Source: Reyranella soli
GTDB lineage: Bacteria; Pseudomonadota; Alphaproteobacteria; Reyranellales; Reyranellaceae
Reading direction: 5' to 3'
DNA length: 64,000 nucleotides
NCBI RefSeq assembly: GCF_007992495.1
Contig: NZ_BKAJ01000012.1
Coordinates: 1 to 64,000, forward strand
The notes below the pieces were generated by a model. It was not told the DNA's origin and did not search any database. It saw nothing but the letters and a program-made list of their open reading frames with translations. Below are positions 1-64,000 of the stretch, one piece after another. Position 1 is the stretch's first letter, and every line of letters begins with the position of its first letter. Both the position numbers and the translations under genes were made by a program.

Positions 1-35
1 TGCGCAGGATGCGCGCGGTCCGGAAGAGGATGACA

Positions 36-779
36 TCAATACGTTGCCCGTCCGCCCGACAAATCGAAAGTCGCACCGGTGGCAAAAGTGCAAAGGTCCG
101 ATGCAAGCCAGGCGACCATCTCGGCCACTTCCTCGACCTCGCCGAAGCGGTTCATCGGGATCTTGCTCAGCATGTACTGGATGTGCTGCTCGGTCATCTG
201 GCTGAACAGCTCGGTCTTGACCACGGCCGGCGCCACGCAGTTCACCAGCACGCCGGTTGTCGCCAGTTCCTTGCCGAGCGATTTGGTCAGTCCGATGACA
301 CCCGCCTTGGAGGCGGAATAGGCCGAGGCGTTGGGATTGCCTTCCTTGCCGGCCACCGACGCGATGTTGACGATGCGGCCGCGCCCGCGCATCGCCATGC
401 CGCCGGCGACGGCGCGATTGCACAGGAAGACGCCGGTCAGGTTGATGTCGATCACCTGCCTCCAGGCATCGACCGGATAGCTTGCGACCGTGGTGTTGGG
501 GCCGGTGATGCCGGCGCTGGCGACCAGGATGTCGGGCGGGCTGAACTGGTCCTCGGTGGCGGCCAGCGCCTTGGCGACCGAGCCCTCGCTGGTCACATCG
601 ACCTCGATGGCGATGGCGTTGCCCAGGGAGGCGGCGGACTGCTTGGCGCGGTCGACGTCGCGGTCCCACACGGCCACCCGGCCGCCGCCGGCGGCGATCT
701 TGGCCGCGCAGGCAAGCCCGATGCCGCGGGCGCCGCCGGTCACGATGGCGGTGCGATCCCTGAACAACCCCGCCTGCAT
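36..779 (-). CDS. SDR family NAD(P)-dependent oxidoreductase
   Basis: A 247-residue classical short-chain dehydrogenase/reductase of usual family length. The N-terminal cofactor motif TGGARGIG lies at residues 14-21, and the catalytic Ser141, Tyr154 and Lys158 are present (YSASK). The usual NNAG is replaced by ASAG around residue 88. The C-terminal end resembles FabG-like 3-oxoacyl reductases, but FabG itself normally sits in a fatty-acid cluster, so the substrate is unknown. The ATG at 779 is the first start before the cofactor motif. It is divergent from the moxR gene, with about 75 bases between the starts. SDR assignment is firm; the substrate is not. Confidence 0.9.
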   Translation of the reverse strand: MQAGLFRDRTAIVTGGARGIGLACAAKIAAGGGRVAVWDRDVDRAKQSAASLGNAIAIEVDVTSEGSVAKALAATEDQFSPPDILVASAGITGPNTTVASYPVDAWRQVIDINLTGVFLCNRAVAGGMAMRGRGRIVNIASVAGKEGNPNASAYSASKAGVIGLTKSLGKELATTGVLVNCVAPAVVKTELFSQMTEQHIQYMLSKIPMNRFGEVEEVAEMVAWLASDLCTFATGATFDLSGGRATY

Positions 780-855
780 GGCTGCCTCCCAAATCCTTGA
801 ATTATCTCGCGATTCCTACCATATCGAGGCTCACCTCCATCCGCTACACTGACAC

Positions 856-1779
856 ATGTCCACGCCTGTACCATCGTCCATCGACGCCGCCCTCGAGCTC
901 CTGAAGGGGGGCGACTACATCGCCGACCGCAGCCTCGCCACCGTCCTCTATCTGGCGCTGAAGCTCGGCCGCCCCCTGTTCTGCGAAGGCGAGGCGGGCG
1001 TGGGCAAGACCGAGATCGCCAAGGTTCTGGCGGCGACGCTGAAGCGGCCGTTGATCCGCCTGCAGTGCTACGAGGGCCTCGACGTCAATTCCGCGGTCTA
1101 CGAATGGAACTACTCGCGCCAGATGATCGAGATCCGGCTGGCCGAGGCGCAGGGCGTGCATGATCGCGGCCAGCTCGCCGCCGACATCTTCGACGAGCGT
1201 TTCCTGATCCGCCGTCCGCTGCTCGAGGCGCTGAGCCCGCATGCCGAAGGCGCGCCGATTTTGCTGATCGACGAGCTCGACCGCACCGACGAGCCATTCG
1301 AGGCTTACCTGCTGGAGGTATTGTCGGACTTCCAGGTGACCGTGCCCGAGCTCGGCACGATCAAGGCGGCGGAGACGCCGATCGTGATCATCACCTCGAA
1401 CCGCACGCGCGAGATCCACGACGCGCTGAAGCGGCGCTGCTTCTATCACTGGGTCGACTATCCCGACCTCAAGCGCGAGCTGGAGATTCTCAAGGTCAAG
1501 GCGCCGGGCGCCAGCGAACGGCTGTCGCGCCAAGTCGTGGGTTTCGTCCAGGAGCTGCGCAAGCTCGACCTGTTCAAGGCGCCGGGCGTCGCCGAATCGA
1601 TCGACTGGGCGACCGCGCTGTCCGAGCTGAACGCCCTCGACCTCGATCCCAGGACCATCAACGACACGCTGGGCGTGCTCTTGAAGTACCAGGACGACAT
1701 CCAACGGCTGCAGGGCTCGGAAGCCGCCGAGATCCTGCGCAAGGTGAAGTCCGACATCGCCGCCCAGCCGTTGGGGTAG
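856..1779 (+). CDS. MoxR-type AAA+ ATPase (CoxD-like)
   Basis: A 307-residue MoxR-family AAA+ ATPase. It has Walker A GEAGVGKT at residues 45-52, Walker B ILLIDE at 135-140, a sensor-1 Asn in SNRTRE near 182 and paired arginines near 193 that could act as the arginine finger. MoxR ATPases work as chaperones with VWA proteins to insert or activate metal cofactors; the next gene is such a VWA protein. In carboxydotrophs the matching pair is CoxD/CoxE, needed to mature the Mo-Cu centre. No Shine-Dalgarno is visible before the ATG; a TACACT hexamer sits a few bases upstream, so a leaderless message is possible. Confidence 0.93.
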   Translation: MSTPVPSSIDAALELLKGGDYIADRSLATVLYLALKLGRPLFCEGEAGVGKTEIAKVLAATLKRPLIRLQCYEGLDVNSAVYEWNYSRQMIEIRLAEAQGVHDRGQLAADIFDERFLIRRPLLEALSPHAEGAPILLIDELDRTDEPFEAYLLEVLSDFQVTVPELGTIKAAETPIVIITSNRTREIHDALKRRCFYHWVDYPDLKRELEILKVKAPGASERLSRQVVGFVQELRKLDLFKAPGVAESIDWATALSELNALDLDPRTINDTLGVLLKYQDDIQRLQGSEAAEILRKVKSDIAAQPLG

Positions 1780-1835
1780 GGGAGTGCACGGCGTGCGCCT
1801 TCATTCGGACTATCGCACCCACCACCGCCACCCCT

Positions 1836-1872
1836 TCATGCTCCTCTCCCCGCTAGGGGGAGAGGAACATGA
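1836..1872. terminator. Hairpin between moxR and the VWA gene
   Basis: Inverted repeat with 10-bp perfect arms (1842-1851 and 1857-1866, rich in C/T on the left and G/A on the right), a 5-base loop, and outer TCATG/CATGA arms separated by one mismatch. It lies in the 141-base gap between two otherwise operon-like genes. No T-tract follows, so it may be a partial terminator, an mRNA-stabilising hairpin or a dispersed palindromic repeat rather than a true terminator. Confidence 0.5.
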
Positions 1873-1920
1873 ACGGTGTCACGAGGCGTATGTCGTAAGT
1901 TCTGAGGGCGCGAGGCGGTA

Positions 1921-3171
<1,251 letters not shown>

Positions 3172-3174
3172 GCG

Positions 3175-3495
3175 ATGAGTGACGCACTCGATGTCCTGGA
3201 TCAGGTCGGCAAGTGGAAGGCCTCCGGCAAGGGCGTGGCCATTGCGACCGTGATCACCACCTGGGGTTCTTCGCCGCGTCCCATCGGCAGCCAGCTCGGC
3301 GTCGACGACACCGGCGCCATGGTCGGTTCGGTTTCCGGCGGCTGCATCGAGGGTGCGGTCGTGCAGGAGGCGCTGGCCGCGATCAAGGACGGCAAGCCGC
3401 GGATGCTGGATTTCGGCGTCACCGACGAGCAGGCCTGGGACGTCGGCCTCGCCTGCGGCGGCAAGGTCCAGGTCTTCGTCGAGAAGGTGAACTGA
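3175..3495 (+). CDS. XdhC/CoxI family protein, N-terminal-domain unit
   Basis: 106 residues matching only the N-terminal XdhC/CoxI domain. It carries two cysteine motifs, GSVSGGCIE near residues 44-52 and GLACGGKVQVFVE near the C terminus. XdhC proteins bind Moco, protect its sulfurated form and hand it to xanthine-dehydrogenase-type enzymes. In many bacteria this domain and the Rossmann domain form one protein; here they are encoded by two genes separated by one base. AAGGAG lies just before the ATG. The downstream gene supplies the missing half. Confidence 0.9.
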   Translation: MSDALDVLDQVGKWKASGKGVAIATVITTWGSSPRPIGSQLGVDDTGAMVGSVSGGCIEGAVVQEALAAIKDGKPRMLDFGVTDEQAWDVGLACGGKVQVFVEKVN

Positions 3496-3496
3496 G

Positions 3497-4221
3497 ATGA
3501 AGGCCGAAACCATCAAGGCCCTGCAGGACGCCCGCACCGAACGCCGCGCCGTCACCCTGGCGACGCGGCTGAGCGATGCGGCTGAAGCGTTGGTCTACCT
3601 CGACAAGGCCGAAGGGGCACTGTCGGGCGACGCCGCCATTGTCTCGGCGGCGCGCCGGGCGATGGATATCGGCCGCAGCGAGACCGTCGATATTGGCGGC
3701 GCCAAGATCTTCCTCAATGTCTACGTGCCGCCGGCGCGGCTGATCATCGTGGGCGCCGTGCACATCGCCCAGTCGCTGGCGCCGATGGCGACCATGTTGG
3801 ATTTCGACGTCACCGTCGTCGATCCGCGCGGCGCCTGGGCCACGGCCAACCGCTTTCCCGGCGTGAAGGTCATACAGGACTGGGCCGATGAGGCGTTCCA
3901 GGCGATGGGCCTCGATGCGTCGACAGCCGTCGTCACGCTGACGCACGATCCCAAGCTCGACGATCCGGCGCTCGAAGCGGCGCTGAAGTCGGACGTCTTC
4001 TATGTCGGCGCACTCGGCAGCAAGCGCACCCACGCCAAACGCAAGGACCGGCTGAGCGAAGCCGGCATCACCGACGAGCAGTTCTCGCGCATCCACGGGC
4101 CGGTCGGCCTCAACATCGGCGCCAAGTCGCCGGCCGAGATCGCCGTGTCGATCCTGGGCCAGATCGTCGAGGTGCGGGCCCGTCGGCTGGAGGCGCTCAG
4201 CGCGCCCAAGGTGGCGGCCGC

Positions 4222-4225
<4 letters not shown>
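3497..4225 (+). CDS. XdhC family protein, Rossmann-domain unit
   Basis: 242 residues. Residues about 75-200 form the XdhC Rossmann domain: LIIVGAVHIAQSLAPMA reads as a dinucleotide-binding start, and DVTVVDPRGAW is the conserved following strand. The C-terminal part (YVGALGSKRTHAKR, ending near IGAKSPAEIAVSI) is typical for XdhC/CoxF. It has its own short N-terminal region and complements the preceding small gene. Translation is probably coupled: the upstream stop is one base before this ATG, and its own stop overlaps the next GTG. Confidence 0.92.
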
Positions 4226-5870
<1,645 letters not shown>

Positions 5871-5874
<4 letters not shown>

Positions 5875-7091
5875 GTTTCGACGTTGCAGCCGTCCGTCGG
5901 CAGTTTCCCATCCTGTCGCAGATCATCGACGGCCAGCCGGTGCACTATCTCGACAACGGCGCCTCGGCCCAGACGCCTGACGCCGTGCTCGACGCCGTGC
6001 GGACCTACGAGACCACCGGTCGCGCCAATGTGCTGCGCGGCGTGCATCGTCTCGCCGAGCGCGCCACCGAGGCTTACGAGAACGCCCGCATCGAGGTGGC
6101 GGACTTCCTCAGTGTCGCTCCGATGGAGATCGTGTTCACCGGCGGCTGCACGGCGGCGATCAACCTTGTCGCCTATTCCTACGGCTCGCTGCTGAAGCCG
6201 GGCGATCGCATCATCGTCTCGGAGCTGGAGCATCATTCCAACATCGTGCCCTGGCAGCTGCTGCGCCAGCGGAGCGGCATCGAGCTCGACGTCGTGCCGG
6301 TCACCGTCAACGGCCGCATCGACCTCAATGCGCTGCCGCGCCTGCTGACGCCGCGCACTAAGCTGATTTCGCTGGCCCACGTCTCCAACGTCACCGGCAC
6401 GCTGCTTGACGTGCATGCCGTGGTGACGCTGGCCAAGACGGTCGGCGCCAAGGTGATGCTCGACGGCGCCCAGCGCGCGCCGCACGGGCCGCTCGACCTC
6501 GCGGCCATGGGCATCGATTTCTACGCCTTCGCCGGACACAAGGCCTACGGCCCCAACGGCATCGGCGTGCTGTGGGCCAAGTCCGAGCTACTGGAGGCCA
6601 TGCCGCCGTTCCTTGGCGGCGGCTCGATGATCGGCCGAGTCACCTTCGCCGAAACGACGTGGGCGCCGCCGCCGCGGCGCTTCGAGGCCGGCACGCCGCC
6701 GATCGGGCCGGCCATCGGGCTCGGTGCCGCCTGCAAATGGATGCGCACCCTCGACTGGAACTCAGCGCATGCGCACGAGATGGGCCTGGTTGAGCGGCTG
6801 ATGGACGGCCTGCAGAAGATCGACGGCGCGACGCTGTTCGGCCCGGCCAGCACGCAGAACCGCTATCCCGTGGTGTCGTTCCTGCTCGACGGCGTGCATC
6901 CACACGACGTGGCGCAGACACTGGACTCGTTCGGCGTCGCGGTGCGCGCCGGCCATCACTGCTGCCAGCCGTTGATGGACCGCTTCGACCTCGACGGCAC
7001 GACGCGCGTGTCGATCGCGCCCTACAACGACAACACCGACATCGACGCCCTGCTGACCGGCGTCCAGCACGCGGCGCGTACTCTCCGATGA
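5871..7091 (+). CDS. sufS: SufS-type cysteine desulfurase
   Basis: A 406-residue class V aminotransferase. The PLP lysine is Lys224 in AFAGHKAYGP, and the active-site cysteine is Cys364 in RAGHHCCQP, the group II (SufS/CsdA) signature. It releases sulfur from cysteine as a protein persulfide. It is followed by a SufU-like partner with a 4-base overlap and preceded by Moco-maturation genes, with no sufBCD in view. That context suggests sulfur supply to a molybdenum enzyme or its Fe-S clusters rather than the general SUF pathway (inference). The ATG at 5871 overlaps the preceding stop and gives the family N terminus. Confidence 0.93.
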
Positions 7092-7495
7092 ACGACCAGC
7101 TCTATCAGGACCGCATCGTCTCCCTGGCCAAGGCCAAGACCGGTGCGGGCAAGCTCGCTTCGCCCACCAAGTCGGCGCGGCGCGATAATCCGTTGTGCGG
7201 CGATCGCGTCATCATCGACGTGAAGCTCGACGACGGCGGCAAGATCTCCGAGATCGGCCATCAGGTGCGCGGCTGCCTGCTGTGCCAGGCATCGGCCTCG
7301 GCGCTGGCCTCGGTCGCCGTTGGCCGCAACGCCGCCGGCATCGAGAAGGTCCGCCTCGACGCCGAGCGCGCCATCGGCCGCGAGGAGGGCGAGGCCGGTG
7401 AGCCGTTCTCGGCCTTCGCGCCGGTCAAGGCGCACAAATCCCGGCACGAATGCGTGCTCCTGCCGTTCGAAGCCTTGAAAGACGCACTGTCCTGA
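7088..7495 (+). CDS. SufU-like iron-sulfur / sulfur-acceptor scaffold protein
   Basis: A 135-residue IscU/SufU-fold protein. The conserved cysteines are Cys37 (NPLCGD), Cys63 (RGCLLC) and Cys122 (RHECVLLP), the three positions used to bind zinc or a cluster in SufU. Cys66 is an extra cysteine where SufU usually reads GCAIS. SufU accepts persulfide sulfur from SufS. The ATG overlaps the sufS stop by 4 bases, so the pair is probably translated together. Function as sulfur acceptor is known for the family; the target here is unknown. Confidence 0.88.
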   Translation: MNDQLYQDRIVSLAKAKTGAGKLASPTKSARRDNPLCGDRVIIDVKLDDGGKISEIGHQVRGCLLCQASASALASVAVGRNAAGIEKVRLDAERAIGREEGEAGEPFSAFAPVKAHKSRHECVLLPFEALKDALS

Positions 7496-7521
7496 CAGAG
7501 CACGCAAGGTGCCGGCGGTCT

Positions 7522-7767
7522 CTAGAACTTGATGATCGCCGCGAGGAGGCCGATGCTTGTGGCGAGTCCCGTAGCCAGCATGACACCCAGCCTGAGCGTC
7601 AACCGCAATGCGAGGTTATCCATGGCTGCCTGGAGATCAGATCTTGTGACCAGCTCGCCCATCACGAACTCCCGCGCTGTCTCGGCATGCGCTTCGGCTT
7701 GCTCTTGGCTAACCCCGGCATTCCGTAGTCGTTTAGCATAGCCCAAGGTGTCGAACGCGTAAGCCAT
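7522..7767 (-). CDS. Small DUF1640-like coiled-coil membrane protein
   Basis: 81 residues. The N-terminal part (FDTLGYAKRLRNAGVSQEQAEAHAE) and a short coiled-coil helix are followed by one C-terminal membrane segment at about residues 58-78. This is the layout of DUF1640/CCDC90-like bacterial proteins, whose function is not established. A strong GAGGAGG lies 6 bases before the ATG at 7767; the 11-codon extension upstream lacks such a site. It is convergent with sufU and divergent from the DUF4139 gene. Confidence 0.75.
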   Translation of the reverse strand: MAYAFDTLGYAKRLRNAGVSQEQAEAHAETAREFVMGELVTRSDLQAAMDNLALRLTLRLGVMLATGLATSIGLLAAIIKF

Positions 7768-7937
7768 TAATGTGCCTCCTCGTCGTTGCGAGCGCAACAT
7801 GAAGTGACGCGCTGCAACCGGGAGACGAGTGTCGACCCGGGGTCGTTACAGGAAGCCTCCCGTACTTTCGTCGTGTGGCTGCCGCGGTTGTGTCACACTC
7901 CAAGCTCACCGTGCGCCGCGCATCGCCGGGAGAGCTC

Positions 7938-9980
7938 ATGCACCACCTGATGATTTCCATCGTCGCCCTGCTGGGCCTGTTCGCGTTTCCGCTGTCAGTG
8001 TTCGCTCAAGACCTCGCGCTGAAGCGCGTGATGCTGTCGTCCGGCGGGCTGGGCTATTTCGAATACGAAGCCACGGTCACTGACGACGCCACGCTGCGCC
8101 TCACCGTATCGCTCGAGCAGGTCGACGACGTGCTGAAGAGCTTGGTGGTCTATGACGACAAGGGCGGGGTGGGCGGTTTGAGCCTGCCCGGACGCGAACC
8201 CCTGGCGCAGGCCTTCAAGGACCTGCCGTTCGACCAGGACTCGCTCGCCTCACCGGCCGATCTTTTGGCGACGCTGAAGGGCGCGCAGGTCACCGTCGGC
8301 GGCGCGCGCGCCATCACCGGCCGCATCGTCTCGGTGCAGGAGGAGACGGTGGCGCTCATTGACGGCAAGGCCACGACCAAGCGCACGCGCGTCACCCTGC
8401 TGACCGACCGCGGCCTGCAGCAGTTCATCCTGGAGGACGCCGAGAACCTGCAGTTCGCCGACGCCGCGCTGCGCGAAAAGGTCGGCAACGCGCTGCTCGC
8501 CATCCAGACCAACCGCGCCAAGGATGCGCGCACCATCGAGCTGTCGACGCGCGGGCAGGGCCAGCGCACGGTGCGCGTCGCCTACATCGTCGAGGTGCCG
8601 GTGTGGAAGGCGTCCTATCGCCTGACCCTGGCCGCCGATCCAGCCGCTGCGCGCTCGGCGCTGCAGGGCTGGGCGACGGTCGAGAATCTCAGCGGCCAGG
8701 ACTGGAAGGACGTCGACCTGACGCTGGTCTCCGGCCGGCCGGTCGCTTTCCGTCAGGCGCTCTATGAGGCCTACTATGTGAAGCGCCCCGAAGTGCCGAT
8801 CGAGGTCGCGGGCCGCCTGATGCCCGGCGTCGATCGCGGCGGCGTCGAGGCGCAGGAGCGCATGAAGGCCGCACCGCCACCGCCGCCGCCCGCACCGTCC
8901 AGCGTCCCGCAGCCGGCGCCTTACCGTCCGCAGCAGGAACGTGGTGTGGCCGCGACAATGGCGCCACCGCCGGCCGGTGCAGCAGCCGCCGACCAGTTCG
9001 AGGCGACCGATGCCGCGACCCAGGTCGTGTTCCGATTTCCGCGGCCGGTCAGCGTAACCAACGGCCGCACACTCTCGATTCCGATCATCGATCGCCAGAT
9101 GCCGGTGCAGCGGCTGGCGCTCTATCAGGCCGAGACGGCGCCCAGGAATCCGCTGGCGGCGATCCGCATCACCAACGATGGCGACAGCGGCCTGCCGGCC
9201 GGCCTGATCACGCTCTATGAGCGCGACAAGGCAGGCTACGTCGCCTATGTCGGCGATGCGCGCCTGTCGGGCTTCCCGGTGGGCGAAACGCGGCTGCTCG
9301 CCTATGCGCTCGACGAGAAGATCGTGATCGAGCGCGACGCAGCGCAGACCGACCGCATCGCCACGGGCACGATCGCCCAGGGCGCGCTCAAGCTGTCGCG
9401 CGTCGTACGCCAGACCGTGACCTATCGCGTGAAGGGGCCGGCCAAGGAGCCGCGCCAGCTCGTGATTGTCCAGCGCCGCCTGCCGGGCTGGACCCTGGTC
9501 AAGCCGGAGCCGAAGGGCGTCGAGCTGAGCGAGGGCAACTACCGCATCACCTTCCAGCTGCCGGGCGGCGACCAGACCCAGACCTTCGAGGTCATCCAGG
9601 AGCAGACCCAGCAGCAGGAGCTGCGCCTGGTCGACGGCTCGGCCGATCAGATCCGGGTCTACGCTCAGGCGCGCGAGTTCGATGCCAAGACGCGCGAGGC
9701 GCTGACCAGGATCTTGCAGCTGCAGGCCGCGGTCAGCGACGCCCAGCGCAAGGTCACGCAAGCCGACGCCGAGCGCCAGCAGATCGTGCAGGAGCAGGCG
9801 CGCCTGCGCGACAACCTCGCGCGCGTGCCGGCCAACAGCGACCTGCAGCGCCGCTACCTCGCCACGCTCGACAAGCAGGAGACCGACCTCGAGGCGATCG
9901 CCAAGCGCCGCGCCGACGCGGAGAAGGGCGTCGAGGCGGCACGCGAGGCGCTGCGCACGTACGTGGCGCAGCTCGGATGA
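7938..9980 (+). CDS. Secreted DUF4139 domain-containing protein
   Basis: A 680-residue protein with a Sec signal peptide (hydrophobic MISIVALLGLFAFPLSVFAQ, cleavage expected after AQ). The central region contains the DUF4139 fold, recognisable at VPVWKASYRL and GWATVENLSGQDWKDVDLTLVSG. A proline/alanine-rich linker falls at about residues 300-345, and the last 110 residues form a long coiled coil. DUF4139 proteins are extracytoplasmic and without a firm biochemical role. GGGAGAG four bases before the ATG at 7938 decides the start over the upstream ATG at 7875. Confidence 0.87.
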   Translation: MHHLMISIVALLGLFAFPLSVFAQDLALKRVMLSSGGLGYFEYEATVTDDATLRLTVSLEQVDDVLKSLVVYDDKGGVGGLSLPGREPLAQAFKDLPFDQDSLASPADLLATLKGAQVTVGGARAITGRIVSVQEETVALIDGKATTKRTRVTLLTDRGLQQFILEDAENLQFADAALREKVGNALLAIQTNRAKDARTIELSTRGQGQRTVRVAYIVEVPVWKASYRLTLAADPAAARSALQGWATVENLSGQDWKDVDLTLVSGRPVAFRQALYEAYYVKRPEVPIEVAGRLMPGVDRGGVEAQERMKAAPPPPPPAPSSVPQPAPYRPQQERGVAATMAPPPAGAAAADQFEATDAATQVVFRFPRPVSVTNGRTLSIPIIDRQMPVQRLALYQAETAPRNPLAAIRITNDGDSGLPAGLITLYERDKAGYVAYVGDARLSGFPVGETRLLAYALDEKIVIERDAAQTDRIATGTIAQGALKLSRVVRQTVTYRVKGPAKEPRQLVIVQRRLPGWTLVKPEPKGVELSEGNYRITFQLPGGDQTQTFEVIQEQTQQQELRLVDGSADQIRVYAQAREFDAKTREALTRILQLQAAVSDAQRKVTQADAERQQIVQEQARLRDNLARVPANSDLQRRYLATLDKQETDLEAIAKRRADAEKGVEAAREALRTYVAQLG

Positions 9981-10150
9981 GGGCCCGCTTCAGATGACGT
10001 GGCGGGGCGCTCGGCAGCGGACCAACGCCGCTCGCAGAGGCGGCGGCTGACCGCGGGCAGCGCGTCACGCTGGCCTTTGTCGGCCAGAAACATCCTATAT
10101 CAAATCGTATAGGATATCGGATTGAAGGCGGCGGAGGATCGTGCTTAGCT
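9981..10150. other. Intergenic region, no gene seen
   Basis: About 170 bases between the DUF4139 gene and the GntR gene. The first 100 bases are GC-rich with no supported coding frame. The last part changes to AT-rich sequence with the palindrome at 10092-10115 and a GGAGGATC before a GTG at 10141. Confidence 0.6.
10092..10115. promoter_or_regulatory. Candidate GntR operator, 8-bp inverted repeat
   Basis: ATCCTATA and TATAGGAT are perfect inverted arms separated by 8 bases, in an AT-rich island directly upstream of an FCD-type GntR gene and its transport operon. GntR/FCD regulators usually bind short AT-containing palindromes beside their own promoters, so autoregulation and ligand-dependent control of the whole operon is the simplest reading. 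No binding data; the exact half-site is inferred. Confidence 0.55.
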
Positions 10151-10891
10151 TTGCTACCTTTCCAGAGGCACAAAGCAGTGCGCAGTCGGAAATCACTCGT
10201 TGCGTCACGTCCGACGGCCGATGCGGCCGAAAGCGCACCAGTGATTCAACGAGCAACCGGCCTCGGCGAAGAGGTCTACCAAGCGATCTTCGCCCGGTTG
10301 ATGGCACTGAGGGTCCCTCCCGGTGCCCGCATCACGGTCGATGGCCTGGCGCGCGAGTTCAACGTGTCGCAAACGCCAGTCCGCGAGGCACTCAGCCGGC
10401 TGGAAAGCGAAGGCCTGGTTATCAAGACGCATCTTGTCGGCTACAGCGCGGCGCCGCAGATTTCGCACCGGCGCTTCACCGAGCTCTACGAGCTCCGCCT
10501 GCTGCTCGAGCCCGATGCGGCGGCCAAGGCCGCGGCGACAATGACGGACACGGTGCTGCAGGAGCTGACCGAAGCGGCGGGGATGATGTCGCGCGCAGGG
10601 GGGGCGGACGAACGGGCCCGGTACGCGCAGTTCGCACGCGAGGACGCGGCGTTTCACGACAAGGTTCTCACGGTCGCGGGCAACGAGATGATCCGCGAGA
10701 CGCTGGCGCACCAGCATACGCATTTCCACATCTTCCGCCTGATGTTCCATTCGCGGGTCACCGAGGAGGCGCTTGGCGAGCATGCAGCCATCCTTGACGC
10801 CTTCGCCCGGCGCGACCCGGACGAGGCCGCGCGGGCAATGCGCGCGCATATCGAGCGGTCGCGCGACCGCCTGCTGCCGGCGTTCAACTGA
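10151..10891 (+). CDS. GntR family (FadR/FCD subfamily) transcriptional regulator
   Basis: Up to 246 residues. The winged helix spans about residues 38-105 (VYQAIFARLMALRVPPG, then VSQTPVREALSRLESEGLV), followed by an all-helical FCD effector domain to the end. It most likely senses the imported sugar acid or an intermediate and controls the following operon. The start is uncertain: 10151 is TTG, with in-frame GTGs at 10178 and 10241. A good GGAGGATC precedes a GTG at 10141 that is in another frame. The stop overlaps the next gene (TGATG), implying one transcript. Confidence 0.88.
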   Translation: MLPFQRHKAVRSRKSLVASRPTADAAESAPVIQRATGLGEEVYQAIFARLMALRVPPGARITVDGLAREFNVSQTPVREALSRLESEGLVIKTHLVGYSAAPQISHRRFTELYELRLLLEPDAAAKAAATMTDTVLQELTEAAGMMSRAGGADERARYAQFAREDAAFHDKVLTVAGNEMIRETLAHQHTHFHIFRLMFHSRVTEEALGEHAAILDAFARRDPDEAARAMRAHIERSRDRLLPAFN

Positions 10892-11997
10892 TGCAGGCCA
10901 TGGCTTCGCCCGACACGCGGTCGATCGCGCTGAGCCTGAAGAATGTCAGCAAGACCTACGGCCGCGTCGGAGCCCTTCACAATCTGTCGTTCAGCGTCGC
11001 GGAAGGCCGCTTCTTTGTGCTGTTCGGGCCCAGTTCGGTCGGCAAGACGACGACGCTGCGTTTGATCGCCGGCCTGGTCGCGCCGGACCGGGGCCGCGTC
11101 GAGATCTTCGGTCGGGATTGGACGAACGGGACGATCGCGGGGCGCGACGTGTCGATGGTGTTCCAGTCCTTCGCGCTCTATCCACATCTCTCCGTGTACA
11201 AGAACCTGGCTTATCCGCTGTGCGAAGCCCGGGTAGGTCGGGAAGAGATCGATAGCCGCGTCCGGGAGACGGCGGCGATGCTCCGGCTCGACACGAAGCT
11301 CGACCGCAAACCTGGCACGCTCTCGGGCGGCGAGCAGCAGCGAGTCGCGCTCGGCCGTTCCCTGATCCGGCGTCCCCGGATTCTGCTGTTGGACGAGCCC
11401 CTGACCAACCTCGACGCCAAGCTCCGGCACGAGATGCGCGCCGAGCTCAAGCGGCTGCATCGCCAATTTGGACTCACGATCGTCTATGCGACGCCAGACG
11501 AGCTCGAGGCGCTGTCGATGGGCGAGGAAATTGCCGTGCTGCGCCACGGCGGCGTTGTGCAGACCGGGACGCCGGACGAACTCTATGAAACGCCGCGCGA
11601 TCTGTACGTGGCCGGCAAGATCGGCTCGCCGCCCATGAATATGATCAAGGGCATGCTAGCCGGCGACGGCACTGTCATCGAGTCCGCGATCGGTCCTCTG
11701 CCCTTTGCCCGCAGACTGAACACTGCGGAACCGGGGGAGGCGGCCGTGGTGGGCATCCGGCCGAGCGACATCCGCCTCGCGACGGGCGCAGAAAGCGGCG
11801 TCACGGCGAGCATCGCCATGCTGGAACCGTTGGGCGACATCACAGTGATCTCGATGGAGGCCTGCGGAGAGACGCTTCGGCTGGTGCTGCCAGAAGCGGC
11901 GGCCTCCGGCCTGGAGCGCGGCCAGCAGGCCTCGATCGTGCTCGATCCAAGCAAACTCCACGTCTTCCGGGCCTCGAACGGACAGGCGATCACCTGA
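10891..11997 (+). CDS. Sugar ABC transporter ATP-binding protein A (MalK/UgpC-like, H-loop His missing)
   Basis: 368 residues: ABC ATPase domain plus C-terminal TOBE-type regulatory region. Walker A is GPSSVGKT (46-53), Q-loop Gln92, signature LSGGEQQ (144-150) and Walker B ILLLDE (164-169). The H-loop reads YATPDELEAL, with Pro202 where MalK-type proteins have His; Walker A also has Ser for the usual second Gly. The signature is intact. A second ATPase at the operon's other end has the reverse pattern, so the two probably form a heterodimer with one normal and one degenerate ATP site. It is translationally coupled to GntR. Confidence 0.93.
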   Translation: MQAMASPDTRSIALSLKNVSKTYGRVGALHNLSFSVAEGRFFVLFGPSSVGKTTTLRLIAGLVAPDRGRVEIFGRDWTNGTIAGRDVSMVFQSFALYPHLSVYKNLAYPLCEARVGREEIDSRVRETAAMLRLDTKLDRKPGTLSGGEQQRVALGRSLIRRPRILLLDEPLTNLDAKLRHEMRAELKRLHRQFGLTIVYATPDELEALSMGEEIAVLRHGGVVQTGTPDELYETPRDLYVAGKIGSPPMNMIKGMLAGDGTVIESAIGPLPFARRLNTAEPGEAAVVGIRPSDIRLATGAESGVTASIAMLEPLGDITVISMEACGETLRLVLPEAAASGLERGQQASIVLDPSKLHVFRASNGQAIT

Positions 11998-12059
11998 CAC
12001 AGGAGGTCGGAAGACGAAAAAAGCCGAGATGCTGATAACCCATGGGAGGAGACCTGAAG

Positions 12060-13490
12060 ATGATGACGACAAAGATCAAGGTCGCGATGGTGGCGGCGGG
12101 CTTGGCCGCTTCCCTGATGATAGGCGGGGCAGGGCCTTCCCTGGCCGACGAGGTGACGCTGAGGATGGCCGTGCCCGATTGGCCACCGACACGCATCATG
12201 AAGAAGTTCTTCGACGAGCAGTACAAGCCGAAGTCCGGCAATGCGGTGAAGCTCGAGGTCGACTTCATCCCATGGCCCGACTTCTACACCCGTGTGAACG
12301 CTTCGCTCACCTCCGGCGAGCGGAAGTACAACTTCATCGTGTCCGACTCGCAATGGCTGGGGGCCTTCGTCGAGGGCGGGTATTTCCGGAAGGTCAACGA
12401 TCTCCTCGAGGCCGATCCCGAGTTCAAGAAGACGTTCATGGATATCCATCCGAGTCTTCTGAATGCCTATTCGACCTATCCTTACAAGTCCCAGAACTAT
12501 TACGGTTTCCCGCAATTTCCCGACGTGCTGGTGACCTACGCCCGCAAGGACGTCATCTGCGACGAGACCGAACAGAAGAACTTCCTTGCGAAATACAAGA
12601 AGAAGCTGCCCTGCACGGGCGAAGAGATCGACGCAATGACCTGGGACGATTTCCGGAATGTCGGCGAGTTCTTCCGGCGCAGGAAGGGTGAGATGCTGGC
12701 AGGCAAACCGGCCGAGGACGATTTCTATGGCATCGCGGTCCAAGCCGGTAAGGGGTACGACTTCTCGTCCATGCAGGTGAACGGCCTCATCTGGCAGATG
12801 GGCGGCGACATCTGGGATGAGACCAAGGTACCCAAAGGCCAGGCGCAAGGCGTGGTGAACTCACCGGCAGCCGTAAAGGCTCTCGAGAAGTATCTCAGCC
12901 TGCTCGAGTACATGCCGCCAGTGGCCAAGACCGGGACCATGGACATCTTCAAGACGGACGAACTGTTCCGCGAAGGCAAGGTGGCCATGAACGTCAACTG
13001 GATCGGCCTGGGGGAAGCCTCGCTCGACCCGAAGATCTCAAGGGTCTCGGACAAGCTGGTGTTCGGCATGATGCCGGGAACCACGGGGCCTGACGGCAAG
13101 ATAGTGCGTTGGTCCAATATCGGCGGGCAGCCATTCGTCCTGACGACCTGGACGACCGACGCCCAGATCAAGGAGGCCGTGGAATTCGTGAAATGGTGGC
13201 TCTCGTCTGGCATCCAGCATCAGTTCGCGGCGGCGGGTGGCCAATCGGGAATCAAATCCGTGTATTCGGATCCCAAGTATGTGGCCTATCGCCCGTGGAA
13301 CAGGACGTGGGCTCCGTCGCTGGATTGGCAGAAGGATGTGTGGCACGTGCCGCAGTTCTTCGAACTGCTGACCCAACAGCAGGATCAGTTCGATCGCGCG
13401 ATCACGGGCAAGCAGAACGCCAAGACGACCTTGGATAACATCGCGAAGTTCCAGCAGAACCTGCTGAGCGAAGCGGGATTGATCAAATGA
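12060..13490 (+). CDS. Sugar ABC transporter periplasmic substrate-binding protein
   Basis: A 476-residue family 1 extracellular solute-binding protein with a Sec signal (MMTTKIKVAMVAAGLAASL, cleavage near SLADE). The mature part has the two-lobe pattern of carbohydrate-binding proteins. Two cysteines at about residues 165 and 185 could form a disulfide around an inserted loop. GGAGGAG eight bases upstream selects the ATG at 12060 over 12042. It lies between the first ATPase and the permeases. Closest in operon style are glycerol/polyol-type systems with two ATPases; the ligand cannot be told from sequence. Confidence 0.92.
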   Translation: MMTTKIKVAMVAAGLAASLMIGGAGPSLADEVTLRMAVPDWPPTRIMKKFFDEQYKPKSGNAVKLEVDFIPWPDFYTRVNASLTSGERKYNFIVSDSQWLGAFVEGGYFRKVNDLLEADPEFKKTFMDIHPSLLNAYSTYPYKSQNYYGFPQFPDVLVTYARKDVICDETEQKNFLAKYKKKLPCTGEEIDAMTWDDFRNVGEFFRRRKGEMLAGKPAEDDFYGIAVQAGKGYDFSSMQVNGLIWQMGGDIWDETKVPKGQAQGVVNSPAAVKALEKYLSLLEYMPPVAKTGTMDIFKTDELFREGKVAMNVNWIGLGEASLDPKISRVSDKLVFGMMPGTTGPDGKIVRWSNIGGQPFVLTTWTTDAQIKEAVEFVKWWLSSGIQHQFAAAGGQSGIKSVYSDPKYVAYRPWNRTWAPSLDWQKDVWHVPQFFELLTQQQDQFDRAITGKQNAKTTLDNIAKFQQNLLSEAGLIK

Positions 13491-13511
13491 TGTAAGGCAA
13501 GCGGCCCGAGC

Positions 13512-13558
13512 CTCGGTCGGGTGCGCGGGGTTCCCTCGCGGCCCCCGCCCCGACCGAG
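13512..13558 (+). promoter_or_regulatory. Strong intergenic hairpin after the binding-protein gene
   Basis: Perfect 10-bp arms (13512-13521 and 13549-13558, starting CTCGGTCGGG) enclose a second GC-rich stem. It lies in the 146-base gap between binding-protein stop and permease start, the only sizeable gap in the operon after the first ATPase. Such hairpins commonly protect the binding-protein message from 3' decay or cause partial termination, giving binding protein in excess over permease. No T-tract was seen. Confidence 0.6.
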
Positions 13559-13636
13559 CAGCCGGTGCGCCAGGGATGCCCGCGCGGCGCCCAGGCGCGC
13601 CCGATCCGCCGAGCTGGACTGCCATCAAGAGTTGCC

Positions 13637-14713
13637 ATGTTAGTTTTACCGCCCGTCTCAGTTCCGAGCCTCCGGACGTCGCCGACGCTTCTCGAGATCT
13701 CTGCCGACAACTGGCGGCTGGCCAGCTTGGTGGGTGTCGTGGTCTCCGCGCTCGCCGTGGCGGCGCTGCCCGCGGATGTCGCCTTCTGGATTGTCGGCGC
13801 CCTGGTCGCGCTGGTCGCCGTGGCGTTCGTGGTCAACGCCTATCGCCGGCGCTACTACGGGGGGCTGCTCGTGGCGCCCGCCATCGCCGTGCTGTTCGCG
13901 ATGAACATCTTTCCACTGCTGTGGTCTTTGGGGCTTTCGTTCTTTGCCTACCAATCGAACCGGCAGTCGATATGGTTCGTCGGCCTCAACAACTACATCA
14001 AGGTGCTCACCAACGATATCGCCGCGGCGGATAACTGGCACGCCCTCATCAACACGGGGATGTTCGTCGTACTCACGGTGTCAGCCCAGATGATCGTCGG
14101 CTTCATGCTGGCGATGCTTTTTGCCAAGCAGTTTCCGCTGCGGAAGTATCTCCTGATCCTCGTGCTGACGCCAATGATGCTGTCGGTCGTCGCCTCGGGC
14201 GTGTTCTTCACCTACTACTATGACCCGACCTTCGGCATCCTCAGCTATGCGATCAACAGCATCGCGGGCGGCCAGTTCATCTTGATGGACAGCAAGGCAG
14301 GCGCGGTTGCGGGCATCGTCTTCGCCGACGCCTGGATGTGGTCGCCGTTCGTCATGCTGCTGGTCCTGGCGGGGCTCGTGTCCGTACCGAAGTATCTATA
14401 CGAGGCGGCCGCCATCGACCGTGTCTCCGCGTGGCGGCGCTTCTGGACCATCACCTTCCCGTATATCCGCGGGCTGCTGATGCTGGCGCTCCTGTTCCGC
14501 ACCATCGAGGCGTTCAAGCTCGCCGACCTCGTGATCCTGCTCACGAAAGGCGGCAACGACACGATGACAATCTCCTATCATCTGATCCGCATCGCCAACG
14601 AGCAGAACAAGACCAGCGAGGGTGCGGCGATCTCCTACATCATGCTGTTCATGGTGATCGTCCTCACCAACCTCTATCTCTACCTTGCCAATCGCAGGAC
14701 CCGGGAGAGCTGA
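13637..14713 (+). CDS. Sugar ABC transporter permease 1
   Basis: 358 residues. Two hydrophobic helices at the N terminus precede the usual six-helix MalF/UgpA-type core, giving about eight membrane segments. The EAA loop that docks the ATPase is seen as YEAAAIDRVSAWRRF near residue 255. The start at ATG 13637 (weak AAGAG upstream) is preferred to the upstream GTG at 13565, which would add a charged stretch ahead of the first helix and overlap the hairpin. The next permease starts 2 bases after its stop. Confidence 0.9.
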   Translation: MLVLPPVSVPSLRTSPTLLEISADNWRLASLVGVVVSALAVAALPADVAFWIVGALVALVAVAFVVNAYRRRYYGGLLVAPAIAVLFAMNIFPLLWSLGLSFFAYQSNRQSIWFVGLNNYIKVLTNDIAAADNWHALINTGMFVVLTVSAQMIVGFMLAMLFAKQFPLRKYLLILVLTPMMLSVVASGVFFTYYYDPTFGILSYAINSIAGGQFILMDSKAGAVAGIVFADAWMWSPFVMLLVLAGLVSVPKYLYEAAAIDRVSAWRRFWTITFPYIRGLLMLALLFRTIEAFKLADLVILLTKGGNDTMTISYHLIRIANEQNKTSEGAAISYIMLFMVIVLTNLYLYLANRRTRES

Positions 14714-14715
14714 GC

Positions 14716-15660
14716 ATGGCGGCCGACACCTCTATTTGGCAGCGCATCGGCTTTCGCCGAAGCTTCGGTGTGGCGGAGGCCGGCTGGGGACGCACCCTGG
14801 TCGTGGCGGGGGTCAGCTTCGTCTACTTCCTGCCGGTGCTGTTCATCATCTTCACCGCTATCAAGCCGCAGGCGCTGGCGCTGTCAGTGCCGCCAACGCT
14901 GTCGCCGACTTCCCTGTTCGGTCTCATCCCCGATCAGTTCGTCTTCACGCCGACGCTGGAGAATTTCAGCTCGGTGTTCTCGCGCGTAATGACGGGCGGC
15001 GGCCAGCCGGAGCCGACCGGTTTCGACCGCTTCTTCTTCAACTCGATCGTGATCGCGTCCGCCTCGGTGCTGCTCGCCCTCATCCTGGGCACGCTGGCTG
15101 CCTACGGCTTCTCACGTTATCCGCTCAAGGGCAACGATACCTACCTGTTCATCATTTTGACCACGCGCATGCTGCCGGCGATCGTCGTGATCATTCCGGT
15201 GATTCTGATGTTCCGCGCCGTGGGCCTGTCCGGGTCCTATCTCGGAATCATCCTGCTCTACACCGCCTTCAATCTGGCCTTCACCATCTGGATGATGAAG
15301 AGCTTCTTTGACGAACTCTCAACCGACGTCGAAGACGCCGCGCGTATCGACGGCTCGTCCGGGACCAGGGTATTTCTCAAGATCTGCCTGCCGCAGGTCG
15401 TCGCCGGTCTCGCCGCGACCTTCGTGTTCGGTCTGATCCTGACCTGGAACGAGTTTCTGTTCGCCCTGCTGGTGACCGGCCCCGACACGCGCACCGTGCC
15501 CGTGGCGATGAACCAGGCCGTCTCCTCCGGCGGCCGCGGCACCGACTGGACACTGCTGGCTGCGATCGAGACGCTGTTCCTGATCCCGGTCTTCCTGGTT
15601 ACTTTCTTCCTGCAGGAGCACCTGCTGCGCGGTGTTACCTTCGGCACGGTCCGGAAATAG
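14716..15660 (+). CDS. Sugar ABC transporter permease 2
   Basis: A 314-residue MalG/UgpE-type permease with six predicted membrane helices. The EAA loop reads EDAARIDGSSGTRVF near residue 215. It forms the transmembrane pair with the preceding permease. GGGAGAG seven bases before the ATG at 14716 decides the start; the frame is open far upstream, but that part is antisense-like read-through of the first permease. A long loop rich in Pro/Thr follows the first helix (residues about 50-90). Confidence 0.92.
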   Translation: MAADTSIWQRIGFRRSFGVAEAGWGRTLVVAGVSFVYFLPVLFIIFTAIKPQALALSVPPTLSPTSLFGLIPDQFVFTPTLENFSSVFSRVMTGGGQPEPTGFDRFFFNSIVIASASVLLALILGTLAAYGFSRYPLKGNDTYLFIILTTRMLPAIVVIIPVILMFRAVGLSGSYLGIILLYTAFNLAFTIWMMKSFFDELSTDVEDAARIDGSSGTRVFLKICLPQVVAGLAATFVFGLILTWNEFLFALLVTGPDTRTVPVAMNQAVSSGGRGTDWTLLAAIETLFLIPVFLVTFFLQEHLLRGVTFGTVRK

Positions 15661-15662
15661 TC

Positions 15663-16751
15663 ATGTCGACCATCGAACTCCGTGGGATCACCAAGACATT
15701 CGGCGCATTCGTCGCCGTCCAGGATGCCGACCTGTCGGTGGCAGCGGGCGAAGTCGTCTGCCTGCTCGGGCCGTCGGGCTGCGGCAAGACGACGACCCTG
15801 CGCATAATCGCCGGCCTTGAGCGGGCAACGGCGGGCGACATCGTGATCGCGGGGCGGCGCATGAACGGGCTGCCGCCGCAGGAGCGCAACATCGCCATGG
15901 TCTTCCAGTTCTATGCGCTCTATCCGGCGCTGACGGTCGGTGAGAACATCGCGATGCCCTTGCACCACCAAAGCATCGGCAAAGCGGAGATCGCCGCCCA
16001 GGTCGGCAAGGTGGCTGACATCCTGCATTTACGCGACATTCTGGACCGGATGCCGGGGCAGATCTCCGAAGGCGAGAAGCAACGCGTCGCCGTCGCGCGC
16101 GCTATCGTGCGCGATCCCAACTGCTTCCTGTTCGACGAACCTCTGTCGCGGCTGGACGTGGAGCTGCGCCATACCATGCGCAGCCAGATCAAGGCCGTGC
16201 TGTCCAACCTCTCGAGAGCCACGGTCATTGTCACGCACGACCAGCTCGAGGCTCTGTCCATGGCGGATCGCATCGCGATCATGCGTGACGGCCGGATCGA
16301 ACAGGTGGGAAGCCCCCACGAGGTCTTCGCCAGGCCGGCCAATGTATTCGTTGCGAGCTTCATCGGCACGCCGCAGATGAACCTGATCGAGGCTGAGTTC
16401 AAGGGCTACGGCGACGGCAAGGCGACCGTCACCTTCGACCGGCAGGACGTCAATCTCCCCGCGGCGCCTGCGGTCGCGGCTCTGGCGCCGGGACGAGTCA
16501 CGGTCGGCGTGCGCCCGCGCGCCTTCACCGTCGTCGCCGAAGATGCTGCCGACACGATCGACGCTGTGACAGAGCTCATCGAGCCGATGGGCGCCGAGAC
16601 GCTCATCCATGCGCGAACCAGGACCGGCGGCGACATCCGGGTGGTTATCCCGCGCGACAAAAAGGTGAAGATCGGCGAACCGCTCCACCTGATTCCGGAT
16701 CCCATGCAGACCCACATCTTTGCCGCGGACGGCAAGGCGGTCCGCGCATGA
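15663..16751 (+). CDS. Sugar ABC transporter ATP-binding protein B (degenerate signature motif)
   Basis: 362 residues: ABC ATPase plus C-terminal TOBE region. Walker A GPSGCGKT (36-43), Q-loop Gln82, Walker B CFLFDE (154-159) and H-loop His192 (VTHDQLEAL) are canonical. The signature, however, reads ISEGEKQ (134-140) instead of LSGGQ, losing the second Gly. This is the mirror image of the first ATPase, which keeps the signature and lacks the His. In a head-to-tail dimer the two faults meet in one site, leaving the other site fully competent. The start is 2 bases after the permease stop. Confidence 0.93.
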   Translation: MSTIELRGITKTFGAFVAVQDADLSVAAGEVVCLLGPSGCGKTTTLRIIAGLERATAGDIVIAGRRMNGLPPQERNIAMVFQFYALYPALTVGENIAMPLHHQSIGKAEIAAQVGKVADILHLRDILDRMPGQISEGEKQRVAVARAIVRDPNCFLFDEPLSRLDVELRHTMRSQIKAVLSNLSRATVIVTHDQLEALSMADRIAIMRDGRIEQVGSPHEVFARPANVFVASFIGTPQMNLIEAEFKGYGDGKATVTFDRQDVNLPAAPAVAALAPGRVTVGVRPRAFTVVAEDAADTIDAVTELIEPMGAETLIHARTRTGGDIRVVIPRDKKVKIGEPLHLIPDPMQTHIFAADGKAVRA

Positions 16752-17254
16752 GCCGACATGACCAGGACAACGGCGGGCTGTCATCCGCTGCCGCGCGCAG
16801 ACTGGAATACGCGATCATCGGGCTCGGCGTCGCGGCGCTCATGCTGATCTTCCAGCCCCTCGACATCGCCCTGTTCACGGCGGGGGGCGTGATCGTCGTC
16901 GTGGCGGCACTGGCAAACAACCTGCTGCCGCTGGCGCGGCCCGGCGTCCCGAAGCGGTCCGTCGTGAAAGCCGCGATGATCGTCGCGATGATCTTCTGTC
17001 TCGTCCTGCTGGTCTCAATCCTCGCCGCGTATCTGTACGGCGTGTTCTTCCTGAAACCGCCGGATCCCAGCACCGTCGCCGGCAGGGCCCAACTGAGCGC
17101 CGAGCCGTGGTACATGCACGGCTTCACCTGGGTTGTGGCGATCATCGCCGGTGTCCTGGCCGGCGCGCTTGTACTGCAGCGCCGCCGGAGAACCGGAACC
17201 AGGGAAGAATCCGGCGAGCATCATCGATCAACATCCATAGGGAGTGAAACATGA
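16748..17254 (+). CDS. Small four-helix membrane protein of the ABC operon
   Basis: 168 residues that I cannot assign to a family. Four hydrophobic segments are visible at about residues 21-36, 39-62, 73-101 and 127-144, with an Arg-rich cytoplasmic-looking tail (QRRRRTG) after the last. It overlaps the second ATPase by 4 bases (ATGA) and the DJ-1-like gene by 4 bases, so it is made with the transporter. Two-ATPase glycerol transporters of rhizobia also carry a small extra membrane protein (GlpU), so an accessory transporter subunit is plausible; no sequence match is claimed. Confidence 0.8.
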   Translation: MSRHDQDNGGLSSAAARRLEYAIIGLGVAALMLIFQPLDIALFTAGGVIVVVAALANNLLPLARPGVPKRSVVKAAMIVAMIFCLVLLVSILAAYLYGVFFLKPPDPSTVAGRAQLSAEPWYMHGFTWVVAIIAGVLAGALVLQRRRRTGTREESGEHHRSTSIGSET

Positions 17255-18012
17255 GCCATCCTGTCCAAGCCGCCGCCGTCCATCGGATGCAGCAGCTGAT
17301 GTCGGCGTCTCCGGTACCCTCCATCTCCACCGAGCTGTTGGTTACGGCCGACGGCGATCTGAACCGGGAGCTCAAAAGCTTCCTGTTCGACCCGCCCTCC
17401 GACCCGAACCTGCTCACGGGCAAGCGGATCGCCATCTGCTGCACGAACGGCGTGGAGGAGGTGGAGATCCTGGGCGCTCATCGCTGGCTGACGGAGCGCG
17501 GCGCCAAGGTCCACATCGTCTCGCCGCGCATCGGCGAATTCGATCCGACGCTGGGGTTGCGCTTTCCGCCGCAGTGCGCCACCCACGTCCTCGCCATCCG
17601 CCTGATGGAAAATGCAGGCTGGCTCAAGATCGACCGCTACACCGACGAGGCGAAGGCAGCGGACTACGACGCCGTCCTCCTGCCTGGCGGCTGTTGGAAT
17701 CCCGATGCGCTGCGCATGGACAAGCACGCTCTCGCCTTCGTGCGCGCCATGTACGAGTCCGGCAAGCCGACGACCGCCATCTGCCATGGTCAATGGGTGA
17801 TGGTCAGCGCCAGGATCCTCAAGGGCAAGCGCGCCACCGCCGTGTGGAACATCCAGATCGACCTCGAGAATGCGGGTGCCGCCGTTCTCGACGAACCCTG
17901 CGTGGTCGACGGCAACCTGATCACGGCGCGCTTCCCCTATGACCTGCCGCGACTGGTCCAGGCCATGGTGCGGCAGTTGCTGGCCAAAACGGAACAGGCG
18001 GCGGCGGAGTGA
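17251..18012 (+). CDS. DJ-1/PfpI family (class I glutamine-amidotransferase-like) protein
   Basis: A 253-residue protein with a DJ-1/PfpI fold from about residue 55. The nucleophile elbow is AICHGQW with Cys178 followed by His179, and the conserved acidic partner is at Glu69/Glu70 (NGVEEVE). About 55 extra residues precede the domain. Family members include proteases, glyoxalases, deglycases and isocyanide hydratases. Its place between a sugar importer and sugar enzymes suggests work on a sugar-derived carbonyl compound. A TAGGGAGTG precedes the ATG, which overlaps the previous stop. Confidence 0.87.
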   Translation: MSHPVQAAAVHRMQQLMSASPVPSISTELLVTADGDLNRELKSFLFDPPSDPNLLTGKRIAICCTNGVEEVEILGAHRWLTERGAKVHIVSPRIGEFDPTLGLRFPPQCATHVLAIRLMENAGWLKIDRYTDEAKAADYDAVLLPGGCWNPDALRMDKHALAFVRAMYESGKPTTAICHGQWVMVSARILKGKRATAVWNIQIDLENAGAAVLDEPCVVDGNLITARFPYDLPRLVQAMVRQLLAKTEQAAAE

Positions 18013-18086
18013 GCGTCGCAGCTGATCTCGCCTGAAGCATTTGAGCCGGCGCGGTCGCCGGCCACCGGAGGAACGCGGAGGTCGCC

Positions 18087-19145
18087 ATGAAGACCCTCAA
18101 AGGCCCGGCCATTTTTCTCGCGCAATTCGCCGGCGACGCAGCGCCGTTCGATTCGCTGCGCGCCATTGCACAGTGGGCAGCCGATCTCGGCTACAAGGGC
18201 GTGCAGATTCCGTCCTGGGACGCGCGCCTGTTCGATTTGGACCGCGCGGCCGAGAGCAAAGCCTATTGTGACGAGGTGAGGGGCACGCTGGCGAGCGTCG
18301 GCACCGTGGTCACCGAGCTGTCGACGCATCTGCAAGGTCAGCTCGTCGCCGTTCATCCCGCCTACGACATCGCGTTCGATGGCTTTGCGCCGCCGCAAAT
18401 GCGGGGCAAGCCCGCCGCGCGCCAGGCCTGGGCGGTCGATCAGCTGATGAAGGCGGCGCGCGCCTCGCGCAATCTCGGGCTCAGCGCCCATGTGACGTTC
18501 TCCGGCGCGCTGGCCTGGCCCTATATCTATCCGTGGCCGCAGCGCCCGCCCGGACTGATCGAAACCGCGTTCGACGAGCTGGCGAAACGCTGGAGACCGG
18601 TCCTCAACGCCTTCGATGAGGCCGGCGTCGATCTCTGTTACGAGATCCACCCCGGCGAAGACCTCCACGACGGCATCACCTTCGAGATGTTCCTCGAGCG
18701 TGTCGAGGGGCACCGGCGCTGCCACATCCTCTATGATCCGAGCCACTTCGTGCTGCAGCAGCTCGATTATCTCGGCTTCATCGACGCCTATCACCCACGC
18801 ATCCGCATGTTCCATGTGAAGGACGCGGAGTTCAATCCGACGGCCAAACAGGGCGTCTATGGCGGCTACCAGCCTTGGGCGCAACGCGCCGGCCGCTTCC
18901 GCTCGCTCGGCGACGGCCAAGTGGACTTCAAGGCGATCTTCTCCAAATTCTCGCAGTATGATTTCGACGGCTGGGCGGTGCTCGAATGGGAGTGCTGCGT
19001 GAAAAGTCCGGAACAGGGCGCGCGCGAGGGCGCTGAGTTCATCCGCCGGCACATCATCGAGGTCACCGGGAAAGCGTTCGACGACTTCGCCGGCGCAGGG
19101 ACCGACGACGCCGCGAACCGGCGGATGCTGGGGCTGGCGCAATGA
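18087..19145 (+). CDS. Sugar phosphate isomerase/epimerase (AP endonuclease 2-type TIM barrel)
   Basis: A 352-residue TIM-barrel enzyme. The usual metal-ligand set is visible: Glu186 (CYEIHPGED), Asp217 (YDPSHF), His243 (FHVKDAE) and Glu300 (VLEWECC). Such enzymes isomerise or epimerise keto sugars and inosose-type compounds, and some eliminate from 3-keto-glycosides. It overlaps the next gene, a Gfo/Idh/MocA dehydrogenase, by 4 bases; these two families often work together by oxidising a sugar then isomerising or cleaving it. A GGAGGTC precedes the ATG. It follows the DJ-1-like gene by 74 bases. Confidence 0.92.
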   Translation: MKTLKGPAIFLAQFAGDAAPFDSLRAIAQWAADLGYKGVQIPSWDARLFDLDRAAESKAYCDEVRGTLASVGTVVTELSTHLQGQLVAVHPAYDIAFDGFAPPQMRGKPAARQAWAVDQLMKAARASRNLGLSAHVTFSGALAWPYIYPWPQRPPGLIETAFDELAKRWRPVLNAFDEAGVDLCYEIHPGEDLHDGITFEMFLERVEGHRRCHILYDPSHFVLQQLDYLGFIDAYHPRIRMFHVKDAEFNPTAKQGVYGGYQPWAQRAGRFRSLGDGQVDFKAIFSKFSQYDFDGWAVLEWECCVKSPEQGAREGAEFIRRHIIEVTGKAFDDFAGAGTDDAANRRMLGLAQ

Positions 19146-20389
19146 CCATCGAAGCAGTCAACGAGGCCGGCGCGCGGAGCCCACGTCTCAAGCTCGGCAT
19201 GGTCGGCGGCGGCCGCGGCGCCTTCATCGGCGCGGTGCATCGCATCGCGGCCCGTCTCGACGACCAATATGAAGTCGTCGCGGGTGCCCTTTCCGCCGAT
19301 CCCGAACGGGCGGGGGCCAGCGCCGCCGATATCGGCATCGCGCCCGAGCGTGCCTACGCCGATTTTCGTACCATGGCGGGTGCCGAGGCTGAACGGCCCG
19401 ATGGCATCGACGTGGTGGCGATCGTCACACCCAACCATCTCCACCACCCGATCGCACGCGCCTTTCTCGACGCCGGAATCCACGTGATTTGCGACAAGCC
19501 GATCAGCCGCACGGTCGAGGAAGCCGAGGACCTCGTCCGCGCCGTGGCCAAGAGCGGCAAGGTCTTCGTGCTCACGCACAATTACACCGGCTATCCAATG
19601 GTCCGGCATGCGCGTGAGATGATCTCGGCCGGTGAACTCGGTCGTATTCGCGTCGTCCAGGCCGAATATCCGCAGGAATGGCTGACCACGCCTCTCGAGC
19701 GCAGTGGTCAGAAACAGGCGGAATGGCGTACCGATCCCGAGCGCAGCGGCGCCGGCGGTTGTCTTGGCGATATCGGCACGCACGCCTTCAATCTCGCGGA
19801 GTTCGTCTCCGGCCTACGGGTCGAGGGCGTGGCGGCGGAGCTCACCACCTTCGTCGATGGCCGTCGGCTCGATGACAACGTGCAGATGATGCTGCGCTTC
19901 GCGGGCGGCGCGCGCGGCGCCCTCTGGTCGAGTCAGATCGCGCCAGGTCACGAGAACGGGTTGCAGTTGCGCCTCTACGGCGAGAAAGGCGGCTTGATCT
20001 GGCATCAGGAGCGCCCGGACCAGCTGCGCTTCACGCCGTATGGCAAGTCGCCACAGCTCGTGACGCGCGGTGGCCCGGCGGCCGGATCCGCGGCGGCGCA
20101 CGCGACCCGCATTCCCGCCGGCCATCCCGAAGGCTATCTCGAAGGCTTCGCGCAGCTTTACGCCGACACAGCAGCGCTGATCCGCGCCCGCGAATCGGGG
20201 CGCCCACCCGATGCGTCGGCGGCTCTTCTGCCGACGGCTGAGGACGGCCTGCGCGCTATGCGCTTCATTGCTGCCGCGGTCAGCTCCAGCCGAGATGACG
20301 GCGCTTGGACACCTCTTCCCTGGCCCGCTGACGCGACAGGAAGTGTGGCGTACCAAGGCCGGGTGGACGCCGCCGCCGCTCGGACGTAA
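19142..20389 (+). CDS. Gfo/Idh/MocA family NAD(P)-dependent oxidoreductase
   Basis: A 415-residue dehydrogenase. The N-terminal Rossmann motif is GMVGGGRGAFIG (19-30), the catalytic-loop lysine Lys119 lies in CDKP, and the C-terminal domain motif GGCLGDIGTHAFNL contains the conserved Asp/His. Family members oxidise sugars, inositols or 3-OH groups of glycosides. It is the last gene of the operon, coupled by ATGA to the isomerase. It probably performs the first oxidation of the imported substrate; the substrate is unknown. Confidence 0.93.
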   Translation: MTIEAVNEAGARSPRLKLGMVGGGRGAFIGAVHRIAARLDDQYEVVAGALSADPERAGASAADIGIAPERAYADFRTMAGAEAERPDGIDVVAIVTPNHLHHPIARAFLDAGIHVICDKPISRTVEEAEDLVRAVAKSGKVFVLTHNYTGYPMVRHAREMISAGELGRIRVVQAEYPQEWLTTPLERSGQKQAEWRTDPERSGAGGCLGDIGTHAFNLAEFVSGLRVEGVAAELTTFVDGRRLDDNVQMMLRFAGGARGALWSSQIAPGHENGLQLRLYGEKGGLIWHQERPDQLRFTPYGKSPQLVTRGGPAAGSAAAHATRIPAGHPEGYLEGFAQLYADTAALIRARESGRPPDASAALLPTAEDGLRAMRFIAAAVSSSRDDGAWTPLPWPADATGSVAYQGRVDAAAART

Positions 20390-20480
20390 CTCGCCGGCGC
20401 GCCGACTGTTCCGTCGTAACCTGGTCCCACTCGGGTTGCCGCGTGGACGCAACGGGCTGTGGAGCAAGGGCTGATTCTGC

Positions 20481-20693
20481 TTGTCTACTTCGTGGTTGAA
20501 CGAGCGGCACGTTGCTGGGCCGGCCACCACGGCCGTGGGCGAGGCGTTGCTGATCCGGGTGCATGACAGCGCCAATGACGGTCGGGCCCGCCTGTCCTTC
20601 CACACCTCCTTCGAGAATCCGCTTCCTCCGGACGCTCCGCCGCGCGAGAGCATCGAGGTGCGTACGCTGGTGTTCTTCCCGCCGGCCGGTTAG
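20481..20693 (+). pseudogene. 3' remnant of a CmcJ/NvfI-like oxygenase gene
   Basis: An open frame of about 70 codons in which residues 21-70 resemble the C terminus of CmcJ/NvfI-type 2-oxoglutarate-dependent proteins: ALLIRVHDSANDGRAR, then HTSFENPLPPDAPPRESIEV and a final aromatic FF. Full-length members are about 250-300 residues, and nothing recognisable precedes this in any frame between 20390 and 20480. It therefore looks like the tail of a gene whose 5' part was lost, probably when the sugar operon or the MFS operon was joined here. It overlaps the convergent MFS stop. Confidence 0.6.
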
Positions 20694-22117
20694 GGCCGGC
20701 CCGCCGCTGGCTCGAGGGCCTCCGGCCGCCGGCCTTTCTCCTCGTGGTCCTGGGCGAGCGGCCGGCCGTGCGTCTCGATTCCGAGGAAGGAGAAGGCGAG
20801 CCCGACGGCGAACGCACAGGCGCCGAGGAACAGGAAGGCGGGCAATACGGCGTCGGCCGTCGCCTGCGGCGACAGCGGATTGTCGGCGCCGGCGATGACC
20901 GCGAGGCAGAGCGGCCCCAGAATCTTGCCGACGCCGTTCGCCGCCTGGGACAGCCCGGCGGAGCGCGCACCCAAACGCACCCCATAGACCTCGACGATGT
21001 ACGGCGCGAGGTTCGAGGCGCCGCCCTCGAGGAAGAGGACGGTCGCGACGAGCGCCAGGATGAACACCGGGACCCCCCCGATCGTCAGCGGAAAACACAA
21101 GCCGGCGACGATAAGGCCAACTGCGCTGACATAGCCCTGAATTTCGCCGACCCGCTTGCGGCCGATCTTCTGCGCGAGCCAGGAGAGCAGCACCTTGCCG
21201 ATGATGCCGGCGAGGGCGACGTAGACGAAGTAATGCGCCGACTGCGCCGCCGGAATCTTGAGCAGGAGGGCAATGATCGTCGGCCCCCAGAGATAGATGC
21301 CGTAGGCGGCCGTCGCCACGCCCGTCCAGGTGATGACCGTGAGCCAGAAGAAGCGGGGCCGGGCGAGGAGTTCGGCGATGCCGTGGCCCTGCTCGCCCGC
21401 TGGCTTGGCGGCGGGGAGCGGCACCTGGGCGAGCGGCAGGCCGAGCGTGCGCGCAACCGTCGCCTGCGCCTCGGCGAAGCGCCCTTTCGCGACGAGCCAG
21501 CGGGCGGATTCGGGCAAGAGGAAGATGAAGAGCACGCCCATCACCGCCGGCACGACGCCGACGGCGGCGACGCCGCGCCAGCCGAGGAACCCGAGGAGCG
21601 TCGCGGCAATGAGGGCGGCGATGAAGCTGCCGACCGTCGCGAAGACGACGAGCAGTCCGGTGATGAAGGTGCGATGCCGCGTCGGCGTCAGCTCGACGAT
21701 GAGCGTGGTGATCGGCGTGGCGCAGGCGGCGAGCCCGACGCCGACGACGAAGCGCAGCGCGGTGAAGAGCAGCCAATCTCCATCCGGCACCAGCGCGATC
21801 GCGCCCGAGCCCGCGGCGCAGATGAAGGTGCCGGCGACCAACAGCTTCTTGCGGCCCCAGGCGTCCGAGAGCGAGCCCCAGGCGAGCGCGCCCACGATCG
21901 CACCGACTCCGCCGGAGAGCAGCATTGCCGCGCTCTGCCCATAGGTGAGATGCCACTGCGGCCCGACCACGGCGACGAGGTAGCTCACGATGAAGAAGTC
22001 GAAGAAATCGAGCGCGATGCCGATGGCGAGCAGGCTGAAGATCGTCCAGTAGCGGCGATCGAGCGGCGCACGATCGTAGAGCGCGAGCAGGTCCTCGGAC
22101 CTCGCAGGGTTGGTCAT
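20690..22117 (-). CDS. MFS transporter, aromatic acid:H+ symporter (AAHS) type
   Basis: 475 residues with twelve predicted helices. The start LDFFDFFIVSYLVAVVGP and the loop GALAWGSLSDAWGRKKLL match AAHS transporters such as PcaK, which import aromatic or other organic acids with protons. It is the last gene of a minus-strand operon with two hydrolases and a luciferase-like monooxygenase, so it probably imports their substrate. The ATG at 22117 follows GGAGGAAACC. Gap to the upstream hydrolase is 75 bases. Confidence 0.93.
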   Translation of the reverse strand: MTNPARSEDLLALYDRAPLDRRYWTIFSLLAIGIALDFFDFFIVSYLVAVVGPQWHLTYGQSAAMLLSGGVGAIVGALAWGSLSDAWGRKKLLVAGTFICAAGSGAIALVPDGDWLLFTALRFVVGVGLAACATPITTLIVELTPTRHRTFITGLLVVFATVGSFIAALIAATLLGFLGWRGVAAVGVVPAVMGVLFIFLLPESARWLVAKGRFAEAQATVARTLGLPLAQVPLPAAKPAGEQGHGIAELLARPRFFWLTVITWTGVATAAYGIYLWGPTIIALLLKIPAAQSAHYFVYVALAGIIGKVLLSWLAQKIGRKRVGEIQGYVSAVGLIVAGLCFPLTIGGVPVFILALVATVLFLEGGASNLAPYIVEVYGVRLGARSAGLSQAANGVGKILGPLCLAVIAGADNPLSPQATADAVLPAFLFLGACAFAVGLAFSFLGIETHGRPLAQDHEEKGRRPEALEPAAGRP

Positions 22118-22192
22118 GGTTTCCTCCGTCCGGCTTTTGTTTGATCGCGCTTCGAGGCCGCAGCTGCCGGTAGCCGCGGCCGACGCGTTTCC

Positions 22193-23158
22193 TCAGGCCG
22201 TTCGGTTCGCGAGCCCCGCCCGGAGCGCCGCGGCGCTGTCGGCAATCGCGCGGCGGACCGATGCGACGAGCCGGCCGTAGCGGATGTAGCCGTGGACGAG
22301 GCCGTCGTAGCGGACGAGGCGGCAGGGCACGCCTGCCGCCGTGAGACCGGCGGCGAGCCGCTCGTTGTCGTCGAGCAAGGGGTCGAGCGTGCCGATCGCG
22401 AGATGGGCGGGTGGCAGCGCGGCAAGGGGCGCCAGGAGCGGCGCGACGCGCCAGTCGTCTTTTTGCCCGGGATGGCTGAGATAGGTCGACCACACCCAGT
22501 CGAGCTGCGCCCGCGAGAGCACGTAGGCACCCGACCCAAAGCGCTGCCAGGACGGGCTGTCGCCCTCGGTCGAGTAGGCGCCATAGTGAAGGAGCAGGAA
22601 GCGGAGCGGCGAGGCGCCGGCGTCACGCAAGGCGAGCGCCGCGCCGAGGGCGAGGTTGGCCCCGGCCGAATCGCCGCCCGCCGCCAGCTGCTGCGGATCG
22701 ATGCCGAGCGCTTCGCCCGCGCGCGCGACATGGCGGATGACCGCCACCATGTCGTCGAAGCCGGCCGGAAAGCGATGCTCCGGCGCAAGGCGGTAGTCGA
22801 CATGGAGGACGGCGACGCCGCTCTCCCGCACCAGGGCGCGCAGCGCGCCATCCCAGCCGTCGAGATCGCCCAGCGCAAAGCTGCCGCCATGCGCGTAGAC
22901 GAGGAGCGGCGGGCGCGCGATGCCGGCCGGCCGGTAGAGCCGGCACGGGACGTCATGCCCGGGCGCCGGGATGGAGAGATCCCGCTCCTCACAGAGAGGC
23001 ACCGAGCCCTCGTTGAGGAAGGCCGAGATGCGGGCGAGGGCGGCACGCGCCTCGCCGAGCGGCGCCGTCGCCGGGTTGAGCGCCACGAGGCCTCGCTCGC
23101 GCAGGAGCGCTCCTGCCGCGGCGAGCTCCGGATCGATCGCCGCGGCGACGGCGTTCAC
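22193..23158 (-). CDS. Alpha/beta hydrolase, HSL (hormone-sensitive lipase) family
   Basis: A 321-residue esterase-type enzyme. The oxyanion motif HGGSF is at 90-94, nucleophile Ser164 in GGDSAG, Asp259 in LDPLLDD and His289 in LVHGY. This is the HSL/family IV layout, acting on short-chain esters or lactones. The GTG at 23158 overlaps the preceding monooxygenase stop (GTGA), which sets the start; the frame continues upstream only as a shadow of that gene. It may hydrolyse the ester produced by the monooxygenase (inference). Confidence 0.9.
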   Translation of the reverse strand: MNAVAAAIDPELAAAGALLRERGLVALNPATAPLGEARAALARISAFLNEGSVPLCEERDLSIPAPGHDVPCRLYRPAGIARPPLLVYAHGGSFALGDLDGWDGALRALVRESGVAVLHVDYRLAPEHRFPAGFDDMVAVIRHVARAGEALGIDPQQLAAGGDSAGANLALGAALALRDAGASPLRFLLLHYGAYSTEGDSPSWQRFGSGAYVLSRAQLDWVWSTYLSHPGQKDDWRVAPLLAPLAALPPAHLAIGTLDPLLDDNERLAAGLTAAGVPCRLVRYDGLVHGYIRYGRLVASVRRAIADSAAALRAGLANRTA

Positions 23159-24390
23159 GCAGCTTGCTCCAAGGTCGGCGTCATCGGCGCGATCGCCTTG
23201 AGGCGCGGCAACACCTCCGTGCCGAGGAGGCGGATGTTCTTCTCCGACTCGGCATGCGTCATGAAGCCGGTGCGGCCGATGATGGTGAGGTGGCCGAAGC
23301 CGCCGACATCGTCGTGGAACTTCTTGATCTGCGCATAGACGCTGTCGGGATTGCCGGCGAACATGATGCCCTGCGCCATCGCCTGCTCGACGGTCGTCGA
23401 CATCAGCTTGAGGGCGTTCTCCTGCGCCGTGGCGACACCCTTCTCGGCGTTGACGAGATTGGGCCCGCCCGATTGCGGCTTGGGGCGTGTGCGCCAGGCC
23501 TGGCCCGCGATGTGCGGCGGTGCGGTGCCGGGCAGGAGCTGGGCGTATTGCGGCGCCGATTTGAGGCTCGTGTTGAGGAACCACAGGAGCTTCTCCCCGA
23601 CGCGCACGCCCTCCTCGTCGGTGTCGCCGACAGAGACGAAGGCGCTGTAAGCGAAGTTGTCGGTCGAGACGGGCGCCAGGCCCGCCTCGGCGCGCGCCGT
23701 GCGGTAGGCTGCGTAGGCGCGCCGCGTCCCCTCGTGGCCGCGCAGCACCAGGGTATGCACCATGCCGCGACGGCCGACCTCGGCCGCTGTGTGCGGATCG
23801 CCGGTCGCTGCCCACATCCTGAACCGCTCCTGCCAGGGCCGCGGCCAGATGTTGACGTGGCGATGGGTGAAATGCTTGCCCTCCCAGGAGAACGCGCCGT
23901 CCTGGTGGGTGAGCGCCTTGCCGATCAGGTCGATCGCCTCCCAGTAGCGCTCGATGTTGTTGACCGGATTGGCGTTGGCGGATGCCATCTCGGTGCCGCC
24001 CGACTTGACGAAGCCGAGCTCGAGGCGGCCGCGCGAGATGACGTCGGCGGTGGCGTACTCCTCGGCGACACGCACCGGCTCGCGGCGCAGCGAGATCAGC
24101 GTGCCCAGGCTCAGGATGCGCGCCTTGCGCGTCTGCCGCGCGAGGATGCTGACGAGCATCGGATTGGCGCCCAGGAGCGAGTTGATGCCGGCGTGATGCT
24201 CGGTCGCCCCGATATTGAGGCCCATCTCATCGCACAGCAGGTACTCGTCGATCACCTCGTCGAAGAGACCGGCAGCGACCCGCGGATCGCACCAGCGGTT
24301 GGGCAAGCTCGCGCGCACCGAGTCGGCGGCATCGAGCACGTCTTTTGGTACATGCGGATAAGGCACTTCGCACATCCACCAGGCGTCCAT
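23155..24390 (-). CDS. LLM class flavin-dependent monooxygenase
   Basis: A 411-residue bacterial-luciferase-like TIM-barrel protein. The N-terminal LCDEMGLNIGATEHH and ANPMLVSILARQTRKARILSLGTLI are typical for the family, with RGRLELGFVKSG for flavin phosphate binding. LLM enzymes use FMNH2 supplied by a separate reductase to hydroxylate or insert oxygen, including Baeyer-Villiger reactions. No flavin reductase gene is seen nearby. It lies between two alpha/beta hydrolases, suggesting oxidation to an ester or lactone followed by hydrolysis. Confidence 0.92.
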   Translation of the reverse strand: MDAWWMCEVPYPHVPKDVLDAADSVRASLPNRWCDPRVAAGLFDEVIDEYLLCDEMGLNIGATEHHAGINSLLGANPMLVSILARQTRKARILSLGTLISLRREPVRVAEEYATADVISRGRLELGFVKSGGTEMASANANPVNNIERYWEAIDLIGKALTHQDGAFSWEGKHFTHRHVNIWPRPWQERFRMWAATGDPHTAAEVGRRGMVHTLVLRGHEGTRRAYAAYRTARAEAGLAPVSTDNFAYSAFVSVGDTDEEGVRVGEKLLWFLNTSLKSAPQYAQLLPGTAPPHIAGQAWRTRPKPQSGGPNLVNAEKGVATAQENALKLMSTTVEQAMAQGIMFAGNPDSVYAQIKKFHDDVGGFGHLTIIGRTGFMTHAESEKNIRLLGTEVLPRLKAIAPMTPTLEQAA

Positions 24391-24435
24391 GAGGCGGTGT
24401 CTCCCTAAGGTTCGCAGGCCGGGTTAGCTGGCCGG

Positions 24436-25227
24436 TCAGTGGCCGAGGAAATCGAGGATGTGGTCGGCGAGCGCGTCCGGCCGCTCGCGCTCCGGGTGGT
24501 GGCCGGCGCGATCGACGAGGGCGAAGCGCGCGCCGGGGATGAAGCCGGCGTAGCGGCGGCCGTAATCGGGTGTCACGACGCCATCCGCGGCGCCCCAGAG
24601 CACCAGGGTCGGGAGAGCGATCCGGCCAAGCCAGCGCTTGAGGCGCGGGTTGTACATGTAGGGCTCCCAGCCGTAGAGGCTGAGCGCGTCCCAGTCGCGC
24701 GCGTGGCGCGTGAGCGCGTCGTCCGACATCGCGTCGAAATCCGGGGCTTCATGGTCGGGGTCATGCCAGCTCCGCCGGCGAACCGTGTCGGGATGGGTGT
24801 TGAAGATGTCGAGGATGTCTGGTGTCTCGCGGTCGCCGAGCTTCAGGCCCAGCGCGTCGATCAGCACGAGGCGGTCAAGCCGATGCGAGCACGCAGCGGC
24901 GATCTCGGCGGCGAGCCAGCCGCCGAACGAGGCGCCGACGAGCGTGATCTTGTCGTCGCCGAGGCCGTCGATGAGCTCACGGTAGAGATGGACGAGGTCG
25001 TAGAGGGTCTCGAAATCCGCGGGCCGCGACGAGGTGCCGAAGCCCGGATGGGACGGTGCCAGGATGGTGGCTCGCCGCGACAGAAGCTCGAGGAAGCGGG
25101 CATCCGGGGCGAGCGGATGGAACCCGTGCAGGAAGAGGAGTGTGCGGCCCGTACCCTGCCGAACAACCTCCAGATCGACGTCGCGGACTCGAATCCGGTC
25201 CGCAGGCGGCGCCAACGTCTCGGTCAT
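24436..25227 (-). CDS. Alpha/beta fold hydrolase
   Basis: A 263-residue hydrolase. The core motifs are LFLHGFHP at 31-38, nucleophile Ser100 in GASFGG, Asp215 in WGAADGVV and His243 in AGHHPE, a complete triad. It resembles meta-cleavage-product/epoxide-type hydrolases in layout. GGGAGCGAAGG before the ATG at 25227 is preferred over the upstream ATG at 25308, which would lie in the AT-rich promoter region. First gene of the minus-strand operon, divergent from a GntR gene. Confidence 0.9.
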   Translation of the reverse strand: MTETLAPPADRIRVRDVDLEVVRQGTGRTLLFLHGFHPLAPDARFLELLSRRATILAPSHPGFGTSSRPADFETLYDLVHLYRELIDGLGDDKITLVGASFGGWLAAEIAAACSHRLDRLVLIDALGLKLGDRETPDILDIFNTHPDTVRRRSWHDPDHEAPDFDAMSDDALTRHARDWDALSLYGWEPYMYNPRLKRWLGRIALPTLVLWGAADGVVTPDYGRRYAGFIPGARFALVDRAGHHPERERPDALADHILDFLGH

Positions 25228-25332
25228 CCTTCGCTCCCTACCGACCGCCGGTCCGCCATCGAGGGCGCGCGATCGGAAATTCGTTTCTTGGTAGGCGAAG
25301 CATCTCATATTTTTTGAAGCGATTACAAGAGA

Positions 25333-25344
25333 ATAATATATTAT
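25333..25344. promoter_or_regulatory. Palindrome in AT-rich divergent promoter region
   Basis: ATAATATATTAT is a perfect 12-bp palindrome in a short AT-rich island (about 25305-25375) between the divergent hydrolase and GntR genes. The rest of the region is GC-rich, so the island should carry both promoters. The palindrome is a candidate operator for the adjacent GntR protein, but AT-only palindromes also arise by chance in promoters. Confidence 0.4.
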
Positions 25345-25410
25345 AATTTGTACCGTCTTCGTTCCTATATGATGTCTCCGAAATCCACGAATCGATGAGG
25401 TCCGATCTCC

Positions 25411-26130
25411 ATGCAGGGCGAAGGCACTCTCGCCATGTCCATCTATGGCCGGCTAAGGCGCGACATCCTCACCGGCCTGTTCGAACCAGGGGAGCGCCTG
25501 CCGCTCGATGCGCTGGGCGAGCGCTATCGCGTCGGGCTCACGCCGCTGCGCGAGGCGCTCAACCGCCTCTCCGCCGAGGAGCTGGTGCTGCGCAAAGGCA
25601 AGCGCGGCTTTCGCGTCGCGCCGGTGAGTCGCGCCGACCTGGTCGATCTCGCAACGACTCTGTGCTGGGTGGTGGAGGTGGCGCTCCGCCAGTCACTCGC
25701 CAAGGGTGACGAGGCGTGGGAAGAGGCGGTGGTCCTCGCGGCGCACCGCCTGCAGCGGCTCGACAGCCGGCTTCCGTCGCATGAAACGGGCGTGGACCCC
25801 GAATGGCAGCGCCGGCACATCGATTTTCACATGAGCCTCATTGCCGCGAGCGGTCTGCGGCGCATCAACGACTTCTTCGCGACCCTGATCGACCGCTACG
25901 ACCGCTACATGTATCTCGGGGTGGATGCGACGGCGCGCTGGCCGCGCGATACGGCGGCCGAGCACAAGGCAATCCTCGACGCGGTGATGGCGCGCGATGC
26001 GGACCTCGCGGTGCGGTTGTTGCAGGCACACATCCGGCGCACCGCCGAGATCGTCGAGGCCTCCTGGACAGCCCGGCTTTCCGACGATGAGATCGCGCCG
26101 GGCGCGACTCTCGTCAGCGAAAGCTCCTGA
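25411..26130 (+). CDS. GntR family transcriptional regulator (FCD type)
   Basis: 239 residues. The winged helix is at about residues 8-72 (SIYGRLRRDILTGLFEPGERL, then LTPLREALNRLSAEELV), followed by the FCD effector domain with the metal-site histidine pattern (HIDFHMSLIAAS; AEHKAILDAV). It is divergent from the hydrolase-monooxygenase-MFS operon and is its likely repressor. Upstream GAGG within 16 bases of the ATG at 25411. It starts directly with the DNA-binding domain, as usual. Confidence 0.9.
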   Translation: MQGEGTLAMSIYGRLRRDILTGLFEPGERLPLDALGERYRVGLTPLREALNRLSAEELVLRKGKRGFRVAPVSRADLVDLATTLCWVVEVALRQSLAKGDEAWEEAVVLAAHRLQRLDSRLPSHETGVDPEWQRRHIDFHMSLIAASGLRRINDFFATLIDRYDRYMYLGVDATARWPRDTAAEHKAILDAVMARDADLAVRLLQAHIRRTAEIVEASWTARLSDDEIAPGATLVSESS

Positions 26131-26604
26131 CGTCACCTGGCAGCGTGGGGTTGCTCGCCGCTTTGCTCCGCGGCCGTACGACATAGCCCGCAATGACTCG
26201 CTGCCGGCAGACCACCAACGGGGGGCGAGATGCCGCAATTTGAGATCGAAGCGCCCCCCGGATTTGAACCTACACCACAGTTCCCCATTGATTGTGTGAT
26301 GCTCGTGGCCGGCCCTTATCGGCTCGCCAAGCCCCCCGCCGATCGTTTGTCTTTCCAAGGGCGGGCCTCCCCGGGATCAGGTCGTCTGGCTGGGCATAAC
26401 CATCCTCGACCAGCAGTCAGCCGATCATTCCATGCTGGCACTGCTGGCGTCGCTGGCGTGTGGGAGGAGGCAGGCAGACTATGGATTGTGGCTCTCGCCC
26501 GCCGGCGAGCGTATCAAGCCCTCCCTGCGGTGCGCAAAAACTCCAGATTTGGATAAATAACAGAAGTGATTGACCGCACCAATCACCCAGGTTATATTCG
26601 CCAC
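26131..26604. other. 474-base gap with no supported gene
   Basis: No frame here has convincing coding character. A frame at 26230-26556 stays open but its composition looks random. At 26260-26270 the string GGATTTGAACC equals the antisense of a tRNA T-arm core, but flanking bases do not form a T-stem or acceptor stem. Local AT content rises near 26545-26600, just before the terminase-like ORF, suggesting a promoter there. Confidence 0.5.
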
Positions 26605-27120
26605 ATGAACGCCATCGGCCGTCCCACCAGCTATCGACCCGAATTCTGCGAGCTGGCCAGCAACTACTGTCTGCTCGGCGCCACCAACGAGGAGCTGGCC
26701 GGCTTCTTCGATGTGGCGCCGCGGACCATCGACAACTGGATCGCGCGCATTCCCGAGTTCGCCGCCGCCGTGCTCGAAGGCCGGGCAGTGGCCGACTCCC
26801 GTGTGGCGCGAGGCCTCTACCAGCGCGCGGTCGGCTACGACAGCGAGGTTCAGCGTACCGTGCTGTGGCGCGGCGAGGAGAGGACCCTCACCAAGACCGT
26901 GCATCATCCGCCCGATGTCCGCGCCTGCATTTTCTGGCTGCGCAACCGCCGGCCTCAGGACTGGTCGACCAGGCCCCGGCCGCCGTCCGACGATCCGCCC
27001 AAGGGCGAGAATTGGTGGGAGACGCTCGACGCAACCGAGAAAGGGAACCGAGAGCACGCGCGGCCCGAGCCGCCGGCAGCCGAGCAGTATCGGGCTGTGG
27101 CGCCCAAGCCGGACAACCTC
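26605..27120 (+). CDS. Orphan phage terminase small-subunit-like HTH protein (3' end undefined)
   Basis: The first 120 residues resemble small-terminase/HTH proteins: GRPTSYRPEFCELASNYC, LGATNEELAGFFDVAPRTID and a later ACIFWLRNRRPQDW. This DNA-binding family packages phage DNA, but no large terminase or other phage gene is nearby. There is no stop codon before the convergent recG ends at 27121; the same frame stays open antisense to recG until 28227. The natural stop may therefore be lost, or the product carries a long overprinted tail. The end given marks the part I can support. GTG 26566 is an alternative start. Confidence 0.55.
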
Positions 27121-29202
27121 TCAACCGGCGCGCAACGTCCTCACCGCATCGTCGCGCCGGAACAGGTAGAGCAGGGCCCTGAGCGCCGCGCCTCGCTCGG
27201 ACTGCAGGTCGGGATCGCGCTCGATGACGAGGCGTGCGTCGTCGCGGGCCGCCTGCAGGAGCTCGGCATGGGCTGCGAGGTCGGCCAGGCGCATATCGGG
27301 CAGGCCGCTTTGCCGGGTGCCCAAAAGCTCGCCGGCGCCGCGCAGGCGCAGGTCCTCCTCGGCAATGCGAAAGCCGTCCTCGGTCTCGCGCATGATGGCG
27401 AGCCGGGCCTTGGCGGTCTCGCCGAGCGGCTGGGCGTAGAGCAAGAGGCAGGTCGACTTGGCGGCGCCACGGCCGACGCGGCCGCGCAGCTGGTGGAGTT
27501 GGGCGAGGCCGAAGCGCTCGGCGTGCTCGATCACCATCACCGTCGCGGCCGGCACGTCGACGCCGACCTCGATCACCGTGGTCGCGACCAGGATCGACAG
27601 GCGGCCGTCGGAGAAGGCGGCCATGGTCGCCTCGCGCTCGGCGCCCTTCAGGCGGCCATGGACCAGGCCGACCTTGCCGGGGAAGCGCGCGCTGAGGAGC
27701 CGAAAGCGCTCCTCGGCGTTGGCGAGGTCGATGTCCTCCGATTCCTCGATCAGCGGACACACCCAGTAGACACGCCCGCCGGTCGCGATCTGGCGGCCGA
27801 CGGCGTCGGCCACTTCGGCAACACGCTCCAGCGGGAGGGTGCGGGTGTCGATCGGCTGGCGGCCGGCCGGCTTCTCGGTGAGCTTGGAGACGTCGAGATC
27901 GCCGTAGGCCGCCAGCATCAGCGTGCGCGGGATGGGTGTCGCCGTCATCACCAGCAGGTCGACGGCATGGCCCTTGGACGACAGCGCCATGCGCTGGTGC
28001 ACGCCGAAACGGTGCTGCTCGTCGACCACGGCGAGAGCGAGGTCGGCGAACTCGACTTCCTCTTGGACGAGCGCGTGCGTGCCGACGACGAGATGGATCG
28101 AGCCGTCGGCCAGGCCGCTCAAGGTTTCCTTCTTCTGCTTCTGCCCGTCGCGACCGGTCAGCAGGGCGAGCCGCACGCCGGCCGCCTCGGCGAGCGGCGC
28201 GATGGTGGCGTGATGCTGGCGCGCTAAAATTTCGGTCGGCGCCATCAGCGCGGCCTGGGCGCCGGCCTCGACGCAGATCAGCATGGCAAGCAGGGCGACC
28301 AGCGTCTTGCCGCTGCCGACGTCGCCCTGCAGCAGGCGGATCATGCGCTCGGGCTTGGCCATGTCGGCCTCGATCTCGGCGACCGCGGCCGTCTGGCTCG
28401 GCGTCAATTCGAAGGGCAGGCTCTTGAGCACCTTGGCGCGTAGCTTGCCGTCGCCCTTGGTGACATGGCCCGCGACGGTGCGATTGTGATGGCGTACCAG
28501 GGCAATGGCGAGCTGGCTCGCCAAAAGCTCGTCGAAGGCGAGGCGGGCGCGCGCCGGATGCATCGGCGAGAGATCGGTGTGCTCGTCCGGCGCATGCGCG
28601 CGCGCCAGCGCCGCGTGCCAGCTGTCCCACTTGTTGCGCTTGTTGAAGGCTGCGTCCTGCCATTCGGGCAGTTCGGGCGATCGCTCGACGGCGGCGGCGA
28701 TGGCCTTCTGCACCGGCCGCTGCGTGAGGCCGGCCGTCAGCCCATACACCGGCTCGACGCGCAGGATCTGATCGCGCTGGTCGAGCGGCACGACATGGTC
28801 GGGGTGCGTCATCTGCACCTCGCCCTGGTAGATGTCGACCTTGCCGCTCACCACGCGCACCTCGCCCGGGGGCAGGAGATTCTTCAGGTAGTCCTCGCGG
28901 CCATTGAAATAGGTGAGGCAGAGCCGGCCGGTCTCGTCGCTGCACCAGACGCGATAGGGCTGGCGCGGATTGCGCGGCACCAGGTGCTCGTCGACGGTCA
29001 CGGTGATGGTGGCGATGTCGCCCGCCTTGGCGTGCACTATCTCGGGCGCGTTGCGCCGGTCAACCACGGCGAAGGGCAGGTGCCAGAGAAGGTCGACGAC
29101 CAGCGGGCCTGCAAGTTTCTCCACGAGCTTGCCCAGCCGCGGCCCGATGCCGGGCAGCGACGTGGTCTGGGCGAACAGGGGTGTCAGGCTCTGCGGACGC
29201 AT
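27121..29202 (-). CDS. recG: ATP-dependent DNA helicase RecG
   Basis: A 693-residue superfamily 2 helicase of usual RecG length. The N-terminal wedge/OB domain is followed by Walker A GDVGSGKT at 293-300, APTEILARQHH, the DEQH box at 394-397 and motif VI in LRGRVGRG. RecG remodels stalled forks and Holliday junctions. It is divergent from sdhE-mfd, an arrangement common in alphaproteobacteria. Its 3' end meets the terminase-like ORF head-on. Confidence 0.97.
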   Translation of the reverse strand: MRPQSLTPLFAQTTSLPGIGPRLGKLVEKLAGPLVVDLLWHLPFAVVDRRNAPEIVHAKAGDIATITVTVDEHLVPRNPRQPYRVWCSDETGRLCLTYFNGREDYLKNLLPPGEVRVVSGKVDIYQGEVQMTHPDHVVPLDQRDQILRVEPVYGLTAGLTQRPVQKAIAAAVERSPELPEWQDAAFNKRNKWDSWHAALARAHAPDEHTDLSPMHPARARLAFDELLASQLAIALVRHHNRTVAGHVTKGDGKLRAKVLKSLPFELTPSQTAAVAEIEADMAKPERMIRLLQGDVGSGKTLVALLAMLICVEAGAQAALMAPTEILARQHHATIAPLAEAAGVRLALLTGRDGQKQKKETLSGLADGSIHLVVGTHALVQEEVEFADLALAVVDEQHRFGVHQRMALSSKGHAVDLLVMTATPIPRTLMLAAYGDLDVSKLTEKPAGRQPIDTRTLPLERVAEVADAVGRQIATGGRVYWVCPLIEESEDIDLANAEERFRLLSARFPGKVGLVHGRLKGAEREATMAAFSDGRLSILVATTVIEVGVDVPAATVMVIEHAERFGLAQLHQLRGRVGRGAAKSTCLLLYAQPLGETAKARLAIMRETEDGFRIAEEDLRLRGAGELLGTRQSGLPDMRLADLAAHAELLQAARDDARLVIERDPDLQSERGAALRALLYLFRRDDAVRTLRAG

Positions 29203-29276
29203 GGCTTCTGGGCTTTTTGGCCGCGTGACTTCACCATCGCCGCCACCTATATGCTACGCCGCTTTCTGGGGAAAAC

Positions 29277-29546
29277 ATGACGCGCGAGCTGGATCTCGAG
29301 ACGCGGCGCAAGCGCTTGCTTTATCGCAGCGTCTATCGTGGCAACAAGGAGAACGACATTCTCCTGGGCCAGTTCGCGCGCGCCCATATCGCCGAGTTCG
29401 GCGCCGCCGAGCTCGACCAGTACGAGCGGCTGCTGGCGGCGAGCGACAATGAGATCTTCGACTGGGTCACCGGCCAGGCGGAGACGCCGCCGGAGGCCGA
29501 TTCGCCGGTACTGCGCAGGCTAAAAGCGTTTCGCGTGAGGTTTTAG
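29277..29546 (+). CDS. sdhE: Succinate dehydrogenase assembly factor 2 family protein
   Basis: An 89-residue Sdh5/SdhE-family protein (formerly DUF339). The conserved core is LLYRSVYRGNKENDILLGQF, with the RG-containing loop needed for flavin attachment to SdhA, and the helix NEIFDWVTG. SdhE helps insert FAD covalently into succinate dehydrogenase. It lies 74 bases from the divergent recG start and one base before the mfd GTG, so it is probably co-transcribed with mfd, as in other alphaproteobacteria. Confidence 0.93.
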   Translation: MTRELDLETRRKRLLYRSVYRGNKENDILLGQFARAHIAEFGAAELDQYERLLAASDNEIFDWVTGQAETPPEADSPVLRRLKAFRVRF

Positions 29547-29547
29547 C

Positions 29548-32500
29548 GTGGCGTCGCTTTCCGGAACCCTGTCCGTCATCCCGCGCAAGCCCGGCCGCTG
29601 GACGGTGGCCGGCCTGCCCGAGGGCGCCGACGCGCTGGCGCTGGCGGAGCTTGCCCGCACCACCGGCGGCCAGGACATCCTGCACGTGGCGCGCGACGGC
29701 CAGCGGCTGGAGCGCCTGCAGGACGGACTGCGCTTCTTCGCGCCCGAGCGCGGGGTGCTGGTCTTCCCGGCCTGGGACTGCCTGCCGTACGACCGCATGT
29801 CGCCGCATCCCGACATCGTCGCCGAGCGCCTGGAGACCCTGGTGCGGCTCGCGGCGCCCAAGAAGCCCGGCGCGCCGGCGCGCATCGTCCTGGCGTCGGT
29901 GGGTGCGGCCCTGCAGAAGGTGCCGCCGCGCAGCCTCTATGCCGAGGCGGCGGTGGTGCTGAAGAAAGGCCAGACGCTCGACGTCAACTGGCTGACGAAG
30001 TTCCTGGGCGAGAACGGCTATGGCCGCTCCGAGACCGTCATGGAGCCGGGCGAGTTCGCCGTGCGCGGCGGCCTGGTCGATCTCTTCCCGCCCGGCACGC
30101 CCGAGCCGTTGCGCCTCGACCTGTTCGGTGACGTGCTGGAGGAGATCCGCTCGTTCGATCCCATGAGCCAGCGCTCGACCGGCCCGCGCGAGGAGGTCGT
30201 GCTGCTGCCGGTGAGCGAGGTGCTGCTGACCAAGGACAGCATCGCGCGCTTCCGCGGCGGCTATCGCGAGCTGTTCGGCAATGCCACCGACGACGCTCTC
30301 TACGAAGCGGTGTCGGCGGGCCAGCGCCATGTCGGCATGGAGCACTGGCTGCCGCTGTTCCACGAGCGGCTGGAAACGCTCCTGGATTACTGCTCCGAAG
30401 CGGTCGTCACGGCAGATCACCAGATCGCCGAGGCCTTCGACGCGCGCCATGAGCTCATAACCGACTACTACGACGCGCGGCTCAAGACCGGCGGCAAAGG
30501 CGGCATGACGGGCGCGGCCGACTACAAGCCCGTGCCGCCGGATCGCCTCTACCTGAAACCGTCGGAATGGGACCGCCTGCTCGAGGGCCACGCAGTCGGC
30601 CAGTTCACCAGCTTCGATGCCGCGCCCGACGCTCCGAACACGATCGATCTCGCCGGCCGCCGTCACGAGGGCTTTGCCCGTGCGCGCACGGCGACGGGCG
30701 TCAACCTCTTCGACGTCGTGGCCGAGCACGTCAAGGCGGCCAACGCCGCCGGCCGCCGCGTGCTGGTCGCGGGCTACACCGAGGGCTCGGCGAGCCGCCT
30801 GCAACACCTCCTGCAGGAGCATGGCGCCACGACGCCAGTGCCCGTTCCCGACTTCGCCACGGTACAGGGCCTGCCGGCCGGTGCGCTCGGTATCGCGGTG
30901 TGGCCGGTCGAGCACGGCTTCGTGCTCGATACCCTGGAGGTCATCGGCGAAGAGGACATCATCGGCGACCGCCTGTCGCGTCCGGCAAAGAAGCGCCGGC
31001 CGTCCGAGCGTTTCATCGCCGAAGCGGCTGCGCTGAGCGAAGGCGACCTGGTCGTCCATCGCGAGCACGGCGTCGGCCGCTACGAAGGCCTGGTCACGCT
31101 CGAGATCCAGCACGCTCGCCACGACTGCCTGCGTCTCACCTACGAAGGCGGCGACAAGCTCTTCGTGCCGGTCGAGAACATCGACGTGCTGAGCCGCTAC
31201 GGCTCGGCCGAGGAGGGCGCGGCACTCGACCGGCTGGGCGGCGTCGCCTGGCAGTCGCGCAAGGCGCGGCTGAAGCAGCGCATCGCCGACATGGCCGATC
31301 GGTTGATCAAGATCGCCGCCGAGCGCGCCATCCGCCGCGGCGAGACCATGAGCCCGCCCGAAGGCGCCTACGAGGAGTTCTGCGCCCGTTTCCCCTATGC
31401 CGAGACCGACGACCAGCTGCAGGCGATCTCAGACGTGATCGACGACATGTCGTCAGGCAAGCCGATGGACCGGCTGGTGTGCGGCGATGTCGGCTTCGGC
31501 AAGACCGAGGTGGCGCTGCGCGCCGCCTTCGTCGCGGCCCTGTCGGGCAAGCAGGTCGCGGTCATTGCGCCCACGACGCTTTTGGCGCGCCAGCATCACC
31601 GCACCTTCAGCGCGCGCTTCCAGGGCCTGCCAGTGCGCATCGGCCGTCTGTCGCGCCTGGTCCCGGCCAAGGAGGCCAAGGCCACCAAGGAGGCGGTCAA
31701 GGAGGGCAACGTCGACATCGTCGTCGGCACCCACGCGTTGCTCGCCAAGAGCATCGAGTTCAAGGACCTCGGGCTGCTGATCGTCGACGAGGAGCAGCAT
31801 TTCGGCGTCAGCCACAAGGAAAGGCTGAAGGAGCTGCGCGCCGACGTCCATGTGCTGACGCTGACGGCGACACCGATCCCGCGCACCTTGCAGCTGGCGC
31901 TGACCGGCGTACGCGACATGAGCCTGATCGCCACGCCGCCGGTCGATCGGCTGGCGGTACGTACCTTCGTCACGCCGTTCGACGGCGTCACGATCCGAGA
32001 GGCCTTGCTGCGCGAACAATATCGCGGCGGCCAGAGCTTCTATGTCTGCCCGCGCATCGAGGACTTGGCCGAGGTCGCGGCCAACCTGCGCGAGCTCGTA
32101 CCCGAGATCCGCATGGCCATGGCGCACGGCAAGCTCGCGCCGACAGCCATCGAGAACACCATGCAGGACTTCGTCGAGGGCAAGTTCGACGTGCTGCTGT
32201 CGACCAATATCGTCGAAAGCGGCCTCGACATCAGCACCGCCAATACGATGGTGATCCATCGCGCCGACATGTTCGGCCTGGCCCAGCTCTACCAGCTCAG
32301 GGGCCGCATCGGCCGCGGCAAGACACGGGCCTATGCCTATCTGACCGTGCCGCCGGGCAAGGCGCTGAACGAAGCGGCGTCCAAGCGGCTCGAAGTCATG
32401 CAGACCCTCGACACGCTGGGCGCGGGCTTCCAGCTCGCCAGCCACGACCTCGACATCCGCGGCGCCGGCAACCTTTTGGGCGAAGAACAGTCAGGTCACA

Positions 32501-33039
32501 TCCGCGAGGTGGGCATCGAGCTCTACCAGCAGCTCCTCGAGGAAGCGGTGGAAGCGGCGCGCGGGCAGGCACGCGAGGCGGAGCGCGCCGAGTGGTCGCC
32601 GCAGCTCAATCTCGGCATCCCGGTGCTGTTGCCCGAGGAATACATCGCCGACCTCTCGGTGCGCATGGGCCTCTACCGGCGGATCGGTGCGCTGGCCGAC
32701 CAGGCCGAGATCGATTCCTTCGCCGCCGAGCTGGTCGACCGCTTCGGCAAGATGCCGGCCGAGGCCGAGTTCCTGCTCAACACCGTCGCGCTGAAAGTGC
32801 TGTGCCGCGCGGCGGGCGTCGACCGCATCGATGCCGGCGAGAAGGCGGTCGTGCTGTCGCTGCACGACAACAAGTTCGCCAAGCCCGAGAAGCTCATCGC
32901 CTGGCTGCAGAAGAACGCGCCTTTGGTGCGGCTGCGCCCCGACCACCGCGTGATCGTGCAGCGCGCCTGGAACGACGAGCGCCAGCGGCTTTCCGGCGTG
33001 ACTTCGATTGTTTCCTCTTTGGCGAAGCTCGCCGCTTGA
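29548..33039 (+). CDS. mfd: Transcription-repair coupling factor Mfd
   Basis: 1163 residues, the full length for Mfd. The N-terminal UvrB-homology module is followed by the RNA-polymerase-interacting domain (EGDLVVHREHGVGRYEGL), RecG-like translocase motifs Walker A GDVGFGKT near 646-653 and DEEQH at 747-751, the TRG region and a C-terminal inhibitory domain. It removes stalled RNA polymerase and recruits UvrA. The GTG start follows the sdhE stop by one base. Its last 146 bases are overlapped antisense by the convergent TetR gene. Confidence 0.97.
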   Translation: MASLSGTLSVIPRKPGRWTVAGLPEGADALALAELARTTGGQDILHVARDGQRLERLQDGLRFFAPERGVLVFPAWDCLPYDRMSPHPDIVAERLETLVRLAAPKKPGAPARIVLASVGAALQKVPPRSLYAEAAVVLKKGQTLDVNWLTKFLGENGYGRSETVMEPGEFAVRGGLVDLFPPGTPEPLRLDLFGDVLEEIRSFDPMSQRSTGPREEVVLLPVSEVLLTKDSIARFRGGYRELFGNATDDALYEAVSAGQRHVGMEHWLPLFHERLETLLDYCSEAVVTADHQIAEAFDARHELITDYYDARLKTGGKGGMTGAADYKPVPPDRLYLKPSEWDRLLEGHAVGQFTSFDAAPDAPNTIDLAGRRHEGFARARTATGVNLFDVVAEHVKAANAAGRRVLVAGYTEGSASRLQHLLQEHGATTPVPVPDFATVQGLPAGALGIAVWPVEHGFVLDTLEVIGEEDIIGDRLSRPAKKRRPSERFIAEAAALSEGDLVVHREHGVGRYEGLVTLEIQHARHDCLRLTYEGGDKLFVPVENIDVLSRYGSAEEGAALDRLGGVAWQSRKARLKQRIADMADRLIKIAAERAIRRGETMSPPEGAYEEFCARFPYAETDDQLQAISDVIDDMSSGKPMDRLVCGDVGFGKTEVALRAAFVAALSGKQVAVIAPTTLLARQHHRTFSARFQGLPVRIGRLSRLVPAKEAKATKEAVKEGNVDIVVGTHALLAKSIEFKDLGLLIVDEEQHFGVSHKERLKELRADVHVLTLTATPIPRTLQLALTGVRDMSLIATPPVDRLAVRTFVTPFDGVTIREALLREQYRGGQSFYVCPRIEDLAEVAANLRELVPEIRMAMAHGKLAPTAIENTMQDFVEGKFDVLLSTNIVESGLDISTANTMVIHRADMFGLAQLYQLRGRIGRGKTRAYAYLTVPPGKALNEAASKRLEVMQTLDTLGAGFQLASHDLDIRGAGNLLGEEQSGHIREVGIELYQQLLEEAVEAARGQAREAERAEWSPQLNLGIPVLLPEEYIADLSVRMGLYRRIGALADQAEIDSFAAELVDRFGKMPAEAEFLLNTVALKVLCRAAGVDRIDAGEKAVVLSLHDNKFAKPEKLIAWLQKNAPLVRLRPDHRVIVQRAWNDERQRLSGVTSIVSSLAKLAA

Positions 33040-33595
33040 CGCGAGGTTTGCCCTCGGGCTTGAGCAGCGGCCGCACGGCCCGTTCGGCGCAGCGCAGCAG
33101 CCAGTCGCCGAGCCGCGTGTCGCCTGAGGCGCGGGCGAGGGCGACGGCACCAACCGCCAGGATCACGGCCACCGTGGCATCGCCGTCGAGCTTGCGCTTC
33201 TTCGCGCCGGCCAGCTCGGCGATCGCGGCGTAGAGCAGGTTGGCGTAGGCGAGGCGCGCCGGCAGCGGTGCGCGGGCGATGTCGGAGGGCAGGGCGGCCA
33301 GCACGCAGGTGGGCGCGCTCGCGACCAGCTCGGCCTTGTCGAGATAGGCCTTCAGCACCGCGGCGGGCGCCGCGCCGCGCAGCCGCGCCCGCAGGCCGGT
33401 CCCGGCAATCACCGCCTCGGTGAAGAGATCGTCCTTCGAGTTGAAATGGGCATAGAAAGCGCCGCGCGTCAGCCCCGCCGCCAGCATGACGTCGTCGATG
33501 TTGGTGCCGGCATAGCCGCGCAGACGGAACAGCCGGCCGGCATGATCGAGAATTTCGGCGCGGGTGCGGGCAGTTCGGGCGGGGTTTTGAGGCAT
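32894..33595 (-). CDS. TetR family transcriptional regulator with basic C-terminal tail
   Basis: A 233-residue TetR regulator. The N-terminal HTH reads TNIDDVMLAAGLTRGAFYAHF at about residues 30-50, followed by a helical ligand domain. The last 48 residues, almost all Arg, Lys, Ala and Ser, are encoded by bases that overlap the 3' end of mfd on the other strand, so the tail may be a by-product of read-through. The ATG at 33595 lies inside a 43-bp nested palindrome, which is probably its own operator. A longer in-frame start at 33631 would lie within that palindrome too. Confidence 0.85.
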   Translation of the reverse strand: MPQNPARTARTRAEILDHAGRLFRLRGYAGTNIDDVMLAAGLTRGAFYAHFNSKDDLFTEAVIAGTGLRARLRGAAPAAVLKAYLDKAELVASAPTCVLAALPSDIARAPLPARLAYANLLYAAIAELAGAKKRKLDGDATVAVILAVGAVALARASGDTRLGDWLLRCAERAVRPLLKPEGKPRVKRRASPKRKQSKSRRKAAGARRSRRAARSRGGRGAAAPKARSSAARR

Positions 33596-33636
33596 GATAT
33601 GTTTACTAACATATCGTATGTTATTAAACATATCAT
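33594..33636. promoter_or_regulatory. 43-bp nested palindrome over the TetR start (probable operator)
   Basis: Outer arms ATGATATGTTTA / TAAACATATCAT and inner arms TAACATA / TATGTTA share one centre at 33615; 19 of 21 arm pairs match. The sequence is strongly AT-rich in a GC-rich genome and covers the TetR start codon. It resembles two overlapping or stacked TetR-type sites, consistent with cooperative autorepression. It also contains the only promoter-like sequence upstream of TetR. Confidence 0.75.
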
Positions 33637-33650
33637 TAGGCCATAGTCAT

Positions 33651-33716
33651 GCCGGACCGCGGGCCTCCAGGCCCGCTCATGATTCATGAGGCGGGCCTGG
33701 AGGTCCGTGGTCCGGC
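33651..33716. repeat. 66-bp imperfect inverted repeat (REP-like), dsbA/TetR gap
   Basis: Arms beginning GCCGGACC and ending GGTCCGGC enclose two smaller hairpins (CCTCCAGGCCCG and its partner) around a CTCATGATTCATGAG centre. There are two G/T-type mismatches and one extra base. It lies just past the dsbA-like stop and before the TetR operator, where it can terminate the upstream transcript. It shares unit sequence (TCCGGACCGCG, GCCTCC, CTCATGA) with the palindrome at 40683-40750. Confidence 0.75.
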
Positions 33717-33726
33717 AAGAGAAGAC

Positions 33727-34386
33727 TTAAGCCGTCGACTGCGCCGCGCTGGTCGCCGCGTCGCGTTCGGCGAGGTTGAAGACTTCGACGAAGGCCGACG
33801 GCGGCTGGGCGCCGGAGACGGCGTACTTGCGGTTGACGATGAAGCAGGGGACGCCATTGATGCCGAGGCGGCGGGCGTAGACGTCGGAGGCGACGACCTC
33901 CTGGCGGCCCTCGTCGCTCATCAGGTAGCGGCGGGCGCGCAGCTCCTCGATGCCGACGCGCACGGCGCATTCGACGACGGTCTCCATGTCGCCGATGTCG
34001 CGGCCTTCCTCGAAGTAGAGCTTGAACAGCTCGGCCACGGTCTCGTCCTGGACGTTGTTCTTGGCGCTCCAATGGACCAGCCGGTGCGACAGCACGGTGT
34101 TGGGCGTGCGCCGGATGCGGGAGAACTGGAACTCGATGCCGGCCTCGCGGCCGCTCTCGGCGATCGCCTGGTAGATCTGGCGGGGCCGGTCGCCGCCGCC
34201 GAACTTGGCGCGCACATAGTCGTCGCGCGTCATGCCCTCGGGCGGCATGTCGGGATTGAGCTGGAACGGGCGCCAGGCCACGGCAATGTCGGTGCGGCCG
34301 CTCTGTGCCAGGGCGCGCTCGAACCGCCTTTTGCCGATGTAGCACCAGGGGCAGATCGTATCGGAAACGACGTCGACGTAGATCAT
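33727..34386 (-). CDS. DsbA family oxidoreductase (FrnE-like)
   Basis: A 219-residue thioredoxin-fold protein of the DsbA/2-hydroxychromene-2-carboxylate isomerase superfamily. The active site CPWC is at Cys12-Cys15 (SDTICPWCYIGKRRF), with the cis-Pro region at NGVPCFIVN. There is no signal peptide, so it is cytoplasmic, as for FrnE-type proteins linked to stress and thiol chemistry. Its start overlaps the stop of the MFS gene by 4 bases, suggesting co-transcription. Confidence 0.92.
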   Translation of the reverse strand: MIYVDVVSDTICPWCYIGKRRFERALAQSGRTDIAVAWRPFQLNPDMPPEGMTRDDYVRAKFGGGDRPRQIYQAIAESGREAGIEFQFSRIRRTPNTVLSHRLVHWSAKNNVQDETVAELFKLYFEEGRDIGDMETVVECAVRVGIEELRARRYLMSDEGRQEVVASDVYARRLGINGVPCFIVNRKYAVSGAQPPSAFVEVFNLAERDAATSAAQSTA

Positions 34387-35582
34387 GCCGCAAGCTTACG
34401 CCTTTCGCGCCAATGCAGAAAGAGAGCGGAGGCCGCGACCACCCCCAGGGCGGTGGATGTCAGCCATGCAGCGGCAGGCCAGCCGCCCGAAGCAACCAAA
34501 GCGCCGGCGATCGGCGGGCCCATCAGGCCGCCGATATTGGAGCCCTGCATCAGTAGCCCCGTAGAGGCGCCGATCAGCTCGGGCCGCGGCGAATGCACGG
34601 GCAGGCCGGTGAACAAGGCACCGGGCACCACGCCGATCACCGCCGAGTAAACACCCGCCAGCACCAGGCGCCACAGGTCGGGCACGCCGTCGATGAAGAC
34701 GCCGGCGGCACAAAAGGCCATGAAGAACGCCGCGCCGGCGATCACCGCGACGCGCGGCAGGCCGCGCTGCAGCAGCCAGCCGGCCAGCAGGTTGCCGCAG
34801 ACGTTCACGACGGTCACCAGCGCCGTGACGATGGCGGCCGTCGAGGTCGAGAAGCCCAATCGCTCGACCTGCAGGGTCGGCAGGAAGCCCACGATCGCCA
34901 GCCAGCAGCAGGAATAGGCGCCGAAGCAGAGCGCGATCGCGAGCGGTCCGCCGCTGGTCGCCACCTCGGCCACCTCGTGCAGGATCGGCCGGCGGCTCAT
35001 GGGCTGGGCATCGAGCTCCCGGCGCGGCACGGCGCGCAGCAACAGCGCCAGCAGCATGATCAGCGACGTGCCCGAGGCGACCAGCCAAACGGCATGCCAC
35101 GACGTGCCGGGCAGGATGACGGCTGCGATCAACATCATCGCGCCGGCGCCCGCCGGCATGTAGGACGTCCAGATCGTCATGGCGAGATGGCGGTCGGCGG
35201 GTCGGGTGACGCGCAAGACCAGGGTCGGCAGCGAAACCGTGACGATGATGAAGCCCACGCCCTCGAGGAAACGCCAGGCCAACAGCAGGTCGATGCTGCC
35301 GGCGAAGGCGCCGAGCAGGCTCGTGGCGAAGCAGAGCGCGGTGCCGAGCACGACCAGGCGGCGATGGCCGAAACGGTCGACCGTGAGCGCGATGGTCATG
35401 CCGCCGACGGCGGCGGTGAGGTTGACCATCGCCAGCAGCCATCCGGCCTGGCGCAGGCCGGCGCCGAGATCCGCGAGGATCGACGGGATCGCGGGCGGCA
35501 CCTTGCCGACATGGAAGGCCGCGATCATGCCGGCCGCGACCAGCAGGCCGACCAGTCCCCAGGGCGTGCGCGCTGAGCTCAG
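34383..35582 (-). CDS. MFS transporter
   Basis: About 399 residues with twelve predicted helices. Typical features include DRFGHRRLVVLGTAL in the helix 2-3 loop and a second-half loop GWLLQRGLPRVAV. The start is uncertain: the first helix begins at PWGLVGLLVAAG with no ATG, GTG or TTG just before it. A CTG at 35582, overlapping the upstream SDR stop (CTGA), would give the whole first helix; an ATG at 35528 would cut it, and a GTG at 35672 would overlap the SDR gene. Substrate unknown. Confidence 0.85.
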   Translation of the reverse strand: MSSARTPWGLVGLLVAAGMIAAFHVGKVPPAIPSILADLGAGLRQAGWLLAMVNLTAAVGGMTIALTVDRFGHRRLVVLGTALCFATSLLGAFAGSIDLLLAWRFLEGVGFIIVTVSLPTLVLRVTRPADRHLAMTIWTSYMPAGAGAMMLIAAVILPGTSWHAVWLVASGTSLIMLLALLLRAVPRRELDAQPMSRRPILHEVAEVATSGGPLAIALCFGAYSCCWLAIVGFLPTLQVERLGFSTSTAAIVTALVTVVNVCGNLLAGWLLQRGLPRVAVIAGAAFFMAFCAAGVFIDGVPDLWRLVLAGVYSAVIGVVPGALFTGLPVHSPRPELIGASTGLLMQGSNIGGLMGPPIAGALVASGGWPAAAWLTSTALGVVAASALFLHWRERRKLAA

Positions 35583-36340
35583 TACTGCACCCGCGCGGTC
35601 ATGGCGCCGTCGACGATGAAGTTGGTCCCGCTGACGAAGGAGGCCTGCGAGCCCGCCAGGAACACGACGCACGAGGCGACTTCCTGCGGCGTGCCCATGC
35701 GTCCCGACGGGTTGCGCGCCAGCATGCGCTTGTAGCGCTCGGCGCCGGCGTCGCGCTGGCGGCCCCAGGTGTTGCCGTCCTCCAGGATGGTGCCGGGGGA
35801 CACGACGTTGGCGCGCACGCCCTTGGGCGCCATGTCGATGGCGAGCGACTTGGCGAACGGCACCAGGGCACCCTTGACCGAGCGGTAGGGCGAGGTCGGG
35901 CCTGAGACCTCGACGAACGCCACCGTGCCGATGATGGCGAGCGTGGCGCCGGCTCCGGTCTTCTCGAGATGTGGACGCGCATGGTGGGTGGCGTTCACCG
36001 TCGAGACGATGTCGATATCGATCGCCTTGCGCCAGCCTGCCTCGGTGTCCTCAGTGCCCATCGCGCTGACATTGGCGACGAAGTGGTCGAGACCGCCGTT
36101 GCCGGCGAAGTCGTCGATCCACGTCTTCAGCGCCGTATTGTCGGTGACGTCGAGCGCCGTGCCTTCGGCGCGATGCTGCTTCGATTGCCAGTCCGTCTCG
36201 CGCTCCTTCACGAGCTTGGCGTCGCGTGCGCAGAAGCCGACGACGGCGCCTTCGGCCAGGAAGGCCTCGACGATGGCGCGGCCGATGCTCTTGGTGCCGC
36301 CGGTGACCAGCACGCGCTTGCCCTTGAGACCGAGATCCAT
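35579..36340 (-). CDS. SDR family oxidoreductase
   Basis: A 253-residue SDR. The cofactor motif TGGTKSIG is at 13-20 and catalytic Tyr152 and Lys156 are in PYRSVK. The usual NNAG reads NVSA (90-93) and the Ser position is Thr139. The sequence ends FVSGTNFIVDGAMTARVQY, typical of the C-terminal strand. It heads a minus-strand operon with the MFS and DsbA-like genes and is divergent from another SDR gene (60 bases between starts). Substrate not inferable. Confidence 0.91.
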   Translation of the reverse strand: MDLGLKGKRVLVTGGTKSIGRAIVEAFLAEGAVVGFCARDAKLVKERETDWQSKQHRAEGTALDVTDNTALKTWIDDFAGNGGLDHFVANVSAMGTEDTEAGWRKAIDIDIVSTVNATHHARPHLEKTGAGATLAIIGTVAFVEVSGPTSPYRSVKGALVPFAKSLAIDMAPKGVRANVVSPGTILEDGNTWGRQRDAGAERYKRMLARNPSGRMGTPQEVASCVVFLAGSQASFVSGTNFIVDGAMTARVQY

Positions 36341-36400
36341 GATTCCCTCGAAACCGACGCCCGCCTATAAGGCGGGGCATCAAACTAGGGAGCACGGCCG

Positions 36401-37168
36401 ATGTCCAAGCGATTCGACCTGACGGGCAAGGTTGCCCTGGTCACCGGCGCATCGTCGGGACTCGGTGTGCACTTCGCGCGCACGCTTGCCGCCGCAGGTG
36501 CGTCGGTTGCCATTGCTGCACGGCGCGCCGATCGACTGGCCTCTCTGCAGGCGGAATTGCAGAAGCTTGGCGGCAAAGCCGTCGCCGTCGAGCTCGACGT
36601 GCAATCGAGTGACTCGATCACCGCGGCGTTTGCAACGGTGGAAGCGGCGCTGGGGCCCGTCGACATCGTGGTCAACAACGCCGGCATCTCGATCGTCAAG
36701 CCGGCGCTGGAGATGCCGGTCGAGGACTGGGACGCCGTGGTCAACACCAACCTGCGCGGTGCCTGGCTGGTGGCGCAGGCGGCCGGCAAGCGCTGGCTGA
36801 TGGCCAAGCGGCCCGGCGTGATCGTCAACATCGCTTCGATCCTGGGCCTGCGCACGATCGGGCAGGTGGCGCCTTACAACGCCTCGAAGGCGGGCCTGAT
36901 CCATCTCACCCGTGCGCTCGCCATGGAATGGGCGCGGCACGACATCCGGGTGAACGCGATCTGCCCGGGCTACATCGAGACCGAGATGAACAGCGACTTC
37001 TGGAAGACGCCCGCCGGTCAGCGCCTGATCGACCGCATCCCGCAGCGCCGCATCGGCAAGCCCGAGCATCTCGACGGCGCGCTGCTGCTGCTGTCGTCGG
37101 ACGCTGGAAGTTTCATGACCGGCAGTGTGCTGACGGTGGATGGCGGCCACACCGTGAGTTCGCTCTGA
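36401..37168 (+). CDS. SDR family oxidoreductase
   Basis: A 255-residue classical SDR with TGASSGLG at 15-22, NNAG at 92-95, Ser146, Tyr159 and Lys163 (YNASK). The C-terminal GSVLTVDGGH is the family signature. It is closest in pattern to gluconate 5-dehydrogenase and 3-oxoacyl-reductase-like enzymes. It is divergent from the previous SDR and convergent with the D-threonine-aldolase-like gene, whose stop directly abuts its own. Substrate unknown. Confidence 0.92.
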   Translation: MSKRFDLTGKVALVTGASSGLGVHFARTLAAAGASVAIAARRADRLASLQAELQKLGGKAVAVELDVQSSDSITAAFATVEAALGPVDIVVNNAGISIVKPALEMPVEDWDAVVNTNLRGAWLVAQAAGKRWLMAKRPGVIVNIASILGLRTIGQVAPYNASKAGLIHLTRALAMEWARHDIRVNAICPGYIETEMNSDFWKTPAGQRLIDRIPQRRIGKPEHLDGALLLLSSDAGSFMTGSVLTVDGGHTVSSL

Positions 37169-38308
37169 TCACCACCCGTTGATGCGGTCGTAGACGTCGA
37201 CCACCGACTTGCCGCCGTCGAGCTCGCTATCGACGACGTAGTAGCGGTCGTAGGCCGCCGCCGTGATGCAGGCGTGGTTGGGCAGGATGCGCACGCGCGA
37301 GCCGATCGGCAGGTTGCCGTAGGGGATCGGCTCCTCGGCGCCGACGAAGCCGTGCTCCTGCGAGCAGGCGATCACGGCCATGTCCTTGGCCGGCGCGTCG
37401 ACGATCGTGCCGTAGCCGACCTGCGGCTTGAATTCCTGGGCGCTGATGTCCTTGGAGAGCGCCAGCGCCCCGGCATCGACCAGCACCTGGTTGCGATGCG
37501 GATAGTGGCCGATCACCGAGGCCAGTACCGACAGCGCGAGATCCGATGGCGCGCACGAGCCGATATATTCCTGGTCGAGATCGTTGAACACATAGACGCC
37601 CGGCCGCATCTCGGTGATGCCGGTGAAGTCGCGCGAATGCATGGCGGTCGGCGTCGAGCCGCCCGAAACAATGGGACAGGGGATGCCGGCGGCCCTGAGC
37701 TTCTCGGCCGCGCCGACGATCGCGCGGCGTTCCTGCTCGGCCACGGCCGCGATGCCGTCCGGCGTGCTCTCATGATAGGAGTGGCCGGCGTGCGTCATGA
37801 CGCCGGCCAATTCGACGCCCGGCGCGTCGTGCAGGATGCGGGCGATGTCCAAAAGGCCGGGAAGCTCGGGCCAGGGCAGGCCGGCGCGGCCGCCGCCGCT
37901 GTCGACCTCGATGAAGACCGAGAAAGTGTCGCCGTTCTTCGCCGCATCGGCGATCGCCTTGGCCACGGCGGCGTTGTCGGTGACGACGCGCAGGTTGACG
38001 CCGCGGCGGCGCAACTCGCCGATGGCCGGCAGCTTGGACGGCACCACGCCCACGCCATAGAGGATGTCCTTGAAGCCACCGTCGGCGAAGTAGCGAGCCT
38101 CGGCTAGGGTCGAGACGGTGATGCGCCCGTCGTGGCCCTCGACCGCCATGCGGCCGACCTCGATCGATTTCGCGGTCTTGAGATGCGGCCGCAGCATGAC
38201 GCCGGCATTGCGCAGGCGTTCGCTCATGCGCTTGAGGTTGCGGCGCAGGATCGCCCGGTCGAGAATGAGGGCGGGGGTCGGCAGGTCATCGAGGGTCTGG
38301 GCGGCCAT
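37169..38308 (-). CDS. D-threonine aldolase / D-serine dehydratase (DSD1) family protein
   Basis: A 379-residue fold type III PLP enzyme. The N-terminal alanine-racemase-like barrel has the PLP lysine at Lys44 (RPHLKTAKS). The C-terminal DSD1 domain has the metal-binding pair His345 and Cys347 in LPNHACI. Family members cleave D-3-hydroxy amino acids or dehydrate D-serine. The ATG at 38308 begins MAAQTLDDLPTP; upstream codons are antisense to the CYTH gene. It is divergent from that gene with 15 bases between starts. Confidence 0.93.
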   Translation of the reverse strand: MAAQTLDDLPTPALILDRAILRRNLKRMSERLRNAGVMLRPHLKTAKSIEVGRMAVEGHDGRITVSTLAEARYFADGGFKDILYGVGVVPSKLPAIGELRRRGVNLRVVTDNAAVAKAIADAAKNGDTFSVFIEVDSGGGRAGLPWPELPGLLDIARILHDAPGVELAGVMTHAGHSYHESTPDGIAAVAEQERRAIVGAAEKLRAAGIPCPIVSGGSTPTAMHSRDFTGITEMRPGVYVFNDLDQEYIGSCAPSDLALSVLASVIGHYPHRNQVLVDAGALALSKDISAQEFKPQVGYGTIVDAPAKDMAVIACSQEHGFVGAEEPIPYGNLPIGSRVRILPNHACITAAAYDRYYVVDSELDGGKSVVDVYDRINGW

Positions 38309-38323
38309 AATGGCGAGTCTAGC

Positions 38324-38863
38324 ATGCCGATCGAGAACGAACGAAAATTTGTCCTGAGGGACGATGGCGACCTGGAGCCGCGTCTGGCTGCGCGCCCTGG
38401 CGTGACCAGAAGCTTTTTGCGCCAAGCCTATCTTGATGTCTCGGGCATGCGCATCCGATCGGTCGAAGAAGGCGGGGCGATCCGCCACGTCTTCACCTAC
38501 AAGCGGCCTGTCGACGGTCAGATCGTCGAGATCGAAACGGAGATCAGTGCCGTCGATTTCGAGCGGCTGTGGTCGCAGCGCCGCGAGACCTTGCAGAAGC
38601 TGCGCTACTCCTGGACCGACGGTCCTTTCCATTGGGACGTCGACTTCTTCAAGACAGACGACAACCGCACCTACTTCACGCAGGCCGAGGTGGAGATGCC
38701 GGAGGAACAGGTCGAACCGCCGCCACTTCCGCCCAGCCTCGCCGACCACCTGCTGGCGACAGCGCCCGCCGGCGATCCGCGGTTTGCCTCCAAGCGGCTG
38801 GCGAACCAGGCGCATGCCGAGAAGCTTTTAGCCGACATCAAGAGCAAGGGGAGGATCGAGTGA
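38324..38863 (+). CDS. CYTH domain protein
   Basis: A 179-residue CYTH (CyaB/thiamine-triphosphatase) domain protein. The N terminus MPIENERKFVL carries the ExExK signature (Glu4, Glu6, Lys8), and alternating charged strands follow (RIRSV, EIETEIS, FTQAEVEMPEE), forming the tunnel that binds triphosphates. Bacterial members hydrolyse tripolyphosphate or have unknown roles. The longer open frame upstream is a shadow of the divergent gene. Its stop overlaps the next gene's GTG. Confidence 0.9.
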   Translation: MPIENERKFVLRDDGDLEPRLAARPGVTRSFLRQAYLDVSGMRIRSVEEGGAIRHVFTYKRPVDGQIVEIETEISAVDFERLWSQRRETLQKLRYSWTDGPFHWDVDFFKTDDNRTYFTQAEVEMPEEQVEPPPLPPSLADHLLATAPAGDPRFASKRLANQAHAEKLLADIKSKGRIE

Positions 38864-39954
38864 AGATCGCGCGTATCGACACGCATTCGGTGAAGGTGCC
38901 GTACACCTTCGGTGGCGATCATAAGGGCGAAGGCCTGCGCACCTGGACGACCAACAACATCCTGCTGGTGCGCGTCGAGACCGACAATGGCATCGTCGGC
39001 TGGGGCGAGGCCTTCTGCTACGCCTGCACCGACGCCGTGCGCGCCGCCATACACAACATGATCGCGCCCATCGCGATCGGCCAGGATGCGCGTGATATCG
39101 CCAGGCTCTCCTATGACCTGCAGCAGAAGCTGCACTTGTTCGGCCGCTACGGCATCACGATCTTCGCCCTGTCCGGCCTCGACATCGCCTTGTGGGACAT
39201 TGCCGGCAAGGCAGCCGGCTTGCCGCTGCATCGGCTGCTGGGCGGCGCCGGTCGCGACAAGCTGCCGGCCTATGCCAGCCTCTTGAAGTACCGCGATCCC
39301 GAGAAAGTCGCGGCACGCACCAAGCTGGCCGTCGACGAGGGTTACCGCCACGTCAAGCTGCACGAGACCGAGGAGCCAGAGGTCAAGGCGGCGCGGCTGG
39401 CGGTGGGCAACGACATTGCCATCATGGTCGACACCAACTGCCCGTGGACGCCCGAGCAGGCGCGACACATGACCCTGAAGCTGCGCCAGTACGACCTGTA
39501 CTGGCTGGAAGAGCCGATCTTCCCGCCGGAAGACTTCACGGCCATCGCCCGCCTGCGTGAAGGCACGGGCGTGCCCATGGCGGCGGGCGAGAACAACTGC
39601 ACCTCGTTCCAGTTCCGCGACATGTTCGCCGCCGGCGCCGTCGACTACGCCCAGCCCAGCGTCACCAAGGTCGGCGGCGTCACGGAGTTCCTGAAGGTCG
39701 CCAATCTCGCCGATGCGGCCGGCGTGACGCTGATGCCGCACTCGCCCTATTTCGGCCCGGGCTTCCTCGCCACGCTTCACCTGCTGGCCGCGCACGGCGG
39801 ACCGGGCGGCATGATCGAGCGCTATCACCTGGACCTCGAGGCGAGTCTCTACGGCGAGCTGGTGATGCCGGTCGATGGCGGCTTCGTCGTGCCGACCGGA
39901 CCGGGGCTGGGACGCGATCCAGACCCCGATGTGCTGAAGACCTTCGGCGCTTAG
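38860..39954 (+). CDS. Mandelate racemase/muconate-lactonizing enzyme family protein
   Basis: A 364-residue enolase-superfamily enzyme. Mg ligands are Asp191 (MVDTN), Glu217 (WLEEP) and Glu243 (AGENN). The catalytic strand has Lys166-x-His168 (VKLHE) instead of the K-x-K of mandelate racemase, and a His at 294 (LMPHSP). Such enzymes abstract the alpha proton of carboxylates, often acid-sugar dehydratases. The GTG at 38860 overlaps the CYTH stop. The neighbouring dienelactone hydrolase starts 4 bases after its stop. Confidence 0.92.
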   Translation: MKIARIDTHSVKVPYTFGGDHKGEGLRTWTTNNILLVRVETDNGIVGWGEAFCYACTDAVRAAIHNMIAPIAIGQDARDIARLSYDLQQKLHLFGRYGITIFALSGLDIALWDIAGKAAGLPLHRLLGGAGRDKLPAYASLLKYRDPEKVAARTKLAVDEGYRHVKLHETEEPEVKAARLAVGNDIAIMVDTNCPWTPEQARHMTLKLRQYDLYWLEEPIFPPEDFTAIARLREGTGVPMAAGENNCTSFQFRDMFAAGAVDYAQPSVTKVGGVTEFLKVANLADAAGVTLMPHSPYFGPGFLATLHLLAAHGGPGGMIERYHLDLEASLYGELVMPVDGGFVVPTGPGLGRDPDPDVLKTFGA

Positions 39955-39958
39955 GCCG

Positions 39959-40681
39959 ATGGCATCGACGACGCTCCAGTATCGCGATGGCGATGTCAGC
40001 TTGAAAGGCGTGCTGGTCGGAAGCGAGATGCGAACGGCCGGTCCGGCGATCGTGCTGTTCCCCGATGCGCGCGGCGTCGGCGCCCATGCGATCGAATGCG
40101 CGGGGCGGCTGGCCGGGCTCGGCTATCCGACGCTGGTCGCCGACCTCTATGGCGAAGGCCTGCTGGCGCGCGATATGACCCAGGCCGGCGAGCTGATGCG
40201 CGGCCTGCGCGCCGACGTCGACCGCTGGCGGGCGAGGGCACGGGCGGCCCTTGAGGCATTGTCACTACAGGATGGCGTCGATCGCTCCAGGCTGGCAGCG
40301 CTCGGCTACTGCTTCGGCGGCAGCACAGCGCTCGAACTGGCACGCAGCGGCGCCCCGCTGGCCGCCGTCGTGAGCTTCCACAGTGGTCTCGCAAGCCCGC
40401 GGCCCTCCGACGCGGCCAACATCAAGGCCAAGGTGCTCGTCTGTCACGGTGCGGCCGATCCTCTCGTGTCGCCGGCCGAGGTCGCGGCCTTCAAGGAGGA
40501 GATGGGCCGCACCAAGGTCGATTGGCAGCTCCACACTTACGGCGGAGCCGTGCATGCCTTCACCAATCCCGAGGCCGACAACGGCGGCATTCCGGCATTC
40601 GCCTACAACGAGGCAGCGGACCGGCGCTCGTGGACTGCCATGCTCGCTCTGCTGCGGGAAGCGTTCGCATCTGGCTCATGA
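39959..40681 (+). CDS. Dienelactone hydrolase family protein
   Basis: A 240-residue alpha/beta hydrolase with the DLH triad: Cys118 in GYCFGG, Asp167 (HGAADPL) and His199 (AVHAFTNP). DLH opens lactone rings in aromatic catabolism; many relatives act on other esters. It is probably co-transcribed with the enolase-superfamily gene. Its stop lies two bases before a perfect 68-bp palindrome separating it from the convergent TPP-enzyme gene. Confidence 0.93.
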   Translation: MASTTLQYRDGDVSLKGVLVGSEMRTAGPAIVLFPDARGVGAHAIECAGRLAGLGYPTLVADLYGEGLLARDMTQAGELMRGLRADVDRWRARARAALEALSLQDGVDRSRLAALGYCFGGSTALELARSGAPLAAVVSFHSGLASPRPSDAANIKAKVLVCHGAADPLVSPAEVAAFKEEMGRTKVDWQLHTYGGAVHAFTNPEADNGGIPAFAYNEAADRRSWTAMLALLREAFASGS

Positions 40682-40682
40682 T

Positions 40683-40750
40683 TCTTCCGGACCGCGAGCC
40701 TCCGGCTCGCTCATGATCATGAGCGAGCCGGAGGCTCGCGGTCCGGAAGA
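40683..40750. repeat. Perfect 68-bp palindrome between convergent genes (REP-like doublet, bidirectional terminator)
   Basis: Every base from 40683 to 40716 pairs with 40750 to 40717, with no mismatch or spacer. Each half contains its own hairpin (GCGAGCC-TCC-GGCTCGC), so the element is two REP-like units head to head around TCATGATCA. It fills almost exactly the gap between the DLH stop (ending 40681) and the TPP-enzyme stop (40751). It can end transcripts from both sides. Related copies are at 33651-33716 and, as a single unit, 61338-61367. Confidence 0.9.
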
Positions 40751-42388
40751 CTATGACTTGGCCGGCCGGTTCCGTGGCACCTGCACGATCGACCACGGAT
40801 CCGGCAGTTCGCCGACCGGGCAGTCGATCAGCACCGGGCCGCCGCGGGCGATGCCGCGCGAGATGGCCGTGCTCAGCTCCTCGGGCGACTTCACGCGCTC
40901 GGCGTGCAGGCCGAAGCTTTCGCCCAGCTTGACGAAGTCGGGATTGCGCAGGTCGCTGGCGATGGTGCGGTTGTTGAACGACTGCTGCTGGATGCGCTTG
41001 ACGTTCCCGTAGGCGCCGTCGCTGAACACGACCGCGACCACGCCGATGCCATGCTGTGCCGCCGTCGCCATCTCCATCGCGGTGAACATGAAGCCGCCGT
41101 CGCCGTTGATCGACACGACCGGCGTGTCGGGCCTGGCGACCTTGACGCCAAGCGACGTGGCGTAGCCCCAGCCCAGCGTGCCCTGGTAGCCGGTCGACAG
41201 GAAGGTGCGCGGCTTGTAGGTCGGCCAGGCGAGACGCGCGACGTAGCCCATCTGCGTCAGCTCATCGACCAGGATGCCGTCCTCGGGTAACGCCTTGCGG
41301 ATGGCCTCGAGATAGGCGACCTGCGGCGCGAGCTTGTCGCGCACTGCCTTGTTGGCGCGTCCCTTGATCTCGGCCACGTGCTCGGCCCGGCCGTTGGGCT
41401 TGGACGCGTGCTCGCCGAGTCTGTCGGCCAGCGCCTTCATGGTCGCCGCGGCGTCACCGATGATGCCGATCTCCGGCCGCCGCTGGCGGTCGAGCTCCTC
41501 GCCGTCGATATCGACGCGGATGATCTTGAGCTTGTCGTCGAGGCCCCAGTTCTGCTGCTGCGGCTGTAGACGCGTGCCGACGGCCAGGACCACGTCGGCC
41601 TCGCCCCAGAACAGGTAGCCAGCGGGCATGGTGACCGACAGTCGATGGCGGCCGTCGATCACGCCCTGGCCCATGCGCCCGGTCATGACGGGCGCATCCA
41701 GCATCTCGGCGATGCGCGCGATGTGCTCGCCCGCGTCCAGGGCGCCGCCGCCGACCACGATCATCGGGTTCTGGGCGCTGCCCAAAAGCTTGGCGGCACG
41801 CTCGACCGCGTCCTCGTCGACAGGGCAGGGGTCCGCGTTGGCCGGCGTCGAGATCAGCTCGACCGGCGCCTTGCGCGCCCAGGTGTCCATCGCGCATTCC
41901 AGCGCCACCGGGCGCCTCCGCCCGGACAGCAGCCGACGGAAGGCTTCGTTGACCAGGCCGGGCGCGGCGGCGGGCGAGGTGATGCGGTCGGCCCACTTGG
42001 TGAGGCCGCGCATGATCGCGAGCTGGTCGGGCAATTCGTGCAGCAGGCCGAGATTGCGGCCGATCATCGCCTGCTGGATCTGGCCGGTCAGCGCCAGCAC
42101 CGGCGCGTTCGCCGCATACGCCGTCGAGAGCGCCGCCGTGGTGTTGAGGAAGCCGGGGCCGGGCACGACGACGTAGGCCGACGGCGATCCCGTTGCCATG
42201 GCGTAGCCCAACGCCATGTACGCGCAGGCCTGCTCGTGGCGCGCATGGATCGGCTTGATGGCGTTGGTGCGGTCGTACAGGGCGTCGAAGAACGGATCGT
42301 TCTGCACGCCGGGCAGACAGAAGATCGTGTCGATGCCGTTCACTTCGAGCATCGACACGACGGCTTGGGCGGTCGTCAGTGTGGTCAT
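40751..42388 (-). CDS. Thiamine pyrophosphate-dependent enzyme (acetolactate synthase-like)
   Basis: A 545-residue TPP enzyme with the three-domain order of the POX/AHAS family. The N-terminal catalytic glutamate is Glu52 (HARHEQACAYMALGYA), and the C-terminal TPP-Mg motif begins GDGGFMFT and ends with the YGN region (DGAYGNVKR). It may decarboxylate a 2-oxo acid or ligate carbons. It lacks the clear signatures of true acetolactate synthase, and no regulatory subunit is nearby. It is convergent with the DLH gene across the palindrome. Confidence 0.9.
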   Translation of the reverse strand: MTTLTTAQAVVSMLEVNGIDTIFCLPGVQNDPFFDALYDRTNAIKPIHARHEQACAYMALGYAMATGSPSAYVVVPGPGFLNTTAALSTAYAANAPVLALTGQIQQAMIGRNLGLLHELPDQLAIMRGLTKWADRITSPAAAPGLVNEAFRRLLSGRRRPVALECAMDTWARKAPVELISTPANADPCPVDEDAVERAAKLLGSAQNPMIVVGGGALDAGEHIARIAEMLDAPVMTGRMGQGVIDGRHRLSVTMPAGYLFWGEADVVLAVGTRLQPQQQNWGLDDKLKIIRVDIDGEELDRQRRPEIGIIGDAAATMKALADRLGEHASKPNGRAEHVAEIKGRANKAVRDKLAPQVAYLEAIRKALPEDGILVDELTQMGYVARLAWPTYKPRTFLSTGYQGTLGWGYATSLGVKVARPDTPVVSINGDGGFMFTAMEMATAAQHGIGVVAVVFSDGAYGNVKRIQQQSFNNRTIASDLRNPDFVKLGESFGLHAERVKSPEELSTAISRGIARGGPVLIDCPVGELPDPWSIVQVPRNRPAKS

Positions 42389-42394
42389 GATTCC

Positions 42395-42538
42395 TCCGCC
42401 CCCGTCATACGGGGGCGGCGGGGAGGGGGGAAGCCACGTCGGCTATCCCTTGAGGTATGAAAACTATGATCTGAAATGACTGAGGAAGAGGACTGAGGCC
42501 TTCCCCCTCCCGGCCTCCCCCGTATGACGGGGGAGGAG
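42395..42538. repeat. Inverted pair of about 35-bp palindromic elements
   Basis: The left copy (about 42395-42431) and right copy (about 42501-42538) are near-identical in opposite orientation. Each contains a small palindrome of C-runs, GTCATAC or GTATGAC, then G-runs, followed by a G-rich or C-rich tail. About 65 bases separate them. They lie in the 157-base gap between the Bug-protein gene and the TPP-enzyme gene, both on the minus strand. They resemble dispersed REP/BIME-type repeats and may end or stabilise the transcript. Confidence 0.65.
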
Positions 42539-42545
42539 AGAGGAT

Positions 42546-43532
42546 TCAGTCGACGCGCGCGCCTGACGCCTTGATGATCGGCGCCAGTCGCGCTTCCTCC
42601 GAATTGCGATAAGCGAGCGTGTCGGCCGGTGAGCGCCAGATCGCCGTCGCGGCGAGGTCCAGAAACTTGGCCTTGATGTCCTCGCTCTCCAGCGCCTTCT
42701 TCGACAGCTCGGACAGGCGCGCCACGATGTCGGGTGGCAACCTGGCCGGGCCGGTGAGGGTGGTCCACGAATTGATGTCGAAGCCCGGCAGGGTCTCGGA
42801 GATCGCCGGCACGTCGGGCACGACCGGGGTGCGCTCCTTCGACGTGACGCCAAGGGCGCGCACCTTGCCCGCCCGCAATTGGGCAAGCGCTCCAGGAATG
42901 TTGTCGAAGATCATGTTGACCTGGCCGGCCAGCAGGTCCTGCATCGCCGGCGCGGCACCGCGATAGGGCACATGCACCATGTCCACCTTGGCCATCACCT
43001 TGAACAGCTCGCCCGATAGATGCAGCGTCGTGCCGTTGCCGGCCGAGGCATAGGAATACTTGCCCGGGTTCGCCTTGAGGAGCGCGATCAGCTCCGCCAC
43101 GCTCTTCGCCGGCAGGTCGAGATTGACCACCAGCATGTTGGGCAGCTGCCAGATCGTCGACACGAAGGTGAAGTCGTCCGGCACCTTGAACGGCAACTTG
43201 GCGTAAAGGGTAGGCGCGATCGCGTGGCTGGCGATGCCCCCCAGGCCGAGCGTGTAACCGTCGGCCGGCGACTGGGCCAGCGCATCCATGCCGACATTGC
43301 CGCCCGAGCCGCCCTTGTTCTCGACCACCCATTGCTGGCCGGTGATCTCCGCCATCTTGGCGCAGAAGATGCGGGACAGGGTGTCGGTGGCGCCGCCGGC
43401 GGGGAACGGGTTGATGTAGCGGACGGTCTTGTTGGGATAGGTTTGGGCCGACACGAGGCCGGGTGCCGCCAGCGCTCCGCTCAATCCGGCCAGCACGGCG
43501 CGCCGCCCGACGCGACTCTTTGCAGTCCTCAC
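42546..43532 (-). CDS. Bug-family tripartite tricarboxylate transporter substrate-binding protein
   Basis: A 328-residue periplasmic binding protein of the Bug/TctC family, with the start of the mature part PNKTVRYINPFPAGGATD highly typical. The signal peptide has a twin arginine (VGRRAVLAGLSGALAAPG), so Tat export is possible. Bug proteins usually serve TctAB transporters, but none is in the window; orphan Bug genes are common in such genomes. The GTG start is preceded by GGGAGGAAACC. Ligand probably an organic acid. Confidence 0.93.
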   Translation of the reverse strand: MRTAKSRVGRRAVLAGLSGALAAPGLVSAQTYPNKTVRYINPFPAGGATDTLSRIFCAKMAEITGQQWVVENKGGSGGNVGMDALAQSPADGYTLGLGGIASHAIAPTLYAKLPFKVPDDFTFVSTIWQLPNMLVVNLDLPAKSVAELIALLKANPGKYSYASAGNGTTLHLSGELFKVMAKVDMVHVPYRGAAPAMQDLLAGQVNMIFDNIPGALAQLRAGKVRALGVTSKERTPVVPDVPAISETLPGFDINSWTTLTGPARLPPDIVARLSELSKKALESEDIKAKFLDLAATAIWRSPADTLAYRNSEEARLAPIIKASGARVD

Positions 43533-43713
43533 TTGGTTTCCTCCCTAGAAGCAGCGCGAAGGTGCCAAACAGGCCGGAGGCCGTCGATGGCTTTCAGCGA
43601 AATTGGCGGGTTGCGCCTTCGCGTCGCTTGAAAAGCCGCAAAATCTTGTCACTTTGGCCCCGTATCGCGGAACGGCTGTGGGAGTCGGTGCGCGGGCAGG
43701 CGTGAGGAAGGCA

Positions 43714-46221
43714 ATGCGGGGTTGCTTGGGCAGGATCGCGTGGGCGGTAGCCTGCGTCGTCGCCATCGATTGGGTTGGCGCGAGCGTTTCTGCGCCCGCG
43801 ATTGGCCAGCAACGAGCGCCGCAGCCTCAGCAACAAGCCATGGCGAAACCCTTCGACGTGTGCAAAGGCCTCACCGGCGCGAACGCCCCGACCAAGGTCG
43901 AGGCCTGCACCGAGGCGATCAAGGACGGCAAGCTCGCCGCCGGCGACCTGGCGCTCGCCTATCTCAATCGCGGGCTGTCGGAGAACGGTCCGGGCAGCGA
44001 TGCGCGGGCGAAGGACGACTACAAGGCGGCGATCCGCATCTACAACGATCTGATCCTCAGCTCGCCTATGAATCCCTACTACTACGTCCAGCGCGGCGTG
44101 ATCTATCAGACGATCGGCGAGGCCGACCGCGCCATCCTGGACTACAGCGACGCCATCCGTCTGGCGCCACGCGAGACCTATCCGCTGATCAACCGCGGCG
44201 TCCTGCTCTATCTCCGCAAGGACAACAACGAGGGCGCCCTCGCCGACCTGACGGCCGCCCTCAAGATCAAGCCGTGCGAGGTTGCCGCCTGGGCCAACCG
44301 CGGCGTCGTCTACAAGCGCAAGGGCGAGATCGACAGGGCGATCACCGACTTCACGGACGGCATCAAGTGCCTGCCGCCAAAGCTCGAGCCGATCCGAGAG
44401 AACGCGGTTTATGATCCCCTCACGACCCAACTCTCGTCAAAGGTGCTTGATCAGAACAACCTCGTGCTGCAGGCCGCTTTCATCTATTTCCAGCGCGGGC
44501 TCGCCTATTACGACAAGCTCCAGTACGACAAGGCGATTGCCGATTTCAGCGAGACCATCCGGCTCAATCCCGCCGCCGCCTCAGGCTATGTCGGTCGCGG
44601 CGCCGCCTACCTGGCCAAGGACGAGCTGCACAAGGCGATCGCCGACTTCAACGAGTCGTTGAAACTGGAGCCGGGGCAGGCCTTCGCCCACCTGCAGCGC
44701 GGCATCGCCTATCACCGCATCGGCGAAGCCGACAAGGCGATCGAGGACTACAGCGAGGCGATCAACCTCACGCCCAGGGATCCGACGCCCTACGTCAACC
44801 GCGGCATCGTCTACTACACCAAGAAGGGCCTGTACGAGCCGGCGATCAACGACTTCACCAAGGCGCTGGAGCTCAACCCGAAGGAGGTGAACGCGCTGAT
44901 CAACCGCGGCATCACCTACCGCCAGCGCGGCGAAACCGACGAGGCACTTGACGATTTTTCCGAGGCGATCCGCCAGGGCCTGCAGACCGCGGACCTCCTG
45001 CGCCTGGTCAACCAGGCCGAGCGTGGCAAGGACCCCGACCTCGCCAGGTCGGCCGACCAGGTGGCGCATGCCTACTATCAGCGCGGCATGGCGCTGATCG
45101 ACAAGCAGGACTACGCGGGCGCGCTCAACGACTTCAACATGACCATGCGGATCAACCCCAGGGAGCCGCGGGCCTATCTGGGGCGCGGTGCGGCCAACCT
45201 GAAGAAGGGTGATCTCAAGCAGGCGGTCGGCGACCTCGACGAGGCGATCAAGCTCGCGCCGGGCCTGGCCTTCGTCTACTTCGAGCGCGGCACGGCCTAT
45301 CACGCGGTCGACGACTTCCAGCACGCCATCGCCGACTACACCGAGGCGATCAAGATCGACCCCAAGGATCCGATCGCCTTCATCAACCGCGGCATGGCGC
45401 TGACCTACATCGACAAGATCGACCAGGCTTTGGCCGATTTCGAATCGGCGCTGCAGCTCAGCCCCGACAACGTCAACGCCTACATCCACCGCGCCTTCGC
45501 CTACGCATTGAAGCGCGACTACGCGCGCGCCATGGCCGACGTCAATGAGGCGATCCGGCTCGCGCCGGACAGCGCCACCGCGTACTTCTATCGCGCGCAG
45601 ATCCTGGCCTTCCAGGGCGAATCCGAGCGCGCCATCGCCGACTATGGCAAATCGATCAAGCTCGACCCGAAGAATGCGCGGGTCTACGGCAACCAGGCCA
45701 TGCTCTACAACTCGCTCGGCGACTACGCCAAGGCCGTGGCGGATCTCGATCAGGCGATCAAGCTGAGGCCGCGCGAGCCCGTCTACTATCTGAACCGCGG
45801 CGTCGCCCATTTCGGCCTGAGCAAGTACGACAAGGCAATCATCGACTACGACGAGGTGCTGAAGCTCGATCCCAAGATCAGCGCCGCCTACAACAACCGT
45901 TGCCTGTCGCGCGCCGCGCTGGGGCAGGACTATCCCAAGGCGATCGCCGACTGCAACGAGGCGCTCAAGCTGCAGCCCAACGATCCCTACGCTTACGACA
46001 ATCTCGGCATCATCTACCTGAAGCAGGGCGACTATGCGAAGGCCGCCGCCCAGTTCAACGCCTCGCTCAAGCTCGATGCCAAGCGGGCGCGCTCGCTCTA
46101 TGGGCGTGGCCTGGCGAAGAGCAGGAGCGGCGACAGCAAGGGCGGCGCCTCTGACATCGCAGCGGCACGTGCCGTGCAGCGGCGCATCGCCGACGAGTTC
46201 GCCGCCTACGGCATGCGCTAG
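43714..46221 (+). CDS. Large secreted tetratricopeptide-repeat protein
   Basis: 835 residues: a signal sequence (IAWAVACVVAIDWVGASVSA), a short Gln/Pro-rich stretch, then roughly twenty TPR units of 34 residues up to the C terminus. The repeats follow the pattern A-Y-x-N-R-G ... G-D-x-x-K-A-I-x-D-x-x-x-A-I. One cysteine pair (DVCKGL, EACTEA) precedes the first repeats. TPR solenoids hold protein partners; no enzymatic domain is visible. GAGGAAGG before the ATG at 43714 sets the start, leaving 181 bases to the divergent Bug gene. Confidence 0.9.
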   Translation: MRGCLGRIAWAVACVVAIDWVGASVSAPAIGQQRAPQPQQQAMAKPFDVCKGLTGANAPTKVEACTEAIKDGKLAAGDLALAYLNRGLSENGPGSDARAKDDYKAAIRIYNDLILSSPMNPYYYVQRGVIYQTIGEADRAILDYSDAIRLAPRETYPLINRGVLLYLRKDNNEGALADLTAALKIKPCEVAAWANRGVVYKRKGEIDRAITDFTDGIKCLPPKLEPIRENAVYDPLTTQLSSKVLDQNNLVLQAAFIYFQRGLAYYDKLQYDKAIADFSETIRLNPAAASGYVGRGAAYLAKDELHKAIADFNESLKLEPGQAFAHLQRGIAYHRIGEADKAIEDYSEAINLTPRDPTPYVNRGIVYYTKKGLYEPAINDFTKALELNPKEVNALINRGITYRQRGETDEALDDFSEAIRQGLQTADLLRLVNQAERGKDPDLARSADQVAHAYYQRGMALIDKQDYAGALNDFNMTMRINPREPRAYLGRGAANLKKGDLKQAVGDLDEAIKLAPGLAFVYFERGTAYHAVDDFQHAIADYTEAIKIDPKDPIAFINRGMALTYIDKIDQALADFESALQLSPDNVNAYIHRAFAYALKRDYARAMADVNEAIRLAPDSATAYFYRAQILAFQGESERAIADYGKSIKLDPKNARVYGNQAMLYNSLGDYAKAVADLDQAIKLRPREPVYYLNRGVAHFGLSKYDKAIIDYDEVLKLDPKISAAYNNRCLSRAALGQDYPKAIADCNEALKLQPNDPYAYDNLGIIYLKQGDYAKAAAQFNASLKLDAKRARSLYGRGLAKSRSGDSKGGASDIAAARAVQRRIADEFAAYGMR

Positions 46222-46233
46222 GGAGAGGGAGAG

Positions 46234-46560
46234 ATGGCGAGGCGATCATTGCCGGGCGACGGCGTCGGCATCCAGGTGCCGGTTGGGCACATCGGCGCCG
46301 ACCGGGTCCACTGGCAGACGATCTTCGATGCGCGCGACAAGCCCAGCATCTACCGCCTTCACAACGGCTCGGGCAGCAGTGCCGGCCATGGCGCCACCGA
46401 TCCCGGCAACGCCATGATCGTCGAGGTCGATGGCGGCAAGCGCACCATCAAGGTCAATGTCGGAACCTCGGTCGACGTGATGGGCAAGAAGATCCGCGTC
46501 AAGGCCGGGACGGGCGGGGAGACCTCCCAGGTCGAAGGCTGGTATGTGCTGGTCTCGTGA
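46234..46560 (+). CDS. Hypothetical protein
   Basis: 108 residues that I cannot assign to a family. It is small, Gly/Asp-rich, and ends with beta-strand-like segments (RTIKVNVGTSVDVMGKKIRVKAG, then VEGWYVLVS). There is no signal peptide or membrane helix. It starts 12 bases after the TPR gene with GGGAGAGGGAGAG directly upstream of the ATG, so it is co-transcribed and well translated. A partner of the TPR protein is possible only by position. Confidence 0.75.
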   Translation: MARRSLPGDGVGIQVPVGHIGADRVHWQTIFDARDKPSIYRLHNGSGSSAGHGATDPGNAMIVEVDGGKRTIKVNVGTSVDVMGKKIRVKAGTGGETSQVEGWYVLVS

Positions 46561-46655
46561 TCCTGGGAAGGTTGACGCCAGTGCGGCATCGGCGTAACGC
46601 AAGGTGAAATGGGTGTGCAATTAAGACGTGTGCGACGCCTCGGGGGCGGGCTGCA

Positions 46656-46886
46656 ATGCTGATCCTGTTGATGCTCGCCGGCGTGGCGCTGTTGGTCGTC
46701 GGCGGGATTTTCTGGTTCTGGTTTCGGACGCTCCATGACGAAGTTGGTCCCGCGCTGGTAGCGACGGTCTTTTCGGTCGTGGTGCTCGCCGTACTCACGG
46801 CGGTTTTCTCGATGTTGCAGCATCGGTCGGGCGAGGATCAATCATTGGTGAGGGACCAACAGCCGCGCCACGCGATGGTCCTGTAG
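46656..46886 (+). CDS. Small two-helix membrane protein (tentative)
   Basis: 76 residues with two clear hydrophobic segments (about 2-24 and 32-53) joined by a short charged loop and followed by a polar tail. No family recognised. The start is ATG 46656 after a G-rich stretch that is not a good ribosome site. Coding support is the amphipathic two-helix pattern and the lack of a better competing frame on either strand. It lies between the hypothetical gene and the convergent MarR gene. Confidence 0.45.
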   Translation: MLILLMLAGVALLVVGGIFWFWFRTLHDEVGPALVATVFSVVVLAVLTAVFSMLQHRSGEDQSLVRDQQPRHAMVL

Positions 46887-46922
46887 GCACAAGCCTCAGT
46901 CGCGACAAACGCTCCAGGCAAT

Positions 46923-47384
46923 CTACGACAACGCGAGAAATCCGCGTCGCACGGTCCTGCCATCGATTGGCAAGAGGAGCCGGTCAATTTCCCTGTGCGT
47001 GCGCTGCCAGATCGGCACGGCCGAGCGCAGCACCGTCCTTCCAGCCTTGGTGAGCGAGACCAGGCGGCCGCGCCGATCATCGGGATCGACCGCCGTCGCC
47101 ACCAGCCCGCGCCGTTCGAGCGGCTTGAGGTTGGCGGTCAGCGTGGTGCGGTCCATGGCGAGCAGGCCGGCGATGGCGCCGATCGACGGCGGCCGCGGCT
47201 GGTTGAGCGACATCAGGAGCGAGAACTGCCCGCTGGTCAGGCCGGCCGGACGCAACGCTTCGTCGAAGCGGCGCGCCAGCGTACGCGCGGCGCGCTGGGC
47301 GGCGAGGCAGAGGCAATGGTCGTGGACATGCGCCGTCGTCGCGAAGGGGACGCCGGCGGATGTCACAGGTCTCGGCTTTGACAT
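46923..47384 (-). CDS. MarR family transcriptional regulator
   Basis: A 153-residue winged-helix regulator. HTH region AIAGLLAMDRTTLTANLKPLERRGL and wing DPDDRRGRLVSLT are clear. Two cysteines in HCLCLAAQRAARTL near the N terminus recall redox-sensing MarR proteins, though no such role is shown here. It is divergent from the tandem DUF1428 gene. Its promoter elements overlap the palindrome at 47396-47407, which suggests that it represses itself and its neighbour. Confidence 0.9.
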   Translation of the reverse strand: MSKPRPVTSAGVPFATTAHVHDHCLCLAAQRAARTLARRFDEALRPAGLTSGQFSLLMSLNQPRPPSIGAIAGLLAMDRTTLTANLKPLERRGLVATAVDPDDRRGRLVSLTKAGRTVLRSAVPIWQRTHREIDRLLLPIDGRTVRRGFLALS

Positions 47385-47419
47385 GCCATATTTACGTTGA
47401 TATCAACTCAATTCGTCAA
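47378..47419. promoter_or_regulatory. Divergent MarR/DUF1428 promoter with 12-bp palindrome
   Basis: On the plus strand TTGACA (47378-47383), 17 bases, then TATCAA (47401-47406) fits a sigma-70 promoter for the DUF1428 gene. GTTGATATCAAC (47396-47407), a perfect palindrome, overlaps its -10 box and lies between a minus-strand TTGACG (47419-47414) and a TAAATA-like -10. Binding of MarR there would block both promoters. The predicted minus-strand start site is very near the marR ATG, so that message may be leaderless. Confidence 0.65.
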
Positions 47420-47468
47420 GGCCAAAGACCGGCCTTCCTTGCACCTACAACAGAGTCGGGAGTGAGCA

Positions 47469-48188
47469 ATGACCTACGTTGCCGGATTTGTCGCCGCCGT
47501 GCCTGCGGCGAACAAGGAAGCGTACGCCAAGCATGCCGTCGAAGCGGCACCCATATTCAAGGAGTTCGGCGCCACCCGCATGGTCGAGGCCTGGGGCGAC
47601 GATGTGCCGGACGGCAAGGTCACCGACTTCAAGGGCGCGGTGAAGGCCAAGCCCGACGAGGTCGTGGTCTTCTCGTGGATGGAGTTCCCGAGCAAGGACG
47701 CCCACAACGCGGCGACGCAGAAGATCATGAGCGATCCGCGCATGAAGGAGATCGGCGCCAGCATGCCGTTCGACGGCAAGCGCATGATCTATGGCGGCTT
47801 CGCCACCCTGATCGACGACGGCGCGCGGACCAAGCCGGGCTACGTCGACGGCTACCTCGTGCCGGTGCCGAACGACAAGAAGGAGGCCTATCGCGCCTTG
47901 GCGCAAAAGGCGGCCGTGGTCTTCAAGGATCACGGCGCGATCCGCGTCGTCGAGGCGTGGGGCGACGACGTGCCCGACGGCAAGGTCACCGACTACAAGG
48001 GCGCCGTGAAGGCGACGGCCGACGAGAACATCGTCTACAGCTGGGTCGAGTGGCCGAACAAGCAGGCGCGCGACGAGGGCTGGAAGAAGGTGATGGCCGA
48101 CGAGCGCATGCAGCCCGGCCAGAACGCCATGCCGTTCGATGGCAAGCGCATGATCTACGGCGGCTTCGCGCCGATCCTCGACACCTAG
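47469..48188 (+). CDS. Tandem DUF1428 protein (two fused domains)
   Basis: 239 residues formed by two DUF1428 (dimeric alpha/beta barrel-like) domains, residues 1 to about 117 and 123-239. VEAWGDDVPDGKVTD occurs at 39-53 and again at 161-175, and MPFDGKRMIYGGFA at 99-112 and 221-234; the copies are 122 residues apart. Usual DUF1428 proteins are a single domain of about 115-120 residues and probably dimerise, so the fusion looks like an in-gene duplication forming an internal dimer. Divergent from marR; function unknown. Confidence 0.9.
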   Translation: MTYVAGFVAAVPAANKEAYAKHAVEAAPIFKEFGATRMVEAWGDDVPDGKVTDFKGAVKAKPDEVVVFSWMEFPSKDAHNAATQKIMSDPRMKEIGASMPFDGKRMIYGGFATLIDDGARTKPGYVDGYLVPVPNDKKEAYRALAQKAAVVFKDHGAIRVVEAWGDDVPDGKVTDYKGAVKATADENIVYSWVEWPNKQARDEGWKKVMADERMQPGQNAMPFDGKRMIYGGFAPILDT

Positions 48189-48222
48189 CTTCTTCTCTTC
48201 CGGACCACACTGCTTCGCTAAA

Positions 48223-48248
48223 GCTTCGCAGGGCTTGCCCTCCGAAGC
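48223..48248. terminator. Hairpin between convergent DUF1428 and lipoprotein genes
   Basis: GCTTCGCAGGGC and GCCCTCCGAAGC form an 11-of-12 pair stem with a two-base TT loop. It lies in the 63-base gap between two convergent stop codons (48188 and 48252) and can act in both directions. Flanking sequence begins CTTCCGGACC like the palindrome at 40683, so it may belong to the same dispersed-repeat class. Confidence 0.55.
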
Positions 48249-48251
48249 GCG

Positions 48252-48809
48252 TCAGCGCGAAGGAGGGGACTGCTGGTCCCTTTGCATCGCCTCACCGGCC
48301 GCCAGAAGCTCGGCGCGCCGGTGGGTCACGATCGCCTGGTTCTCCGACACGTACTCGCCCCAGGTGATGTCGCGATCGACCAGTTGCGCCGTATTGGCGT
48401 CGGCCCGGGCATAGCTGTCCGTCAGGATCGCCACGATGGCAGGATGGACCTTGGCCGCACTCGCGAGCGCCATCTTCCGGCAGGGCGCGAGATACTCCTG
48501 CTGAAGCGATCGCAGCAGCGCAGCGTCCTGCGGCGTCGCCTTCGCGGGGTTGCTCTTCATGGCCGCGGTCGGACTGTCGGCGTGATCGCCCATCCTGTCC
48601 CTGAGCGCCTGGTGCTGCGGGCTGGCCAGGACCTTGCGCCAGCAGGCGTCGATGGCCGGTGCGTCTGACGCGGCGATGCCATGGATGCGCGCCGCCTCCG
48701 GCGGTGTCCTGCTCGCACATCCACCGAGGATGGCGGTGATGGCGAGTGCCTTGGAAAGGACAATTAGCAGGGTCATCCTGCGACATGCATTCCGAGAGGA
48801 CGAAGTCAT
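48252..48809 (-). CDS. Putative lipoprotein of unknown function
   Basis: 185 residues from the ATG at 48809. The N terminus has Arg residues, then a hydrophobic stretch ending in the lipobox ILGGC, followed by a soluble helical domain with cysteines in DACWRKV and APCRKMA. This predicts lipid attachment and periplasmic location. No family recognised. An alternative ATG at 48776 would remove the positive residues before the signal. Its start codon overlaps that of the divergent gene at 48808. Confidence 0.7.
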   Translation of the reverse strand: MTSSSRNACRRMTLLIVLSKALAITAILGGCASRTPPEAARIHGIAASDAPAIDACWRKVLASPQHQALRDRMGDHADSPTAAMKSNPAKATPQDAALLRSLQQEYLAPCRKMALASAAKVHPAIVAILTDSYARADANTAQLVDRDITWGEYVSENQAIVTHRRAELLAAGEAMQRDQQSPPSR

Positions 48810-49536
48810 GGTCACGTCTCTTAGCATGCGTTCTAACCAGACATCGAAGAACACGAGTCAGGACGACTTATGGGATTTGCTGGGCAAGAGCCCGGCAACC
48901 CATCGCTTTCTGACGCTTTTCAAGACGCCGCTCGACAGCTTCGTGGGCGACATCCTGGAGGTGTTCAAGGCGCCCAAGGCCGAAGGCGTGGATTTCGAAT
49001 TCGTGCCCGGCAAGCGGACGGAGTTCCTGAACCTGGTCGATCCTTCCACGATCATCGGCAACACCGGTCCGTTTAATTTCAACAGCCCCGCCAGCGGCAA
49101 GATGGTGCCCGACGATCCCGGCGCATCGCATCCCGATCGGGTCTGGCGGCGTCTTGCCAGTGCAGCTGCCGTCGGCATCAGCTATCGCGAGCCCGGCTTG
49201 AACTCGAGCCTGCACATCTCGATCCGGCAGGACGGCGCCAACGTCCATCTGGACCGCGAGGGGTTCGTCACCTCCACCAACGGCAGGATCACCTACGACC
49301 CGCACCAGGTGCTCAACCACCTGAGCGCCGATCTGGCCTCCGACTACGTGCCCGTCCTGGTCTCGAGCCTGACCGTAAAGGACGATGACGGTCGAACCAA
49401 GTTTCAGGGCAACCTGGCCCCGTGGCTGGAAGTGAATCTGCCCGGGACGATGGATCTCGGCGGATCGCGGCGGAACGAGACCGAAGGCATCATCGGCCTG
49501 AGATTGTTCGGTATCTTCCAGGCCGGCGGAGGCTGA
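48808..49536 (+). CDS. Hypothetical protein
   Basis: 242 residues without a family I recognise. The early part is helical (TSQDDLWDLLGKSPATHRFL), then a mainly beta, polar region; there is no signal or membrane helix. GAGAGGA seven bases before the ATG at 48808 supports that start; the frame is open further upstream only as antisense to the lipoprotein gene. The two divergent ATGs share the CATG at 48807-48810, so each promoter must lie inside the other gene if both starts are right. Confidence 0.75.
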   Translation: MVTSLSMRSNQTSKNTSQDDLWDLLGKSPATHRFLTLFKTPLDSFVGDILEVFKAPKAEGVDFEFVPGKRTEFLNLVDPSTIIGNTGPFNFNSPASGKMVPDDPGASHPDRVWRRLASAAAVGISYREPGLNSSLHISIRQDGANVHLDREGFVTSTNGRITYDPHQVLNHLSADLASDYVPVLVSSLTVKDDDGRTKFQGNLAPWLEVNLPGTMDLGGSRRNETEGIIGLRLFGIFQAGGG

Positions 49537-49675
49537 TATCCGCTGTCAGCGCTAACTGGAGCAATTCTCCACGCAGGCTCAATCCTTCCTCAAGACCAAT
49601 GTCGCGCGCGCGACACAAAGCGCCACCATCCTTGACGGTTGAACGGTTGCGGCTTGCGGACGAAGGAGGAGGACC

Positions 49676-49915
49676 ATGACGCGCTTCAGGCGCAGCAACG
49701 ACATAGAAGTCAGTATCAGTCCGGAGTTCGACAAAGAGTACAATCCCGGAGAAGCACCCGACCATCCCGGCATTTATCGATGCGGCGGATGCGGATGCGA
49801 AGTCGTTGCCGAGGCCTCCAAACCGCTTCCGTCGGAGAACCACCCCAGGCACTCGCCAGCTCAAGGCAGAGTTCGCTGGCGACTGGCCGTTGCGGCACAG
49901 AAGGAACCGCATTGA
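49676..49915 (+). CDS. Small zinc-ribbon-like protein
   Basis: 79 residues. The core HPGIYRCGGCGCEVVAEASK, followed by PLPSENHPRHSPAQGRVRW, resembles short bacterial proteins with a C-x2-C knuckle and a His-containing loop, likely to bind zinc; their function is unknown. A very strong GGAGGAGG lies just before the ATG. Codon use is less GC-rich than in neighbours. It is followed by about 350 bases without a gene. Confidence 0.7.
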   Translation: MTRFRRSNDIEVSISPEFDKEYNPGEAPDHPGIYRCGGCGCEVVAEASKPLPSENHPRHSPAQGRVRWRLAVAAQKEPH

Positions 49916-50267
49916 GCGAGCTGCTGCGCAGCGGAGGTTGGCGGTTGGGGTGTCCGCCGGACCAGTGTTAACCGCTGACAACGGTCGACAAGCCAAACTA
50001 AAGAGAAGCCCGGTTTTCCACTCCTTGTAACGCCCGTAAGCCCACATTGAGTGCCAGTTTACGGGTACGAAGGTGGGCAGCTTGCGGCGAGCCCTTCATA
50101 GACTGTCAGCCTGGGCCATCGCGCGCGCACTGCGGGCTTAGCCTGCGCGACAGGTAGTGCGGGCTATCCCTCACCGGCGTCGATGGCGCCGGGGGGAGCC
50201 CTAAATCGGGCGCGATGTACAACTTTGAACGTCGCCACGGCGCTCTTCGGGGCACAATACAGCGAAG
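49916..50267. other. 352-base region without a supported gene
   Basis: Short frames exist on both strands, but none has a ribosome site together with protein-like composition. The sequence is less GC-rich than the core and has no strong inverted repeats. It lies between two small orphan genes near the 3' end of tRNA-Ser and may be decayed DNA. Confidence 0.45.
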
Positions 50268-50609
50268 ATGGAACCTACCTATGTCCGTGTAGGCGAGAGC
50301 CGGAAGCGTGTAACGCTGACCGTCACGCGGCGGTCGGAGCGCCCGCACATTGTGCGTGCCTGGGCCACCTTCAAGCCCAACAAGGTTTCTCCGATTCAAG
50401 AGATCAATAAGGTCGAATTGCACACTGGTCTCTGCGAAACCGTCGCGAGCTCGATCCCGCCCCATAGCGATCCGTATTGGCTTGCTGTCGAGGTGCTTCG
50501 CGACACTGGAGCCGGATGGACGAGGTCTATCTCGCGTCAATGCGATGACGTCGAGGTTCCGCATAGCTTCGAGTTCAATGAAATTGCGCTCGACATCACG
50601 TACTCGTAA
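50268..50609 (+). CDS. Hypothetical protein (tentative)
   Basis: 113 residues, no family recognised. The sequence alternates charged and hydrophobic residues in a beta-like pattern (TYVRVGESRKRVTLTVTRR, later FEFNEIALDITYS) with no signal or membrane segment. GCGAAG lies directly before the ATG. Codon use is nearer to 50% GC at third positions than in neighbouring genes, suggesting transfer or a decaying gene. A frame on the opposite strand (50106-50564) competes but has Arg/Pro-rich shadow composition. Confidence 0.5.
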   Translation: MEPTYVRVGESRKRVTLTVTRRSERPHIVRAWATFKPNKVSPIQEINKVELHTGLCETVASSIPPHSDPYWLAVEVLRDTGAGWTRSISRQCDDVEVPHSFEFNEIALDITYS

Positions 50610-50709
50610 TTCACGACAGCAGCGTCAGTCAGGGTAAAGCCGCGTCGGGGTTGCGCCGACCGTAGTTCGTAGGTGGCGCGGTGAAGGTGCTGCATTCTAT
50701 GAATTAACT

Positions 50710-50799
50710 TGGCGGATGGGGTGGGATTCGAACCCACGGTGGGCGTGAACCCACGCCGGTTTTCAAGACCGGTGCCTTAAACCACTCGGCCACCCATCC
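50710..50799 (-). tRNA. tRNA-Ser (anticodon UGA)
   Basis: Acceptor arms GGATGGG / CCCATCC pair perfectly, with discriminator G and encoded CCA. The D-arm GGCCGAGTGGTTTAAGGC is followed by anticodon stem CCGGT/ACCGG with loop CTTGAAA (anticodon bases complement 50763-50765), a long variable arm typical of class II tRNAs, and T-arm GTGGGTTCGAATCCCAC. The long variable arm plus UGA anticodon identify serine. Its 3' end faces the small orphan genes at 49.6-50.6 kb. Confidence 0.97.
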
Positions 50800-50859
50800 G
50801 GTGCAAGTGTGGCGGGCCTTTTAGCGAAGTCGTGCCCGGAACGAAAGCTTCACGTCCCA

Positions 50860-51414
50860 TCACCGCGAATTCGCGTCCTGGCGCGTCCGCTCCGGCGCCA
50901 CGAACACGCAGCCGCCGCCCTGCTCGCACGCCGCGCCTTTGGTGCAGATCGTGCCGTTATTGCAGTCGTGGAAATATTCCGGATTGAGGCAGGTGTTGCG
51001 GCTCGAGCAGATCCGGCCCTCGGCGCAGCGCATGCCGCCGCACACCGGACCGGTCGGAGGCGGCCCGCCGGTGCAGCCACCGCCCGGCGCGCATTGCATG
51101 CCGGTCGCGCAGGTGAGGCCATTGGGGCATTCGGTGTAGCTGCCGGGAAGGCATTTGCCGGGCTGGACCGTGCTCTCGCGGAAACCCGGCTCACAGAAGA
51201 AACCCGGCCTGGTCTTCGACGGCACGCTGCCCGGCAAGGCGTCGAGCGCGACGGCGCAGAATCCGTCGAGCAGGCAGGCATTGCCTTTGGGACAATGGAA
51301 GCCGTTGCCGCAATCGACCGCGCCGTCCTGCGCAATCGATGGCGCTGCCAACGGCAGGGCGAAGAGCATCAGCAGGGCGATCACGCGCGCGGCGGCTCTG
51401 CAACACCGATGCAT
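50860..51414 (-). CDS. Secreted cysteine-rich protein with four C-x5-C-x5-C-x5-C modules
   Basis: 184 residues with a signal peptide (VIALLMLFALPLAAPSIAQ). The mature part holds 18 cysteines, 16 in four modules at 35-53, 96-114, 125-142 and 151-169 with spacing C-x5-C-x5-C-x5-C (the third has x4 first). Consensus is C-x-NG-x2-C-x2-G-x2-C-x2-GGG-C. This predicts a chain of small disulfide-knotted units in the periplasm or outside. No named family recognised. The ATG at 51414 is the first before the signal; it is divergent from the transglycosylase gene. Confidence 0.75.
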   Translation of the reverse strand: MHRCCRAAARVIALLMLFALPLAAPSIAQDGAVDCGNGFHCPKGNACLLDGFCAVALDALPGSVPSKTRPGFFCEPGFRESTVQPGKCLPGSYTECPNGLTCATGMQCAPGGGCTGGPPPTGPVCGGMRCAEGRICSSRNTCLNPEYFHDCNNGTICTKGAACEQGGGCVFVAPERTRQDANSR

Positions 51415-51541
51415 CCAGGCGCGACACGCCAAGTCGGCTCTCCCCGGCAGGTCTTCCGATTGTATCGCCACAAATATTGCAAGGTCACCAGTTACTTCGC
51501 TATCGTTCTTCATTCGCTCGCTCAACTGGTGGGCCAACATC

Positions 51542-52414
51542 ATGATAAGCCGACGTCTCCTCTGTACTGCCCTGGCTCTCTCCCCGGCCACGGCTCTGGC
51601 GCAAAGCGGTGATCCCAAGTTCGACGCCTTCCTGCGCAGCATCCGCGCCGAGGCGCTGAAGGCGGGCGTCGACGCGGGCACGCTCGACACCGCCCTGGCC
51701 AAGGTCCAGGAAATCCCGAAGGTGATGGAGCAGGCGCGCAATCAGCCCGAGTTCAAGATGACGTTCGACCGATACCTCGAGATCGTGGTGTCGGACGAGC
51801 GCGTGAAGAACGGGCGGGCGCGCCTGGCCGAGAACCGCGCGCTGGTCAGCCGGTTCGCCGGGCCTGCCGGCATTCCCGAGTCAACGGTGGTCGCGCTGTG
51901 GGGCATCGAGAGCAACTACGGCACGCGGCTCGGCGACTTCGAGGTCGTCGATGCGCTGGCGACCCTGGTCTACAACAACTTCCGCGCCCAGTTCTTCCGC
52001 CAGCAGCTGATCGCCGCGCTCAAGATCCTGGCGCAGGGCCATGTCTCCTTCGACAACATGAAGGGCTCGTGGGCGGGCGCGATGGGCCAGTGCCAGTTCA
52101 TCCCGACGAGCTTCCTCGCTTACGCCGCCGACGGTGACGGCGATGGCCGCATGGACATCTGGACCAACAAGGCCGACGTCTTCGCCTCGATCTGCAACTA
52201 CCTCAGGCGCGTCGGCTGGAAGCCTGGCCTGTCGTGGGGCCAGGAAGTGCCGGCCGGTTCGGGGGCAGGGCAGGGACAGAAGATCGTGCGGCCCGCCGGT
52301 GCGGGTGGCCCGACCTTCCTGACGACCGCGAACTTCCAGGCCATCCTGCGCTGGAATCAGTCGGATTTCTTCGGGCTCGCGGTCGGACTGCTGTCCGACA
52401 AGATCGCCCGATGA
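51542..52414 (+). CDS. Lytic murein transglycosylase (MltB-like, SLT type 2)
   Basis: A 290-residue periplasmic enzyme with a signal peptide (RRLLCTALALSPATALAQ). The catalytic glutamate is Glu123 in ALWGIESNYGTRLG, followed by GSWAGAMGQCQFIPTSF, both diagnostic for MltB-type transglycosylases that cleave peptidoglycan to 1,6-anhydromuropeptides. The C-terminal peptidoglycan-binding domain found in some homologues is absent. It heads a cell-wall cluster with rlpA and dacA. The frame is open upstream of the ATG but lacks protein character. Confidence 0.93.
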   Translation: MISRRLLCTALALSPATALAQSGDPKFDAFLRSIRAEALKAGVDAGTLDTALAKVQEIPKVMEQARNQPEFKMTFDRYLEIVVSDERVKNGRARLAENRALVSRFAGPAGIPESTVVALWGIESNYGTRLGDFEVVDALATLVYNNFRAQFFRQQLIAALKILAQGHVSFDNMKGSWAGAMGQCQFIPTSFLAYAADGDGDGRMDIWTNKADVFASICNYLRRVGWKPGLSWGQEVPAGSGAGQGQKIVRPAGAGGPTFLTTANFQAILRWNQSDFFGLAVGLLSDKIAR

Positions 52415-52450
52415 GCAATGGCAGCAAGGTGACTGCCCGATTTCCTCAAG

Positions 52451-53521
52451 ATGATGTATGATCCGGCAGCCATGCCCCTATCAGTAGTCAGCTCGCGTAT
52501 GCGTCCGATGCCGGCCGTTCGTGTCCTGGGGACGCTGCTGTTGATGGGCAGCCTGGCCGGTTTTCTCGGCGCCTGCGGCTCTTCAAGCCGGGGCGGCGGC
52601 GGGGCCAGCACGGCGCAGCGCGGCAGCTACAAGATCGGCTCGCCCTACAAGATCGACGGCGTCACCTACACCCCGCAAGAAGAATTCAACCGGACCGAGA
52701 CCGGCGTCGCCTCGTGGTACGGGCCCGGCTTCCACGGCAAGTCGACGGCCAATGGCGAGAGCTATGACCAGAGCGAGCGCACGGCCGCGCACCGCACCTT
52801 GCAGATGCCCGCCATCGTGCGCGTCACCAACCTCGACAACGGCATGACCACGGTCGTGCGCATCAACGACCGCGGCCCGTTCGCCCGCAGCCGTATCATC
52901 GACCTCTCGCGCACCGCGGCGCAGGAGCTCGACATCGTCAGGAACGGCACGGCCCGGGTGCGCATCGACCAGCTGCCGGCCGAGAGCAGGGCGGTGCGCG
53001 ACGTCGCTATCTCCGGCGGCGGACCGGCCGAGCAGAATGCAGCCGTGGCGCAGGTCGCCTCCGGTCAGCGCACGGCGCCTGCAGCGGCACCGGTGCAGAT
53101 GGCAGCGGCGCCACCGCCACAGGCCGTGGTCGTGCCGCCGCAGCCCGCCCCGCAGATGGTGTGGCAGACAACTCAGCAGCCGCCTTCGATGGAAACGCCG
53201 GTGGCCTACGATGGCCGAGGAGGAGGGGTCACCGTGGCCTCCCTCGCGGCCGGTGCGGCACCGGCGCCAGCGCCGACATCGGCGCTTGCCGGCAGCGGTT
53301 TCTATGTGCAGACAGGGGCCTTCTCGACGATGGAAAACGCCGAGCGCCAGCGTGGCGCGGTACGCAGCTACGGCGCCTCGGAGGTTTCCCAGGCGTCGGC
53401 CGGCGGACGCGACGTCTGGCGTGTGCGCCTGGGGCCCTATTCGACCGCAGATGCCGCTGGCATCGTCGCGGACAGGCTGAAGCGATCTGGCTATGGAGAC
53501 GCCCGTGTCGTGTCTGAATGA
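52451..53521 (+). CDS. rlpA: Septal ring lytic transglycosylase RlpA family lipoprotein
   Basis: 356 residues. A lipobox LGAC (Cys42) after a hydrophobic segment marks an outer-membrane lipoprotein. The double-psi beta-barrel domain has the active-site pattern GVASWYGPGFHGKSTANGE and VRINDRGPF. A Pro/Ala/Gln-rich linker leads to a C-terminal SPOR domain (about 280-356) that binds denuded septal glycans. RlpA cleaves these glycans at division. Start is uncertain: ATGs at 52451, 52472 and 52499 are all in frame with poor ribosome sites. Overlaps dacA by 29 bases. Confidence 0.93.
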   Translation: MMYDPAAMPLSVVSSRMRPMPAVRVLGTLLLMGSLAGFLGACGSSSRGGGGASTAQRGSYKIGSPYKIDGVTYTPQEEFNRTETGVASWYGPGFHGKSTANGESYDQSERTAAHRTLQMPAIVRVTNLDNGMTTVVRINDRGPFARSRIIDLSRTAAQELDIVRNGTARVRIDQLPAESRAVRDVAISGGGPAEQNAAVAQVASGQRTAPAAAPVQMAAAPPPQAVVVPPQPAPQMVWQTTQQPPSMETPVAYDGRGGGVTVASLAAGAAPAPAPTSALAGSGFYVQTGAFSTMENAERQRGAVRSYGASEVSQASAGGRDVWRVRLGPYSTADAAGIVADRLKRSGYGDARVVSE

Positions 53522-54800
53522 TCTCTTGCGCCCCCTGACGGCGCTCCTCGTCGCGGCCAGCTTGGCCGGCGCACCGCTCGCCGCCCTGGCGCAGACCGAG
53601 CAGCCGCCCAAGCGGCAGACCCAGCAGCCGCAGAAACCGCCGGCCAAGCCGCGCACGACCACCACCACGCCGGCCAAGCCCACCGCGCCGTCGGTCGCCG
53701 CCAAGACCGAGGCGCTGCCGCCTTCTCAGGTCGGCATTGGTACGCTCGCCAAGCAGGCCTTCATGGTCGATCCGCAGACCTCGACGGTGCTGCTGTTCAA
53801 GGATGCCGACAAGCCGATGCATCCCTCGTCGATGGCGAAGATGATGACGATCTACATCGCCTTCGAGGAAATCAATGCCGGCCGCCTGAAGCTCGACACT
53901 CGCTTCCGCGTCAGCGAGCGGGCACGCAACATGGGCGGCTCGCGCATGTTCGTCGAGCTGGGCAGCGAGGTCTCGGTCGAGGACCTGATCAAGGGCATGA
54001 TCGTGCTGTCGGGCAACGACGCCTGCGTGGTCATCGCCGAAGGACTGTCCGGCAACGAAGACAGCTTCGCCGAACGCATGACCGCCAAGGCGCGCGAGCT
54101 CGGCATGACCGGCACGGTGTTCAAGAACGCCTCGGGCTGGCCGGCCGACGGCCAGTGGACGACGGCGCGTGATCTTGCCGTGCTGTCGTGGCGCACCATC
54201 GAGGATTTCCCGAAACTCTATCGCTACTACTCGGAGAGCAACTGGACCTACAACAACATCAAGCAGGACAACCGCAACCGCCTGCTCAGGACGGTGCCCG
54301 GCACCGACGGTCTGAAGACTGGCCATACGGAAGAGGGTGGTTACGGCCAGGCGACCTCGGCGATTCGCGACGGCCGCCGCCTCATCATGGTGGTGAACGG
54401 CATGACCTCGATGGCCGAGCGCGCGCAGGAGACGGCGCGGCTGGTGGAATGGGGCTTCCGCGAATCGGCCAACACCACGGTGTTCCGCGCCGGCGACACC
54501 GTCGCCGAGGCGCCGGTGTGGCTGGGCTCGCAGGACAAGGTACCGCTGGTCGTGGCCAAGCCGGTGCAGATCACCGCGCCCACCGGGCAGGCGGTGACGC
54601 CGCGCGTCGTTGCCCGCTTCGACGGGCCGATCGCCGCGCCCATCACCAAGGGCACCAAGCTCGGCACCGCCGTGGTCACGCTGCCCGACAACCGCGTCGT
54701 CGAGTATCCGCTCGAGGCCGGGGCCGACGTCCAGCGGCAGGGCGTGTTCGGCCGCGTCACCACCATGATCCGGCACTACCTGTTCGGCTGGCTCTCGTGA
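53493..54800 (+). CDS. dacA: D-alanyl-D-alanine carboxypeptidase (PBP5/6-like)
   Basis: 435 residues, penicillin-binding low-molecular-weight carboxypeptidase. After a signal peptide and a Pro/Thr/Lys-rich linker (35-75), the active motifs are SxxK at 113-116 (SMAK), SGN at 173-175 and KTG at 275-277. A C-terminal beta-domain follows, ending with a short amphipathic segment (MIRHYLFGWLS) that anchors such enzymes to the membrane. It trims the terminal D-Ala of pentapeptides. Its stop overlaps the tmk GTG. Confidence 0.95.
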   Translation: METPVSCLNDLLRPLTALLVAASLAGAPLAALAQTEQPPKRQTQQPQKPPAKPRTTTTTPAKPTAPSVAAKTEALPPSQVGIGTLAKQAFMVDPQTSTVLLFKDADKPMHPSSMAKMMTIYIAFEEINAGRLKLDTRFRVSERARNMGGSRMFVELGSEVSVEDLIKGMIVLSGNDACVVIAEGLSGNEDSFAERMTAKARELGMTGTVFKNASGWPADGQWTTARDLAVLSWRTIEDFPKLYRYYSESNWTYNNIKQDNRNRLLRTVPGTDGLKTGHTEEGGYGQATSAIRDGRRLIMVVNGMTSMAERAQETARLVEWGFRESANTTVFRAGDTVAEAPVWLGSQDKVPLVVAKPVQITAPTGQAVTPRVVARFDGPIAAPITKGTKLGTAVVTLPDNRVVEYPLEAGADVQRQGVFGRVTTMIRHYLFGWLS

Positions 54801-55435
54801 CGGAACACGCCGCCGGGCGTTTCATCACTCTCGAAGGCGGCGAAGGAGCGGGCAAGTCGACGCAGATCGCGCGACTGAAGAGCTGGCTCGAGGGACGCGG
54901 CCATCGCGTCACCACGACGCGCGAGCCTGGCGGCTCACCTGGTGCCGAGTTGATCCGCAAGCTGCTGGTCGAAGGCCCGGTCGAGCGCTGGGACGGCACG
55001 ACCGAAGCGCTGCTGCACTTCGCGGCTCGGCGTGAGCACCTGCGCTCGACGGTGTGCCCGGCGCTGAAGCGCGGCGACTGGGTGGTGAGCGACCGCTTCG
55101 CCGATTCGACGCTCGCCTACCAGGGCTACGGTCATGGCATCGAGCGGGGGATCTTCGAGCAGCTCTACAAGGTTGCGGTCGGCGATTTCCGGCCGGACCT
55201 CACGATCATCCTCGACCTGCCGATCGAGATCGGGCTCAGGCGGGCGGCGGAGCGGCGCGGTTCGGAGACGCGCTACGAGAGCCTGCCGCATGACTTCCAT
55301 GCGCGGGTGCACCGCGGATTCCTCGAAATCGCCGCACAGGAGCCCAAGCGCTGCGTCGTGATCGATGCTACAGGAACGATCGATGCGATCGCCGGCGCGA
55401 TCGCCGATGCGGTGAGGAACCGGCTGGGAGCCTGA
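54797..55435 (+). CDS. tmk: dTMP kinase
   Basis: A 212-residue thymidylate kinase. The P-loop GGEGAGKST is at 14-22, the DR(F/Y) motif at VVSDRFADSTLAYQG, and a LID region RRAAERRGSETRYES near residues 150-165. It phosphorylates dTMP to dTDP for DNA synthesis. The GTG overlaps the dacA stop (GTGA), setting the start. It is followed 4 bases later by holB, the standard pairing in alphaproteobacteria. Confidence 0.96.
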   Translation: MTEHAAGRFITLEGGEGAGKSTQIARLKSWLEGRGHRVTTTREPGGSPGAELIRKLLVEGPVERWDGTTEALLHFAARREHLRSTVCPALKRGDWVVSDRFADSTLAYQGYGHGIERGIFEQLYKVAVGDFRPDLTIILDLPIEIGLRRAAERRGSETRYESLPHDFHARVHRGFLEIAAQEPKRCVVIDATGTIDAIAGAIADAVRNRLGA

Positions 55436-55439
55436 CGGA

Positions 55440-56573
55440 ATGGCGAGGGGCAAGGCGAGCGTCGACGCCAGCGAGCTGGAGAAGCTCGAATGGCCCTACC
55501 ACTGGCCGCCGCCGTGGCGGGCCGTGCGCTTGCTCGGCCACGAGACGGCCGAGAAGACCATGCTCGCGGCGCACGGGAGCGGCCGGCTGCACCATGCCTG
55601 GCTGATGGCGGGCCCGCGCGGCATCGGCAAGGCGACTCTCGCCTGGCGTTTCGCGCGCTTCCTGTTGTGCGGCTCGCAGCAAGGCGGGCTGTTCGGCGGC
55701 GGCGCGCCGGAAGGTCTCGACGTGGCGGCCGATGCGCCGGGCCGGTCGTTGGTCGATGCTCGCTCGCATCCCGACCTGTTCCATCTCAGGCGCACGCTCA
55801 ATCCCGATACCGGGCGCATGCGTGCCGAGATCGCCGTCGACGACGTGCGCGAGCTCGGCGCCTTCATGCACATGACGCCGGCGATGGGGCAGTGGCGCGT
55901 CGCCATCGTCGATTCGGCCGACGAGATGAATCGCAACAGCGCCAACGCGGTGCTGAAGATCCTGGAAGAGCCGCCGCCCAATGCCGTGCTGCTGATCGTG
56001 GCGCATGCGCCGGGCCGCTTGCTGCCGACCATCCGTTCGCGTTGCCGCAGGCTCGCCCTGCAGCCGCTCGCCAACGACATCGTCGAGCGCCTGCTGGGCG
56101 ACTACGCACCGGATGTGAAGGCGGAGGAGAGGGCGGCGCTGGCTCGGCTTGCCGAAGGCAGCATCGGCCGCGCGCTGGAACTCGCCGGTGCGGGCAGCCT
56201 CGAGCTCTACAGCGAGATGGTGTCGGTGCTGGCGACCCTGCCTGAGCTCGACATGGCGCGCCTGCACGGTTTCGCCGAGCGCTTCGCGCGTCGCGGCGAG
56301 GAGGCGAACGCCGCCTGGCGCTCGCTGAACTACCTGTTCGACGGCTGGCTGAAGGGCCTGGCGCGGCAGTCGGCACTGGGCGGAGAAGCTGCACCCGTCG
56401 TGCCAGCCGAGCGCGGCCTGCAGGCGCGGTTGCTGGCGGCGGCCAGCCTTGATCGCTGGATCGTTGCATGGGAAAAGGCCGCCGAACTGCTGTCAGGCGC
56501 CGACCGGGTCAATCTCGACCGCAAGCAAACGGTGCTGGGCAGCTTCCTCGCCCTCCAATCGGCAATGCGCTGA
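55440..56573 (+). CDS. holB: DNA polymerase III subunit delta'
   Basis: A 377-residue clamp-loader subunit. The N-terminal AAA+ module has the modified P-loop AGPRGIGKATLAWRFA, DDVRELG, the DSADEMNRNSANAVLKILEEPPP sensor region and IRSRC near the SRC motif. The last 150 residues match the C-terminal collar domain. It loads the sliding clamp with HolA and DnaX. It lies between tmk and metG, all on the same strand, with very short gaps. Confidence 0.94.
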   Translation: MARGKASVDASELEKLEWPYHWPPPWRAVRLLGHETAEKTMLAAHGSGRLHHAWLMAGPRGIGKATLAWRFARFLLCGSQQGGLFGGGAPEGLDVAADAPGRSLVDARSHPDLFHLRRTLNPDTGRMRAEIAVDDVRELGAFMHMTPAMGQWRVAIVDSADEMNRNSANAVLKILEEPPPNAVLLIVAHAPGRLLPTIRSRCRRLALQPLANDIVERLLGDYAPDVKAEERAALARLAEGSIGRALELAGAGSLELYSEMVSVLATLPELDMARLHGFAERFARRGEEANAAWRSLNYLFDGWLKGLARQSALGGEAAPVVPAERGLQARLLAAASLDRWIVAWEKAAELLSGADRVNLDRKQTVLGSFLALQSAMR

Positions 56574-56587
56574 AGAGTTCGGTCATC

Positions 56588-58141
56588 ATGTCGGGCCGCG
56601 GTACCTATTACGTCACCACGCCAATCTACTACGTGAACGACGTGCCCCATATCGGGCACGCCTACACGACGCTCGCCTGCGACGTGCTGGCCCGCTTCAA
56701 GCGGCTCGACGGCTACGACGTGCACTTCCTGACCGGCACCGACGAGCACGGCCAGAAGGTCGAGAAGGCGGCCGCCGCCGCGGGGCTGGCGCCGCAGGCC
56801 TTCACCGACAAGGTCAGCCAGTCGTTCCGCGACCTCGTCCAGGTGATGAACTACAGCCCCGACAACTTCATCCGCACGACCGAGCCGCGCCATCACGAGG
56901 CCTCGCAGGCGCTGTGGGAGAAGCTCGTCGCCTCGGGCGACATCTATCTCGGCAAGTATGCCGGCTGGTACTCGGTGCGCGACGAGGCCTACTTCGTCGA
57001 AGGCGAGACCGAGGTCGGCACCGACGGCAAGCGCCGCGCGACCGCCTCGGGCGCCGAGGTCGAATGGGTCGAGGAGCCGTCGTACTTCTTCAAGCTGTCG
57101 ACGTGGAGCGACCGGCTGCTCGACTTCTACGAAAAGAACCCGCGCTTCATCGCGCCCGAGAGCCGGCGCAACGAGGTCATGAGCTTCGTGAAGGGCGGCC
57201 TGCAGGACCTCTCGGTGTCGCGCACCAGCTTCTCCTGGGGCATCCCGGTGCCGGGCGATTCCAAGCACATCATGTACGTTTGGCTGGACGCGCTCACCAA
57301 CTACATCACCGAGTGCGGCTATCCCGACACCAGCAATCCGCTATGGAAGTACTGGCCGGCCGACCTGCACATGGTGGGCAAGGACATCATCCGTTTCCAT
57401 TGCGTGTTCTGGCCGGCCTTCCTGATGTCGGCCGGCGTGGCGCCGCCTCAGCGGGTGTTCGCGCACGGCTGGTGGACCAACGAAGGCCAGAAGATCTCCA
57501 AGTCGCTGGGCAACGTCATCGATCCGGTGGAACTGGTGGCGAGCTACGGGCTCGATCCGGTGCGCTACTTCCTGCTGCGCGAGGTGCCGTTCGGCAATGA
57601 CGGCGACCTGCAGCGCCGGGCCCTGATCGGCCGCCTGAACGGCGACCTCGCCAACGCCTACGGCAACCTCTGCCAGCGTGTGCTGTCGATCGTGGCCAAG
57701 AGCGGCGGCGGCAAGGTGCCGGCCAAGGGAGCGATCGTCGAGGCCGACACCGCGCTGCTCGATCGCGCCAAGGGCCTGCTCGCCACGGTGCGCGGCGAGA
57801 TCGACGAGCAGGCCTTCCATCGCGCGCTGATCGCGATCTGGGAAGTGATCGCCGACGCCAACCGCTATGTCGATGCGCAGGCGCCGTGGGCGCTCGCCAA
57901 GACCGATCCGGTGCGGCGCGACACCGTGCTGTGGGTGCTGGCCGAGACCATCCGGCGCGTGACCTTGCTGGTGCAGCCCTTCATGCCGGACTCGGCGGGC
58001 AAGATCCTCGACCAGCTCGCTGTAGCGGCGGCCGATCGGACGTTCGCCTGTTTCGACAAGGAGGTGGTGTCGGGCACGGCACTGCCGGCGCCGCAGGGCG
58101 TGTTCCCGCGCTTCGTCGAGCCGGCAAAGGCGGCCAGCTGA
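56588..58141 (+). CDS. metG: Methionine--tRNA ligase
   Basis: A 517-residue class I aminoacyl-tRNA synthetase. HIGH is at 21-24 (NDVPHIGHAYTT) and KMSKS appears as KISKS at 302-306. The connective peptide lacks the four-cysteine zinc knuckle and there is no C-terminal tRNA-binding extension, which is the short form usual in alphaproteobacteria. The ATG at 56588 gives MSGRGTYYVTTPIYYVN; an in-frame extension upstream is unlikely. Its stop overlaps the tatD ATG by one base. Confidence 0.96.
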   Translation: MSGRGTYYVTTPIYYVNDVPHIGHAYTTLACDVLARFKRLDGYDVHFLTGTDEHGQKVEKAAAAAGLAPQAFTDKVSQSFRDLVQVMNYSPDNFIRTTEPRHHEASQALWEKLVASGDIYLGKYAGWYSVRDEAYFVEGETEVGTDGKRRATASGAEVEWVEEPSYFFKLSTWSDRLLDFYEKNPRFIAPESRRNEVMSFVKGGLQDLSVSRTSFSWGIPVPGDSKHIMYVWLDALTNYITECGYPDTSNPLWKYWPADLHMVGKDIIRFHCVFWPAFLMSAGVAPPQRVFAHGWWTNEGQKISKSLGNVIDPVELVASYGLDPVRYFLLREVPFGNDGDLQRRALIGRLNGDLANAYGNLCQRVLSIVAKSGGGKVPAKGAIVEADTALLDRAKGLLATVRGEIDEQAFHRALIAIWEVIADANRYVDAQAPWALAKTDPVRRDTVLWVLAETIRRVTLLVQPFMPDSAGKILDQLAVAAADRTFACFDKEVVSGTALPAPQGVFPRFVEPAKAAS

Positions 58142-58944
58142 TGCTGATCGACAGCCACTGCCATCTCGATTTTCCCGAGCTTCAGGCCGATGAGAGCGGC
58201 GTGCTGGCGCGCGCGCGTACCGCAGGCGTGGCGGGCATGCTGACCATCGGCACCCGACTCGACCAGTTCGACAAGGTGCGGGCCATCGCCGAGCGCCACG
58301 GCAATGTCTGGTGCTCGGTCGGTGTGCATCCGCACGAGGCCAAGGAGGAGGGGCAGCGCACCCCCGATCGCCTGATCGAGGCCGCACGGCATCCCAAGGT
58401 GATCGGCATCGGCGAGACCGGCCTCGACTTCTATTACGAGCACAGCCCGCGCGCCGAACAGGCCGAGAGCTTTCGCGCCCATATCGCGGCGGCGCGCCAG
58501 ACCGGCCTGCCATTGATCGTCCATACCCGTGATGCCGACAGCGAGACCGGCGACATCCTCGAGGAGGAGCACGCCAAGGGCGCCTTTCCGGGCCTGATCC
58601 ACTGCTTCAGCTCGGGTGCCGCGGTGGCGCACCGGGCGCTGGCGCTCGGCATGTACATCTCGATTTCGGGCATCGTCACCTTCAAGGCGGCCGAGGCCCT
58701 GCGCAGCATCGTGCGCGACATCCCGCTCGACCGGCTGCTGGTCGAGACCGATGCGCCCTACCTGGCGCCCGTGCCGAAGCGCGGCAAGACCAACGAGCCC
58801 GCCTTCGTCGCCCATACCGCGGCCAAGGTGGCCGAGCTGAAGGACGTCTCCGTCGCCGAGCTCGAGGCTGCGACGACCGACAACTTCTTCCGGCTGTTCG
58901 CCAAGGCCGAGCGCGCCAACCTGGAGGGCGCGAGGTGCGGGTGA
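58141..58944 (+). CDS. TatD family metal-dependent hydrolase
   Basis: A 267-residue TatD-type DNase/hydrolase. The N-terminal metal motif is DSHCHLDF, with Glu in GETGLDFYYEHS, His in IVHTRDA and HCFSSG, and a final Asp in VETDAPYLAP. These enzymes have 3'-5' exonuclease activity and may act in DNA repair or proofreading of D-aminoacyl-tRNA. It is coupled to metG (TGATG) and overlaps the next gene by 10 bases. Confidence 0.94.
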   Translation: MLIDSHCHLDFPELQADESGVLARARTAGVAGMLTIGTRLDQFDKVRAIAERHGNVWCSVGVHPHEAKEEGQRTPDRLIEAARHPKVIGIGETGLDFYYEHSPRAEQAESFRAHIAAARQTGLPLIVHTRDADSETGDILEEEHAKGAFPGLIHCFSSGAAVAHRALALGMYISISGIVTFKAAEALRSIVRDIPLDRLLVETDAPYLAPVPKRGKTNEPAFVAHTAAKVAELKDVSVAELEAATTDNFFRLFAKAERANLEGARCG

Positions 58945-59702
58945 CGATCCTGGGCTGTGGCACGTCGGGTGGCGTACCAAGGGTAGGGGGCACGGGCGGC
59001 GACGGCGAATGGGGCGCCGCCGACCCCAACGATCCGCGCAACCGCCGACGGCGCTGCTCCATCCTGGTGCAGGACCAGGGCAAGACCATCCTGATCGACA
59101 CCTCACCCGACCTGCGCGCCCAACTCCTCGACGCCCGGGTCGATCGCATCGACGCCGTGCTGTGGACCCATGAGCACGCCGACCAGGTGCACGGCATCGA
59201 CGACATCCGGCCGTACACGCTGCGCCAGGGACCGATCGAGGCGTGGTCGGACGAACGGACCTACGAAATTCTGCTGCGGCGCTTCAGCTACTGCTTCGCG
59301 GCCGAGGACGGCTTCTACAATCCGATCTATCGGCACCATTGCATCGACGGGCCGTTCGTGGCCGCGGGCCTGCCCGTACGGCCGTTCGTGCAGGACCACG
59401 GCATCGCCACCTCGCTGGGGTTCCGCTTCGGGTCGTTCGCCTATGCCAACGACTGCGTGACGCTGTCAGACGCCGCCCTAGAGACGATGGCTGGGGTGGA
59501 CGTGCTGGTGGTCGACGCCATGCGCTACCGCCCGCACCCGACCCACGCCCATCTCGAACGGGCGCTGGAATGGATCGCCAGGATTGCGCCCCGGCGGGCG
59601 TTTTTGACCAATCTCCACGTCGATATGGACTATGCTGAGCTCGATCGACTGACACCGGCGCATGTCCGGCCCTGCCACGACGGGCTGGTCATCGAAATCT
59701 AA
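58935..59702 (+). CDS. MBL-fold metallo-hydrolase, PhnP-like phosphodiesterase
   Basis: A 255-residue metallo-beta-lactamase-fold protein like PhnP, which opens cyclic phosphates. N terminus LGCGTSGGVPRVGG is diagnostic for the group. The metal motif reads THEHADQVHGIDD (His79, His81, Asp83, Gln84, His86): the usual HxHxDH has Gln in place of the last His. Later ligands are HHCIDGP and RYRPHPTHAHLE. There is no phn operon. The GTG start at 58935 lies within the tatD end; GTG 58941 is an alternative. Confidence 0.9.
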   Translation: MRVTILGCGTSGGVPRVGGTGGDGEWGAADPNDPRNRRRRCSILVQDQGKTILIDTSPDLRAQLLDARVDRIDAVLWTHEHADQVHGIDDIRPYTLRQGPIEAWSDERTYEILLRRFSYCFAAEDGFYNPIYRHHCIDGPFVAAGLPVRPFVQDHGIATSLGFRFGSFAYANDCVTLSDAALETMAGVDVLVVDAMRYRPHPTHAHLERALEWIARIAPRRAFLTNLHVDMDYAELDRLTPAHVRPCHDGLVIEI

Positions 59703-59730
59703 TGGAGAATAATCCATTATTATCAGACGA

Positions 59731-60432
59731 TTGGAAGGCGTTCCAAAACTTACGCATCAAGCGAGACAAAACGAGTCCGGTCGCCGCTTGTTCCTGTTGG
59801 CGGGTCTGGGGACCGTTTTTGCCGGTTTTCCGGCCCGGGCGGCCGATCTCGATGCCGGCGGGCTGACCTTCCGGGACTTCGCAATCAACGACAATGGCGC
59901 CAGCTTCAACCGCGGTGTCGATCCCATCATCGCCGGCGGGCCGAACCAGGTATCGTCGCGGGTCGCTGTCGTCGACAGCGCCCAGGGATTTGCCCGGGTT
60001 CAGTTCGGCTCGATCAAGGTGGAGCTGGCCCTGCCGCTGGGCTGGCAGGCAACCGAGGACTGGGAGCGGGGCGTCGCCTACAGCCTCGACAAGCACTACC
60101 GCCTGATCATCTGGCGGGTCGATTTCGCCTTCGAGGGCGTCAAGGACGCCGAGCACTACGCCGCCACCAAGAGCGGCTCGATCACGGCCCGCCGGCCGAG
60201 CGTCCAGGCCCAGGCCCGCAAGCTCGGCGACGGCACCTTCCTGATCGTCTACGAGAACGTGCCCAAGGGCCAAGGCGACAGCGAGACCCGCACGGTGTTC
60301 GACCTGGTGATGCAGCGTCCGGGCAATCCCAAGGAGGGCATCCTGATGACGCTGGGCGTGCCGACCAGTGACACCGCCCGCGGGCTGAAGCTCTTGGCTC
60401 TCTTAAAGCAGAATATACGTATTAACTGGTAG
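59731..60432 (+). CDS. Putative exported protein of unknown function
   Basis: Up to 233 residues. A twin-arginine-like signal (GRRLFLLAGLGTVFAGFPARA) suggests export by Tat or Sec, with cleavage after ARA. The mature part is beta-rich, with no family I can name. The start is unsure: TTG at 59731 is the first start codon in this frame, while the ATG directly after the previous stop (59703) is in another frame. Homologue comparison would be needed to see if a frameshift joins them. Confidence 0.65.
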   Translation: MEGVPKLTHQARQNESGRRLFLLAGLGTVFAGFPARAADLDAGGLTFRDFAINDNGASFNRGVDPIIAGGPNQVSSRVAVVDSAQGFARVQFGSIKVELALPLGWQATEDWERGVAYSLDKHYRLIIWRVDFAFEGVKDAEHYAATKSGSITARRPSVQAQARKLGDGTFLIVYENVPKGQGDSETRTVFDLVMQRPGNPKEGILMTLGVPTSDTARGLKLLALLKQNIRINW

Positions 60433-60507
60433 TCCATTGATATTACGAATATAGATATATTTGTCATAATATATATTATACGATAACCGGAGTTGAGGAT
60501 AAGCGTC

Positions 60508-61374
60508 ATGGCGTCGGAACGTCCCACGGCGGACTCGCTGCCCCGCGAGCCGATGGCCCGCCTGCTCGCCGTCATGGCCTGGCTGCGCGACCGCCGGCAC
60601 GGCTGCCCATGGGACATCGACCAGACCTTTCGGACGATCGCGCCGTACACCATCGAGGAAGCCTACGAGGTGGCCGACGCCATCGAGCGCGACGACCTGC
60701 CGGCGCTCAAGGAAGAGCTAGGCGACCTCCTGCTGCAGGTCGTCTACCACTCCCAGATGGCCAGCGAGGCCGGCGCCTTCGGCTTCACCGAGGTGGCCGA
60801 GGCCGTGGCCGACAAGATGGTCGACCGGCACCCCCATGTGTTCGGCGACGCCAAGATCGACACGGCCGAAGCCCAGACCGTCTCCTGGGAAGCGCGCAAG
60901 GCGGCGGAGCGGGCCGCCAAGGGCAAGGAGCCGGCCGGCACCCTGGACGGGGTGGCGCGGGCCCTCCCCGCCCTGTTGCGCGCCGAGAAGATCCAGAAGC
61001 GGGCGGCCCGGGTCGGCTTCGACTGGAAGAAGACGGCCCCGGTCATCGACAAGATCGAGGAGGAGCTGGGCGAGTTGCGGGCCGAACTCGCGGCCGGGAC
61101 GGCGGACCAGGAGCGGCTGACCGACGAACTGGGCGACGTGCTGTTCGCCGTCGCCAACCTCGCCCGGCACTGCAAGGTCGACCCGGAGGCGGCGCTGCGC
61201 GCCACCAACGACAAGTTCGAGCGCCGCTTCCGCCACATCGAAAAGCGCCTGGCCGAGGGCGGCCGCAAGCCCGCCGACGCCACCCTCGAGGAGATGGAAG
61301 CCCTCTGGCAGGAGGCGAAGACGAAGGCGCGAATCATCGGAGCGCGGACCTCCAGGTCCGCGCTCCGTTCTTAA
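60508..61374 (+). CDS. mazG: Nucleoside triphosphate pyrophosphohydrolase MazG
   Basis: A 288-residue MazG with two all-helical domains. The catalytic EExxE motif of the first domain is in YTIEEAYEVADAIE, with EELGDLLLQ; the second repeats it as EELGELRAEL and DELGDVLFA. MazG hydrolyses damaged or regulatory NTPs such as (p)ppGpp precursors. GAGGAT seven bases before the ATG at 60508 is preferred over the TTG at 60493. The last codons fall within a REP-like inverted repeat at 61338-61367. Its stop overlaps the convergent phosphatase gene's stop. Confidence 0.95.
   Translation: MASERPTADSLPREPMARLLAVMAWLRDRRHGCPWDIDQTFRTIAPYTIEEAYEVADAIERDDLPALKEELGDLLLQVVYHSQMASEAGAFGFTEVAEAVADKMVDRHPHVFGDAKIDTAEAQTVSWEARKAAERAAKGKEPAGTLDGVARALPALLRAEKIQKRAARVGFDWKKTAPVIDKIEEELGELRAELAAGTADQERLTDELGDVLFAVANLARHCKVDPEAALRATNDKFERRFRHIEKRLAEGGRKPADATLEEMEALWQEAKTKARIIGARTSRSALRS
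61338..61367. repeat. REP-like inverted repeat in the 3' end of mazG
   Basis: CGGAGCGCGGACCT and AGGTCCGCGCTCCG are perfect 14-bp arms around a CC spacer. They encode the last residues of MazG and lie just before two convergent stops. The GCGGACCTCC core is shared with the elements at 33651 and 40683, so the repeat seems to have been inserted at the gene's end, replacing the original C-terminal codons. It can serve as a bidirectional terminator. Confidence 0.75.
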
Positions 61375-62210
61375 ATCTTCGGCAGCCCCGCCAGCAGAGG
61401 CATGCGCACCGCCTCGAACAGGGTGCGCACCTGGGCCAGGGTCTGGGGACGGATTGCTGCGATCAGGCCGCTGTTGATCGGCTGCGCCGGCGCATAGGGC
61501 TTACCGTCGAAGCGCTGCGCCTCGCCGCCCGCCTCCGCGATCATCAGCGTGCCGGCCGCGTGGTCCCACGACTTGGTCATGCGATAGAGATTGAAGTCCG
61601 CCCGGCCGGCCAGGATCTCGTGGTACTCCGCGCCGGCGCAGTTCAGGGTCGAGACACGCCCCAGGGAGCTGCGCTTGTCAGCCGGAAGCTGGCGGTCGAA
61701 TTCCTTCTTGACCTTGTACCCGACGAAACCGATCGGCGGCCGAACGGGCTCCGGTCGCCTGACCGGCGCACCATCGAGGGTGACCCCCTCGCCCTTCAGC
61801 GCCATCGCCATCCGTCCGGTCGGCAGGTCGAGGATCCAGCCGCCCACCGCCACGGTGTCGCGCACCAGGCAGACGATGATGGCGAAGCGGTCCTTGCCGC
61901 TTGCGAAGTTGGCCGTGCCGTCGAGCGGATCGACCACCCAGCAGCTTTCGCCCGGCCGCGCGATCAGGTCGACCAGGTCGGGCTCCTTCTCGACCGCCTC
62001 CTCGCCCACGACCGGCACGCCAGGCAAGATCCTGGCGAGGCCGCTCGCGAGACGCTGCTCCGAGGCCACGTCGGCCACGGTGACGTAGTCGCCCGGCCCC
62101 TTGAGCCTGATGTCTTCCTTGGCGAGCGAGCGAAAGCGCGGCAGCAGCTCGGCTGCCGCCGTCTCGCGCATCAGCTCGCCGACGCGCTCCGCATCGGCCG
62201 AGCCCAGCAT
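61371..62210 (-). CDS. Inositol monophosphatase / 3'(2'),5'-bisphosphate nucleotidase family protein
   Basis: A 279-residue Li+-sensitive phosphatase-fold enzyme. Metal ligands are Glu70 and Glu71 (VVGEEAVE) and the motif DPLDGT at 94-99, with a C-terminal WDHAAGTLMIAEAGG. Relatives are SuhB and CysQ; which activity applies cannot be told from these motifs. It lies after groES on the same strand with a 4-base gap and is convergent with mazG. Confidence 0.92.
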   Translation of the reverse strand: MLGSADAERVGELMRETAAAELLPRFRSLAKEDIRLKGPGDYVTVADVASEQRLASGLARILPGVPVVGEEAVEKEPDLVDLIARPGESCWVVDPLDGTANFASGKDRFAIIVCLVRDTVAVGGWILDLPTGRMAMALKGEGVTLDGAPVRRPEPVRPPIGFVGYKVKKEFDRQLPADKRSSLGRVSTLNCAGAEYHEILAGRADFNLYRMTKSWDHAAGTLMIAEAGGEAQRFDGKPYAPAQPINSGLIAAIRPQTLAQVRTLFEAVRMPLLAGLPKI

Positions 62211-62214
62211 GTCG

Positions 62215-62502
62215 TCAGCCGACGATGCCGAACAGGTCCTCTTCCTTCAGGATCACGTGCTCGACGCCGCCGAGCTTGACCTCGGTGCCAGACCACTTGC
62301 CGTAGATCACCTTGTCGCCGACCTTGACGTCGAGCGCCTGCAGGCGGCCGTCCTCCAGCCGCTTGCCCTTGCCGACGGCCACGACCTCACCCTGCATGGG
62401 CTTTTCCTGGGCGGTGTCGGGAATGATGATTCCGGCCTTGGTCTTGGTCTCGGCGGTCATCGGCTTCAGCAGCAGCCGATCGTGCAAGGGCTTGAATTTC
62501 AT
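62215..62502 (-). CDS. groES: Co-chaperonin GroES
   Basis: A 95-residue GroES. N terminus [13 protein letters not shown], mobile loop [17 protein letters not shown] and C-terminal [12 protein letters not shown] are typical; it caps the GroEL cage. The ATG at 62502 fits the family N terminus. No groEL is in the window: the downstream gene is a phosphatase, so groEL must lie elsewhere or this is an extra copy. No CIRCE element (HrcA site) was found in the short upstream region. Confidence 0.95.
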
Positions 62503-62529
62503 GGTGTTTCCTTCGAATGGAGTGGGCCG

Positions 62530-62559
62530 CTTATAGGTAGCCGGGCAGCCCAGTGTCAA
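62530..62559 (-). promoter_or_regulatory. Sigma-70 promoter for groES
   Basis: Reading the minus strand, TTGACA (62559-62554), an 18-base spacer and TATAAG (62535-62530) lie 27 bases before the groES ATG. This is close to consensus, and the -35 box overlaps the hflX stop codon. It suggests groES can be transcribed apart from hfq-hflX. Confidence 0.65.
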
Positions 62560-63905
62560 CGCGCGAGGCGGCGCTCGAATTGCGCCGATGCAGCGGCGTC
62601 CAGCGCGACCGTCAGCCGTGCGATTTCGCCGTCATCCTGGCGGCTGCGGACCTCGCCGTGACGGTAGAGCCAGGCGATCGTGGCGCCGTCGGAAAGCGGC
62701 ACCTCGACCTCACGCGCCTCGCCCGCACGGCCAAGGAAGCCGCCGATCGCCTCGAGAAGCTGGTCGACGCCCTCCCCGGTCATGGCCGAGACCGGATACT
62801 GCCGCGCCCGCTCAGCGCCGGTATGGGACCGGGTCTCCAGGCGGTGGCGGATGTCGGCCGGCAGGGTGTCGATCTTGTTGAGCGCCTCGATGATCAGCCG
62901 CCCTCCCCCTTCCTCGATCACGCCGAGGTCCTGCAGCACGGCCTCGACGTCGGCGCGCTGCTGCTCGCTGTCGGGATGGGCGATGTCGCGGACATGGACG
63001 ATCAGGTCGGCTTCCAGCACCTCCTCGAGGGTGGCGCGGAAGGCCTCGACCAGATGGGTCGGCAGGTCGGAAACGAAGCCGACGGTGTCGGAGATCACGC
63101 AAGGCTTGCCGTTGGGCAGCTTGATCGACCGCATGGTGGGATCGAGCGTGGCGAACAGCAGGTCCTTGGCCATCACGGCAGCGCCGCTCAACCGGTTGAA
63201 CAGCGTCGACTTGCCGGCGTTGGTGTAGCCGACCAGCGCCACCGTCGGCAGGCGCGCCTTGCGCCGCCCGGCGCGGTTGACGGCGCGCGTGCGGCGTACG
63301 CCTTCGAGGTCGCGCTTGATGCGCACGATGCGCTCGCCGATCAGGCGGCGGTCGATCTCGATCTGCGATTCGCCGGGCCCGCCCAGGAAGCCGAAGCCGC
63401 CGCGCTGGCGTTCCAAGTGGGTCCACGACCGCACTAGGCGGCCGCGCTGGTAGTCGAGCGCCGCCAGTTCGACCTGCAGGCGGCCTTCATGCGTGCGGGC
63501 GCGCGCGCCGAAGATCTCCAGGATGAGGCCGGTGCGGTCGATGACCTTGGCCTCTAGCGCCTTCTCGAGATTGCGCTGCTGTACGGGCGTCAGCCGGTCG
63601 TCGACGACAACCAGCCCGATCCCCTGCTCCTTCACATTGTCCTTCACGCGCTCGACCACGCCCTTGCCGATCAGCGTGGCCAGCGTGACACGACGCAACG
63701 GCACGGTCTCGGCCACACGCACATCGAGATCGATGGCGCGGGCGAGCCCGACCGCCTCCCCGAGCTTGGCCTCGCGATCACGCTCCTCACGATGCACACC
63801 GGGCGCATAAGGCGACAGCACGGCAGCCACTGTCCGCGGGCGGACAGTGTCCTCGGGCTTGCGCTTGCGCCTTTCGTGTCCGTTCAGCTCGTGGTTTTCG
63901 CTCAA
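62556..63905 (-). CDS. hflX: GTPase HflX
   Basis: A 449-residue HflX: N-terminal nucleotide-binding domain, an Arg-rich helical linker ([22 protein letters not shown]), then the G domain with GYTNAGKS at 226-233, DTVGF and NKID. A C-terminal extension of about 90 residues follows. HflX splits stalled ribosomes after stress. The TTG at 63905 starts one base after the hfq stop and agrees with family length; the longer frame would overlap hfq. hfq-hflX pairing is the standard gene order. Confidence 0.94.
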
Positions 63906-63906
63906 A

Positions 63907-64000
63907 TCAGCCCGCTGCGTCGGCCTTGTCGCCGTCGAACAGCTGCACCGGCGTGACCGGCATGATGGTCGAGATCGCGTGCTTGTACACAAGCTGCGAA
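63907..64000 (-). CDS. hfq: RNA chaperone Hfq, C-terminal part (gene continues beyond window)
   Basis: The last 30 residues of Hfq in a frame too short to be listed as an [17 protein letters not shown] is the Sm2 motif (YKHA) of Hfq, followed by a short acidic tail ending DGDKADAAG. The TGA is at 63909-63907, one base from the hflX TTG. Hfq forms a hexamer that pairs small RNAs with mRNAs. The 5' part lies past base 64000. Confidence 0.93.

Follow-up and report, generated by a model that had tools for sequence, protein, structure and literature searches.

The closest described systems to the repeat reported here are families of palindromic units linked to RAYT transposases. In the REPINs of Pseudomonas fluorescens SBW25, as presented in the available part of PMC3116915, an inverted pair of REP-like units forms one hairpin that is extragenic, present in high copy, RAYT-linked and non-autonomous. 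TIRtrons carry a RAYT-like gene (TIRYT) between terminal inverted repeats that are unrelated to GTAG REPs and in some cases self-complementary, along with dispersed single and dimeric copies (PMC3733652, in the part available), and 20 of 26 described TIRYTs fall in subclass 2.1 with an HTH extension according to the accessible text of PMC6006769. REPtrons with the E. coli TnpA-REP (4er8) combine an HUH/Y1 protein with palindromes on both sides, as far as the accessible text of PMC8266576 goes. Near-spacerless inverted dimers are known from O. terrae, where GTAG-17 and GTAG-19 form dimers with spacers of 1-2 bp (available part of PMC3733652).

Here we analyse a window (the whole stretch of DNA studied, 64,000 nucleotides) from Reyranella soli, in which a perfect 68-bp palindrome lies between two converging genes. 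Based on sequence comparison, we propose that it is very probably a non-autonomous element of the REPIN/TIRtron type, i.e. the paired inverted ends of a RAYT-type (Y1, HUH single-strand) transposon with no transposase gene between them. The element shares the layouts just named and differs from each system in detail. The Reyranella doublets mostly have a spacer of 0-1 nt and lack the GTAG head of the SBW25 REPINs as given in that source, and among the genomes sampled their sequence family is nearly confined to the genus. Both transposases of the R. soli genome match Pfam Y1_Tnp only, and the C-terminal HTH domain of TIRYT subclass 2.1 is not present. The units have no GTAG guide motif of the kind reported for REPtrons in the accessible text, and sequence similarity to TnpA-REP is weak (E 0.0034), while the O. 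terrae dimers are GTAG-tagged and belong to another organism and another sequence. We found no published description of the palindrome family in the open-access papers searched, and the genus name Reyranella is absent from the main text of PMC12306157; the family is best read as a new one of a kind already known, RAYT-linked REPIN-like doublets. The features of the window are the following.

40683..40750, no strand: REPIN-like doublet of two 34-nt units, a perfect palindrome (sequence and family comparison).
40683..40716, + strand: left unit, TCTTCCGGACC-hairpin-TCATGA (family-model score 44.4 bits).
40717..40750, - strand: right unit, in inverse orientation (family-model score 44.8 bits).
40694..40710, + strand: hairpin of the left unit, GCGAGCC-TCC-GGCTCGC (core-repeat search, fold).
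40723..40739, - strand: hairpin of the right unit (core-repeat search, fold).
40676..40681, + strand: TCATGA motif of the left border, set off from the unit by one base and containing the hydrolase TGA at 40679-40681 (border consensus TCATGn).
40751..40756, - strand: right border CTATGA, a form of nCATGA, in which positions 40751-40753 make up the stop of the - strand gene (border comparison).
39959..40681, + strand: gene of the dienelactone hydrolase family, converging from the left (Pfam PF01738, E 3.4e-43).
40751..42388, - strand: thiamine-pyrophosphate (TPP) enzyme, acetolactate synthase-like, converging from the right (Pfam PF02775/PF02776/PF00205).
33652..33720, no strand: second doublet of the palindrome family, more diverged, GCGGGCCTCCAGGCCCGC subtype (family model, synteny).
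3..27, - strand: partial unit at the window start; the relative G013 carries a complete doublet at the corresponding position (family model, synteny).
37162..37166, no strand: empty site; G013 has a 145-nt composite repeat that includes a doublet (synteny).

Sequence inspection and a repeat finder, the latter with 35-nt arms that overlap at the palindrome centre, give 34 + 34 paired positions, zero mismatches and no spacer: the left half reads TCTTCCGGACC-GCGAGCCTCCGGCTCGC-TCATGA, and its exact reverse complement follows directly. The first-pass annotation, made from the letters of the window, had described the site in the same terms, and the sequence is exact. Such a palindrome is far beyond chance, with ~9e-15 expected at the composition of the window, a longest spacerless arm of 11 in 20 mononucleotide shuffles, and no other spacerless palindrome with arms of at least 9 in the 64 kb. 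Its statements that each half is itself a hairpin and that one stop lies two bases away and the other in contact are borne out as well. A 7-bp stem with a 3-nt loop is found in both halves; the hydrolase gene stops with TGA at 40679-40681, the palindrome beginning two positions further on, and the stop of the TPP enzyme gene at 40751-40753 touches it.

The palindrome is one of many copies. A DNA search with it gives 83 matching alignments (both strands) in the R. soli genome at ~40 scored places, taken from 323 first-look candidates, and the total number of copies may be higher. A 15-nt core occurs 51 times in this genome, often as opposite-strand pairs ~30 nt apart, and the perfect centre GCTCATGA-(0-1)-TCATGAGC occurs 39 times, with zero hits for the reversed control in either case. 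The same centre is present in 1 to 71 copies in 10 of 24 other genomes of the genus and in none of 16 genomes from other genera, and BLAST with the palindrome finds matches in 17 of the 24 and in 1 of the 16, the latter being a single match with E 3.4e-4. Scanning named genome contigs for the head-to-head pattern yields 73 stretches, picked because they bear doublets and with 49 of them coming from one assembly. Going by title, these records belong to Reyranella, Enhydrobacter and Rhodospirillales MAGs, apart from a few MAGs labelled Asaia, Rhizobium, Alphaproteobacteria or Proteobacteria. Over all the loci scanned there are 149 doublets (spacer of 1 nt in 85, 0 in 48). This recurrence in named genome records lays to rest the earlier worry that the palindrome could be an assembly or copy error. 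A mirror error at a contig end is scarcely credible as its source: some family copies do sit at contig ends, where such repeats break assemblies, but the window copy is internal to the 64-kb stretch with different genes on either side, and the structure recurs across many independent records. We note that core repeats are found less than 30 bases from contig starts in the R. soli assembly (C4:14, C6:17 and C299:14), so assemblies of these genomes are probably interrupted by the palindromes.

Comparison of 39 R. soli copies, 18 of them aligned with the window copy, defines the family unit as TCTTCCGGACC-hairpin-TCATGA, 34 nt in length, with a 7-bp hairpin between fixed flanks. The consensus has GGACC and TCATGA at the feet of the hairpin, and the GTAG/CGTC tetranucleotide of canonical REPs is absent. 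The stem varies with compensating changes (GCGAGC/GCTCGC, GCGCGC/GCGCGC and GCGGGC/GCCCGC). Immediately outside the doublets the bases read TCATGn (T 0.79, C 0.80, A 0.65, T 0.83, G 0.56 over 117 distinct doublets whose units both score at least 28 bits), with no comparable conservation beyond this motif out to 20 nt in the same 117. As TCATGn stands on both sides of many copies, with no target-site duplication definable, it may belong either to the element or to the target. Gene ends coincide with the element borders because TCATGA reads TGA on both strands. The palindrome had been described as fitted between two stops, and the stops are indeed placed so; the fit is not one of chance, since borders of the TCATG type carry the stop codons.

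The arms of the doublets tend to match. In the assembly JACPOB, identical hairpins are found in both arms of 35 of 51 parsed doublets against 14.6 expected (0/5000 shuffles). Its two commonest subtypes hardly ever occur together in one doublet (one pair at most by the counts given). The JACPOB loci were pattern-selected with a pattern that itself fixes part of both arms, and 8 of 59 doublets are unparsed. Identical arms are weakly enriched in R. soli, at 8 of 26 parsed doublets versus 4.4 expected (150/5000 shuffles as high; 13 of 39 doublets unparsed), and the mean number of arm mismatches is 3.69 versus 4.07 after shuffling (105/2000 shuffles as low). A cross-species set of 77 doublets was left out of this comparison for mixing species. 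The identity of the arms may be maintained by some form of copying or correction, and homogenisation of inverted-repeat arms through template switching is described in the accessible part of PMC8604942. Arm matching above chance, as seen in JACPOB, is also what template switching would give had the palindrome arisen as a one-off, through inverted copying of one REP unit at a fork or through fusion of two units. Such a local origin is very unlikely, given that doublets arranged head to head around one and the same centre are found at dozens of unrelated loci and in 11 genomes, that heterotypic doublets with unlike arms exist, and that the scan yielding 149 doublets contains no tail-to-tail unit pair. 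The earlier proposal of a head-to-head joining of two REP units describes the form correctly, as the units are REP-like, identical and inverted, and fails as a local joining accident because the family is dispersed.

The same units surround transposase genes. Pfam Y1_Tnp (PF01797) is found above cut-off at two places in the R. soli genome and in nine of the 15 further genomes of the genus that were searched; it is undetected in G002, G004 and G006 despite their palindrome-family matches, and G012 has Y1_Tnp and no BLAST match to the palindrome. We examined 12 Y1_Tnp loci with a unit model threshold of >12 bits, leaving out the match in G003. Inverted units lie on both sides of the gene in seven (L171 of the R. 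soli genome, L174, L175, L177, L180, L181 and L182), one unit only is seen in two (L172, where it is weak, and L178, which reaches a contig end), and no unit above the threshold is seen in three (L173, L176 and L183). In six of the seven bracketed loci the units are 550-563 bp apart, oriented as in the doublet, and the RAYT frame starts within a unit or soon after its TCATGA-like end (close in most of the six). The R. soli RAYT copy bracketed by units is on contig C275. All six RAYT-like proteins examined contain NHVH and YVE-NP motifs, i.e. the HUH motif and Y---NP that define Class 2 TnpA-REP proteins. For the two R. soli transposases the best NCBIfam model is REP_Tyr_transpos, with 65 and 75 bits (below the cut-off of 80), and the sole PDB sequence match of the L171 protein is TnpA-REP 4er8 at E 0.0034.

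Because its unit sequence and order match those of the bracketed RAYT loci, the doublet corresponds to the transposon minus the gene: unit-gene-unit spans ~600-640 bp in the transposon, unit-unit mostly 68-69 bp in the doublet. An origin by a missing interior would rest on unit identity and orientation, and the doublet itself is likely the mobile unit. This same match to both transposon ends, in unit sequence and orientation, speaks against the local copying across a replication fork that the first-pass annotation had offered. Taken as REPINs, the copies show an inverted pair of hairpin units, high copy number, extragenic position and a cognate RAYT flanked by its own units; taken as TIRtrons/TIRYTs, they show a RAYT-like gene between non-GTAG terminal inverted repeats, with dispersed copies. 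Dispersed inverted ends with little inside are also the layout of a classic MITE, and the units could in that case be the ends of a DDE-type insertion sequence and not of a RAYT element. We consider this highly improbable: no target duplication is seen, and among nine inverted unit pairs 20-3000 bp apart in the loci scanned, six enclose a Y1 transposase, albeit in loci chosen for the Y1 gene, the remaining three being 23-64 bp apart.

Doublets favour converging gene ends. Using gene calls from a codon model seeded on GC3, which recovers both palindrome-flanking genes with the right ends, we place 86 distinct doublets from 80 loci as 50 convergent, 26 co-directional, 3 divergent and 7 at locus edges; none of the 79 classifiable doublets lies inside a gene. 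Gaps of 1-1000 nt without a doublet number 45 convergent, 278 co-directional and 113 divergent, so that the convergent preference amounts to 50/79 doublets versus 45/436 other gaps (Fisher p 4e-23), in a sample selected for doublets in which 49 of 73 pattern loci derive from one assembly. Of the 126 3' gene ends next to doublets, 28 are at -3 to 6 nt from a unit and 111 at -3 to 45 nt. According to the available text of PMC3733652, GTAG and CGTC REPs show a similar gene-end bias, and some GTAG REPs supply stop codons.

In many copies a second REP-like unit, GGAGCGCGGACCTCCAGGTCCGCTCATG, brackets the doublet, resulting in a four-hairpin composite (L011, L017, L022, L023, L025 and G013 C41). The GGAGCGCGGACCTCCAGGTCCGCTCATG hairpin is present within 40 nt on one or both sides of 31 of 117 doublets; in a stricter scan, four inverted GGAGCGCGGACCTCCAGGTCCGCTCATG pairs enclose a doublet, two do not, and none has an empty centre. 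The doublet may be nested by insertion into this repeat or may form a single larger composite with it. Beside the second doublet of the window, at 33590-33640, there is an A+T-rich imperfect palindromic stretch of the CATATC/GATATG type (window GC 67%), partly present in G004, which is a possible operator.

Relatives differ in whether the palindrome is present, even with TPP enzymes that are 96-97% identical. At the orthologous site of G013 this enzyme is 97% identical and the convergent neighbour is kept, the palindrome is absent, and the hydrolase ends one codon earlier with other bases there; a third repeat type with a smaller hairpin fills the site (G013 C41). This third type, CCTCCCC-AGC..GCT-GGGGAGG, is seen at gene ends with TCAT/ATGA-like borders (G013 C41 and L147). 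In G004 a unit resembling GGAGCGCGGACCTCCAGGTCCGCTCATG lies at the end of the TPP enzyme gene. The hydrolase gene is missing between its neighbours (window 39955-40762) in G009 and G004, hence the gene content of this convergent junction has not stayed constant in the genus. Conversely, the 145-nt composite with a doublet in G013 C41 occupies a site matching window 37162/37166, where the window is clean and empty. Two doublet sites on the R. soli contig C100 have no doublet in G004, which has other sequence at one and a lone unit resembling GGAGCGCGGACCTCCAGGTCCGCTCATG at the second. Judging from these differences in presence or absence, doublets would come and go between close relatives or undergo precise loss.

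These comparisons also bear on a host role. The palindrome could chiefly be a host regulatory device, i.e. a bidirectional terminator or a 3' RNA-protecting hairpin that is selected between converging genes whatever its origin, a reading that we regard as possible, if doubtful. It is in agreement with the enrichment between converging genes, with the RNA fold of the palindrome region (-77.1 kcal/mol, z -12.8) and with the presence of other hairpin repeats at the palindrome's gene end in relatives. However, no intrinsic terminator site is found in 40500-40950 and no T-run follows the palindrome hairpin, presence differs among relatives with near-identical enzymes, the position bias is explicable by loss of insertions elsewhere, and the units around transposase genes would be left unexplained. 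An Rfam search of the window finds a single tRNA and nothing else. Termination or RNA protection at gene ends by the doublet is a function that we only infer.

By the standards of SbcCD-dependent inviability in E. coli, 68 bp is a short palindrome. The first-pass annotation had argued that perfect palindromes of this length are normally unstable because SbcCD cuts their cruciforms, an argument with little force here since SbcCD is undetected in the R. soli genome. With the SbcD profile TIGR00619 at its curated cut-off (8 of 14 of a control set over it), only G024 scores over the cut-off among the 41 genomes searched, leaving R. soli and 23 of 24 other same-genus genomes below it. SbcC (TIGR00618) has no match in the R. 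soli genome, whose assembly is given as 97% complete, such that a missed SbcCD gene is possible. In G024, SbcD is adjoined by two strong SbcC pieces (C53:29219-34106), and this sole same-genus genome with SbcD over cut-off has no palindrome-family copy. That contrast carries no weight, because 13 of the 23 other same-genus genomes without an SbcD over the cut-off are also without a perfect centre; missing SbcCD is an attractive but unestablished reason for palindrome tolerance. Distant sbcD-like matches (E ~1e-12 to 1e-15) are found in G002, G008, G016 and G024, and G002 does have perfect centres.

For the REPIN/TIRtron-type element, we envisage the following mechanism. A RAYT supplied from elsewhere in the genome, such as the unit-bracketed copy on C275, would recognise the unit hairpin in single-stranded DNA and would cut and paste the doublet, with the full 68-bp hairpin as the copied or transposed form. 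Pairing of the arms would then allow repair or template switching to keep them identical. Survival would be favoured behind genes, where the element would be harmless and where its hairpin, as RNA, may stop readthrough or shield 3' ends. A more far-reaching version, which we consider rather unlikely as a whole, is that in a lineage missing SbcCD a RAYT family settled on a mobile form that is a perfect palindrome with no spacer, that hairpin-templated correction keeps its arms identical, and that the doublets colonise converging gene ends, supply both stop codons and act as a gene boundary.

In conclusion, these data add a sizeable RAYT-linked repeat family for a little-studied alphaproteobacterial genus, in which transposon and doublet of one family are directly comparable in layout. 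With its near-perfect arms and undetected SbcCD, the family represents a convenient natural case for the limits on palindromes in bacteria and for arm matching in REPINs.
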